Assembly: GCA_016873095.1 (NCBI GenBank)
Contig: VGYC01000047.1
Location: forward strand, 1-42,878
Length of the DNA stretch: 42,878 bases
Direction of reading: 5' to 3'
Origin: Planctomycetota bacterium
GTDB lineage: Bacteria; Planctomycetota; Planctomycetia; Gemmatales; Gemmataceae
In this document: positions 1-42,878 of the stretch, piece by piece
Layout of the letters: each line of letters opens with the position of its first letter
How positions within the stretch are numbered: the first letter of the stretch is position 1
Translations under genes and position numbers: made by a program
Notes under the pieces: generated by a model
Databases searched by the model: none
Seen by the model: only the letters and a program-made list of their open reading frames with translations
What the model was told of the DNA's origin: nothing

Positions 1-1
1 C

Positions 2-334
2 ACTGCCGCAGCAACCGCCGCCAAAACCGCTCCTTGCTACCCCGTCGCTGATTTGTTGTGGACATGGCCACCTCCTTTGCGGAGATTAGACCATGTCAGT
101 CAAGAACGCGGTTGGCCGGACGGACACAACTTTTCGGCGCGGGCACGTGAAGTCTGGGCCGCGCCGAACCATAACTGGCTTCGCATCACGCGCATCTTGC
201 GCTGCCTATCGCTGGCTGGAATGGCGACACAGGCCAGGGCTTTATGTGACGGGCTGCTTGAATTCCACACGAACCGACGATTTGCGATTCCAGCGAGCAC
301 ACTGAAGTACTGGACGGATGCCGTGAGGCATTGA
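2..334 (+). CDS. OGFr_N-domain protein, 3' end (partial at left edge)
   Basis: The frame is open to the left edge and stops at 332-334, so only the C-terminal part (about 110 residues) is visible. The recognisable part starts at the stretch ARAREVWAAPNHNWLRITRI and continues through a leucine-rich helix to STLKYWTDAV. This matches the end of the opioid-growth-factor-receptor N-terminal domain (OGFr_N), where animal proteins read SHNNLRITRILKSLGELGL and end in a YFMFAVR-like motif. Bacterial members are known and uncharacterised, so no function is proposed. The first ~40 residues of the frame look less like the family. Either the true reading frame differs there or this part is divergent. No start codon can be assigned. 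Confidence 0.6.
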   Translation, partial: TAAATAAKTAPCYPVADLLWTWPPPLRRLDHVSQERGWPDGHNFSARAREVWAAPNHNWLRITRILRCLSLAGMATQARALCDGLLEFHTNRRFAIPASTLKYWTDAVRH

Positions 335-359
335 ACGCGCCCGGCGGGCCCGGAGATGA

Positions 360-854
360 TCAGGGAAGGACCAGGGCGGCGCCAAGCAACAGCATGCGCG
401 TGAATGGATTGTTGTCTTGCGCAGCCGCAATGAGCAGTGTTCGACTGCCATCGGACCGGACTTCGATGTGTGCGAGCTCGCGATCATCGATGCCGACAAG
501 CCGGCTGTGGCCCGGCAGTCGGAGCGCTTCCAGCCTGGCGACCAACTGGCCGCGGGCGTTTTGCAGGACGCGCGGATGGACCCGGCCGATCAATCTGTCG
601 TCCGCGTCGCGCACTGTCCAGGATCGCGACCAGCGCCATACATGCCGCATGGTCATCAGCAGCGAAGAATCTTCCCCCTCGCGAACAACAAGCGACGGGC
701 CGGCCAGGCACCACCCAACGGCAGGCAGCTTCACGACTGTGCCGAGCGGCGCGTTCTCCGGCAGGGCGCGGATGGCGCGTGACAGCTCGTGACGTGCTGC
801 GGTGCAGGTTAACGCCATCCAGCTGTCGATCAGCACATGGTCTCGCTCCAGCAT
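360..854 (-). CDS. hypothetical protein, possibly scramblase/LURP-one-like fold
   Basis: About 164 residues. I start it at the ATG at 852-854 (MLERDHVLI), which has an AAAGGGA sequence roughly nine bases upstream; the longer version would need a TTG at 947. The body is a succession of short strands of the type 'WTVRDADDRLIGRV', 'RGQLVARLEA', 'DDRELAHIEV'. It ends in a helix NPFTRMLLLGAALVLP. That pattern, ending with 'DPF.RALLLAAAL', resembles the phospholipid-scramblase-related/LURP-one beta-barrel family. This is a fold-level guess by eye. There is no signal peptide. It is divergently oriented from the small ORF at 989. Confidence 0.6.
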   Translation of the reverse strand: MLERDHVLIDSWMALTCTAARHELSRAIRALPENAPLGTVVKLPAVGWCLAGPSLVVREGEDSSLLMTMRHVWRWSRSWTVRDADDRLIGRVHPRVLQNARGQLVARLEALRLPGHSRLVGIDDRELAHIEVRSDGSRTLLIAAAQDNNPFTRMLLLGAALVLP

Positions 855-988
855 GCGCCGAGGTCCCTTTGACTGCCGCGCGGCCGACTCGTTGAAAAAA
901 CGGTTTTGTGTTTGCTCCAGCCGCGCGCGTGAGCTAGATTTTGGCAACGGAACAGAAACTTGGCCTTCCCGTCCAGAGATCGTGTTTC

Positions 989-1138
989 ATGCCTACCATC
1001 GTGTGCAATTTCTCTGCGCTGACGGTGGCAACTCTCTACTATTGCTGGCGCTCGTACTACCACGGGCGGTCACAGCGCGAGCAGGTGCTCCGCGAGCGAG
1101 TTGCCTACATGCTCTGGGTGATGGCGAATTCCGTTTAG
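989..1138 (+). CDS. small conserved-looking protein (49 aa)
   Basis: A 49-codon frame from the ATG at 989 to a TAG at 1136-1138. The N-terminal half is hydrophobic/aromatic (NFSALTVATLYYCWRSYYHG) and the C-terminal half is a charged amphipathic helix (REQVLRERVAYMLWVMANS). The composition is protein-like rather than random GC-rich antisense. Support for a real transcript comes from a good intrinsic terminator on the same strand at 1249-1292, which no other plus-strand gene here explains. No clear Shine-Dalgarno sequence is seen, and no function can be assigned. Confidence 0.5.
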   Translation: MPTIVCNFSALTVATLYYCWRSYYHGRSQREQVLRERVAYMLWVMANSV

Positions 1139-1248
1139 CGTCACGTGATGTTTGCGTTTCGCTGTCAGTTCGCATTATCCGGATGGTTCCGAGGGATGAT
1201 CGGTGATCCCCCGGCGACTTGGCCCACGGGCCGGCATCCTCCACCGAG

Positions 1249-1292
1249 ACAGAGGTTCTCCGTGTAACTCACGGTGGGACCTCTGTTTTTTT
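1249..1292 (+). terminator. intrinsic terminator, plus strand
   Basis: ACAGAGGT (1249-1256) pairs with ACCTCTGT (1279-1286). An inner stem CCGTG/CACGG (1260-1264 and 1270-1274) lies inside it, and a run of T follows to 1292. The T tract lies on the plus-strand side, so it terminates rightward transcription, most simply that of the small ORF at 989-1138. It also overlaps the last codons of the minus-strand methyltransferase at its very 3' end. Confidence 0.75.
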
Positions 1293-1848
1293 ATGGCTTT
1301 TCAGTGCGTCTGATTGGGGTTATCCACAAGTGCAGCGCGTGCTCGACACCATCCTCACGCGAACGGTAGCGCAACGTCTTCGCTGGCGCCGCGCCGGCGA
1401 TGCCGTGCAGATGCGAGACCACCCGTGATCCGGGCTGCAGCTGCCGGAGCTGTGGCAACAGCTTGACGTTCAGCTCGGGCAGCAAGTAGAGAAAAACGAC
1501 GCTGGCAGGACGCAGATCGACATCGAAGATATTGGCGCGTTCGATCTTTACAAGGTGTGCGACGTCGTGGCGCCGGACCAGCGCCAGCGAATCGCGCACC
1601 CGCGCAGGGTTGATGTCGATGCCGACGCCCTTGCAGCCGTGCCGCCTGGCGGCCAGGGCGACAATCCGGCCGTCCCCGCAGCCCAGGTCGTAAACCACGT
1701 CGGACGGCCTCAGCTCCGCCAGCGCCAGCATCCGCGAAACGACATCATGAGGAGTGGCGACGAAGGCCACGTCCTCTTGGCCGCGGGATTTCGACAGGCC
1801 CATGCAAGTCACCACGAGCAAGGTGACGGCAGCGACGCAGCGCTTCAT
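1291..1848 (-). CDS. exported class I SAM-dependent methyltransferase
   Basis: 185 residues starting [17 protein letters not shown], a signal peptide or membrane anchor. The ATG overlaps the stop of the LRR gene upstream (ATGA, 1845-1848), so the two are translationally coupled; the in-frame extension to 1998 lies inside that gene. The Rossmann methyltransferase motif I is DLGCGDGRI. It is followed by GVGIDINPARV (motif II acidic residue) and a later VVFLYLLPELN strand. The spacing and sequence resemble the ATPSC-KMT/FAM173 group of membrane-anchored lysine methyltransferases more than small-molecule enzymes. The substrate is unknown. SAM is cytoplasmic, so an N-terminal anchor with the domain facing the cytoplasm is as likely as export. 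Confidence 0.85.
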   Translation of the reverse strand: MKRCVAAVTLLVVTCMGLSKSRGQEDVAFVATPHDVVSRMLALAELRPSDVVYDLGCGDGRIVALAARRHGCKGVGIDINPARVRDSLALVRRHDVAHLVKIERANIFDVDLRPASVVFLYLLPELNVKLLPQLRQLQPGSRVVSHLHGIAGAAPAKTLRYRSREDGVEHALHLWITPIRRTEKP

Positions 1849-2831
1849 CTTGATCCTCTTTTGATGATCGCCAGCTGCGGCAGCAGGCGGTTGAGCTGTC
1901 CTTCCGTGGCATTGTCCAGTGCCGCTTGATCCAGGTAAAGAGCCCGCAAGTCGTCCAGCCCGCGCAACGACAGGATGGCGTTGTTCATGAGCTTGCAACC
2001 GTTGAGATTCAGCAGGTTTAGCTGACGCAAGTTTTGAAGATGTCGCAAGCCTCGGCCTCTTACCAAAGTTCCGTCCAGTGCCAGTACGCGCAAACCTGGA
2101 AAGCGCTCGAGGTGGGCTAGATCGTCGTCGTCGATGCGGCAGCCGCTGAGATTGAGCACTTGCAGGTGAGGCAGCTTGCCGAGTCGGGTCAAACCGGCAC
2201 CGGTGACGCGCGTGTGGCCCAGTGCCAGTACTTCCAGCCGGGACAGGCTGGACAGGGGGTCCAACCCGTGAGCGGTTATGACCGTGCGAGCGAGATAGAG
2301 TCGTCGTAGATTTGTCAGCCCGCGCAACGTCTTGAGGTCATCATCGACAATAGTGGTTTCGCTGAGGTCCAGCGTTTCGAGGCTGTACAGCCCCCGCAGT
2401 GCCGCCAGGTCTCCGGGCGAAAGGGCTGGTTTCGCTGCCGTCGCTTCCAGCACATTGCCGGAGAAATCCCGATCAAGCATGAGGGCCCCGCCCTTGAGCC
2501 TCGCCAGTGCACCCGCATCGTCCGCCTTGAAGACCTTGGCGAGCTCGAGCCAGCCTTTTTTCTCCGCGCCGTCGATGACAACCGCGCCGCCGAGCCACTG
2601 GTCGCGGACTTCGAGGACGCGCATCTCGGTCTTGCGTTGCAAGCGCGCAGCCGGCTTGCCGTTCACGTGCAGCTCGGCACCGTCCACGGCCACATACACG
2701 CTATCGCCGACGGCGACTCGTCCGGGATCGATGGCCAGCGCATCGGCGACAAGAACAAGCGACGCAAGAATCGGTAGTATTCGCGCCGCAACGAACTGGC
2801 GATCCATCACTCCCTGTACTGTCAGCGCCAT
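1845..2831 (-). CDS. secreted leucine-rich-repeat protein
   Basis: 328 residues. The ATG at 2829-2831 has GGAG eight bases upstream. A hydrophobic N-terminus ([16 protein letters not shown]) is a signal peptide. Residues ~35-100 look like a small SH3-like beta domain ([20 protein letters not shown], then a DQWLGG strand and GWLELAKVF). From ~145 to the end are LRRs of the bacterial type 'L..L..L.L..T.I.D..L..L'. Its role is probably protein binding at the cell surface or in the periplasm; the ligand is unknown. It sits between an SDR gene (17 bases upstream) and the methyltransferase (overlap), suggesting one transcription unit. Confidence 0.85.
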
Positions 2832-2848
2832 CGTGGCTTCTCCATGCC

Positions 2849-3616
2849 TTACTTGGCAGCCATGCGCAGGGCGCCGTCCAGGCGGATGACGGTGCCGTTG
2901 AGCATGTCGTTGTCGATGATATGGCGGACGAGGGAGGCGAACTCGTCGGGCCGGCCGAGGCGTGGCGGGAATGGCACCTGCTGGCCGAGCGACTGCCGGG
3001 CCGGCTCGGGGAGCCCCGCGAGCATCGGCGTGTCGAATATGCCCGGCGCGATGGCCAGCACGCGGATACCCGAGCGGGCCAGTTCTCGAGCCAGCGGCAG
3101 CGTCATCGCGGCCACGCCCCCCTTCGATGCCGCGTATGCCGCCTGGCCAATCTGCCCGTCGAAAGCCGCCACCGACGCGGTGTTGATGATGACGCCGCGC
3201 TCGCCGCCGGGACCGGGCGCATTGCCGGCCATTGCCTGCGCCGCCAGTCGGGCCACGTTGAATGTGCCAATCAGGTTTACCTGAACGACCTTATTGAACG
3301 ACGCCAGCGGATGCGGCCCGGTCTTGCCGAGCAGCTTCTCGGCCAGGACAATGCCGGCGCACTGGATGGAGCCGTGCAGTCCGTCATGCTCACGCACGGC
3401 TGTCGCAACAGATTCGTGCACGCTGGCCTCGTCGGTGACATCCGTCGCGACGAAGCGAACAGCAACACCAAGCTCGGTTGCGAGCTTCGCGCCCGTCTCG
3501 GGGTTGACATCGGCAATGACGACCCGCGCGCCGGCGGCAGCGAGCATGCGGACACAGGCAGCGCCCAGCCCGGAGCCACCGCCACTCACCAGAAAGCTAC
3601 TGCCGCTGATCTTCAC
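2849..3616 (-). CDS. SDR dehydrogenase, 3-hydroxyacyl-CoA dehydrogenase type 2-like
   Basis: 255 residues. The start is GTG (3614-3616) with AAGGGA six bases upstream. It is a classical short-chain dehydrogenase: nucleotide motif [10 protein letters not shown] near the N-terminus, then an acidic strand end (VVIADV) favouring NAD. It also has a CAG motif in place of NNAG, the [11 protein letters not shown] catalytic serine region, and the active site YAASK. The [20 protein letters not shown] segment and the C-terminal [15 protein letters not shown] resemble the HSD10 / 3-hydroxyacyl-CoA dehydrogenase type 2 branch, so a role in fatty-acid or branched-chain acyl-CoA oxidation is likely but not proven. 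Confidence 0.9.
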
Positions 3617-3734
3617 CGTGCGTCCCTTGCAGATTGAGCGATATTATTCGGCCGCTGGCCGAGGTCGGAGTTGTTGTAGACGGTGAAAGTGGTATTCGCC
3701 ACTGGCAGTCTCTGCAAGCCGCCCGAGCAGCCAG

Positions 3735-5519
3735 TCATTTCTTCTTGAGCGTCTTCCCCATTCCAAACGGCGTCGAACCGGGCATCGCTTCGGCGACAAC
3801 CAGGGTGTAGGCGCCGCGGGCGTCGAACTGGTAGGCAGTGGCGAGGACTCGGTATGCAGCGGTGGCGGTTGGTTGAAAGAACAGGCGGCTGTTGAAGCCC
3901 TCGGCGTCAAGACCTTGCGCGAGCTGCCTGCCGGATTGGTCTTGCAAGATCAACCGGCTGTCGAAAGCCGTCGTGACGAGATCGATCTGGTAGCTCTTGC
4001 CGGCCTCGAGCTTGACGGAGTGGATCTTGAACGGCCCGCCTTGCGGCAAGCGCGCATCCTTGGCGTCGAGCTGACCGCTGGCCTGGAGCAGGGCCTGCCG
4101 CTCGGCGACCTGCACCGTGTATCGTAACTTTCCGTTCACCGCCGGCGAGAAGGGACCGACGGCCACAAGCATGCGATAGTCGGTGGTCCTGGCGGGGACA
4201 AACCGAAAGCTGGTTTCGAACTCCGTCTCGCTCAGGCCGATCGACTCGAAGATCCCCATGGCGCCGCCGGCGTTGGCGCGGGCGCCGTTGTTGTAGCGTG
4301 CTTGCACCGCCTTGGCGCCGTCGGTGATCTGCACGTCCGGCTCGAAGCCGCGGCCCTTGACGGTGATGTCGTAGAGCTTGCCGGCCTCGAATTTGCGGAC
4401 ATGTTCGTTGAGCTTTAACTCGGGCGCCTTGAGATCGCTCTCGGGTTCAAATTGGATCCGGTCCACGGACAGCGTGTACGGGAACGAGCCCTTGCCGACC
4501 TCCCGGCCGGGCAGGTGGCCGATCAGGATGCGGTATTCCTTGGACTCGGTGGGCGTCAATAGATGGAGCCATTCATTGCCGATCGGCGCGTTGCCGAGCG
4601 GGTTGATGATGTGGTGTTCCAGGCGCACGTCGGGAACGAAGCCGTCGGCCTTGACGGCGACGCGGTACATCGTGTCCTTCTCCAGGAAGACACGATGCAT
4701 GCCGGCCCGCGCCTCCCCCTTGAACACGGTCGCGCGCTGCTTGGCCGGCGGATCCTTGCTGGCCAGTTGTCGGCGGCGCATGTCGCGCAAGGCGTCACGG
4801 ACCTCCGTGACGCAGATGCCAAACGCCGTCACTTGCTTGTCGTGGAAGATGCTGTTCTTGGGAAGCTGTCCGCCGGTGGTGGCCATGGCGGCAAAGCCGA
4901 CGACCTCGCCGCGCTCGTTGACCATCGGGCCGCCGCTGTCCCCCTTGTTGATCGGCATCTGCGTGGCCACGACGCGGGCGCCCAGATAATCCCAGCGGAA
5001 AGCGCTGCGGACATGCCCGTGACAGTAACCAAACGCGCCGCCGTAAGACTCGATGGAGTTGCCGACCAGGTGAACAATCTGCCCTGGGCGGGCCGGCCGT
5101 TCAGCGAGCTTCAGCATGGACACGCCCGCTGGCAGCCTGTCCAGTTGCAGGACGGCCAGATCGTGGCGGACACTCTCGTAAACAACCTTGCAGCGGATCG
5201 CCAGCGCCTGCCAGTTCTTTCGATAATGAGCGACGTCGGTGATGGTCTCGCCGTCTTCCTGCTGGGCGAAGATGACAGCGAGAAAGGGGGACAGGCCGCC
5301 CGTGGGGTTTTCGATCACGTGCCTGGCCGTGACCACGAGTCGCTCCTTGGCATCGACGAGAAAGCCGGTGCCGTTGCTGCCGGGTTGCGGTCCCTGGTTC
5401 GTGTAAACCAGAACAGTGGACGGCGCCACGCGCCGATACAATTCCTCGTTTGCGTGCGTGGATCCGACATGCAAGAGGATGGCTGCGACAACTGGCAACT
5501 TGACGCGAAAGGCGAACAT
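3735..5519 (-). CDS. secreted trypsin-like serine protease with C-terminal beta-sandwich repeats
   Basis: 594 residues. The ATG at 5517-5519 has AGGAG upstream, and the protein starts with a signal peptide (residues 1-23). Residues ~25-250 form a trypsin/HtrA-type peptidase with the full triad: H67 in TARHVIE, D120 in RHDLAVLQL, S195 in NKGDSGGPMV. After a short linker come three PPC-like beta-sandwich modules (about 260-350, 365-465 and 480-585). Each opens with a phrase like 'EAGKSYQIDL', 'LILQDQSGRQLAQ', and ends 'YRVLATAY'. There is no PDZ domain, which separates it from standard HtrA. It is probably periplasmic or cell-surface. The next gene upstream (5599-6711) has the same type of modules without a protease. 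Confidence 0.9.
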   Translation of the reverse strand: MFAFRVKLPVVAAILLHVGSTHANEELYRRVAPSTVLVYTNQGPQPGSNGTGFLVDAKERLVVTARHVIENPTGGLSPFLAVIFAQQEDGETITDVAHYRKNWQALAIRCKVVYESVRHDLAVLQLDRLPAGVSMLKLAERPARPGQIVHLVGNSIESYGGAFGYCHGHVRSAFRWDYLGARVVATQMPINKGDSGGPMVNERGEVVGFAAMATTGGQLPKNSIFHDKQVTAFGICVTEVRDALRDMRRRQLASKDPPAKQRATVFKGEARAGMHRVFLEKDTMYRVAVKADGFVPDVRLEHHIINPLGNAPIGNEWLHLLTPTESKEYRILIGHLPGREVGKGSFPYTLSVDRIQFEPESDLKAPELKLNEHVRKFEAGKLYDITVKGRGFEPDVQITDGAKAVQARYNNGARANAGGAMGIFESIGLSETEFETSFRFVPARTTDYRMLVAVGPFSPAVNGKLRYTVQVAERQALLQASGQLDAKDARLPQGGPFKIHSVKLEAGKSYQIDLVTTAFDSRLILQDQSGRQLAQGLDAEGFNSRLFFQPTATAAYRVLATAYQFDARGAYTLVVAEAMPGSTPFGMGKTLKKK

Positions 5520-5598
5520 GGCGAAGGCTCCTGGGCTGTAGCGAAGAATCTCGGGAGGGCCGGGCTGACCGCTCCTCGGGGACTTACGAAACGATCAT

Positions 5599-6711
5599 CT
5601 ATTGGTTCGGGAAGTTCTGAATGTCGTTGCCGATGGCGCTGCCTGGCGGAGCGGCAAAGCTCGGCTGCGCATCGGCGTTTTCCATCACGGTCAGACCGTA
5701 TGGGCCCGGATCGCGGCCAACGCCGGGATCGAATGTCGTGGCCACGATGCTATAGACGGCGGTCTTCTCCGGACGAAAAATCATGCGTGCGTTGAGGTTG
5801 CCGCCGCTGTCGTCATCCTGGGCCAGCAGCTTGCCGGCGGCATCTTCGAGAAAAAGGTAGGGGTCGAAGGTCAGACTGCTCAGGTCGATCTGATAGGTCT
5901 TGCCGGCCTCGAGCTTGACGCGATGGATCTTGTGCGGGCCGCCGCGCCTGGGATAGATCGGGTCTTTGCCGCTCAGCTGCCCCTTCGCCGAAAGCTCCGG
6001 CTTGATCTCCGCGACACGTGTCGTGTAGGTCAGCGGCGCCAGTCGTTTCTCGGTGACCGGTCCGACGCTGACGATAATGCGATACTCGGTCGTTCGGGCC
6101 GGACTCATTGTCAGTGTGGTGATGAACTCGGCGTCGGGGCCGAAGCCATACCAGCGGCCGTTGCCGGCCCGTGCCACCGGCCGTCGCCCATCCAGCACTT
6201 CCAGTTGCGGCGCGAACCCGCGGCCGGTGACCGTGATGCTGTAGGTCTTGCCCTGCTCCAGCTTCTTCGAGTTTTCCGCCAGCTCGAAGCGCCGCTCCTG
6301 CTCGGGAAGCTGTGGCTGCAGCCGGGCACGCTCGATGGTCAGCGTGTACGAGTTGGCGCCTTTCTTGATGTCGCTGCCAGGCAGGAACCCAACGGTGATC
6401 TGATAGACCTTGGTCTCCCTGGGAATGAACATGGTTTGCGCGACGTTGCCGGCAAAGCGTCCCGCGGGAGGCGGCGGCAGGTAGCCGCTCCCCGTCTGTC
6501 CCTTGACGCGCACTTGTGGCGTGAAGCCGTTTCCGGTGGCCACGATGCGGTAAATCGTTCCTTTCTGCATCTTGTAAGGATGCACGCTGGCCAGGGCTTC
6601 ACCCTTGAGGATATCGGGCTTGGCGGCCGGCTGTCCGGCCGGCGACAGCATCGCGAAACACAGCCAGCCCGGCAGCATCAGAACCGGGAAAGCTCTGCAA
6701 TGGCTCTTCAT
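5599..6711 (-). CDS. secreted PPC-like beta-sandwich repeat protein
   Basis: 370 residues from the ATG at 6709-6711 (MKSHCRAFPVLML, a signal peptide). It consists of three beta-sandwich modules that parallel the C-terminal modules of the protease at 3735-5519. Both have 'GEA.A.....MQKGTIYRIV'-type openings, an 'EQGKTYSITVTGRGFAPQLE' second module, and a 'HKIHRVKLEAGKTYQIDLSS' third module. The last module ends LILE/FLEDAAG...QDDDSGG, a pre-peptidase C-terminal (PPC) signature. No catalytic domain is present. It may be a partner or regulator of the neighbouring protease, with 79 bases between them on the same strand; this role is inference. Confidence 0.85.
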   Translation of the reverse strand: MKSHCRAFPVLMLPGWLCFAMLSPAGQPAAKPDILKGEALASVHPYKMQKGTIYRIVATGNGFTPQVRVKGQTGSGYLPPPPAGRFAGNVAQTMFIPRETKVYQITVGFLPGSDIKKGANSYTLTIERARLQPQLPEQERRFELAENSKKLEQGKTYSITVTGRGFAPQLEVLDGRRPVARAGNGRWYGFGPDAEFITTLTMSPARTTEYRIIVSVGPVTEKRLAPLTYTTRVAEIKPELSAKGQLSGKDPIYPRRGGPHKIHRVKLEAGKTYQIDLSSLTFDPYLFLEDAAGKLLAQDDDSGGNLNARMIFRPEKTAVYSIVATTFDPGVGRDPGPYGLTVMENADAQPSFAAPPGSAIGNDIQNFPNQ

Positions 6712-6831
6712 GGCTAACCTGTAATGCTGGAGGTTGTCCCATTGGGACGGAATCGAGATGGAGGTGATTGTCCATCCCAGTAGGCGACAAGTCAAGTGGC
6801 TGGCGTGAAAACAGGATGGCGTGACACCGCG

Positions 6832-7875
6832 CTAGCCGATCGTTACAGTTCGTCCCGTCGCCGCCGACTCGTAGATGCCCAGGATGATCTCGACGGCGCG
6901 GCGGCCCTCGCGGCCATCGACCAGCGGCGGCCGACCCGACTGGATTGCCTGCACGAAATCGGTGAGCTGCCGGGCGTGGCCGACGTGCGAGATTGCGGCC
7001 GGGTTGCTCGAACCGCCGGAGGCGCCGGTCTTCTGGGCAAAGCGGGCACGAATGTCCTTGTCGGCTTCCATCTCCGCGGCGAACTCCCAGCGGACCAGGT
7101 CGTCCTGCTCGACGACGGCGCTGCCCTTGTCGCCGTGGATGGCGATGGTCTTGGGCAGGCCGGGGTAGACGCTGGTGGTGGCCTGGATGACGCCGAGGGC
7201 GCCGCTCTTGAAGCGTAGGCAGGCGACGGCGGTGTCCTCGACCTCGATGCGCTCGTGGGCCAGCATGGCAGTCGCGCCCATGATGTGCGTGACCGGCCCC
7301 ATCATCCAGGTGAGCAGATCGACATTGTGGATGGCCTGGTTCATGAGGGCGCCGCCGCCGTCGAGCGCTTTGGTCCCTTTCCAGCCGCCCTCATCGTAAT
7401 AGGATTGCGCCCTCCACCACTTGCAGGTGGTCTCGCCGAGCGTGAGCCGGCCGAAGCGACCGCCGTCGATGGCCAACTTCACCACCTGGTTGGCGTCGCC
7501 GAAGCGCGATGGAAAGATTGTGCACAGCTTGACCTTGTTCCTGTCGCAAGCATCAATGATGCGATCGCAGCGCTCCAGCGTGATCTCCAGCGGCTTCTCG
7601 ACGACGACATGCTTGCCGGCATTGGCGGCAGCGACCGCCGGCTCCTGATGAGCGCCGCTGGGCGTGGTCACGATCACCACGTCCACGTCCTTGCGAGCCA
7701 GGGCCGGCGCCAGATCCGCGTAAGTGTCGCACTCCAGGCCGAGCTCTTGCTTCATCTTCGCCGCGTTGGGGCCGCGGCTGACGAGTGCAATCAGCCTGGC
7801 GCCGGGCACTTCCGCCAGCGCCCTGGCATGAAACCGCGCGATCATCCCACAACCAACGATGGCAAAACCAGGCAT
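6832..7875 (-). CDS. Gfo/Idh/MocA family oxidoreductase
   Basis: 347 residues. I chose the ATG at 7873-7875 because GAGG lies six bases upstream and the Rossmann strand MPGFAIVGCGMIARFHARAL begins at once; a second ATG 12 bases further out lacks this. NAD(P) binding is shown by GCGMIA, and the family EKP motif is present in VVEKPLEITLERCD. The C-terminal half is the alpha/beta dimerisation/substrate domain (GGALMNQAIHNVDLLTWMMG contains the family His). It probably oxidises or isomerises a sugar, inositol or similar polyol. There is no signal peptide, so it is cytoplasmic. The substrate cannot be read from the sequence. Confidence 0.93.
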   Translation of the reverse strand: MPGFAIVGCGMIARFHARALAEVPGARLIALVSRGPNAAKMKQELGLECDTYADLAPALARKDVDVVIVTTPSGAHQEPAVAAANAGKHVVVEKPLEITLERCDRIIDACDRNKVKLCTIFPSRFGDANQVVKLAIDGGRFGRLTLGETTCKWWRAQSYYDEGGWKGTKALDGGGALMNQAIHNVDLLTWMMGPVTHIMGATAMLAHERIEVEDTAVACLRFKSGALGVIQATTSVYPGLPKTIAIHGDKGSAVVEQDDLVRWEFAAEMEADKDIRARFAQKTGASGGSSNPAAISHVGHARQLTDFVQAIQSGRPPLVDGREGRRAVEIILGIYESAATGRTVTIG

Positions 7876-7896
7876 GTGCAACCTCATTGCAGTTTC

Positions 7897-7930
7897 CAGT
7901 GTTCAGAAAGGCGGTCAGCACTGAACACTG
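7897..7930. repeat. inverted repeat CAGTGTTCAG / CTGAACACTG
   Basis: A perfect 10-base inverted repeat (7897-7906 and 7921-7930) with a 14-base loop in the spacer between two minus-strand genes. The same core recurs at 38237-38267. No T tract follows on either strand, so it is not a standard terminator. It may be a dispersed intergenic repeat. Confidence 0.7.
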
Positions 7931-7939
7931 AACATCGAG

Positions 7940-9169
7940 CTAGCGCTTCTTGCTCGGGCTTATTCGCTCGACGCAGAACAGATGCTTGTCGCCGCGCAGG
8001 AAGATCTGCCCATCGGAGATGGCAGGCGAGGCGACAATGCCCTCGCCCATGTTGTTCTCGGCGAGCGACTTGAACTCCGGCCCGGCCTGGATGACCTTGA
8101 CAATGCCTTCACTGTTGGCGAAGTAGACCTTGTCGTCGCCGGCCACGGGCGACGCGTGGAAATGATCGCCTAGCCGTTTCTTCCACAGCAGCTTGCCGGT
8201 GCGGGCGTCGAGACACTGGCCGATACCGCGGTCGCCGGCGATGTACACCTGCCCCTGAAACACGACCGGCGAACCGATGAAGGCGCCGGCCTTGGCGTTG
8301 GTCCAGGCGATGTGGCTCCTGGTGAGATCGCCGGTCTTGCCGTCCAGCCTTATGGCCATGGTGTTCTCGCCGGACGATGCGAAGAGGACGTTGTCTGCGA
8401 CAGCGGGGCTCGGGATGCACTGCATGCCCATGCCCTTGACGGTCCACAGCGGCGAGCCCGTGGCTGCATCGTAGCCCATCGCGCGGAATGTTCCCTGTAC
8501 GATCAGCTCGGTCTGGCCGTTGACCTTGATTGGCACCGGCGTGCTCCAGTTCACCGAGGCGTCGCGGTTCGTCTTCCAGCGATTTGCCCCGGTCGCCGCA
8601 TCGATTCCCAGCAGATACGACTGGCTCCAGTGGTCCACTTGAACCACCAGCAGATCGCCGACAAGGATGGGCGAAGTTCCCATGCCCCAGCGGTTGCGGA
8701 ACGGTCCGTACTCCTGGGCCAGCGAGCGTATCCACGCCGGCTTGCCGGCGAAGTCGAGGCTGAACAGGTCGCCGGTGCCGAAGAGAACGTAGAGGTGCTT
8801 GCCGTCTGTCACCGGCGTGGGCACGGCCATGCCGCCGGGCGCGAACAGGTCGGTCGGCGCCGTGCCGAAGAGCTTTGCATGCCAGAGTTGCTTGCCGTCC
8901 TTGCGGTCATAGCAGTAGACGTGCAGGCGATCGTTGAGCCGGCCATCGGATGCCGTCAGGAACACGCGCTCGCCCCAGACGACCGGAGCGCTGACACCCG
9001 CGCCTGGGACAAGAACCTTCCAGCGAATGTTGTCCTTGCCGGACCAGCGGACGGGGAGGTCCGTCTCCGCGGAAATGCCCATGCCGGTCGGGCCGCGCCA
9101 GCCTGGCCAGTTGTCGGCGCGTGCGGCAGCCGCGATCATCAGGATTGACAGGCACATGGTCGAACGCAT
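7940..9169 (-). CDS. secreted PQQ-like beta-propeller protein
   Basis: 409 residues from the ATG at 9167-9169, which has GGAG five bases upstream; the longer frame to 9256 has no comparable site. A signal peptide (MRSTMCLSILMIAAAARA) precedes the typical planctomycete opening DNWPGWRGPTGMGIS. Repeated blades of the form 'DAATGANRWKTNRD', 'YDAATGSPLWTVKG', 'DARTGKLLWKKRL' identify a PQQ-binding-like (quinoprotein/BamB-type) propeller. These proteins are very numerous in planctomycetes. Without visible dehydrogenase residues a structural or binding role is more likely than alcohol oxidation. It is periplasmic. Confidence 0.92.
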   Translation of the reverse strand: MRSTMCLSILMIAAAARADNWPGWRGPTGMGISAETDLPVRWSGKDNIRWKVLVPGAGVSAPVVWGERVFLTASDGRLNDRLHVYCYDRKDGKQLWHAKLFGTAPTDLFAPGGMAVPTPVTDGKHLYVLFGTGDLFSLDFAGKPAWIRSLAQEYGPFRNRWGMGTSPILVGDLLVVQVDHWSQSYLLGIDAATGANRWKTNRDASVNWSTPVPIKVNGQTELIVQGTFRAMGYDAATGSPLWTVKGMGMQCIPSPAVADNVLFASSGENTMAIRLDGKTGDLTRSHIAWTNAKAGAFIGSPVVFQGQVYIAGDRGIGQCLDARTGKLLWKKRLGDHFHASPVAGDDKVYFANSEGIVKVIQAGPEFKSLAENNMGEGIVASPAISDGQIFLRGDKHLFCVERISPSKKR

Positions 9170-9286
9170 GGCAACTCCACTGGTTCGCCGCGACATGGCG
9201 CTTTCGGGACCATGCGCGGGAGACGGGCGGCGGGGCAGCACTCTTTGGGCAGGCACAGGTGATTCTTGAAAGTGCCTGTTGTTTAG

Positions 9287-10075
9287 TCAAGCCTCGCGCA
9301 GCGCCCGATCCAGATGCACATAGCCGCCATCGACGTGGATTAGCTGACCGGTGGTGTGGCTGGACCGCTGGGACAGGAGAAACGCGACCGTGTCGGCGAT
9401 TTCCGCGCAGCGAGTCATGCGCTTCTCGAACGGGATGCGCGACTCGATCCGGCGGCGAGCGGCCTGCGGGTCCGGAAATGTCTCGATCCAACGCGCGTAA
9501 AGCGGCGTCCAGCATTCGGCGACAATGACGGCATTGACGCGAATGCCGTACGGGGCGAGCTCGACGGCCCACTCGCGTGTGAGCGCATTGCGGCCGCCAT
9601 TGGCTGCGGCGTAGGCCGAGGTGTTGCCTTGCCCCGTTTCCGCAACCTTTGAGCCGATGTTGACGATAGCCCCGTGCGTTTTCTTCAGCTCCGGCAAGGC
9701 GAAGTGCGCCATCTCGTAAAAATGGAGCAGATTGCGGCGCAGCGACAGCGTGAAGCGTTCGCTGTCACCGTGTTCCAGACCGACGCCGTCGTTGATGCCG
9801 GCGTTGTTGACAAGGCCGTCGATGCGGCCGAAGCGTTCGACGGCGACCGCCACCGCCTTGCGACACTGCTCGGTCTGGGTCAATTCGGCCTCGACGGCGA
9901 AAACCTTGCCGCCGGCGTCTTCGATTGCTCGCGTCGCGGCAGCGTTGTCCGCTGCGCTTCTCCCGACGATCACCGGCGTCGCACCTTCTCCTGCCAGCAC
10001 CTGTGCGATTCCCAGGCCGATGCCCTTGGCGCCGCCCGTGACCAGGATGATCTTGTCGCGAAGTTCGAGGTCCAT
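9287..10075 (-). CDS. L-fucose-dehydrogenase-like SDR with Asn in place of catalytic Lys
   Basis: 262 residues. The ATG at 10073-10075 has AGGAG seven bases upstream and starts MDLELRDKIILVTGGAKGIG. NAD-binding TGGAKGIG and NNAGINDGVGLE are present. The latter phrase, together with RRNLLHFYEMAHFALPEL, GNTSAY and ALTREWAVEL, is typical of bacterial L-fucose dehydrogenases. However, the active-site motif reads YAAAN instead of YxxxK: the codon is AAT where the lysine should be. The conserved Ser (NIGSKVA) and Tyr are kept. It either has shifted chemistry or has lost activity. Cytoplasmic; a role in fucose or other sugar oxidation is the default. Confidence 0.88.
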   Translation of the reverse strand: MDLELRDKIILVTGGAKGIGLGIAQVLAGEGATPVIVGRSAADNAAATRAIEDAGGKVFAVEAELTQTEQCRKAVAVAVERFGRIDGLVNNAGINDGVGLEHGDSERFTLSLRRNLLHFYEMAHFALPELKKTHGAIVNIGSKVAETGQGNTSAYAAANGGRNALTREWAVELAPYGIRVNAVIVAECWTPLYARWIETFPDPQAARRRIESRIPFEKRMTRCAEIADTVAFLLSQRSSHTTGQLIHVDGGYVHLDRALREA

Positions 10076-10089
10076 GCCGGCTCTCCTAC

Positions 10090-10734
10090 TCAAAGAATCG
10101 TTTCCCACGGCTGATAGATTGGCCGGTATCCTTCGTCAAGTATGGTGACATTGGCGAGCCGGGAAGGGCCGAGTTGCCAGACGCCGCGGCCCTCGTGGAT
10201 ATGGCCGAACACCACCAGCTTCGGCTGGATGGCGCGGATGCGCTCCAGCAGGTGGGGGCAACCGGTGCGGCGGACCTGCCCTTGACGGCCGATCACAGCG
10301 TCCCCGTACCCATACGGTGGGCCGTGCACCAGAAGGATGTCAGTATCGTCGGGGATCTGCGACCAGATGCGCTTGAGCGGCTCGGGGCCGCCGTTGAAGG
10401 CCCAGTTGAAAAACCACGGCTGCCAGGGCGTGCCCCAGATCTTGAGCCCCTCCCACTCGACGCCGCTGTCTTGCAGATAGGTCCAGGGCAGGTCACGCGG
10501 CAGGAGGTGGACGGCACGCTCGAAGATCAGGTCGTGATTGCCGGCGATGCCGACGATCTGGCGGGCCGGTTGCCGGGTCAACCAGTCGCGGAACTCGCCT
10601 CCCAGCCATTGCGACTGAAACAGATAGGAGTGATCGCGCGTCGGGCACAGGTCGCCGGCCAGGAGCAGCAGATCGCACTCGGGCACGGTTTCCGGCAAGC
10701 AGCCATGACAGTCGCTAAGGGCCACGATTTTCAT
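10090..10734 (-). CDS. calcineurin-like metallophosphoesterase, MPPED2-like
   Basis: 214 residues starting MKIVALSDCHG. In-frame ATGs at 10743, 10746 and 10755 are alternatives and none has a clear ribosome site. All metal ligands of the calcineurin-like fold are present: D8/H10 (SDCHG), D28 (AGDL), N66-H67 (AGNHD), H137 (LVHGPP) and H178/H180 (FGHIHEG). The stretch KIWGTPWQPWFFNWAFNGG, the DDTDILLVHGPP segment and PKLVVFGHIHEG closely follow animal MPPED1/MPPED2 class III phosphodiesterases. It probably hydrolyses phosphodiester substrates. The frame is open for a long way upstream (to 12066), but that part is antisense to 10855-12045 and is not coding. Confidence 0.9.
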   Translation of the reverse strand: MKIVALSDCHGCLPETVPECDLLLLAGDLCPTRDHSYLFQSQWLGGEFRDWLTRQPARQIVGIAGNHDLIFERAVHLLPRDLPWTYLQDSGVEWEGLKIWGTPWQPWFFNWAFNGGPEPLKRIWSQIPDDTDILLVHGPPYGYGDAVIGRQGQVRRTGCPHLLERIRAIQPKLVVFGHIHEGRGVWQLGPSRLANVTILDEGYRPIYQPWETIL

Positions 10735-10854
10735 GCCGATCATCATAGCAGACATGGTGGCTGCGACGCGCGGCAGCACATCGGGGCTCGCCAGCGCGGT
10801 TTTTGATAGAATAACCTCCCGCCTCGGTGCACCGTAATAGACAGGAACCCGGAC

Positions 10855-12045
10855 ATGTACTCGCAGCACCTCCTCTCCCGTGCCTTGTTCCTTGGCTGTT
10901 GTCTGTGCGTGGTGGCCGTGCAGGCGCCGGCGCAAGACCCAAGAGGTGAGATCCAGGTCAAGATCGAGGACGAGAAGGTGGTCGCCGCGCCCGATGCCGT
11001 CGCCGAGATCGATCCGCAGCAATATGCACGCATCCAGGGCGTTGGCAACATGTTTGTCAACGTCAATGTCAACAACCAGAACATCCACCTCGGCTACATT
11101 CAGACGATGTTCCACCTCGACGGTCAGGTCGTCTTCCCCGGCAACCCACCCGGCCGCATGGTGGCGCAGAATCAGCCATTGCGGCCCGGCAAGGGCAAGA
11201 AGCCACGCACCGGTTTCATGTCGATCTACGAGGTCGGCAAGATGACCATCACGCAGGAGATGGAGATCGTCCCCACACGGGCCAAGCCGGGGCAAAAACG
11301 CAGGCTCGACGCCGTCATGGTCCGCTACTTCATCGACAACAAGGACGAGCGGCCGCACACTGTCGGCACACGCGTCTTCATGAACCCGTTCGTCATGAAC
11401 AATCGCGGCACGCTCTTCGCCGCCCCCAACCAGCCCAACAAGGTCCTCAACGGCGTCGAACTCAAGGGCAAGCAAGTCCCCAGCTACCTGCAACTGCTGC
11501 AACGCCCGGACCTCAAGAACCCCGGCTACATCGCGCATCTCACCTATAACTTCGGCAGTTCGTTCGTCATGCCCGACCGCGTCGTCATGACCGGGCAGGC
11601 GGCGTTCATCAACCAGTGGGACCTGCGCGTCATGCAGTCCAACGGCATCTCCGCGCTGGGCTTCTACTGGGATCCCAAGGAGATCAAGGCCGGCGGCAAG
11701 CGGCAGTTCGCCTATGCCTTCGGCGAGGGCATCGCACCCAGTCCGGAAGGTGACGGCCTGGTGTCGCTGGTCCTGGGCGGCTCCTTCGAACCGGGCAAGG
11801 TATTCACCGTGGCTGCCTACGTGCAGGATCCCGCGCCGGGGCAGAGCCTCACGCTGGAGTTGCCGCCCGGCATGCAGCGCGTCGAGGGCAAGGTCCGCCA
11901 GCCCGTGCCGCTCGCCGACGACGACGGCAACTGCCTGGTCCTGTGGAAGGCCCGCGTCCTCGATGCCGGCCGCCACTCCCTCCGCGTCCGCTCCAGCACC
12001 GGCATCAGCCACACCAAGATCATCACCATCCGCCGGGGGACGTGA
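10855..12045 (+). CDS. secreted protein of an unnamed family shared with the C-terminus of the 21618-24401 protein
   Basis: 396 residues. The ATG at 10855 has AGGAA seven bases upstream. A signal peptide (LFLGCCLCVVAVQAPAQ) is followed by a ~360-residue all-beta-looking region. I do not recognise a named domain. It is, however, related to the part of the 21618-24401 protein beyond its membrane segment. Compare VSLVLGGSFEPGKVFTVAAY with VGLSVGGSFAPGGELTVVAL, and GFYWDPKEIKAGGKRQFAYA with VMYWDEKDMKPGARRTLGFT. Both also have a 'VMVRYFIDN..ERPHTVGTRV' / 'CLVRYQIENTDRMSHRVGVR' segment and end in an Ig-like strand set. It is presumably periplasmic. It is divergent from the metallophosphoesterase gene. 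Confidence 0.85.
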   Translation: MYSQHLLSRALFLGCCLCVVAVQAPAQDPRGEIQVKIEDEKVVAAPDAVAEIDPQQYARIQGVGNMFVNVNVNNQNIHLGYIQTMFHLDGQVVFPGNPPGRMVAQNQPLRPGKGKKPRTGFMSIYEVGKMTITQEMEIVPTRAKPGQKRRLDAVMVRYFIDNKDERPHTVGTRVFMNPFVMNNRGTLFAAPNQPNKVLNGVELKGKQVPSYLQLLQRPDLKNPGYIAHLTYNFGSSFVMPDRVVMTGQAAFINQWDLRVMQSNGISALGFYWDPKEIKAGGKRQFAYAFGEGIAPSPEGDGLVSLVLGGSFEPGKVFTVAAYVQDPAPGQSLTLELPPGMQRVEGKVRQPVPLADDDGNCLVLWKARVLDAGRHSLRVRSSTGISHTKIITIRRGT

Positions 12046-12111
12046 TGCATCCGAGTGGTCGGCCAAGTTTTTCGTGCACCATCACGATTCTCGAACCATC
12101 GTCTCGTTGCA

Positions 12112-13314
12112 CTACGGCATGTAATTGAAGCAGGGTATCTGAACGAGGGGATGATTCAGGAAGCCGATGGGGCCGCTGGCGACGAGGAAGTAGCCGGCGT
12201 AAAAGCGGGAGAGGAACGCGAACCAGGTCAGGAAGATCAACGTGTAGGCCAGGCGGCGGTAGCTCCAGCGTGTCGTCACACGGACAACTTGCCCGAGTCC
12301 GACGCTTGTCGCCCGCGGCACGGGCATCAATTCCAGCCGGTCCAGCCCGGCTGCCAGCAACGGATGCAATTCCTCGCGACCGATGGCGCCGTCGCTCAAG
12401 ACCGTCAGCACGGCGTTGCGATAGATCCGGGCCGTCAGCCCGCGCAGCAGCAGCAAGGCCACGAACAGGCCCAGCGAGCAACCCAAAAAGTATTGTTGCA
12501 AGTAGAGAAAGCCCTCTTCGTCGCTGGCGGCGGCGTTGGCCGGAAAGTCGTCGCCGAGCACGGCCACGCGCAGCCCCTCGAAGATCAGCGACAGCACCGT
12601 CGTCAGCACCGCCAGCCCGAAGTAGGCGGTCGGCCTGGCCCGCACCAGCGCCCAGATGAAGCGGAAGTGAAAGAACGACCGGGCCTCGCCGGTGGCGGCC
12701 TGGTGTGCCTGGGCCATCGGCACATGGAACATGGCCAGGATGATCAGCAAGATGCCGAGGAAACCCGTCAGCGGGCCGAAGAACGCCTGCTCGTAGCCCT
12801 TGTTGAACGAGTTGAGCCAGCCGAACTCCCACGACATGAACATGATCAGACAGCCCAGGCCCGTGGCCAGGTAGGTGCAGAACAGTCCCTGCACGCCGAT
12901 CTTGAAGTTGAGCCAGAGCGAGTGCCAGGGGATGGTCAGCTTCCGCCACAGTCGCCGGCCGGGGGTGCCGGGTTGCGCCAGCGTGGCCGCGATGCGCTCG
13001 CGCCAGAACCAGCGGGGACGGGGCGACGGTCCGGCAACGATCAGCGATTCGCAAAACTCGCGGAATGATCCCTGGTCGCGGAAGCGGCTCTGCTTCCACC
13101 AGCCGTACAGCACGCGAGCCTGCATCCAGCGATACAGCCAGCCGACGACGGCGACGCTGGCGAGATAGTTGAAGCAGAAGAGCCCGCCGATGGCCAGCCG
13201 CCACAGCCAGCCGAGCAGGGCTGCCAGCCGGCCGTCGGTCCAGGAGCGGCGCGGTTGTTGCCTTCGCAGGGGCGGCTGCGTGTGCACTTCGTCAGCGACA
13301 CGAAATCCGCTCAC
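12112..13314 (-). CDS. polytopic membrane protein, hypothetical
   Basis: 400 residues. The start is GTG (13312-13314) overlapping the stop of the upstream gene as GTGA, so its translation is probably coupled to it. About seven hydrophobic segments can be seen: near residues 30-60 (LWRLAIGGLFCFNYLASVAV), 140-160 (GLFCTYLATGLGCLIMFM), 185-200 (LGILLIILAMF), 230-250, 275-300 (YFLGCSLGLFVALLLL) and two near the C-terminus (LIFLTWFAFLSRFYAGYFLV). An internal hydrophilic part between the first two spans contains WHSLWLNFKIG. No known transporter motif is recognised. The convergent 10855-12045 gene ends 66 bases away. Confidence 0.8.
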   Translation of the reverse strand: MSGFRVADEVHTQPPLRRQQPRRSWTDGRLAALLGWLWRLAIGGLFCFNYLASVAVVGWLYRWMQARVLYGWWKQSRFRDQGSFREFCESLIVAGPSPRPRWFWRERIAATLAQPGTPGRRLWRKLTIPWHSLWLNFKIGVQGLFCTYLATGLGCLIMFMSWEFGWLNSFNKGYEQAFFGPLTGFLGILLIILAMFHVPMAQAHQAATGEARSFFHFRFIWALVRARPTAYFGLAVLTTVLSLIFEGLRVAVLGDDFPANAAASDEEGFLYLQQYFLGCSLGLFVALLLLRGLTARIYRNAVLTVLSDGAIGREELHPLLAAGLDRLELMPVPRATSVGLGQVVRVTTRWSYRRLAYTLIFLTWFAFLSRFYAGYFLVASGPIGFLNHPLVQIPCFNYMP

Positions 13315-14558
13315 GCCAGCATCTCCTGCAAGGCGCCGGCGCCGGCATCGACCTCCGGCGTCGGAAAGCCCATGATGCGTCCCACGGTGGCCGCCACGCT
13401 GCAGTGCTGCCTTGGCAGATCAACCGCCGCGCGCGGATGAGCGATGCCCGGGCCGGCGGCGACCACGAACACCTCATGCGCGCTGCGAGTGTTGAAGTGG
13501 TGCTGGAACGGCACCGGCATGGCGCGGTTGCTGTCGCGCCCGCAGTCCGGGACGATCAGGAAGACCGTGTTGTCGCGATAGGCCTCGTCGGCCTGGGTGG
13601 CGTCGTGGATCTGCCGCAGGCCGTCGTCGATGATGGCGATCGAGCGCGTGTAGAAGTGCGGATTGCCCCAGTGGACGTAATCCGGGTCCTGGTAATTGAT
13701 CATAAGCAGCCGGGGCTTGAGCTCACGCAGGGCCCACAGTGCCAGCGTGGTGAGCAGGCGATCGCCGCGCGGATTGACCAGGCCGCTGTCGCCGTAGTGC
13801 TCGCGCCATTTGCGCCAGAAGGCGTTCAGCTCCGGGCTCACGACATGCGGAGCGTCGTCGGGCATCCCCTGCACGCGGTAGTCGAGGTTCTCCATGTGCC
13901 GGAGCCTGGCACGCCTGGCTTCCAGCTCGGCCTCGCTCATGCCGCCCGCGCGAATCTGCTCGCGGAGCAAGTAGCTCTTGTAGCGGTACAGGCTCAGCAC
14001 GGTCGAGCGGTAGCGGATGCCGTACTGATGGTGATTGCTGAAGGTGTAGAACTCCTCGTGGATGCGATCCTCGCCGTTGATGATCAACGCCTGATGCGGC
14101 GGGATGTCATAGTGCCGGCGGAAGTACTCGAAGATGGTCGGCACCTTCGGCTCGAAGCGATCGGCGAAAGGGCGATGCGTGATATCCTCGTAGCGGTCAT
14201 ACCGGCCGGTGAGGATGTACAGCGTGCCCTGGCCGTGGCTGGTGACGATGCGGGGATTGGGCTCGATGCTGACGTTGTTGAAGAGAATCCCGCGTCGTCG
14301 TGCCAGCTCATGGTAGATGAAGGGACAGTACGTGTGTTCGGCGTCCGTGATGGTTTCCAGGCGGCGCACGCCGCCGCCGAAGCGGACCAGGACGACGCTG
14401 GGCCCACGGTAGGGCCGTTGCCCTTGAGCGAGCGGCGCCGGTGCTCCGGCCGGCGGTGCTGGCTGATTCTGGTCGGCACTCAGCGTCAGCGCGGCGGCTG
14501 CCGTGCCCAGCGCCGTTGTCTTGTGCAAGAACCGCCGGCGATTGAGGTAGTCCGTCAT
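13311..14558 (-). CDS. Tat-exported alkaline-phosphatase-superfamily-like protein
   Basis: 415 residues. The ATG at 14556-14558 has AAGAGG five bases upstream; the longer frame to 14714 runs into the divergent promoter region. The N-terminus NRRRFLHKTTALGTAAAALT is a twin-arginine signal (RRxFLxK). Later motifs include PSVVLVRFGGGVRR, SHGQGTLYILTGRYDRY, INYQDPDYVHWG, DNTVFLIVPDCGRDSN and FVVAAGPGIAHP. That order (early metal strand, 'D.D..HWG', 'D..DNT...PD.GRD', 'GPGI') resembles sulfatase/phosphoglycerate-mutase-type alkaline phosphatase superfamily or DUF1501-like secreted planctomycete proteins. Substrate and metal ligation are not certain. It heads a two-gene unit with the membrane protein. 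Confidence 0.82.
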   Translation of the reverse strand: MTDYLNRRRFLHKTTALGTAAAALTLSADQNQPAPPAGAPAPLAQGQRPYRGPSVVLVRFGGGVRRLETITDAEHTYCPFIYHELARRRGILFNNVSIEPNPRIVTSHGQGTLYILTGRYDRYEDITHRPFADRFEPKVPTIFEYFRRHYDIPPHQALIINGEDRIHEEFYTFSNHHQYGIRYRSTVLSLYRYKSYLLREQIRAGGMSEAELEARRARLRHMENLDYRVQGMPDDAPHVVSPELNAFWRKWREHYGDSGLVNPRGDRLLTTLALWALRELKPRLLMINYQDPDYVHWGNPHFYTRSIAIIDDGLRQIHDATQADEAYRDNTVFLIVPDCGRDSNRAMPVPFQHHFNTRSAHEVFVVAAGPGIAHPRAAVDLPRQHCSVAATVGRIMGFPTPEVDAGAGALQEMLA

Positions 14559-14707
14559 GAATGCCTCTTGGTGATGTCGATTCCGGTCACTACAGCGAAT
14601 ACTCCTTTCGACGGCTTGTGGTTTCAGCGAGTACGACCGGAGAAGTTCCGTCAGCGAATTTGTATACTGGCGACAACCCCCGCAACGCCGGCACAAGGAG
14701 TCACGCC

Positions 14708-15829
14708 ATGCCAAGACCCTATCGCGTCGCTGTCATCGGCCACACCGGCCGCGGCAACTATGGCCACGGACTCGATGTCGTCTGGAACTCGTTCGACAAC
14801 GTGCAGATGCTTGCGGTGGCCGACGCCAACGACAAGGGCCGGGCCGCTGCGCAGCAGCGACTCAAGGCCAGGAACGCTTACGCCGACTACCGGCAGATGC
14901 TCAAGAAGGAACGGCCGCAGATCGTCAGCGTGGCCACGCGCTTTCTCGACGAGCATCGCGACATGGTGGTGGCCTGCGCCGAGGCCGGCGCCCATGTCTT
15001 CATGGAGAAGCCGATGGCGCGCACGCTGGCCGAGGCGGACGACATGGTCGCCGCCTGCGAACGGCATCACGTCAAGCTGGCCATCGCCCACCAGACGCGC
15101 TATTCCCCGCGCCTGCAGCGCGCCAAGGAGCTAATCGCCGACGGCCGGCTCGGCGATGTGCTGGAGATGCGCGGCCGGGGCAAGGAAGATAGCCGCGTCG
15201 GTGGCCAGGACATGATGGTCCTGGGCACGCACATCCTGGACCTGATGCGCTTCTTCGCCGGCAACGCCCGCTGGTGCTATGCCCGCGTCGGCGTCGTTGG
15301 CAAGGACGGCGTCCGGCCGATAACCAAGGCCGATGTGCGTGAGGGGGGCGAGGGCATGGGCCCCATCGCCGGCGACCACATCACCGCCATGTTCGGCTTC
15401 GACCGCGGCGTGACCGGCCATTTCGCCTCGCAACGTAGCCAGCGCCGCGCCGGCGAGCCGGACCGTTTCGGCCTGCAAGTCTTCGGCAGCCGCGGCGTCA
15501 TTCAGTGCACCACCGGGAGCCTGCCTCCGGTCCATTTTCTCGCCGATCCCGGCTGGTTTCCCGCGCGCGGCAAGGCGCCCTGGCAAGAGATCACCACTGC
15601 TGGAATCGGCAAACCAGAGACGCTCAAGAACGGCGGCCTTGGCCAGGGTAACGTCTGGATCGTCCAGGATCTCATGGAAGCCATCGAAAAAGACCGGCAG
15701 CCCAAAGGCAGCGTCTACGACGGTCGGGCCGCTCTGGAGATGATCCTTGCGGTCTACGAATCGCAGCGCCAGGGCCGGCCGGTCGAGTTGCCGCTAAAAA
15801 ATCGGCGACAGCCGCTGGGGATGCTTTAG
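14708..15829 (+). CDS. Gfo/Idh/MocA family oxidoreductase
   Basis: 373 residues. The ATG at 14708 is preceded by AAGGAG with seven bases spacing; the in-frame extension to 14561 is in the divergent promoter region. The N-terminal Rossmann fold opens PYRVAVIGHTGRGNYGHGLD, a diverged GxGxxG, and the family motif occurs as MEKPMARTLAEADD. Further landmarks are the VLGTHILDLMRFFAG helix and an AAL.MILAVYESQRQGRPVELP ending, both typical of planctomycete family members. It is a likely NAD(P)-dependent sugar or polyol oxidoreductase, cytoplasmic. It is distinct from the 6832-7875 enzyme and only distantly similar. The SGNH hydrolase gene follows 77 bases downstream on the same strand. Confidence 0.92.
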   Translation: MPRPYRVAVIGHTGRGNYGHGLDVVWNSFDNVQMLAVADANDKGRAAAQQRLKARNAYADYRQMLKKERPQIVSVATRFLDEHRDMVVACAEAGAHVFMEKPMARTLAEADDMVAACERHHVKLAIAHQTRYSPRLQRAKELIADGRLGDVLEMRGRGKEDSRVGGQDMMVLGTHILDLMRFFAGNARWCYARVGVVGKDGVRPITKADVREGGEGMGPIAGDHITAMFGFDRGVTGHFASQRSQRRAGEPDRFGLQVFGSRGVIQCTTGSLPPVHFLADPGWFPARGKAPWQEITTAGIGKPETLKNGGLGQGNVWIVQDLMEAIEKDRQPKGSVYDGRAALEMILAVYESQRQGRPVELPLKNRRQPLGML

Positions 15830-15906
15830 TCGCCATGGTCTCAATCGCTGAACTGCTCCGCATCTTGCCGACAAGGAAACCTGGAAGTCCAATCTTGGAG
15901 CAGATC

Positions 15907-16929
15907 ATGGCTCGACTGGCTGTGATGGTCATTCTGTCTGTCGGCAGCGGCCTTTCGTCGGGGGACGAGCGGTCACAGGTGGGCATCTGCATTGGTTCGC
16001 CTTGCTCGGCGGCAGTAGTCAAAGAAAAGTCAAAAAAGGCGACGATTCCAGCGCGTGAGTTCCTCCCCAACATCAACCGCATTGTTTTTCTGGGCGACAG
16101 CATCACATACGACGGTCGGTATGTCTCGTACTTCGAGACGCAGTGGCGCTTGCACCTGCGCGAGCGGCCGATCGAGATCATCAGTTGCGGCTTGCCCAGC
16201 GAGACCGTATCGGGACTGTCCGAGGATGGGCATGCCGGCGGCAAGTTTCCGCGGCCCGACCTTCATGAACGTCTTGGACGGGTTCTGAAGAAGACGCGTC
16301 CTGACCTCGTTTTCGCTTGCTATGGCATGAACGACGGCATCTACCTCCCCTTGAGCGCAGAGAGGTTCGCACGCTTCAAGTCGGGCATCGTCAAGCTGCA
16401 TGAACAAGTCAAGGCAGCCGGCGCCAGGATCGTCCATCTAACACCGCCGGTTTTCGACGCGCTGCCGATCAAGGGCCGCGTGGCGCCGTCGGACAAGGTC
16501 ACGGCAGATCGGCCTTATCGAGATTACGATGACGTGCTGGAGCATTACACTGGCTGGCTCCTGAAGAAGTGCGAGCAAGGCTGGCACGTAATCGATTTTC
16601 ACGGCGCCATGAAGGCCGAGTTGCGGTTGAAACGGCGCGGCAATGTCAATTTCACCTTCGCGCCGGACGGTGTCCATCCCAACGAGTCGGGGCAAATGCT
16701 GCTCGGCAAGGCGCTGGTCGATGGAATCGGGGCGCCGTTTCGGGGCATGACGTCCAGGGCGTTGGCCGCCAAGGTGTTTCAACTTGTACATGAGCGACGC
16801 CGGTTGCTGACCGACGCCTGGCTCACGGAAATCGGCCACAAGCGGCCCATGGCGGCCGGTCTGCCGCTGGAAACAGCCCAGGCCAGGGCCGTCGAACTCG
16901 AGAAGCGCATCGAGCAGCTTCTTCGCTGA
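15907..16929 (+). CDS. secreted SGNH/GDSL hydrolase
   Basis: 340 residues. The ATG at 15907 has GGAG six bases upstream; a frame extension to 15835 is possible but would displace the signal peptide (MARLAVMVILSVGSGL). All four SGNH blocks are visible: Ser65 in FLGDSITYDG, Gly95 in SCGLPSET, Asn142 in YGMNDGIY, and Asp253-x-x-His256 in FAPDGVHPNESG. It is therefore an intact esterase/acetylhydrolase-type enzyme, probably acting on carbohydrate esters outside the cytoplasm. A ~70-residue helical C-terminal tail after the active-site His (ending VELEKRIEQLLR) is extra to the core fold. Confidence 0.9.
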   Translation: MARLAVMVILSVGSGLSSGDERSQVGICIGSPCSAAVVKEKSKKATIPAREFLPNINRIVFLGDSITYDGRYVSYFETQWRLHLRERPIEIISCGLPSETVSGLSEDGHAGGKFPRPDLHERLGRVLKKTRPDLVFACYGMNDGIYLPLSAERFARFKSGIVKLHEQVKAAGARIVHLTPPVFDALPIKGRVAPSDKVTADRPYRDYDDVLEHYTGWLLKKCEQGWHVIDFHGAMKAELRLKRRGNVNFTFAPDGVHPNESGQMLLGKALVDGIGAPFRGMTSRALAAKVFQLVHERRRLLTDAWLTEIGHKRPMAAGLPLETAQARAVELEKRIEQLLR

Positions 16930-16979
16930 CAAACTCCGGCGAACGGAAAACTGCCCCTCAAAAAATCGGCGTGACACTC

Positions 16980-16985
16980 TATAAT
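16980..16985 (+). promoter_or_regulatory. candidate -10 element for the 17042 gene
   Basis: A perfect TATAAT lies 57 bases before the ATG at 17042, in the 112-base gap after the SGNH hydrolase gene. No convincing -35 hexamer is visible at 16-18 bases upstream. Support is therefore the hexamer and its position only. Confidence 0.35.
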
Positions 16986-17041
16986 CCATTGCAACAGTCC
17001 CAGGCCATGCCATTCCATCATCGAGCGTTGATCAGCCAAGA

Positions 17042-18961
17042 ATGCCGGCTCTCTTTTGTCCCAGATGCCAGCGTGCCAATCCCGACGTGGCGGTGTTCTG
17101 CTACTTCGATGGTGCGGAGTTGCGGCATGTAGCCGGGGCCGGGCCGGCGTTGCAAGGACGAATGGCCCGCGAGTTCATCTTTCCCTCCGGGCGGCGCTGC
17201 GCTACCTTCGACGACCTGGCGCAGGGCTGTCAGGATGAGTGGGATGCCGCGCGCCAGCTGCTGCGGCAGGGGACCTTCACGCAGTTCTTCACGCAGAACG
17301 GCCGAGCCGACCTTGTCAAGGCGGTGCAGGAGGCGCAGGCACAAGAAGACGCGGACATCGCCTTGATCCGCTTCGTCAATGCTCTGCCGGTGTCGCGGCC
17401 GCAGGCGCCGCGCCTCGATATCAATCCGCGCCGCTTCTTGCTGGGCAATCTGCTTGCCGGCGAGAACCGGCAACTGCACATCCTGCTGACCAACCAGGGG
17501 CAGGGCCAGTTGCAGGGAACGCTGAAAGTCACCGAAGGCGGCCAGTGGCTCAAGATCGACGGCGCGCGAGACGGCCAGTGCCCGCTGCGCATCGCTCGCG
17601 ACCAGAAACTGTTGCTGCAAGTCGATACGCGCGGCATGGCTGCGGCGCAAACATATGGCGGCAAGCTGACCGTCATTACCAGCGGCGGCGTGGTCGAGGT
17701 GCCGGTGCGCATGGACCTGGTCGCTCAGCCGTTTCCGCGTGCTCCGTTTCAGGGGGCCAGGACGCCGCGCGACATGGCCGAGCGCATGCGCTCTCAGCCA
17801 AAGGCCGCCGTCCCCCTGCTGGAGAACGGCGAAATCGCCCGCTGGTTCGCGGGCAACGGCTGGAATTTTCCGGTGCGCGGCCCGCTGGCCCGCGGCGTCG
17901 CCGGCATTCAGCAGTTCTTTGAGGCCATGGGTCTGTCCAAGCCGCCCCACGTCCAAATCAATCAGCCGGAGGTCCGTTTTGCCTGTACGTATCCCGAGAC
18001 GTTGCGTTTTCAGCTGAACCTGCACACGTCGTCGCGGAAGTGGGTTTATGCCAGCGTGGAGAGCGACAGCCCGTGGCTCAAGGTGCTGACGCCACAGGTG
18101 AGCGGGCCGCAGCAAGCCGCCGTCGGTCTGGAGGTGGATTCGCGGCATATGTCCGGGCAACTCGCTCAGGGACAGATCAAGATCGTCGCCAACGCCGGAC
18201 AGACTCTGAGCGTACGCGTAGCTGGAGAATTACGCGGGGCGCCCGCGGTCAGGACAAGCGCTTTCCTGCGGGCGATCGTTGTCATGGTGCTGGGCGCGAT
18301 TTTCTTGCGGGTTGCCCTGATTCCGTTGGTGGACCTGCGGGCACGTGCCACGGCTGCGCGCGCGGCGGCGACACGCCTGCTCGGCGGCAAACTCGGCAAT
18401 GATAGTCCGCTCTATCAGGTTGGCGGCTGGCTGACGCTTCCCTGGGGCAAGATCTGGACAGCCAGCACACCGGAACTGGCCGCGGGGCATTTCAAGACGG
18501 AGCAAGCCAAGGATGCCAAAGCGGGCAGGACCAGCGAATTTCGGCACTACTATCTGAAGGCTTTTGTGCGTCGCATGATCATCGGCATGTCCTGGCTGAG
18601 CGCTCTGGTGATGATCGTGGCAATTTGGCGGCGTCGCGAGAGCTTCGGCGATCTTGTCTGGGGTCTGATCGCCGGGACCAGCCTTGGCATCGTGGTCAGC
18701 GCCACGCTGGCCTGCGTCGTGATGAGCGCAGAGATTCCGTTGCAAGCGATCTGGGGCGGCGGCGCCGGCCTGCCGGGGTTGCTCTTGTGGATCGTGGTCG
18801 CAGTCCTCTACTGGGCAAGCATGGGCGCGATGGCGGGGCTGATCTTCGGCTGGTTGCCTGTCACGCGGCGCACCGTGATCGAGCCGGTGAAAAAGATTCT
18901 GGCAGGAATTTGCCGGTTATGCAGGCTGAAAGGGCTGGCTGCCTACTGTGCCGGTCCGTGA
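17042..18961 (+). CDS. zinc-ribbon / beta-sandwich / multi-span membrane protein (paralog of 21618-24401)
   Basis: 639 residues. Residues 6-24 are a zinc ribbon of unusual form, CPRC then CYFDG, with Asp where a fourth Cys would be. An FPSGRRCATFDDLAQGCQDE block with a helical segment (~45-120) follows. Next come two immunoglobulin-like beta domains (~125-235 and ~300-400) separated by a ~60-residue module with the phrase RWFAGNGWNFPVRGPLARG. The C-terminal third has about four membrane spans (near 404-428, 510-530, 540-565 and 575-605). The 21618 protein shares this order up to the second beta domain. No enzyme motif is seen. It is probably an inner-membrane scaffold with a cytoplasmic N-terminus. 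Confidence 0.85.
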   Translation: MPALFCPRCQRANPDVAVFCYFDGAELRHVAGAGPALQGRMAREFIFPSGRRCATFDDLAQGCQDEWDAARQLLRQGTFTQFFTQNGRADLVKAVQEAQAQEDADIALIRFVNALPVSRPQAPRLDINPRRFLLGNLLAGENRQLHILLTNQGQGQLQGTLKVTEGGQWLKIDGARDGQCPLRIARDQKLLLQVDTRGMAAAQTYGGKLTVITSGGVVEVPVRMDLVAQPFPRAPFQGARTPRDMAERMRSQPKAAVPLLENGEIARWFAGNGWNFPVRGPLARGVAGIQQFFEAMGLSKPPHVQINQPEVRFACTYPETLRFQLNLHTSSRKWVYASVESDSPWLKVLTPQVSGPQQAAVGLEVDSRHMSGQLAQGQIKIVANAGQTLSVRVAGELRGAPAVRTSAFLRAIVVMVLGAIFLRVALIPLVDLRARATAARAAATRLLGGKLGNDSPLYQVGGWLTLPWGKIWTASTPELAAGHFKTEQAKDAKAGRTSEFRHYYLKAFVRRMIIGMSWLSALVMIVAIWRRRESFGDLVWGLIAGTSLGIVVSATLACVVMSAEIPLQAIWGGGAGLPGLLLWIVVAVLYWASMGAMAGLIFGWLPVTRRTVIEPVKKILAGICRLCRLKGLAAYCAGP

Positions 18962-19408
18962 GCCGCAATAATGACTGGCTCTTTGGATTTGTTCTGCGAC
19001 AATGGAGCCCTCTCGCGCAATCAGTACGGTGGGCGCGACAGCACCCATTCGTGGCTTTGGCGCGGTTAGAGTCCGACCTGGAGGCGGCAAACTGAAGGCG
19101 GCAAACTGCATCGGAAACGCTGACGTTTCGGGAAATTCCTGGCGTCCCTGGCTTGCGGATAGAACTGCGGTATGCTAAAAACGACTTGGGTGGTCAGTGT
19201 GCCTATCTCAGGATGAGATTCCGGAACCATCCTATTTCCTGTCACGAAGACGGTTTCCAGCACGCCAGAGTGAGAAGTTGGCCCGGCGCGACGTCAATCG
19301 CGCTGGCTGTGCTGGCGCGAGTAGCCGCCGCAAGCTTGCGCCATGGCACCAGTATTCAAGCGACTTTGCGAGACCGGTTTTCCATAAAGCAATAGAGGTT
19401 CAGCGAGC
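18962..19408. other. 447-base intergenic region upstream of the vWA gene
   Basis: No protein-like frame is seen on either strand. It holds a tandem pair of AGGCGGCAAACTG (19082-19094 and 19096-19108) and a stretch richer in A/T from about 19110 to 19250, including TATGCT at 19171. It presumably carries the promoter of the vWA gene, but no -35/-10 pair with proper spacing stands out. Confidence 0.4.
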
Positions 19409-20689
19409 ATGGCGAAGATCCACATCGAGCGCATGATGCACCGCAACAGTCTTGCGGTGGCAGGTGAATCGGCGGCCAGTTATGCCTTGATCAAGCTTAT
19501 TCCCAGCGGGCTTGGACAGGCAGCCAAGCCGATGGGCCTGAACCTTGCCCTGGTTCTCGACGTCAGCGGCTCCATGTACGAAGAAGACGGCACCGGCATC
19601 AGCCGCCTCAAGCGCATCCAGGACGCCGCCGTCGCCGCCATCAACAAACTCAAGCCGGACGATAGCCTGGCGATCATCGCCTTTGCCCACAACGCGTTGA
19701 CGCTGCTGCCCGCCACCAAGATCGCCGAGAAGGACAAGATTGAAGATGTGATCCGCCGAATCGACATGTTCGATGTTGATCCGGGTGGAACCGCGATGAA
19801 CGACGGCATCCGACTGGGCATGGAGGAGGTGGCCAAGGGCGCGGGCGCCGGTCGGCTCTCTCAGGTCGTGGTCCTCACTGACGGCGAGACGTCCGGCGAG
19901 CAGGATTGCCGCACCCTGGCCCAGCAGGCCGCCCAGCAGAAGATCCACTTGACGTTGATGGGCGTCGGCATTGACTGGAAGGCCAGTCTCATCAAGGATC
20001 TCGCCAAGCTGAGCGAGGGCAAGTGGTATTACATCGACGTCAATCAGGCTGCCGAGGCCGAGCGCATCTTTGTCGAGGAATTCGAGAGCCTGGCAGCTTC
20101 CGCCTTCACCAACGTGCAGATGCACCTGCGGCCGATGAAGGACATCAAGCTCAAGCGTGTCCGCCAGGTCGTTCCGGAGATCAAGGAACTCAAGCTCGAC
20201 GAGCCGGAGGAGCGGCATCTCCTCGCCAGCCTGGGTACGCTCGAGAACGACAAGACCACGCGCTACGTGATCGATCTGAGCCTGCCCAAGCGTCCGGACG
20301 GCAAGTATGTGATCGCTCAGCTCGAGGTCACCTACGACGTCGGCACGGACAAGGAAACGACCGGCATGGTGCCGCTGGAAATGACCTACACCTCTGCGGG
20401 ACACGGATACATCAATGCCGAGGTGGCCCGCCACATCGACGAGGTGCAGATCTTCGAGCTGAACAACAATTTGCAAAAGGCCATCGCAACGGAGAACAAG
20501 GAAGAAGTGCAGCGCGTGGCCGAGGCCATCGAGAAGAAGGGCGAATTGATGGGACCGCGTGCCGCCAAGAAGACCATGCTCGCCCGCCAGGTCTTGCAAG
20601 AGCTGAACGTCGGCGGCCGTGTCTCCAAGAAGACCCAGCTGGCCATGGAAGACTCCGCCCGTCTGGCCGAGGAAATGCCCGCGCAGTGA
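19409..20689 (+). CDS. cytoplasmic von Willebrand factor A (vWA) domain protein
   Basis: 426 residues. The ATG at 19409 has AGAGG ten bases upstream. An N-terminal ~45-residue strand region leads into a vWA domain with a complete MIDAS metal site: DVSGSM at residues 51-56, the Thr in DPGGTAMNDG, and Asp in VVVLTDGETSG. After the vWA domain (~45-225) comes a beta-rich domain (~230-340, LKRVRQVVPEIKEL onward). A helical, charged C-terminus (~345-426) includes EIFELNNNLQ-type and VAEAIEKKGELMG helices. There is no signal peptide or membrane span. vWA proteins of this form usually act as metal-dependent protein-binding platforms. The FHA gene starts 94 bases downstream, suggesting joint work. Confidence 0.92.
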   Translation: MAKIHIERMMHRNSLAVAGESAASYALIKLIPSGLGQAAKPMGLNLALVLDVSGSMYEEDGTGISRLKRIQDAAVAAINKLKPDDSLAIIAFAHNALTLLPATKIAEKDKIEDVIRRIDMFDVDPGGTAMNDGIRLGMEEVAKGAGAGRLSQVVVLTDGETSGEQDCRTLAQQAAQQKIHLTLMGVGIDWKASLIKDLAKLSEGKWYYIDVNQAAEAERIFVEEFESLAASAFTNVQMHLRPMKDIKLKRVRQVVPEIKELKLDEPEERHLLASLGTLENDKTTRYVIDLSLPKRPDGKYVIAQLEVTYDVGTDKETTGMVPLEMTYTSAGHGYINAEVARHIDEVQIFELNNNLQKAIATENKEEVQRVAEAIEKKGELMGPRAAKKTMLARQVLQELNVGGRVSKKTQLAMEDSARLAEEMPAQ

Positions 20690-20783
20690 CGAGAAGCCGA
20701 ATCTCGAAATTCGGACACAGTTTGCGGATTCGTGAGTGTGGTGGAGTCACAAGCTAACAGAGAATCGCGTCTGGAGGTTTTAC

Positions 20784-21464
20784 ATGTTGAAATGTCCTTT
20801 CTGCAGCTTTGAGAATGAAGAAGGGGCGCTGTTTTGCGAACAGTGCAAGTCGGACCTGAGCGGAGTCGATCCGGTGCCGATGGCCACCCCCGACCCGGTG
20901 CCGATGGCGGCGGTGCTCGAGGAAACCGTGCCCATGGCCCAGGCCGTCCCCGCGGTCGCGGTTGAAGAAACGCCGCCGATGGCTGAGCCCGTCCCGGCGC
21001 CGGTCATGGCCGAATCGGCAACTGAGACGCCCATGGCAGCGGACATGGTCCAGACGCCGGCAGAAGAATCGCCTGCTCCCCCGGCGGCTCCCCCCGCAGC
21101 TCCTGCGGCGGACGCGTCCCCTCCCGCCAAGTTACCGGACGGCGCTCAGCCGAAACTGGTCGTCGTGCGCGGCCAGAAGATCGGCGTCGAGTTCCCAATC
21201 TATCCCGACCTGAACTTCATTGGCCGGGCTGATGAGAAGCCCGTCGATATCGACCTCGAAGACCAGGAGCCGCCTGATCGTGTCTGGTGCTCGCGCCAGC
21301 ATGCCCTCATCACCTTCGAAGAAGGCACGATCACCATCGAAGATCTGAACAGCGCCAATGGCACGTACGTCAACCGGACCCGTGTCTACCCCGGCCAGAA
21401 ACGGCCGCTGAACGTGGGCGATACCGTTCAGATCGGCAACGTGCAGATGAAGTTGAAAGTGTAA
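20784..21464 (+). CDS. zinc-ribbon FHA-domain protein
   Basis: 226 residues. The ATG at 20784 has GGAGG seven bases upstream. Residues 4-21 form a classical zinc ribbon (C4-C7, C18-C21: CPFC and CEQC). A ~100-residue low-complexity linker repeats the motif PVPMA/PPMAEPVP. The C-terminal FHA domain (~130-226) has intact phosphothreonine-binding landmarks: NFIGRADE, the WCSRQHA motif with Ser, Arg and His, and LNSANGTYVN. It should therefore bind pThr peptides. With a vWA protein just upstream and a kinase, PP2C and second FHA protein 14-20 kb downstream, it is a plausible phospho-reader. Soluble. Confidence 0.93.
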   Translation: MLKCPFCSFENEEGALFCEQCKSDLSGVDPVPMATPDPVPMAAVLEETVPMAQAVPAVAVEETPPMAEPVPAPVMAESATETPMAADMVQTPAEESPAPPAAPPAAPAADASPPAKLPDGAQPKLVVVRGQKIGVEFPIYPDLNFIGRADEKPVDIDLEDQEPPDRVWCSRQHALITFEEGTITIEDLNSANGTYVNRTRVYPGQKRPLNVGDTVQIGNVQMKLKV

Positions 21465-21486
21465 CGAAAAGAGCTTCGGGGATTCG

Positions 21487-21540
21487 CGAGCCCGCAGCGC
21501 CAGCAAGGCAGCGAGTCGCCTTGCTGGCGCTGCGGGCTCG
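21487..21540. repeat. perfect 23-base inverted repeat with 8-base loop
   Basis: Arms at 21487-21509 and 21518-21540 are exact reverse complements, each starting or ending with CGAGCCCGCAGCGCCAGCAA or its complement; the loop is AGCGAGTC. No T run follows on either strand, which argues against an intrinsic terminator. It lies between the FHA gene and the large zinc-ribbon gene. It is likely a REP/BIME-like or miniature mobile repeat. Confidence 0.85.
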
Positions 21541-21617
21541 ACTCGCGTTTGTTTCGGTTGCGTGCTCGCAAACCAAGACATTCGCAGTTCGGTGTTTCCT
21601 CCGGCAAGGATCGAGCC

Positions 21618-24401
21618 ATGACACAAGTGTGTGATAAGTGCTCGCGGGTCAACCCTGCCGATGCCGCTTATTGCTATTACGACGGGGCGATTCTCGCCGG
21701 GCACACGGCCAATGGCGGCCCCATCAATCAGGGTTCGGCTGCCTTTCCAAGTCAGTTCGTTTTCCCCTCCGGCCAGTCCTGTCGTAATTTTGATCAGCTG
21801 GCTCTGACGTGCCAGCAAAACTGGAAGGCTGCCGTGGATCTCCTCAAGCACGGCTTCCTGTCGAGCTTTCTGGGGGGGCTGGGCCGGGCCGATCTGGCCC
21901 TGGCAGCACAGGAGGCGGCACAGTTTCCCGATCAGGATCGCGGTCTCGATCAGTTTCTCTCGCGACTGCCCACGCACGTTCTGGACGCGCCAAAGCTCAA
22001 GGCTGAACCGTCGGAAGTCAACCTCGGCCAGGTGCCCATTGGCACGGACAGACATTTCGATCTGCACCTGATGAACCTGGGCATGCGTCTCGTTTACGGG
22101 TCGGTCGTATCGGATTGCAAGTGGCTCACCCTGGGCGAATCGCCCGGCAATGCTCAGAAGCTGTTTCAGTTTGGCAGCGAGATGGCCATTCGGGTGCAGG
22201 TTCGTGGACAGCATTTGCGGGCCGGTACCAAGGCACTGGTCGGCAAGCTGGTGGTTGAGTCGAATGGTGGAACCGTGACGATCATGGTGCGTGCCGATGT
22301 GCCGGTGAAACCGTACATCGGCGGCGTGCTGGCTGGCTCGATCAGCCCGCGACAGATCGCCGAGAAGGCCAAGGCCAACCCCAAGGAGGCCGCCGCTCTT
22401 TTCGAGAACGGCTCGGTGGCCGAGTGGTTCACGCTCAACGGCTGGAAGTACCCAGTGCAAGGACCGTCCGCCTCGGGCCTTGGCGCGGTGCAGCAGTTCT
22501 TCGAGGCACTCGGTCTGGCCCGGGCGCCCAAGGTCGAGATCAGCACCAACGCCCTGGTGTTTCGAGGCAACGTCGGCGAATGCCTGCAGGCCACGTTCGA
22601 GGTCAAGACTCCGGAGAACAAGTACGTTTACGCGCATGCCACCTGTGAGCAGGCCTGGTTGCAGGTTGAGCGAGCGAAACTGAACGGCCGCAACGCCACC
22701 ATCACGGTCAAGGTCCCCAGCGTTCCAAATCGTCCGGGCGAGAGCTTGCAGGCTAATCTCAATGTGATGGGTAACGGCAACCAGCGCTTTGTCATACCTG
22801 TGTCACTGGCCATCGGCGGTACGCCAGGTGCCGGCCCGTTCGCGACAAGTCCGTTTGCAACCAGTCCATTTGCGACGAGTCCGATCGCGCCAGGCCCATC
22901 GGCGGCGAACCCGTTCGCGGACATGTCGGACATCGAGCCGATTCCGGTGGCGACGGTCAGCGATCCGGATGTGAATCTGCCGCCGTTGCCTGCCGCGGCG
23001 TTCACCGCTGCGTCCCAGGCGCCGCCCGGAGCGGCGCAGTCGCCAGTTGCCCAGGCTCCCGGCGCGCCGTTCATGGTGCCGCCACCATTGCCCGCGGACT
23101 TTACGTCCGCACAGCCGTCGCGACATGCGCGGCAAGGCAAGCCAATGTGGCTTCACCTGATTCCGCTTGCTGTTTTGGCCGTGGCCCTGGTCATCATCAT
23201 GCTCCGCGACCGCCTCGCCTCCGCGCCAGCCGGCGGCGAGGAACTACGCATCGGTGTCTACTTCGATTACAGTGAGAATCCCAAGGACAGGAAGAGCATC
23301 GGGCAATCCATGCGCTTCGGTCTGGTGAAGATCGATGATGTGAACGATCCCAACACGTTCAAGAAGCTGACTTTCGATTCGCGCGGCACGACCAATTCCA
23401 CGCTTTTCAAGATCGACGGCATCCCGCGGTTTTTTGGTTTTCGCGACGGCATGTGGGAGAGCAAGCCAAGGATCATTCCTGCCGACAGGCCCGGCGGTTT
23501 TCCGCGCGGCATGACCGGCGCCTGGATGTTCCTTGGCAAGATTCAGGCGACGCAGACTGTCACCACGATCCCCGGCGAGCCGGTTGAGGTTGCGCCTGGT
23601 GTGTACAAGAGATTCCTCGACACGTGCCTGGTCCGCTACCAGATCGAGAACACCGACAGGATGTCGCACCGCGTCGGCGTGCGCTTCCTGCTCGACACCA
23701 TGATTGGCGATAACGACGGACCGTCGTTCATTGTTCCGGGCCGGCCCGACCTCGTCACCACCAAACTCGACGTCGCCCCGCCGGAGCGAGTACCGGACTT
23801 CGTGCGGGCACTGGAGGTCGCAAACGTAAGCAAGCCGGGCACGGTGGCCCAGATCAACTTCCGCCTGAGCGACGCGATCGAGCCTCCCAGCCGTGTTTCC
23901 CTGACTCACTGGCACAAGGAGCCTCTGGAATACAACATTCCGATCACCAATATCGAAAAGGTCAAAGACGGGGAACCTTACCGCGACTCGGCCGTCGTCA
24001 TGTACTGGGATGAAAAGGACATGAAGCCCGGCGCCAGGCGAACGCTCGGGTTCACCGTCGGCCTCGGCGGCCAGTCGGTTCAGGAGGGCGTCGTTGGCCT
24101 GTCGGTGGGCGGCTCATTTGCCCCTGGAGGTGAACTGACAGTGGTCGCGCTGGTCGGCGATCAGCAGCCCAAACAGACAATCACGCTCGAACTGCCCAAG
24201 GAGTTCACGTTCGTGGACAAGTCTGCGGCCACGCAAGAGGTGCCAGCCGGCCAGAAGATGGCCGACGGCCGCATCCGCCCCAGTCCCGTGACCTGGCGCA
24301 TTCGCTCCACCGTGGCCGGCACGTTCGACCTGCAAGCCCGCACCAGCGCTGGCGGCCGGCAACGTCAGAAAGTGAACATCAAGACCGGCGCGATTTTCTA
24401 G
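21618..24401 (+). CDS. zinc-ribbon / beta-sandwich / single-span protein with extracytoplasmic shared domain
   Basis: 927 residues. The ATG at 21618 has AAGGA seven bases upstream. The first part repeats the plan of the 17042 protein: variant zinc ribbon (CDKC then CYYDG), FPSGQSCRNFDQLALTCQQN, helical block, Ig-like domain, the EWFTLNGWKYPVQGPSASG module, and a second Ig-like domain (to ~410). A Pro/Ala/Ser-rich linker with NPFA/SPFAT repeats follows, then one membrane span (~510-530, LIPLAVLAVALVIIML). The remaining ~395 residues match the secreted protein at 10855-12045. The predicted topology is ribbon and Ig domains in the cytoplasm, shared domain outside. No enzymatic motif is seen. Confidence 0.88.
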   Translation: MTQVCDKCSRVNPADAAYCYYDGAILAGHTANGGPINQGSAAFPSQFVFPSGQSCRNFDQLALTCQQNWKAAVDLLKHGFLSSFLGGLGRADLALAAQEAAQFPDQDRGLDQFLSRLPTHVLDAPKLKAEPSEVNLGQVPIGTDRHFDLHLMNLGMRLVYGSVVSDCKWLTLGESPGNAQKLFQFGSEMAIRVQVRGQHLRAGTKALVGKLVVESNGGTVTIMVRADVPVKPYIGGVLAGSISPRQIAEKAKANPKEAAALFENGSVAEWFTLNGWKYPVQGPSASGLGAVQQFFEALGLARAPKVEISTNALVFRGNVGECLQATFEVKTPENKYVYAHATCEQAWLQVERAKLNGRNATITVKVPSVPNRPGESLQANLNVMGNGNQRFVIPVSLAIGGTPGAGPFATSPFATSPFATSPIAPGPSAANPFADMSDIEPIPVATVSDPDVNLPPLPAAAFTAASQAPPGAAQSPVAQAPGAPFMVPPPLPADFTSAQPSRHARQGKPMWLHLIPLAVLAVALVIIMLRDRLASAPAGGEELRIGVYFDYSENPKDRKSIGQSMRFGLVKIDDVNDPNTFKKLTFDSRGTTNSTLFKIDGIPRFFGFRDGMWESKPRIIPADRPGGFPRGMTGAWMFLGKIQATQTVTTIPGEPVEVAPGVYKRFLDTCLVRYQIENTDRMSHRVGVRFLLDTMIGDNDGPSFIVPGRPDLVTTKLDVAPPERVPDFVRALEVANVSKPGTVAQINFRLSDAIEPPSRVSLTHWHKEPLEYNIPITNIEKVKDGEPYRDSAVVMYWDEKDMKPGARRTLGFTVGLGGQSVQEGVVGLSVGGSFAPGGELTVVALVGDQQPKQTITLELPKEFTFVDKSAATQEVPAGQKMADGRIRPSPVTWRIRSTVAGTFDLQARTSAGGRQRQKVNIKTGAIF

Positions 24402-24472
24402 GTTCGAGCGAGCCGGTGTGTCCGTGTCATCGCTCGGCCGCCGCGCGCTCATGAGCCTTCGCGGGAACTCTG

Positions 24473-25336
24473 ATGCCCACGAACATCGCCACCACCATTG
24501 CCGACGCTCGCCGTGCCGTCGCCGAAGCGCGGCAGCGTGGCCTCAGCGTCGGCCTCGTGCCGACGATGGGAGCCCTGCACGCCGGCCACCTCAGCCTCAT
24601 TCGCGCCGCCCGGCAAGAAAACGGCTTCGTCGTCGTGTCCATATTCGTCAATCCGACGCAATTTGGACCAAGCGAGGATCTGGCCCGCTACCCGCGACCG
24701 TTTGCTGAAGATGTGGACAAGTGCCGCGCGGAGTCTGTTGACCTGATCTTTCACCCGGACGCGGCGGAGATGTACCCCGACGGGCATGTCACATTTGTCG
24801 AGGTGCACAGCCTGCAGGAAGTGCTCTGCGGCGCTTCCCGGCCGGGACATTTCCGCGGTGTCGCCACCGTCGTGCTCCAGCTCTTCAATATCGTTCAGCC
24901 CGATGCGGCGTACTTCGGACAGAAAGATGCGCAGCAGGCACGCATCATCGCCCGGATGATTCGCGATCTGCACGTGCCGGTGCGCCTGCGCGTCATGCCC
25001 ATCGTTCGCGAGTCGGATGGCCTGGCGTTGAGCTCGCGAAACCAGTATCTTGATGCGGAGCAACGGAAGAACGCCGTGGCCTTGTCACGGGCCCTGCAGG
25101 AAGCGCGCCGGCGCGTCGAACAAGGCGAACGCACGGCCGCCGTGCTGGTGAAGCTGTTGACGGAGCGCATCGCCGCCACGCCCGGCGCCGTCCTTGATTA
25201 TGCGGCCGTGGTGGACGAGGCGACCCTGCAACCGCTGACGCGACTAGCCGGCAAGGTGCTCATGGCCCTGGCAGTCCGCTACGGCGCCACTCGCCTCATT
25301 GACAATACTGTGCTGGAGATTCGGTCCGACTCTTGA
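24473..25336 (+). CDS. panC: pantothenate synthetase
   Basis: 287 residues, full length for the family. It condenses pantoate with beta-alanine using ATP to give pantothenate for coenzyme A synthesis, in the cytoplasm. Landmarks are VPTMGALHAGHLSLIRAAR (the HIGH-like nucleotide motif), SIFVNPTQFGPSEDLARYPR, RPGHFRGVATVV, YFGQKDAQQARII and the KMSKS-like LALSSRNQYL. All catalytic regions are intact. The ATG at 24473 has GGGAA close upstream. It follows the large zinc-ribbon gene by 71 bases on the same strand, but this looks like coincidental adjacency. panB and panD are not in the window. Confidence 0.97.
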   Translation: MPTNIATTIADARRAVAEARQRGLSVGLVPTMGALHAGHLSLIRAARQENGFVVVSIFVNPTQFGPSEDLARYPRPFAEDVDKCRAESVDLIFHPDAAEMYPDGHVTFVEVHSLQEVLCGASRPGHFRGVATVVLQLFNIVQPDAAYFGQKDAQQARIIARMIRDLHVPVRLRVMPIVRESDGLALSSRNQYLDAEQRKNAVALSRALQEARRRVEQGERTAAVLVKLLTERIAATPGAVLDYAAVVDEATLQPLTRLAGKVLMALAVRYGATRLIDNTVLEIRSDS

Positions 25337-25358
25337 ACTGGATCTGCTGCGATTCCGC

Positions 25359-25384
25359 AATCAACAGTCAGAATCAACAATCAG
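25359..25384. repeat. tandem 13-mer pair AATCAACA(G/A)TCAG
   Basis: Two adjacent copies, 25359-25371 and 25372-25384, differ at one base. They sit in the 115-base spacer between panC and the Mg2+ transporter gene, within a locally A-rich stretch. Meaning unknown. Confidence 0.5.
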
Positions 25385-25451
25385 AATTAAAAGACACAGA
25401 TCAACGATCGCATCGACATTCGCAAGCGACCAAGCAGCGAAAGGATGACTC

Positions 25452-27077
25452 ATGGTGCATCTTCTGTTCGGACCGGAAGTCCGCGAGATGATGGATAGCA
25501 ACGACATTGCGGGCATGCGCGAGTTTTGCGAGACCCTGCATCCCAATACCGTGGCCGAGACGCTGGCCGGCGAATTCTCCGTCGAGCAGGTCTGGAAGTT
25601 TTTGGAAAACACCAGCATCCGCAACCAGGCGTCCATCTTCGAGTATTTCCCCATCGAGTGGCAGGTCAAGATGGTGGAAGGCACGGGCCGCGAGCGCATG
25701 GCCCACCTGATCGAGAAGATGTCGCACGACGACCGCGTGGATCTGCTGCGCCGCTTGATGCCGCGCGTCTCGGAAAGCTTGCTGCGGCTCGTGGACGAGG
25801 CCGACCGCCGCGATATCGCGACGTTGTTCAAGCACAAGGAAAACACGGCCGGCAGCATCATGACCACGGACTACGCGTGGCTGCCGCCCAACATCACAGC
25901 CGGCGAGGCGCTCGACCGACTTCGCCTCCAGGCCCCCGAAAGCGAAACCATCTACTACCTGTTCGTGCTTGACGAGCAACGGCGACTGCTGGGCGTGCTG
26001 TCGCTGCGCGATTTGATCCTGTCCCCGCGCCATGTCCTGGTTCGCGACATCATGGAGGGACAGGTCGTTTCCGTCAGGGTGGACGACGACCCCGAGCATG
26101 TCGCCAAGGAAATGGCCCGTTACGACTTGATCGCGATCCCGGTCATCGACGAACAGGGCCGCATGGTCGGCATTGTCACGCACGACGATGTGATCGACAT
26201 CGTCGTGCAGGAGGCGACCGAGGACGTGCACCGCATCGGCGGCCTGAGTCCGATGGCGGAGAACTACCTGGAGGCGAACTTCCTGACGATCTGGCGGAAA
26301 CGGGCCTTCTGGCTGGCGTGCCTGTTCGTCGCCGAACTGTTCACCTTCACGGCGCTGGCGCATTTCGAGGACGCCATCGCCCAGATCGTCGTGCTCAGCC
26401 TGTTCGTGCCGCTCTGCATCTCGACGGGAGGCAACTCCGGCTCGCAAGCGGCCACGCTCACGACGCGCGCCATGGCCCTGGGACAGATTTCCTACAAGGA
26501 CTGGTTTCGCGTGTTCCGCCACGAGATTGTCATGGGGCTCATGCTCGGCTTGACGCTCGGGTCCATCGGCTTCGTGCGCGCCTGGCTGACGCCGGAGAGC
26601 GTGCGTGGCAATTCGCCGCCGCGCCGCGAGGGCTTTCAGGTGCAGGTCTCGGAAAAAGTCGACCTCACGATCACGCATCGCAAGGAGGACGACAAATCGT
26701 TTGCAATCGTCGATATCCCAGCCGGTACTCAGCAAGTCATGGTGGAAGACCACCCGATACAGGTCTCGTTGCCGGAACACAAGGATCCTGAGGTGGCCGC
26801 CGACCCGTCGCGGCCCGGCTACAAGATTTATCGTTTTCCGGAGAATTGCCGCGTCCGTCATCCCCCGGTGGACCGGGTCAATCTCGGCATTGTCATTGCC
26901 TTGTCGGTGGCGTCGATCTGCCTGTGGGGCACGCTCATGGGCTCCATGTTGCCGCTGGTCTTCAAGCGCTTCGGCATCGACCCCGGCATCGCGTCCAGCC
27001 CCTTCGTCGCCACCTTTGTGGACGTGACCGGCATCATCATCTATTTCTCGATCGCCAGCGTGTTCCTGCTGGCCTGA
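25452..27077 (+). CDS. mgtE: MgtE-type magnesium transporter with an extra periplasmic-side insert
   Basis: 541 residues. The ATG at 25452 has AAGGA six bases upstream. The N-terminal helical domain (~10-135) has the usual VDLLRRL/ENTAGSIMTTDYAWL boundary. Two CBS domains follow (~140-265; VRDIMEGQVVSVRVDDD, THDDVIDIV), then the C-terminal channel with ISTGGNSGSQAATLTTRAMA, the Mg2+-site region. Family members are usually about 450 residues. The excess is a ~90-residue hydrophilic, beta-looking insert (about 380-472, KVDLTITHRKEDDKSFAIVD) between the third and fourth spans. By the known topology this loop faces the periplasm. The pore and gating domains look intact, so Mg2+ uptake is expected. 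Confidence 0.94.
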   Translation: MVHLLFGPEVREMMDSNDIAGMREFCETLHPNTVAETLAGEFSVEQVWKFLENTSIRNQASIFEYFPIEWQVKMVEGTGRERMAHLIEKMSHDDRVDLLRRLMPRVSESLLRLVDEADRRDIATLFKHKENTAGSIMTTDYAWLPPNITAGEALDRLRLQAPESETIYYLFVLDEQRRLLGVLSLRDLILSPRHVLVRDIMEGQVVSVRVDDDPEHVAKEMARYDLIAIPVIDEQGRMVGIVTHDDVIDIVVQEATEDVHRIGGLSPMAENYLEANFLTIWRKRAFWLACLFVAELFTFTALAHFEDAIAQIVVLSLFVPLCISTGGNSGSQAATLTTRAMALGQISYKDWFRVFRHEIVMGLMLGLTLGSIGFVRAWLTPESVRGNSPPRREGFQVQVSEKVDLTITHRKEDDKSFAIVDIPAGTQQVMVEDHPIQVSLPEHKDPEVAADPSRPGYKIYRFPENCRVRHPPVDRVNLGIVIALSVASICLWGTLMGSMLPLVFKRFGIDPGIASSPFVATFVDVTGIIIYFSIASVFLLA

Positions 27078-27120
27078 ATCGCGCTCGGCTCGCCTGTCGC
27101 AGCCAAAAGATCGGGCCGCC

Positions 27121-28032
27121 TCAAAAATCCAGCATCGACTTGTAATGTTCCAGGCGTTTGTCGATGTCGGCGCGTTCGATTTTCTTGAGGCGGTCGAGGC
27201 CGAAGCCTTCGACGGTGAAGCTGGCGACGACGGTGCCGTAGGCCATGGCGCGGCGGAGTCGGCCGGGGGGCGGGGAATCGTCCGAGCACAGTTGGCCCAT
27301 CAAGCCGCCGGCAAAACTATCGCCCGCACCGGTTGGATCGATCACCTCCTCGGTCGGGTAGCCGGGCAGCAGGAAGACGCCATCCTGCGTGAAAAGCATC
27401 GAGCCATGTTCTCCCTTCTTGATGATGACGAACTTGGGGCCAAGCTTGCGGATGGCCATGCCGGCACGGATAAGGTTGTGGTCCTTGGTTAACATCAGGG
27501 CCTCGCTCTCGTTGAGCAGCAGACCATCAAGCCTTGGCAACAGCGCCAACAGTTCGTTGTGCATGGTGCTGATCCACAGGTCCATGGTGTCGGCCATGAC
27601 CATCTGCGGCTTCTTGATCTGGTCCAGGACCTTGGCCTGGATGAGCGGGCTGCCGTTAGCGAGGAAAACGTGCGTGCTGTCGCAGAAAGCCGGCGGCAGC
27701 ACCGGGTTGAAGGTGCCAAACACGTTCAGGTGCACTTCCAGCGTGTCGCGGTTGTTCATGTCGGAGTGATAACGGCCTCGCCAGCGGAAGGTCTTGCCGC
27801 CTTTTTCGCTGGTCAGGCCAGTGGTGTCGATCTGCCGTTTGGCAAACAGCTGGCGATGTTCATCCGGAAAATCCTCGCCGACGACGCCGACCAGCCTCGG
27901 CCTGGTGAAATAGCTGGCCGCATAGGAAAAATACGTCCCCGACCCGCCCAGTGCCTCGTCGGCATTGCCGCGCGGCGTTTCGATGGAGTCGAACGCCACG
28001 GATCCCACGACGATCAAGGTGTCCTTGGACAT
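27121..28032 (-). CDS. PfkB/ribokinase-family sugar kinase
   Basis: 303 residues, cytoplasmic. The ATG at 28030-28032 has AGGAG nine bases upstream. N-terminal LIVVGSVAFDSIETPRG and GGSGTYFSYAASYF are the first PfkB region. The C-terminal signature EVIDPTGAGDSFAGGLMG supplies the catalytic Asp and anion hole, and the ATP-binding IIKKGEHGSMLF is also present. It should phosphorylate a sugar or nucleoside; adenosine kinase-like and ribokinase-like members cannot be told apart here. The leader can form a hairpin that covers part of the ribosome-binding site (28044-28065). It is convergent with the Mg2+ transporter gene. Confidence 0.92.
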   Translation of the reverse strand: MSKDTLIVVGSVAFDSIETPRGNADEALGGSGTYFSYAASYFTRPRLVGVVGEDFPDEHRQLFAKRQIDTTGLTSEKGGKTFRWRGRYHSDMNNRDTLEVHLNVFGTFNPVLPPAFCDSTHVFLANGSPLIQAKVLDQIKKPQMVMADTMDLWISTMHNELLALLPRLDGLLLNESEALMLTKDHNLIRAGMAIRKLGPKFVIIKKGEHGSMLFTQDGVFLLPGYPTEEVIDPTGAGDSFAGGLMGQLCSDDSPPPGRLRRAMAYGTVVASFTVEGFGLDRLKKIERADIDKRLEHYKSMLDF

Positions 28033-28043
28033 GAGACGATGCT

Positions 28044-28065
28044 CCTGCGAGTTAGTGGTCGCAGG
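28044..28065 (-). promoter_or_regulatory. leader hairpin overlapping the Shine-Dalgarno of the PfkB kinase gene
   Basis: In the minus-strand transcript CCTGCGA pairs with TCGCAGG (plus coordinates 28059-28065 and 28044-28050) around an eight-base loop. The 3' arm contains the AGG of the AGGAG ribosome-binding site. When folded, the hairpin would reduce translation of the kinase. Function is inferred from the base pairing only. Confidence 0.4.
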
Positions 28066-28173
28066 CAGCAGCGCTGTCCGCGACGGAATTCGTCAAAGGG
28101 AGAAGGATACGCCGTGCTCTGCAGATTGGCTACGGTGTTCGCCGCCTCGGTGGCCTGGGTTGCCCGGGCTAAC

Positions 28174-29949
28174 TTAATGAGGCGGTTTGCCGATTCCAGC
28201 GGGCACCAGCGTCTCCAGCCTCTCGCTTCCCAGCCGCTGGCAATAATCGCCGAAACCCTCGGAGGGCAGCCGGTTGGACTTGTAGTCGTCAAGAAGCGGA
28301 GAAAAGAGGGGAATCAGCTGGCTGATGGGCACGAGGTCGCGCAGGGCGAAGTTGAGGCGTGTGCCGAGTGGATTCCCTCCCACAAACACGGTGACCTTGT
28401 CGCCGGAGCGTCCGACCAGGCCGATGTCCGATTGATAGGGTCTGGCGCAGCCGTTGGGGCAGCCGGTCATGCGCACCGTCATGCGCAGATCGGAAAGTCC
28501 GCGGCGGTCCAGCTCGGCCTCGAGTTGATCGATGATGCCCGGCAGGGCGCGTTCGGATTCGGTGATGGCCAGCCCGCACGTGGGAATGGCCGGACACGCC
28601 ATGCTGTAGCGTTGCACCATGGAGACGCGCTCGGCCGCGACCACGCCGAACTCGTCGAACGTGCGTTCGATGTCCTCGCGGGCGTCGGCGGGCAGATCAC
28701 AGAGAATGATGTCCTGATTGGCAGTGAGCCTTGTGGGCGGGCGATGGCGCTCGATCAGCACGCGCAGGGCCGTGCGCAGCCGCAATGTGCCTTCGTCCTT
28801 TATCCGTCCGTTCTCCACGGAGACGCCATAGTAATACTTGCCGTCCCCTTGCGGGTGCCAGCCGAGGTGCAGCGGATTGTCGGCGACTTCGATATTCTTC
28901 GGCGGGGCCAGCGGGAAATTTACGTACCCGGCGAGCACCTCGCGAAACCTGGCCACGCCCCAGTCGTGGACCAGATACTTGACGCGGGCACGCTTGCGGT
29001 CGCCGCGGTTGCCGTGATCGCGGAAGAGCTTGATGACGGCCTCGGCGATGACGATGACCTTGTCAGCCGGGACGTAGCAGATGGGCCGGGCCAGGTGCGG
29101 AAACGTGTTCGGGTTGCCGTGCGTCATGCCCATGCCGCCGCCAACGAGAACGTTGTAGCCGGCCACCGCGTGATTCTCGACGATGGCGAGAAGACCGAGG
29201 TCCTGGGCATAAACGTCGATGGAATTATCTTGCGGCAGCGCCAACCCCGTCTTGAATTTGCGCGGCAGATACACCTTGCCGTAGAGCGGCTCGACTTCCG
29301 GTTCCTTCGGGGCCTCGCCGTTGTGCAGCTTGCCGTTGAGCCAGATCTCGTGATAGGCGTGCGTCCGCGGGGCCAGATGCTCGGCAAGGCGGTCGGCGAT
29401 GTCTTGCAGTTCGCGGTACAGCGGCGAGGCGATGGGCGCGGGCGGCGCCATGACATTGCGTTCGACGTCGCCGCACGCTCCCAGCGTGCTCAAGAGGCAG
29501 CGGTTGATGCCGGCGATGGTGTCCTTCAGGTTGCGCATGACCACGCCATGAAACTGGATGCTCTGCCGCGTCGTGATCCGTAGCGTGCCGTTGGCGTGGG
29601 CGCCGGCGAGGTCGTCGAGAGCGAGATATTGGTCGGCGCTGACCCGGCCGCCCGGAATCTTGCAGCGAATCATGAACATGTAATGCTTGCCGACGCCCTC
29701 CTTTGACCGGCTCTTGCGGGCGTCACGGTCGTCTTGCTGGTACGTTCCGTGAAACTTGATGAGCTGCTTGTCCTGCTCATTGAAGTGGTCGTCGTTTCCG
29801 GCGATGGTCTCGGCGATGCCGCCACGCAATTGCCGGCTGGCTTCCTTGATAAGCTCGACGGCGGACCGTCTTGCCGCCTGGCCATTGCCGTCGGTGTTGA
29901 CGGATTCTTGGGTACCGGGCTCGCGGGTTTCTGCTGGATGGATCGACAT
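28174..29949 (-). CDS. cysI: assimilatory sulfite reductase hemoprotein (siroheme, 4Fe-4S)
   Basis: 591 residues. It performs the six-electron reduction of sulfite to sulfide for cysteine synthesis in the cytoplasm. Two nitrite/sulfite-reductase half-domains are visible. Siroheme-binding basic residues lie in RCKIPGGRVSADQYLAL and TLRITTRQSIQFHGV. The four cluster cysteines occur as CPAIPTCGL and TGCPNGC, and the SDIGLVGRSGD strand follows. The length fits the CysI/ferredoxin-Sir type rather than the shorter NirA. No flavoprotein partner (CysJ) is adjacent, so the electron donor may be ferredoxin. The nrdJ stop lies 71 bases upstream on the same strand. Confidence 0.93.
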   Translation of the reverse strand: MSIHPAETREPGTQESVNTDGNGQAARRSAVELIKEASRQLRGGIAETIAGNDDHFNEQDKQLIKFHGTYQQDDRDARKSRSKEGVGKHYMFMIRCKIPGGRVSADQYLALDDLAGAHANGTLRITTRQSIQFHGVVMRNLKDTIAGINRCLLSTLGACGDVERNVMAPPAPIASPLYRELQDIADRLAEHLAPRTHAYHEIWLNGKLHNGEAPKEPEVEPLYGKVYLPRKFKTGLALPQDNSIDVYAQDLGLLAIVENHAVAGYNVLVGGGMGMTHGNPNTFPHLARPICYVPADKVIVIAEAVIKLFRDHGNRGDRKRARVKYLVHDWGVARFREVLAGYVNFPLAPPKNIEVADNPLHLGWHPQGDGKYYYGVSVENGRIKDEGTLRLRTALRVLIERHRPPTRLTANQDIILCDLPADAREDIERTFDEFGVVAAERVSMVQRYSMACPAIPTCGLAITESERALPGIIDQLEAELDRRGLSDLRMTVRMTGCPNGCARPYQSDIGLVGRSGDKVTVFVGGNPLGTRLNFALRDLVPISQLIPLFSPLLDDYKSNRLPSEGFGDYCQRLGSERLETLVPAGIGKPPH

Positions 29950-30020
29950 GCCCTCAATTTAGTTGTTTTTTCGAATAAAATCCAGCAAACTTCGGGTTGA
30001 CGGAAGTCCCAGCTGGTGCT

Positions 30021-33000
30021 TTAGCTGCAGCCCGAGGTTGCCCCGCAGGTGTCGCACTTGCAGCAGGAGCCGCTGCGAATGAGTGTGAGCTGGCCGCATT
30101 CGGGGCAAGGATCGCCCTCGTAGCCTTTCCAGCGTGCCAGTCGGATTTTCTCGACAGCGGCCGCCTGACGTGGGTTTGCCAGCACCACGGCGGACTTGTG
30201 CCCGTTGCCGTGGCCATTGCCATTTCCATTGCCGTGTCCGTGGCCGTTCTCGTCGAGCGGATGCAGGTGTCCCGAACGCGGCGTGGCGAACGGCTTGGGG
30301 GCCTCCTTCTTGGCCGCGGGCTTCTCCTCGATCTTGCGCAGCGGCGCCTTGATCTCGTCCACGGCCAGGTCCGGCTCGTCCTCGTCGCGGTGGATGGCGT
30401 CGCCGCGCAGGTCTTCCTCTTCGACGTGGGCAAGATCGTGCCGGCCCAGGTAAGTGATGGCCAGCTCGCGGAAGATGTAGTCGATGACCGAAGTGGTCAT
30501 CTTGATGTGCGGGTTGCCCTGCACCGGGCCGTTCGGCTCGAAGCGTGTGAAGATGAAGGCATCGACGAACTCGTCCAGCGGCACGCCGTGTTGCAGGCCG
30601 AGCGAGACGGCGATGGCGAAGCAGTTGGTCATGCTCCGGAAGGCGGCCCCTTCCTTGTGCATGTCGATGAAGATCTCGCCGAGCGATTCGTCCTCGTACT
30701 CGCCGGTGCGGAGGTAGATCTTGTGATTGCCGATGCGGGCCTTCTGCGTGTAGCCGGCCCGGCGATCCGGCAGGCGGCGGCGCTTGCCCAGGAACTGCAC
30801 GATCTGCTCGGCGGCGCGGACTGGCTCGGCCTTCGGCTCGTCAGCCTCCACGACGTCAGGCAGGTCGCTGACGGTATTCAGAGGCTGGCTGAGCTTGGAG
30901 CCGTCGCGATACAAGGCGTTGGCCTTGAGCATCAGCTTCCAGCTGAGCAGATACGATTGCTTGACGTCGTCGATGCCGGCCGAGTGCGGCATGTTGATGG
31001 TCTTGGAGATGGCCCCGGAGATGAACGGCTGCGTGGCCGCCATCATGCGGATGTGCGACTCCGCGGACAGGAAGCGCTGCCCTTTCTTGCCGCAGCGGTT
31101 GGCGCAGTCGAACACCGGATAGTGCTCCGGCTTGAGGTGCGGCGCTCCCTCGATGGTCATGGTGCCGCACACGTGATCGTTGGCCTGGGCGATCTGCGTC
31201 TTCGTGAAGCCGAGGGCCGCCAGGAGGTCAAATCCTGGAGCATCGAGTTGCTCCTTCTTGAGGCCGAGCTTGTCCTGGCAGAAATCGTCGCCGACCGTCC
31301 AGCGATTGAGGACGAAGCTGAAGTCGAAGGCGGCCGGCAGAAGCCCTTCGATACGATCCAGCAACTCGGCCGTGAAGCCCTTGGCGGCGAGCGTCGCGCG
31401 GTTGATATTCGGGCAGCCTTCCAGCGAACCGCTGCCGCGGCAATACCGAACGATATCCTCGATCTGGTTCTTGGCGTAGCCAAGCCGGGCCAGCGCCGGT
31501 GGAATGGAGGCGTTGATGATCTTGAAGTAACCGCCCCCGGCCAGCTTCTTGAACTTGACGAGGGCGAAGTCCGGTTCGACGCCGGTCGTGTCGCAGTCCA
31601 TGACCAAGGCGATGGTCCCGGTCGGGGCGATGCAGGTCACCTGTGCATTGCGAAAACCGAACTTCTCGCCCAGCCGCAGCATCTGATCGCTTTCGCGGCG
31701 GGCGGCTTCCACCAGATAGTCCGGGCAGGAACGCTCATCGAGACCGACGGGCGTGATGGTCAGGCTCTCGTAGTCGCCCTGGGGGGCGTTGTAGGCGGCC
31801 CGCCGATGGTTGCGAATGACGCGCAGCATGGCCTCACGGTTGGTTTCATAGCGCGGGAACGGGCCCACCTCGGCAGCCATCTCGGCGGACGTTGCATAGG
31901 AGACGGCATGCATGAGTGCCGTCAGCGCCGCCGCCTGGCCGCGGCCCTCGGCCGAGTCGTAGGGGATGCCCTGGACCATGAGCAATGTGCCCAGGTTGGC
32001 GTAGCCCAGGCCCAGCGTGCGGAAATCGTATGACTTCTGCGCGACAGCCTGACTGGGGAACTGGGCCATGTACACCGAGATTTCGAGGATCAACGTCCAC
32101 AGCCGCGTGGCATGCCGATACGAATCGACATCGAAGCGCTGCGTCTCCATGTCGAAGAACCGCAGCAGGTTCAGCGAGGCAAGATTGCAGGCCGTGTCGT
32201 CCAGGAACATGTATTCCGAGCACGGGTTACTTGCATTGATCCGTCCATCCGCCGGACACGTGTGCCATTCGTTGATCGTGCTGTCGAACTGCACGCCTGG
32301 GTCGGCGCAGGACCAGGCGGCGAAGGTGATCTGGTCCCACAGGTCGCGGGCACGCAGCGTTTTGCACGGGCGCGGTTGCCGGCCTTCCTTGCTCGCCTTG
32401 TCGCGCTCGGTCCGCCAGTAGAGCGGCCAGGGGCCGCCCTTGTCCACGGCTGACATGAACGCATTGTCGATGCGCACCGAGTTATTGCTGTTCTGCCCGG
32501 AGACGGTGTAGTAGGCCTTCGAGTTCCAGTCGGTGTCGTATTCCTCGATCAGCAGCGACTTGTGCCCCTGTCCAGCAAGTTGCAGGACGCGCTCGATGTA
32601 GTTGGTGGGCACGAGGGCGGCCTGGGCGGCGGCGATGGCCTTGCGCAAGTCCTTGTTCAGCTTGCGGTCGCCGCGTTCCTCGGCGCGCGGCCAACCGTGA
32701 TACGCACGCAAGATGGCGTTCAGATGCCGGTTCAGGTGCTTGGAGCCGGCAACCAGTGCCGCGACTTTTTGCTCCTCGACAACCTTCCAGTTGATGAAGT
32801 CTTCGATATCGGGATGATCGAGGTCGAGGACGACCATCTTGGCGGCGCGGCGGGTGGTTCCGCCCGACTTGATGGCGCCGGCGGCCCGGTCGCCGATCTT
32901 GAGGAAGCTCATCAGGCCGCTCGACTTGCCGCCGCCGGACAGCGGTTCGCCCTCGCCGCGCAGCAGAGAAAAGTTCGTACCCGTGCCGCTGCCGTACTTG

Positions 33001-33650
33001 AAGATGCGGGCCTCGCGGACCCACAGGTCCATGATGCCACCGTCGTTGACCAGATCGTCGCGGATCGACTGGATGAAGCAGGCATGCGGCGTGACGTGCT
33101 CGTAGGCATTGGCGGCTCGCGTCAGCTGCCCTGTCTGCGAATCGACGTAGTAGTGTCCCTGCGGCGGGCCGTCGATGCCATAGGCCCAGTGCAGGCCGGT
33201 GTTGAACCACTGCGGGCTATTGGGGGCCGCCATCTGGTTGGCGAGCATGTAGCAGGTCTCGTCGAAGAACGCCTGTGCGTCCGCCTCGCTCGAAAAGTAG
33301 CCCCCTTTCCAGCCCCAGTAGGTCCAGCAACCAGCCAGCCGGCGGAAGACTTGCCGGGCGTCGCTCTCGTGCGTTGTGCTGCTGCCGGGCTGCGGTTGGC
33401 GGCGCTGGAGCCAGTCCGGGATTCCCGATTCCCCGACTGGCTGAGTCAAGGCGGGCACGCCCGCCTTGCGGAAGTATTTCTGGGCCAGGATATCGACGGC
33501 GACCTGCGACCAGGACTCCGGAACCTGGACGTCTTTCATCTCGAAAACCACGGTACCGTCTGGATTTACAATCCGCGAGGTACGCGGCGCGAAATGCAGG
33601 GAGGAAAAGGGGTCCTGCCCCTCGACCGTGTAGCGGCGTGGGATACGCAT
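30021..33650 (-). CDS. nrdJ: adenosylcobalamin-dependent ribonucleotide reductase (class II)
   Basis: 1209 residues, large class II form. It reduces ribonucleotides to deoxyribonucleotides using adenosylcobalamin to make the thiyl radical. Motifs include HACFIQS (N-terminal redox Cys), [34 protein letters not shown] (active-site Cys and Glu region), and [20 protein letters not shown]. In the C-terminal part are [18 protein letters not shown] and a final zinc/redox tail CPECGQL... [13 protein letters not shown]. The long His/Gly/Asn-rich linker before the tail (around [11 protein letters not shown]) is low complexity. Cytoplasmic. The ATG at 33648-33650 has AGGA ten bases upstream. Confidence 0.95.
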
Positions 33651-34080
33651 GGGGATTACATCCTGTAACTGTACAAATAGATTGTACTGGTCATCCTAAC
33701 AGACTACACCCCGAAAGTAAACAAGTTCTTCAGGATTGCCAGTCGTCGATGGCTGCTTCGAGTTTATGGGTGAGGGAAGATCATACTAAAGGTCCGGCCG
33801 CCGGCCAAGAAAACTGTCGAGAATTTTCGCCACGAGCTTGATGAGCGGACCTTCATAAAGGAAAAACCAACATTCGCGCGGACGTCTTTTTGGGAATCCC
33901 GGTCTTCGTGGAGTGAAGATGTGAATGATGCCTCACAGCTGCGGATTCTGGGTGCCTGCCGAGCCCTAGTTTTTTGCGGCCTGCGGCGATATCTCGCGTC
34001 GTAAAAGCTACTTTGCATCGACACCCGGTACAATCTCCAGACGTTGACGCGAACAGTGCGAACGCCGCTCGGACTGCTGG
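33651..34080. other. 430-base intergenic region between divergent nrdJ and MFS genes
   Basis: Contains no convincing protein frame. It must hold the promoters of both flanking genes. A palindrome near nrdJ is listed separately. On the MFS side TACAAT at 34029-34034 is a possible -10 without a good -35. I looked for the cobalamin-riboswitch core (GCCACTG-type) on the nrdJ strand and did not see it. Confidence 0.5.
33671..33687. promoter_or_regulatory. palindrome GTACAA-N5-TTGTAC upstream of nrdJ (candidate operator)
   Basis: A perfect six-base-arm inverted repeat starts 21 bases upstream of the nrdJ ATG. On the nrdJ strand it contains TACAAT, a plausible -10 element. Overlap of a dyad with a -10 is typical of repressor sites. 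It resembles an NrdR box (CAA-N4-TTG core) but has one extra central base. Confidence 0.45.
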
Positions 34081-35343
34081 ATGGGACTGCGACTCAAGCC
34101 ACTGTTATACCTGATCTGCGGGCTGACCGATTTTGCCGCGTTCATCGTGGTGTTCGCGGTGTCGCGCGGCCTGGCGGAAGCGCAAGCCGAACCGTGGCGG
34201 CTTGGCGTTGCCGGGGCCGGTTTCGCCTTCACTGCCGGCCTGGGCAGCGCACTCGGCGGCTGGCTGGCGCACCGTTTCGATGGTCGAGTCATCTTTGTCA
34301 GCGGCAACGTTCTCGTGACGCTGAGTTGCGTGGGTTGCGGCGTGAGTGATCCGGTAAGTTTCTGGTTTCTGCCTGTTTACTGGCTGCTGGGCATCGGCGT
34401 GGGATTCCTTTATCCGCCGCTAATCGGCTGGCTGAATCAAGGTGAGGATGCACACACCAATCGCCGCGGCGTCAGCCGCAATCTCATCATGTTCTGCGTG
34501 GCATGGAATGTGGGCATGATGGCGGGCCAGTTGACTGCGGGCCGGTTGTTTGCCATCGACGCGACGTGGACCTATGGCGCGGCGATAGCCGCCGCCCTGG
34601 TCAACGTCGGTCTCGCCCTTGTCGCGGCCAGTCGGGTCGTCCGGCTCTCGGCAGCACACGCGGTCGATGCCGCGCCGGAACACGCGGACGTCAAGCTCGC
34701 CGCCGCCTTCAAGCGACTGGGCTGGATTGCCAATCTCGGCGGCATGTTTGGCGGCAGCATGGTGCTGCATCTGCTTCCAGACCTGGTCGTGCTCATCGAC
34801 ATCTCCGCGAACAGCCACGGCGTCATGCTGGCCTGCTGGCGCGTTGTGATCATCGCCACCTATCTGATCATGCACCACGTCGCCTTCTGGCACTACCGGC
34901 TGAGCGTGTCACTGACATCGCAAGTTCTGGCGGCCGTCGGGCTGATCATCATTGCCCGGGCCGAGTCCGCGGAATCCTTGCTCGCCGGACTTGTGTTGCT
35001 GGGCCAGCTTGTCGGCTACAACTATTTCTCAGGCCTGTACTACGCGACGGCCGGCAGCAGGCACGAAGGCCGTGCCTTGGCCGCTGGCCTGCACGAGGCC
35101 ACGCTCGCCGGCGGCATGGCGGTTGGCACGATCGTCGGCGGTGTCGTCGGCACTGTGCTCGGGCCGCGCGCCCCGTATGTGCTGGCGGCGGCCGTGATCT
35201 TGATGCTGTTCGCCGTGCAAGGAATCGTTTGGTGGAAGTGGGTTAGGCCGCTATGGTACAGGGCACAGCTTCACCAGGGACAGTCCAGAGTTTCGCCTCC
35301 ATCGTATGACGGAAGCGCCGCAAACGATGCCGCGGCCCAGTGA
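34081..35343 (+). CDS. major facilitator superfamily (MFS) transporter
   Basis: 420 residues with about twelve hydrophobic segments, the first starting at residue 7 (LLYLICGLTDFAAFIVVFAV). The loop between spans 2 and 3 reads GGWLAHRFDGRVIF, a form of the MFS motif A (G..aDr.GrR). A central cytoplasmic loop lies near residues 195-215, and a hydrophilic C-terminal tail of ~35 residues follows the last span. It belongs to the inner membrane; the substrate is unknown. There is no clear Shine-Dalgarno before the ATG at 34081. The downstream gene is convergent, 26 bases away. Confidence 0.88.
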   Translation: MGLRLKPLLYLICGLTDFAAFIVVFAVSRGLAEAQAEPWRLGVAGAGFAFTAGLGSALGGWLAHRFDGRVIFVSGNVLVTLSCVGCGVSDPVSFWFLPVYWLLGIGVGFLYPPLIGWLNQGEDAHTNRRGVSRNLIMFCVAWNVGMMAGQLTAGRLFAIDATWTYGAAIAAALVNVGLALVAASRVVRLSAAHAVDAAPEHADVKLAAAFKRLGWIANLGGMFGGSMVLHLLPDLVVLIDISANSHGVMLACWRVVIIATYLIMHHVAFWHYRLSVSLTSQVLAAVGLIIIARAESAESLLAGLVLLGQLVGYNYFSGLYYATAGSRHEGRALAAGLHEATLAGGMAVGTIVGGVVGTVLGPRAPYVLAAAVILMLFAVQGIVWWKWVRPLWYRAQLHQGQSRVSPPSYDGSAANDAAAQ

Positions 35344-35369
35344 GTTTCCCCCTTGAGATGATCTGGCCG

Positions 35370-35750
35370 TCACTCCGCCTTGCCCGCAAGCCATGCCGCC
35401 AGCTTTTCCGGCAACTGCTCGACAAACTTGCTGCGCGGCAGGACGAGATCGCAGCCGGCGGCGCGGGCAGCCTGCAACGCGGCGGCATCCACGTGCGAGC
35501 CGAAGGCCACGAGAAAGGGCAGCTTGCTGTCAGCTTTGCAGGCGGCGATCAAGTCCGGCAAGTTCAATCCCGGATTGGCGAGATCGATAATGACGAGGCT
35601 GGGCGCGCGTTCCTGAGCGCGTTGCGTCAATACCGAAGAGGACCGGGCTGTCGTCATGTCGGCGCCAAGGCTGCGGGCCGTGGCGGTGATTCGACTCGAA
35701 AACAACAGGTCGTCACACAGGACGATCGCGTATGGTGCGGTGGGTTCCAT
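35370..35750 (-). CDS. degenerate response-regulator receiver-like protein
   Basis: 126 residues, a single CheY-like domain. The ATG at 35748-35750 has GAGG four bases upstream. The acidic pocket is present in VLCDDLLFSS, and a phospho-acceptor-position Asp in SLVIIDLANPG. The fourth strand has Ser at the Thr/Ser position (VAFGSHVD). The invariant Lys of the fifth strand is missing (CDLVLPRSKF: Leu before Pro). It may therefore be a pseudo-receiver with altered phosphorylation. There is no output domain. It is the last gene of the minus-strand signalling block. Confidence 0.8.
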   Translation of the reverse strand: MEPTAPYAIVLCDDLLFSSRITATARSLGADMTTARSSSVLTQRAQERAPSLVIIDLANPGLNLPDLIAACKADSKLPFLVAFGSHVDAAALQAARAAGCDLVLPRSKFVEQLPEKLAAWLAGKAE

Positions 35751-35911
35751 GGTGCCTCACTTTCACGCGCGGGCCACACGATCACATAGCCTTGCCCAGC
35801 AGACGCCAGTTCTTGCATTCCTTCGTGATCGCACGGATCACCGCCAAAGGAGTCGGGGATCAAGAGGCTCAGGCTATTGTCCATGGCCACTTCGATCTTG
35901 TCCTTCTTCAT
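35654..35911 (-). CDS. possible small protein overlapping the receiver gene
   Basis: From the ATG at 35909-35911 (MKKDKIEVAMDNSLSLLIPD) to a TGA at 35654-35656, about 85 residues. The first ~50 codons have natural GC-rich codon choice and a protein-like sequence (GMQELASAGQGYVIVWPARE). The last third overlaps the receiver-domain gene in another frame and looks like read-through. It could be a real short gene with an accidental tail, or the remnant of a gene cut by a frameshift near 35750. A GGAAG lies seven bases before the start. Function unknown. Confidence 0.35.
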   Translation of the reverse strand: MKKDKIEVAMDNSLSLLIPDSFGGDPCDHEGMQELASAGQGYVIVWPARESEAPWNPPHHTRSSCVTTCCFRVESPPRPAALAPT

Positions 35912-35943
35912 AGGGAGCTTCCATCGCGGGCTCGTGCTCAAGC

Positions 35944-38208
35944 TCAACTCGCCCTGACCACCACAATCGTGGCGTTATCCGTGGCGCCGCGGAGGTTGAC
36001 GAGGTTGAGGAGGCGGCGGGCGGCTTCCTCGGCGGAGCCGGCGGCTTCGCGGCTGAGCATTTTTTCCAGGTCGGCGGACGGGATGTGATTGGTCAGGCCG
36101 TCGGAGCAGACCAGCACCCAGTCGCCGCGCTTGAGCCGGCCCTGGTAGGTGCCGGGGACGACATCCGGCTGGCCGCCGATGGCTTGCTGTAGCTCGTTGC
36201 GGCGCGGATGACTTTCGGCTTCTTCTTCGGTGAGCTGGCCCAGCTCGACGAGCCGGCTGACCAGGGTCTGATCGCGGGTGAGCTGGATGAGTCGGCCATT
36301 GTGAAGGTGATACGTGCGGCTATCGCCGACGTGGCCGACGACGATGTTCTGGTTGTCGATGTACACGGCCTCGGCGGTGCAGCCCATGCCGCGCCGGCCC
36401 CGGCCCGGAGCGCGCGAGGCAGTGTACACCTCGCGGTTGGCATGGCGCAGCCCGGCCTCCAGCAACTTCTTGCAGGCCTCGACATCGAAGGGAGCGGCGG
36501 CCGGCGTGTCCTTGCCGGCCAGCGCGGAGAACATCGGCTGTTGCACGAGGTTCTTCTTCAGCTCGGTCAGCGCCATGGCGGCGGCCACCTCGCCGGCCTC
36601 GTAGCCGCCCATGCCGTCGGCCAGCAGCACAATGGCGTATTCATAGATGTCGTCCTGACGGGCATCGACGGCGTGCAGCACGCTCAAGGCGTCTTCGTTG
36701 CCGGTGCGCACCATGCCGGTCGTCGTCCAGGCGGCGATGTCGAGCCGCACCTTGCTGAAGGTTCGCTGACATACCTCCAGAGTGTTGATCAGCTCCTGAA
36801 AGCCGGTGGGATCGGTGCGGCTAGCCTCGTCGGTCGGAAAGCGTGAATTGATGTCGCGCACGAATGTCTTGGAGATCAGCCGGAAAAAGAGCGGGTGCAC
36901 GTCTGGATAGCGCTCGGTGATCTGCAGAGGGGCGAATTGCCGTTCGAAATCCTTCTCCTCCAGCGCGTGGTGCAGATACTCGAGCGCATAGATCATGGCG
37001 CCGAAGCTGTAGAGGTCGGCCCGGGCATCGGCCGTCTGAGGCGCGAGGATGAGCTCCGGAGCGGTGTACAGTGTGGCCCGCACCGGCGCATTCTCCGGCA
37101 ACGGCAGGGGCAGCAGGTCCGACAGGTCGGCAATCAGCACCTGGTTGTCGCCGTCGCTGACGAGAATCATGTCCGGATTCAGGCCTTCCAGCACGGCGCC
37201 GGCCTGGTGCAGGGCATGCAGGGCTTCAGCGATGTGAATGAGCCAGCCATAGCGGGCGACGGCGTCGAATTCCGGGTCGTCCCATGCGTCCCACAAGATC
37301 CGGCCAGCACAGGAGGACGCGACGAGGTACTCGTTGTTGTTGTCGTTGAAATGATCGACAACGCGCGGCAGGGCGGGATGTTGCGCCCGCTCCAGCAGGT
37401 CCTTTTCCCAGGCAATGCCGGGGAAGCTGCCCGCGCTTGACACGATGCCGGCCACGGGAATGGCGTTGTCGAAGGTCGGCAAGAAGTCGTCGCCGGCCGG
37501 CTCGATCTCGGCGGCGGGAATCTCCGCGATCTCAGGGATGGCAGCTTCAAGCAGGACCACCGGCTGCGGCGTGCCCTCCCCGTGATCCAGGGCCCGGTAG
37601 CGGCTCACGCCTTGCTTCTCGCCGAGTTTCTCGACCAGTTCGTATCGATCCTTGATGCGCATGCTTGGCATGGTTGCCACCGGAGAGGAAGGGTTACTGG
37701 AAGTGACAGAACTGGCGGCGGCGACAGAAGCCAGGGCGGTCACCTTGCGTGCCGGCATGGCACTGCTGAACATCCAGCCGCAGTCGTCGCAATACGCTTG
37801 CTGACTCCTGCGCACGGCCTGGCAAATCGGGCAGATTTCAATCTCGGCGGCTGGCGGAGCTTCTTCCTTCTTGGGCTCTTCGGCCAGCACCTGAGCAGCT
37901 ACTGGGACCGCCAGGGGGGGCGCATCTGAGGCAGCTGGCTCGGTACCAAGCATCGGCGTCGCCACCGGTACGGCAAGAGGGGGCCGACCGCTCTCGGACG
38001 GGGCCACGGGAATCGCCAGAGGCGGCATGCTCGAATCATCAGCGATCTCCGGTGGCGGCGTTTCCGGTGCACCGGCGACGTCCCAGTCAGTTGCCGGCGC
38101 GGGATCGGCAGATTTCGTCGTGTCCTGACTCGCTTCTTCCTCGTGCACGCCGAACAGTCGAGCCCACAGCCCGCCCGGTTTCGATGGATTGGAATCCGAC
38201 GGATTCAT
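35944..38208 (-). CDS. zinc-ribbon / pseudokinase / PP2C phosphatase fusion
   Basis: 754 residues. The ATG at 38206-38208 has GGAG five bases upstream. A linker with three PPLAV/IPVA repeats (62-104) precedes a zinc ribbon (C126-C129, C140-C143). Residues ~184-480 form a kinase fold that has lost catalysis. HRDLKPDN is L340-E-G-L-N-P-D-M, DFG is D361-L-S, and no VAIK lysine is visible (PVVLLEA); APE and DLYSFG are kept. The PP2C domain (~490-754) looks active: R501..N504-E-D506, DGMGG at 531, GDSR at 628-631, SDGL at 702 and D744-N. It should dephosphorylate pSer/pThr, with the pseudokinase as regulatory or docking part. Confidence 0.93.
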   Translation of the reverse strand: MNPSDSNPSKPGGLWARLFGVHEEEASQDTTKSADPAPATDWDVAGAPETPPPEIADDSSMPPLAIPVAPSESGRPPLAVPVATPMLGTEPAASDAPPLAVPVAAQVLAEEPKKEEAPPAAEIEICPICQAVRRSQQAYCDDCGWMFSSAMPARKVTALASVAAASSVTSSNPSSPVATMPSMRIKDRYELVEKLGEKQGVSRYRALDHGEGTPQPVVLLEAAIPEIAEIPAAEIEPAGDDFLPTFDNAIPVAGIVSSAGSFPGIAWEKDLLERAQHPALPRVVDHFNDNNNEYLVASSCAGRILWDAWDDPEFDAVARYGWLIHIAEALHALHQAGAVLEGLNPDMILVSDGDNQVLIADLSDLLPLPLPENAPVRATLYTAPELILAPQTADARADLYSFGAMIYALEYLHHALEEKDFERQFAPLQITERYPDVHPLFFRLISKTFVRDINSRFPTDEASRTDPTGFQELINTLEVCQRTFSKVRLDIAAWTTTGMVRTGNEDALSVLHAVDARQDDIYEYAIVLLADGMGGYEAGEVAAAMALTELKKNLVQQPMFSALAGKDTPAAAPFDVEACKKLLEAGLRHANREVYTASRAPGRGRRGMGCTAEAVYIDNQNIVVGHVGDSRTYHLHNGRLIQLTRDQTLVSRLVELGQLTEEEAESHPRRNELQQAIGGQPDVVPGTYQGRLKRGDWVLVCSDGLTNHIPSADLEKMLSREAAGSAEEAARRLLNLVNLRGATDNATIVVVRAS

Positions 38209-38236
38209 GCTCTCTCCAGGATCCTGTGTTCCGTTG

Positions 38237-38267
38237 TCAGTGTTCCGAACTACAAACTGAACACTGA
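38237..38267. repeat. inverted repeat TCAGTGTTC / GAACACTGA
   Basis: Nine-base perfect arms (38237-38245 and 38259-38267) with a 13-base loop lie in the 69-base gap between the kinase and the pseudokinase-PP2C gene. The core matches the repeat at 7897-7930. It has no T tract. Confidence 0.65.
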
Positions 38268-38277
38268 AACTGAACCC

Positions 38278-39735
38278 TTAACGCAGACGGTTGCCGCAGT
38301 GGATGCAGCAGCGGCTGCCCATGCGATTGAACTTGCCGCACATGTTGCACGGCGCGGTCGGGTCTGTCAATGGTTCGGCGCATTTCGAGCAGTACGGCGT
38401 GCGCACCTTGTTGCCCGTCCGGCACTTGGGACAGGCGACCTCCTTGGTGACGCGTTGCTTCTCGAGGTCGTGCTTGAATTCCTTGGCAGAGAAATAGCGG
38501 TCGTTGACGTCCTCGCTCAGGTTGATCTTGATCAGCTCGTAGAACCAGCGATAGGACGCAGGCAACGGTGAGTTCTGGTCCGCTAGCTGCCCTTCCAGTT
38601 CCTTGGCGGTGTAAAAGCCCTCAGGCGCCTTGCCGGTGGCGAGGTGATAGAGCGTGGCGGCCAGCGCGAACAGGTCACTGCGCGCCTCAGGTTTGCCCAC
38701 GATCTGCTCGGGCGGCGCATAGCCCTCGGTGTACACGCGCGTCTTGCCGGCCATGCGTTCCTGCACGGTGCGGCCCAGGTCGCGGGCCGTGCCGAAATCG
38801 ATCATCTTGATCGAACGCTGGTCCTCCAGCAGCATGATGTTGTCCGGCTTCAGGTCGCGGTGGATCAGCGGCGGCGATTGACTGTGCATCGTCATCAGCA
38901 CGTCGCAGATGGCCTTGCCCCAGTCCACCACGGAGCCGATGGGGAACGGCTTGTTGCCATTGGCCTCCATGAGGTCAAGCAGGTCCTTGCCGCGGATGAA
39001 CTCCATGACGAGGTGTGCAGTCTGGCCTTGCTGGATGAAGTCGTAGACGCGCGGGACGATGGAGACGGCCTCAAGGGTTCTGAGGATTTCCGCCTCGCGG
39101 CGGAAGAAGTTGAGGCGGATGGCGAACTCCTGCGGGTCGGCGCCGATCATGTCCTTGATGGCGACGGCGCGATTGCCATGCTTGGTGTCGCTGGCCATGT
39201 AAACCGCACCGAAGCCGCCCATCTTGAGGAGCTTGTCGAGGCGATAGCGACCATGCAGCAAGGTCCCGGCGGCCGTAGGCAAGGGGGAGCCGCAACGCTG
39301 GCAGTTGCGCTCGCCGGGAGGGTTGGCGACGCCGCAGGCGGCATTGGTGCACAGGTTGGGAGGGCCTTCCGGCTCGGCAGGTCCCGGCTCGGTTTGCAGC
39401 AGGTAGCCGCAATCCATGCAGGCGATGGCGCCTTCAAGGAGCTTGGAGCCGCAGGAGGGACAAACTGTCGGCAACGGGGGCGGCACAACCGCCCCGCCCA
39501 CCGCCGGCGGCCTGGCCCCATTGGGTGCCGGCGCCGCGGCACGTGCCGCCGGCAGCGGTGGGGCTGCGGCTGGCTTCGACACAGGCGCCGGAGCGGGAAC
39601 GGCCGCGCCCGCAGGCGCTAGCGCCGGAATGGTGAACGGCTGCTTGCACGACGGACAGCGGACGTTCTTGCCTCCGGCATTGTCGGGCACCTGCATCGAC
39701 TTGGTGCAATGGGGACAACGGATGATTTGCGGCAT
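38278..39735 (-). CDS. Ser/Thr protein kinase with five zinc ribbons
   Basis: 485 residues from the ATG at 39733-39735. Three zinc ribbons precede the kinase: C7-C10/C27-C30, C92-C95/C106-C109 and C129-C134/C145-C148. Two follow it: CPKC...CSKC and CNMC...CIHC near the C-terminus. The kinase domain (~164-430) is complete: glycine loop KMGGFGAVYMAS, K194 in VAIK, E214/E216 in the C helix, H292-R-D294 with LKPDN, D313-F-G and the APPEQ motif. It should be an active Hanks-type Ser/Thr kinase. There is no membrane span or PASTA domain, so it is soluble. It lies between the membrane FHA gene and the PP2C fusion gene, all on one strand. Confidence 0.95.
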   Translation of the reverse strand: MPQIIRCPHCTKSMQVPDNAGGKNVRCPSCKQPFTIPALAPAGAAVPAPAPVSKPAAAPPLPAARAAAPAPNGARPPAVGGAVVPPPLPTVCPSCGSKLLEGAIACMDCGYLLQTEPGPAEPEGPPNLCTNAACGVANPPGERNCQRCGSPLPTAAGTLLHGRYRLDKLLKMGGFGAVYMASDTKHGNRAVAIKDMIGADPQEFAIRLNFFRREAEILRTLEAVSIVPRVYDFIQQGQTAHLVMEFIRGKDLLDLMEANGNKPFPIGSVVDWGKAICDVLMTMHSQSPPLIHRDLKPDNIMLLEDQRSIKMIDFGTARDLGRTVQERMAGKTRVYTEGYAPPEQIVGKPEARSDLFALAATLYHLATGKAPEGFYTAKELEGQLADQNSPLPASYRWFYELIKINLSEDVNDRYFSAKEFKHDLEKQRVTKEVACPKCRTGNKVRTPYCSKCAEPLTDPTAPCNMCGKFNRMGSRCCIHCGNRLR

Positions 39736-39899
39736 TTCTATGATTTCCCAGTTGGTTCACGTTGGGCGCGTTGACTGCCAGGGCGACGGCTTGATGCCGC
39801 CATACCTTGCGAGCCTCCCAATCATGCCCACGCCAAGAAGAGGGCATGGCACTTGATTCCCATCCTCCAACATTGCGCTTGGCTATGCCAACGTAACGC

Positions 39900-40814
39900 T
39901 CACGCAGTCTGTTTTCGTCTCTCGTTGAAGCGCAGCAGGCTCCTGCCGACTCGAATGAGATCACCCGTCTGAAGCGGCGCCCGGCCGAGAACACGCTGGT
40001 CGTTGACAAACGTTCCCGCCGGTGTGCTGGCGTCCTCGAGATAATAGCGATTCCCGTCGAGCAAGATGCTGGCGTGCAATTTTTCAATGGCGTTGTCGCC
40101 GAACAGGCCGATGTCGCAAGCCTCGGCCCGGCCTATGGTCGTGCGTTCTTTGGCGAGAATCATCTCGCGGCCTGGACGAAAGCCAGCTTCCACCTTGATC
40201 CACGCCTCCTTCAAGATAACCTGGGCGAGGCCGACGAGAAGGCCGATGCACATGCCGACCATCACGAATCCAGTGGCGGTTGGGCTCCACAGCCATTCGT
40301 CGCTCCGATTGCTCTCGAGCAGGAATTTGAGCGAAAGGGCAAAAAGCCCGCCAACCAGTCCACCGGCGGTGCCTCCCAGAAGGCACTTGAGCATTTTTTT
40401 CTGAACCGCGCCAAAATCCTGGCGCTTGACAAAGGCAACGAGTAACTCAAAAGCCGCGATGGATATGCCGACAAGCAGGCCCGTGAAAACCCAGCCGACA
40501 ACGAACATCAGGCCGACCTCGGTAGCATTGAGCAGGGCTTGCCCGACCAGTCCGCCGATCAATCCGCCAGCCGCGCCGACCAGGATCGCGACACCGACGC
40601 GCTGTGCCACCAAGCCAATCCGGCGCAGCGACACGCTCCACACGGCGTCAACCAGCCCCAGGCCGAAAGCGATCATCATTCCCAGAAACATGCCGCGGAT
40701 ACCGGCGCGGGCCAGGTTGCCGTCGGGATGGATGAGACGGCCCAGCATCCACCCGACAAACCCTGCCCAACCGCCGCACAGAGCGCAGTAATAGACAAAC
40801 AGCCGAAACGACAC
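39900..40814 (-). CDS. membrane protein with cytoplasmic FHA domain
   Basis: 304 residues. I take the GTG at 40812-40814 as start because AGAGG lies six bases upstream; the alternative TTG at 40832 has none. About six membrane spans rich in glycine zippers fill residues 1-205 (AILVGAAGGLIGGLVGQALL, GGTAGGLVGGLFALS). The C-terminal FHA domain (~225-304) has TTIGRAEACD, the LEDAS..AGTFVN turn and a final GRSLLRFN strand. The usual SRxH binding motif reads EKLH, so the phosphopeptide-binding Ser is replaced. It may bind phosphothreonine weakly or recognise something else. First gene of the kinase/PP2C block. Confidence 0.88.
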   Translation of the reverse strand: MSFRLFVYYCALCGGWAGFVGWMLGRLIHPDGNLARAGIRGMFLGMMIAFGLGLVDAVWSVSLRRIGLVAQRVGVAILVGAAGGLIGGLVGQALLNATEVGLMFVVGWVFTGLLVGISIAAFELLVAFVKRQDFGAVQKKMLKCLLGGTAGGLVGGLFALSLKFLLESNRSDEWLWSPTATGFVMVGMCIGLLVGLAQVILKEAWIKVEAGFRPGREMILAKERTTIGRAEACDIGLFGDNAIEKLHASILLDGNRYYLEDASTPAGTFVNDQRVLGRAPLQTGDLIRVGRSLLRFNERRKQTA

Positions 40815-40937
40815 GCGCGACCTCTGAAGCAACCATCAACGCCGCAGAATTTGCCAGACAATACGGCAAAACGCAATACCTTAATTAAACGGGGCGTGAC
40901 TGGAGACTGTCCAGTCAATTCCCGATTTTTAGCGAAA

Positions 40938-40966
40938 TTGCCAAACGCCGCAATCCGTGGTAGACT
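40938..40966 (+). promoter_or_regulatory. sigma70-like promoter for the DUF2330 gene
   Basis: TTGCCA (40938-40943) and TAGACT (40961-40966) are separated by exactly 17 bases and lie 50 bases before the start at 41017. The -10 overlaps a small dyad GTAGAC-N8-GTCTAC (40960-40979). Confidence 0.5.
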
Positions 40967-41016
40967 GCGATTCGTCTACAGACGGGGGAATATTTCATTC
41001 GTCGAGGAGATTGAAC

Positions 41017-42639
41017 ATGGTATCGTGGAAAAAGAGCGGAGCGCTGGCCGGCCTGGCAGTGGCGGCGCTGTCGGTGATGGCGCTGGCGCCAGAACACGCC
41101 GACTCGATGTGTTGCTACTTTCGGCCGATCATCGTGGACGTGAAAAACCCGACGGAGATCCTGCAGCCTTCGCAGGTGGCGCTCATCACCTGGGACGCCG
41201 ACAAGCAAATCGAGACCGTGACAGTGCAGCCGCGCTTCGAGGGCAACGCCCGCGACTTCGGCATGGTCATCCCCACCCCCTCGCAACCCAAACTCGACGA
41301 GATGCCGCGCGACTTCTTCAAGGCGCTGGCCACGTTCACCACGGCGAAGAAGCGTGAATTCCCGCAGTCGCGCTTCTTCGGCTTCGGCGGCCCCGAGATG
41401 CTGATGAATCAGCGCGCCATGCCGGCCGCCGCGCCGGGCGGACTGGGCGGCGGCGCTCCCCCGCCACGGCCCACGACCGTTGAGGTCCTGGAGGTCGGCC
41501 TGGTCGGCAACCTCGATTACAAGATCATCAGCGCCGGTCGGCCCGACGATCTGTTCACCTGGCTGAAGGACAACAAGTATCAGTTCGCCGGCGACGAGGC
41601 CACGCTCGATCACTACGTCAAGCGCAAGTACTTCTTCACCGTGATGAAGATCGACACCCTGCAGATGAAGCGCAACGCCGACGGTAGCTACACCGGCGAC
41701 GTCACTCCCACACGCTTCACCTTCAAGAGCGACAAGCTCGTGTACCCGCTCAAGATCACGCAACCGTCGGTGAAGGACAAGACGTCCGCCCTCTTCTATG
41801 TCCTGTCGAAAACCAAGATGGACCTGACGGACGACCTCAGCTATCAGTTCAACTGGCTGTCGATGCTGAAGTTCGTTGAGAGCAACATGGGTGCTCATGA
41901 CATGACCAAGAGCAACCGCGACTTCCTGTCCTCGCTCAAGGGCAAGGAGCAGGACATCCTCAAGCGTGCCGGCGAACTGGGCTTCACGTTCCAGTTTGAC
42001 GGCGGCGACATGCCGTTCCGTCGGCCGTTCATCCGGCCGCAGCCAGTGGATCGCCCGAAAGTCCAGAAATCGGAGCGGTCGCCGACGACGCTCGAATGGG
42101 CCAAGAAGCTGACGGACGAGGATATCCAGATCGTCGCCGGTACCCGAGCCTTTTCCGAGACCGTGCCTGATCCGGATGATGGCTTCACTCAGGCCGATCT
42201 CCGCGATCCACGCATGCAGCAGGCCGTCTTCAAGGTCATTCAGCAGCGCATGGCCAAGTTCCAGAAGGACCGGCCGCGCGGCTACCTGGTGCGCAAGGCG
42301 TCGGCCGAGGACCTCAAGACCCTGCCTCTCTTGAAGGGCCACCTGCAACCCGGCATGTATCTGACCAAGTTCCAGCGTTCCTTCAACAAGAACGAGATGA
42401 ACGAGGACCTGGAGATGGTGGAGGCGAAGGTCGCCAACATCGCCGACACCTCGGAACATGAGGAAGTCCTTCGGGCCCAGATGTTCGGCGGCCGTGGCTT
42501 CCGCGGTCTTGATCTGCCTCCGGCTGGCGGCGGCCCCGGCGGTGTGGTCCCGCTGCCCGCCCCCGCCATCCCGCGTGCCCCGCAAGCGGTTCCAGACGCG
42601 GTTCCAGGCGCGGCACCGGGGGGCGCTCCGCAACGCTAG
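41017..42639 (+). CDS. secreted DUF2330 protein
   Basis: 540 residues. The ATG at 41017 has GAGGAG seven bases upstream. A signal peptide (residues 1-~30, GALAGLAVAALSVMAL) is followed by CCYF and the DUF2330 opening. There QVALITWDADKQIETVTVQP and EGNARDFGMVIPTPSQPKLD match the family pattern 'Y.G.A.DFSWILPVPS.P'. A Pro/Gly-rich segment (~115-140) interrupts it. The second half (~310-480) is helical and charged, and the tail (~505-540) is Pro/Gly/Ala-rich with PAPAIPRAP-type repeats. DUF2330 has no known biochemical role. It is predicted periplasmic or surface-exposed. It is monocistronic: its own promoter and terminator are visible. Confidence 0.9.
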   Translation: MVSWKKSGALAGLAVAALSVMALAPEHADSMCCYFRPIIVDVKNPTEILQPSQVALITWDADKQIETVTVQPRFEGNARDFGMVIPTPSQPKLDEMPRDFFKALATFTTAKKREFPQSRFFGFGGPEMLMNQRAMPAAAPGGLGGGAPPPRPTTVEVLEVGLVGNLDYKIISAGRPDDLFTWLKDNKYQFAGDEATLDHYVKRKYFFTVMKIDTLQMKRNADGSYTGDVTPTRFTFKSDKLVYPLKITQPSVKDKTSALFYVLSKTKMDLTDDLSYQFNWLSMLKFVESNMGAHDMTKSNRDFLSSLKGKEQDILKRAGELGFTFQFDGGDMPFRRPFIRPQPVDRPKVQKSERSPTTLEWAKKLTDEDIQIVAGTRAFSETVPDPDDGFTQADLRDPRMQQAVFKVIQQRMAKFQKDRPRGYLVRKASAEDLKTLPLLKGHLQPGMYLTKFQRSFNKNEMNEDLEMVEAKVANIADTSEHEEVLRAQMFGGRGFRGLDLPPAGGGPGGVVPLPAPAIPRAPQAVPDAVPGAAPGGAPQR

Positions 42640-42674
42640 CTTCACGAGCCAGCGTGATACCATAAACTTTGAAG

Positions 42675-42706
42675 GCGGCAGGCATGTTCCTGCCGCTTTT
42701 TTTTTT
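42675..42706 (+). terminator. intrinsic terminator of the DUF2330 gene
   Basis: GCGGCAGG (42675-42682), loop CATGTT, CCTGCCGC (42689-42696), then ten T. It lies 36 bases after the stop codon. A textbook rho-independent terminator. Confidence 0.93.
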
Positions 42707-42776
42707 CGTCTAGCTTGTCTATTTCGCCCTGCCATCGTCCCGCTGCGCTGAAGAAATTCCCGCACGCCGCACTGAT

Positions 42777-42878
42777 GTGGATAATGACTATCGGCGACGT
42801 AGATCGCGTCGTCGCGACGACGACTACGACGACTACGACGACTACGACGACTACGACGACTACGACGACCGCCCAGTC
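42777..42878 (+). CDS. start of an Arg-rich, Asp/Tyr-repeat protein (partial at right edge)
   Basis: From the GTG at 42777 the frame reads M-DNDYRRRRSRRR, then (DDY) repeats, and is open to the window end (34 codons). An in-frame TAG at 42711 limits the start, and no ATG lies between. The basic cluster followed by an acidic/tyrosine repeat is a typical low-complexity N-terminus of planctomycete membrane or signalling proteins. The ribosome-binding site is weak. Only the N-terminus is visible, so no product can be named. An ATG two bases earlier is in another frame that gives a poly-Thr run and is unlikely. Confidence 0.5.
   Translation, partial: MDNDYRRRRSRRRDDDYDDYDDYDDYDDYDDRPV
42822..42866. 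repeat. five tandem copies of GACTACGAC
   Basis: A nine-base unit repeated five times without error, in frame with the partial gene at 42777 (Asp-Tyr-Asp). The exact identity at the DNA level suggests recent slippage expansion. Confidence 0.9.

Follow-up and report, generated by a model that had tools for sequence, protein, structure and literature searches.

The window, i.e. the whole stretch of 42,878 nucleotides that was analysed, carries a gene set that, judging from its sequences, is probably a signalling system linking the cell surface to protein phosphorylation. Four plus-strand genes lie in a row, encoding a membrane protein (M1), a vWA protein, an FHA protein and a second membrane protein (M4), and each of them is an open frame with the coordinates given in Table 1, as the first-pass annotation had read them. 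Clustering of the neighbouring genes in relatives identified three further recurrent genes, encoding a polytopic membrane protein with an FHA domain (membrane-FHA), a zinc-ribbon kinase and a zinc-ribbon pseudokinase-PP2C protein. All three are present in the window, where they occupy 35944-40832 of the minus strand, some 11.5 kb away from M4. The four genes earlier taken for a whole assembly are there, but the set is larger than had been proposed. Based on sequence motifs, structural models and analogy with known systems, we consider it reasonably likely that the products form a membrane-linked Ser/Thr phosphorylation switch whose membrane subunits are sensor-like. A scan for promoters and terminators gave matches at or below chance.

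Table 1. Position and domain content of the genes and regions of the proposed system in the window
Feature	Position	Strand	Description
Predicted secreted protein, homologue of the M4 extracytoplasmic region	10855-12045	+	Related part; membership in the system only putative
M1	17042-18961	+	639 aa; variant zinc ribbon (C-C-C-D), two helix-Ig units, four membrane segments
ArnB-like vWA protein	19409-20689	+	426 aa; split beta-sandwich, vWA with intact MIDAS, C-terminal helices
ArnA-like FHA protein	20784-21464	+	226 aa; zinc ribbon (4 Cys) and FHA, pThr site intact
M4	21618-24401	+	927 aa; variant zinc ribbon, two helix-Ig units, low-confidence linker, one membrane segment, extracytoplasmic C-terminal region
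M4 extracytoplasmic region, residues 542-927	23241-24398	+	Beta-supersandwich-like fold and small Ig-like domain (model)
Zinc ribbon, pseudokinase and PP2C phosphatase	35944-38208	-	PP2C active-site motifs intact
Zinc-ribbon Ser/Thr protein kinase	38278-39735	-	Catalytic motifs intact
Polytopic membrane protein with C-terminal FHA domain (membrane-FHA)	39900-40832	-	pThr site degenerate; start codon uncertain

Conservation and genomic linkage

In a survey of the family covering 41 genomes from 33 genera, a vWA orthologue was found in 18 genomes and the N-terminal module of M1 and M4 in 20. The module is present in all 18 vWA genomes, and the vWA gene in none of the 21 genomes lacking the module (Fisher p=9e-10), a p-value that overstates independence since the surveyed genomes share ancestry. 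As had been expected of genes conserved together in related genomes, the FHA gene adjoins the vWA gene in 18/18 genomes, with an M4-like module gene next after the pair in 16/18. In the remaining two, the vWA and FHA genes are directly followed by the kinase gene, without an adjacent module protein, and one genome has the order FHA-M4-kinase-PP2C with no vWA detected, so the partners are not strictly obligate. A kinase orthologue (cut-off E<=1e-90) occurs in 17/18 vWA genomes versus 2/23 of the others (p=2e-8). Both the vWA and the kinase orthologues are well conserved, being single-copy in almost every genome carrying them. The vWA matches in two genomes, at G038:C123:13607-14878 and G024:C27:5723-6988 (L056, L057), appear to contain one internal stop codon each.

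Several relatives have the genes in one same-strand cluster in the order membrane-FHA - M1 - vWA - FHA - M4 - membrane-FHA - kinase - PP2C. The gaps are mostly short, the same-strand order is kept in many genera, and the membrane-FHA gene adjoins the M4 and M1 genes. Another family of the order has a compact M1-vWA-FHA-kinase-PP2C arrangement. As in the window, the kinase and PP2C genes lie apart from the vWA gene in several relatives, where the separate trio usually stays together as membrane-FHA-kinase-PP2C. These arrangements support the view that the genes form a conserved unit.

Next, a scan of named genomes with one peptide pattern, which is not a census, returned 76 module loci, nearly all in planctomycete MAGs, many of them titled Gemmataceae or Gemmatales. 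A vWA gene lies within 10 kb at 29 of these loci (28 also with an FHA gene) and a membrane-FHA gene only at a further 19, so that a vWA, soluble FHA or membrane-FHA gene is nearby at 48/76. The others are either dispersed paralogues or lie on short contigs. The association of the module with vWA/FHA neighbourhoods put forward in the first-pass annotation is therefore strong when counted per vWA gene, but only weak when counted per module gene. As over half of the module genes found have no vWA gene close by, the genes might share their location by ancestry alone, the membrane proteins having no physical interaction with the vWA/FHA pair. We regard this as improbable given the same-strand order with short gaps across many genera and the domain fusions in other families described below. 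Outside the order, profile searches gave partial, fused forms of the module only and no vWA match near orthologue strength; by these searches, the zinc-ribbon helix-Ig membrane family seems essentially confined to one planctomycete order.

The membrane proteins M1 and M4

M1 and M4 share the same N-terminal plan before diverging into a four-span and a one-span form, as noted earlier for this locus. They are 35% identical over 403 N-terminal residues (E=1e-67) and diverge after about residue 403. Hydropathy indicates four membrane segments in M1 (402-434, 508-530, 538-568 and 569-603) and one in M4 (507-537). Their zinc ribbon is a C-C-C-D variant, in which C5, C8, C19 and D22 (M4 numbering) are invariant in 34 relatives. 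The WF..NGW module of the first-pass annotation is present, but it is not a separate module: the block and the second Ig-like domain are a tandem duplicate of the FPSG block and the first Ig-like domain (hhalign 98.1%, E=8e-14). The Ig parts alone give 98.2% (E=6e-14), and the helical parts alone give 27%, being too short to decide. The AlphaFold model of M4, in which short helices followed by an Ig-like sandwich occur twice, agrees with a tandem duplication of this helix-Ig unit.

The first Ig-like domain is HYDIN/PapD-like, with a Pfam HYDIN match under the cut-off (E=0.003) and, for the structural model of M4, a Z of 12.6 against an axonemal protein. The second one matches DUF5717_N (PF18984) above the gathering score, with 29.7 and 30.1 bits for the whole M1 and M4 proteins against a cut-off of 25 and only about 95 of the 875 model positions matched. 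DUF5717_N was not detected in 14 control genomes, and a literature search on DUF5717 found no papers. A profile of the N-terminal module gave nothing significant against the PDB sequences (best E=0.05, an axonemal protein), and a search of a plasmid collection with M1 gave no match.

From their sequences, M1 and M4 are predicted to cross a single membrane, and there is no sign of an outer-membrane part, so the label of an envelope-spanning assembly, under which the locus had been described, is unsupported. An exported vWA protein, as part of an envelope or adhesion apparatus, was also considered, and rejected because the vWA and FHA proteins both lack a hydrophobic segment for export (no membrane segments by hydropathy).

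The extracytoplasmic C-terminal region of M4, of about 385 residues, is homologous to the predicted secreted protein of Table 1 (29%, E=3e-35). The family of the latter is multi-copy, with seven matching places in the genome, M4 itself among them. In the model, the region has a beta-supersandwich-like fold (Z about 13-15 over 190-240 residues); these fold calls come from a second comparison, as Ig arrays of ciliary proteins, at very large rmsd, prevail in the Foldseek ranking of the whole M4. The matched entries are presumably galactose-mutarotase-like domains of the kind found in GH94 phosphorylases and some lyases. Since a shared fold does not show function, glycan sensing by this region of M4 is only a suggestion drawn from the model. 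A third module protein of the genome (G000:C39, locus L188 1530-4283) has a different C-terminal region of about 470 residues without a Pfam match, and the C-terminal regions of other module proteins gave just weak Pfam matches, all under the cut-off.

Elsewhere, the helix-Ig unit is found within larger proteins. In a third family of the class, a single protein combines an FHA domain, one helix-Ig unit and, at its C-terminus, hydrophobic segments. In another, more distant family (L205 4987-7014, minus strand), a protein kinase with motifs intact by eye is fused to one helix-Ig unit, after which another Ig-like stretch and weakly hydrophobic segments follow. Both fusions support the helix-Ig unit working together with FHA and kinase domains. 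The gene of the FHA fusion lies in a cluster (L164 4411-13894) with a membrane-FHA gene next to it and two Hsp70 genes, one of which is fused to a vWA domain.

Whether M1 and M4 would feed signals into the system or receive them can be weighed from these data. The vWA, FHA, kinase and PP2C proteins might be the functional unit, with M1 and M4 as its substrates or effectors, for example in transport or in the envelope, rather than its sensors. FHA readers usually bind phosphorylated targets, the four-span part of M1 and the varied C-termini of M4 could be outputs, and the two genomes with vWA-FHA-kinase have no module protein adjacent to it. However, the fusion of the helix-Ig unit to a motif-intact kinase fits a regulator at least as well, and the median identity of M4 is 57% in the cytoplasmic half versus 33% in the extracytoplasmic region, which varies faster, as expected of a varying sensor. 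We consider the substrate or effector role rather unlikely, though worth keeping in mind, and prefer sensor-like membrane subunits.

The vWA, FHA, kinase and phosphatase proteins

The active sites of the two inner proteins, read as intact in the first-pass annotation, are conserved throughout. In the vWA protein, the MIDAS residues D51, S53, S55, T128 and D158 are invariant in 18 orthologues. T389, S406 and T409 in the C-terminal helices are equally invariant and, going by sequence, are phosphosite candidates, nothing more. The AlphaFold model (pLDDT 81.9) confidently predicts a beta-sandwich split by the vWA domain, together with the C-terminal helices. Compared with ArnB (8s05_A), the model gives a Z of 24.3 over 353 residues (rmsd 5.1), with all three domains covered. 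An actinobacterial vWA protein (4fx5) fits better than ArnB, with a Z of 28.5 over 392 residues, and the architecture alone therefore does not imply an ArnAB mechanism. Among solved structures, 4fx5 and 8s05_A are the top full-length matches of the model. At the profile level, the vWA protein matches ArnB (8s05_A) and an ArnB paralogue (5a8j), besides other vWA proteins. ArnB_C (PF18677) matches weakly in 2/18 vWA orthologues (best E=9e-4), the protein of the window not being among them. The plasmid collection searched with the vWA protein yielded distant vWA proteins only, the best-covered being about 25% identical.

The soluble FHA protein has a zinc ribbon with C4, C7, C18 and C21, kept in 27/31 aligned sequences with a gap in 3, and an FHA domain (PF00498, E=5e-18) in which the pThr-binding residues Gly, Arg, Ser, Arg, His and Asn are intact in 31/31. 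Among solved structures, it is closest to those of ArnA, 5a8i (E=8e-9) and 8s05_C (E=1e-8), in an alignment that spans residues 3-219 and takes in the zinc ribbon. In sequence and predicted structure, the vWA/FHA pair resembles the archaeal ArnB-ArnA pair.

The kinase has its Lys, HRD, Asn and DFG in each orthologue covering these positions, and the checked PP2C motif residues are all present in 16/16 sequences. The kinase-like domain fused to the PP2C lacks both the HRD Asp and the DFG Asp in each of the 16 sequences compared and is possibly a regulatory pseudokinase. In membrane-FHA, the pThr-contacting Ser is replaced (by Glu in 22/27 sequences) and the Asn position is variable, so this conserved but degenerate FHA domain probably does not bind pThr as FHA domains usually do. 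A DUF2330 protein is encoded at 40957-42639 (plus strand), divergent from the membrane-FHA gene.

That phosphorylation acts as the switch, as had been suggested for the four genes, receives strong indirect support from the intact kinase and PP2C in the operon of relatives and from the ArnB/ArnA likeness. The FHA and kinase fusions support a coupling of these domains. From these parts we infer a scheme of phosphosites, docking, sensing and signalling direction. The FHA protein would first be held loosely on the vWA protein through its zinc ribbon. The zinc-ribbon kinase would then phosphorylate the C-terminal helices of the vWA protein, with T389, S406 and T409 as candidate sites, after which the FHA domain could bind the vWA phospho-Thr, and the PP2C with its pseudokinase would reverse the phosphorylation. 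M1, M4 and membrane-FHA may hold the complex at the inner membrane via their cytoplasmic domains, the extracytoplasmic region of M4 being the likely signal input. A more elaborate and, in our opinion, doubtful version is a modular receptor machine with a separate sensor, an ArnB-like vWA scaffold, an FHA phospho-reader, a kinase and a phosphatase with pseudokinase. M1-like and M4-like membrane proteins would use their variant zinc ribbons to dock on the same surface of the vWA protein as the FHA ribbon, and dispersed receptors with different extracytoplasmic domains would share one switch.

Comparison with known systems

In Sulfolobus acidocaldarius, ArnA uses its zinc finger to hold unphosphorylated ArnB loosely; ArnC phosphorylates the C-terminal helices of ArnB, which leads to tight FHA binding, and PP2A reverses this (PMC12852372, PMC6509490, PMC7472852). 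The ArnA-ArnB phosphorylation switch is experimentally known (PMC6509490, PMC12852372). Like it, the planctomycete set pairs a zinc-ribbon FHA protein with a protein made of a split beta-sandwich, a vWA domain and C-terminal helices, and includes a kinase and a phosphatase, as ArnC and PP2A are in the archaeon. Unlike it, the set is bacterial, has a PP2C-pseudokinase fusion as its phosphatase instead of the archaeal PP2A, and includes two kinds of membrane partner. The output of ArnA-ArnB is archaellum expression, for which no counterpart was identified in the planctomycete set.

The core also overlaps in content with actinobacterial vWA-kinase-PP2C neighbourhoods, namely the third theme of the GAP1-N2 systems, in which genes for a zinc-ribbon kinase, a PP2C and a vWA protein are linked (PMC7159879). 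The planctomycete set differs from this theme by its FHA reader and helix-Ig membrane proteins. Because that theme has the same domain trio, with a lone vWA, a role in biological conflict or defence was considered, in the manner of the GTPase-centred GAP1-N2 systems, whose neighbourhoods include DO-GTPase and GAP1 genes. We judge it highly improbable: the window neighbour genes that were scanned belong to metabolic or transport families and none is a GTPase, PADLOC gives generic kinase matches only, and the vWA and kinase orthologues, conserved and nearly always single-copy, are unlike effectors that vary rapidly.

The same three protein classes, vWA, PP2C and kinase, make up the TerY-P triad. 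However, the planctomycete vWA protein scores below the cut-off of the TerF-like vWA model (23.5 versus 29.4 bits), and although a TerY-type vWA protein has a C-terminal zinc ribbon, no zinc-ribbon family is among the matches of the vWA protein and its 17 orthologues. By analogy only, the set is also similar to GlnH-GlnX-PknG-OdhI of corynebacteria, with a membrane protein, a Ser/Thr kinase and a downstream FHA protein, where GlnX is thought to pass an extracytoplasmic signal to the Ser/Thr kinase (PMC9769921).

Literature searches for kinase, FHA and vWA proteins in planctomycetes found the gene set in no title or abstract, subscription papers being mostly outside reach. Of the novelty suggested in the first-pass annotation, the part on the zinc-ribbon helix-Ig membrane family and the operon seems to stand, as both appear undescribed, whereas for the cytoplasmic core this type of switch is already known (ArnAB).

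Conclusion

Gemmataceae have about 100 Ser/Thr kinases per genome (PMC11032199). In this set, a single kinase of high conservation can be assigned a defined reader, a scaffold, a phosphatase and partners in the membrane. The analysis also defines a recurring helix-Ig unit, which elsewhere is fused directly to an FHA domain or a kinase. The gene set is a concrete proposal for a signalling pathway, one that would extend the principle of the ArnAB switch to a membrane system in bacteria.
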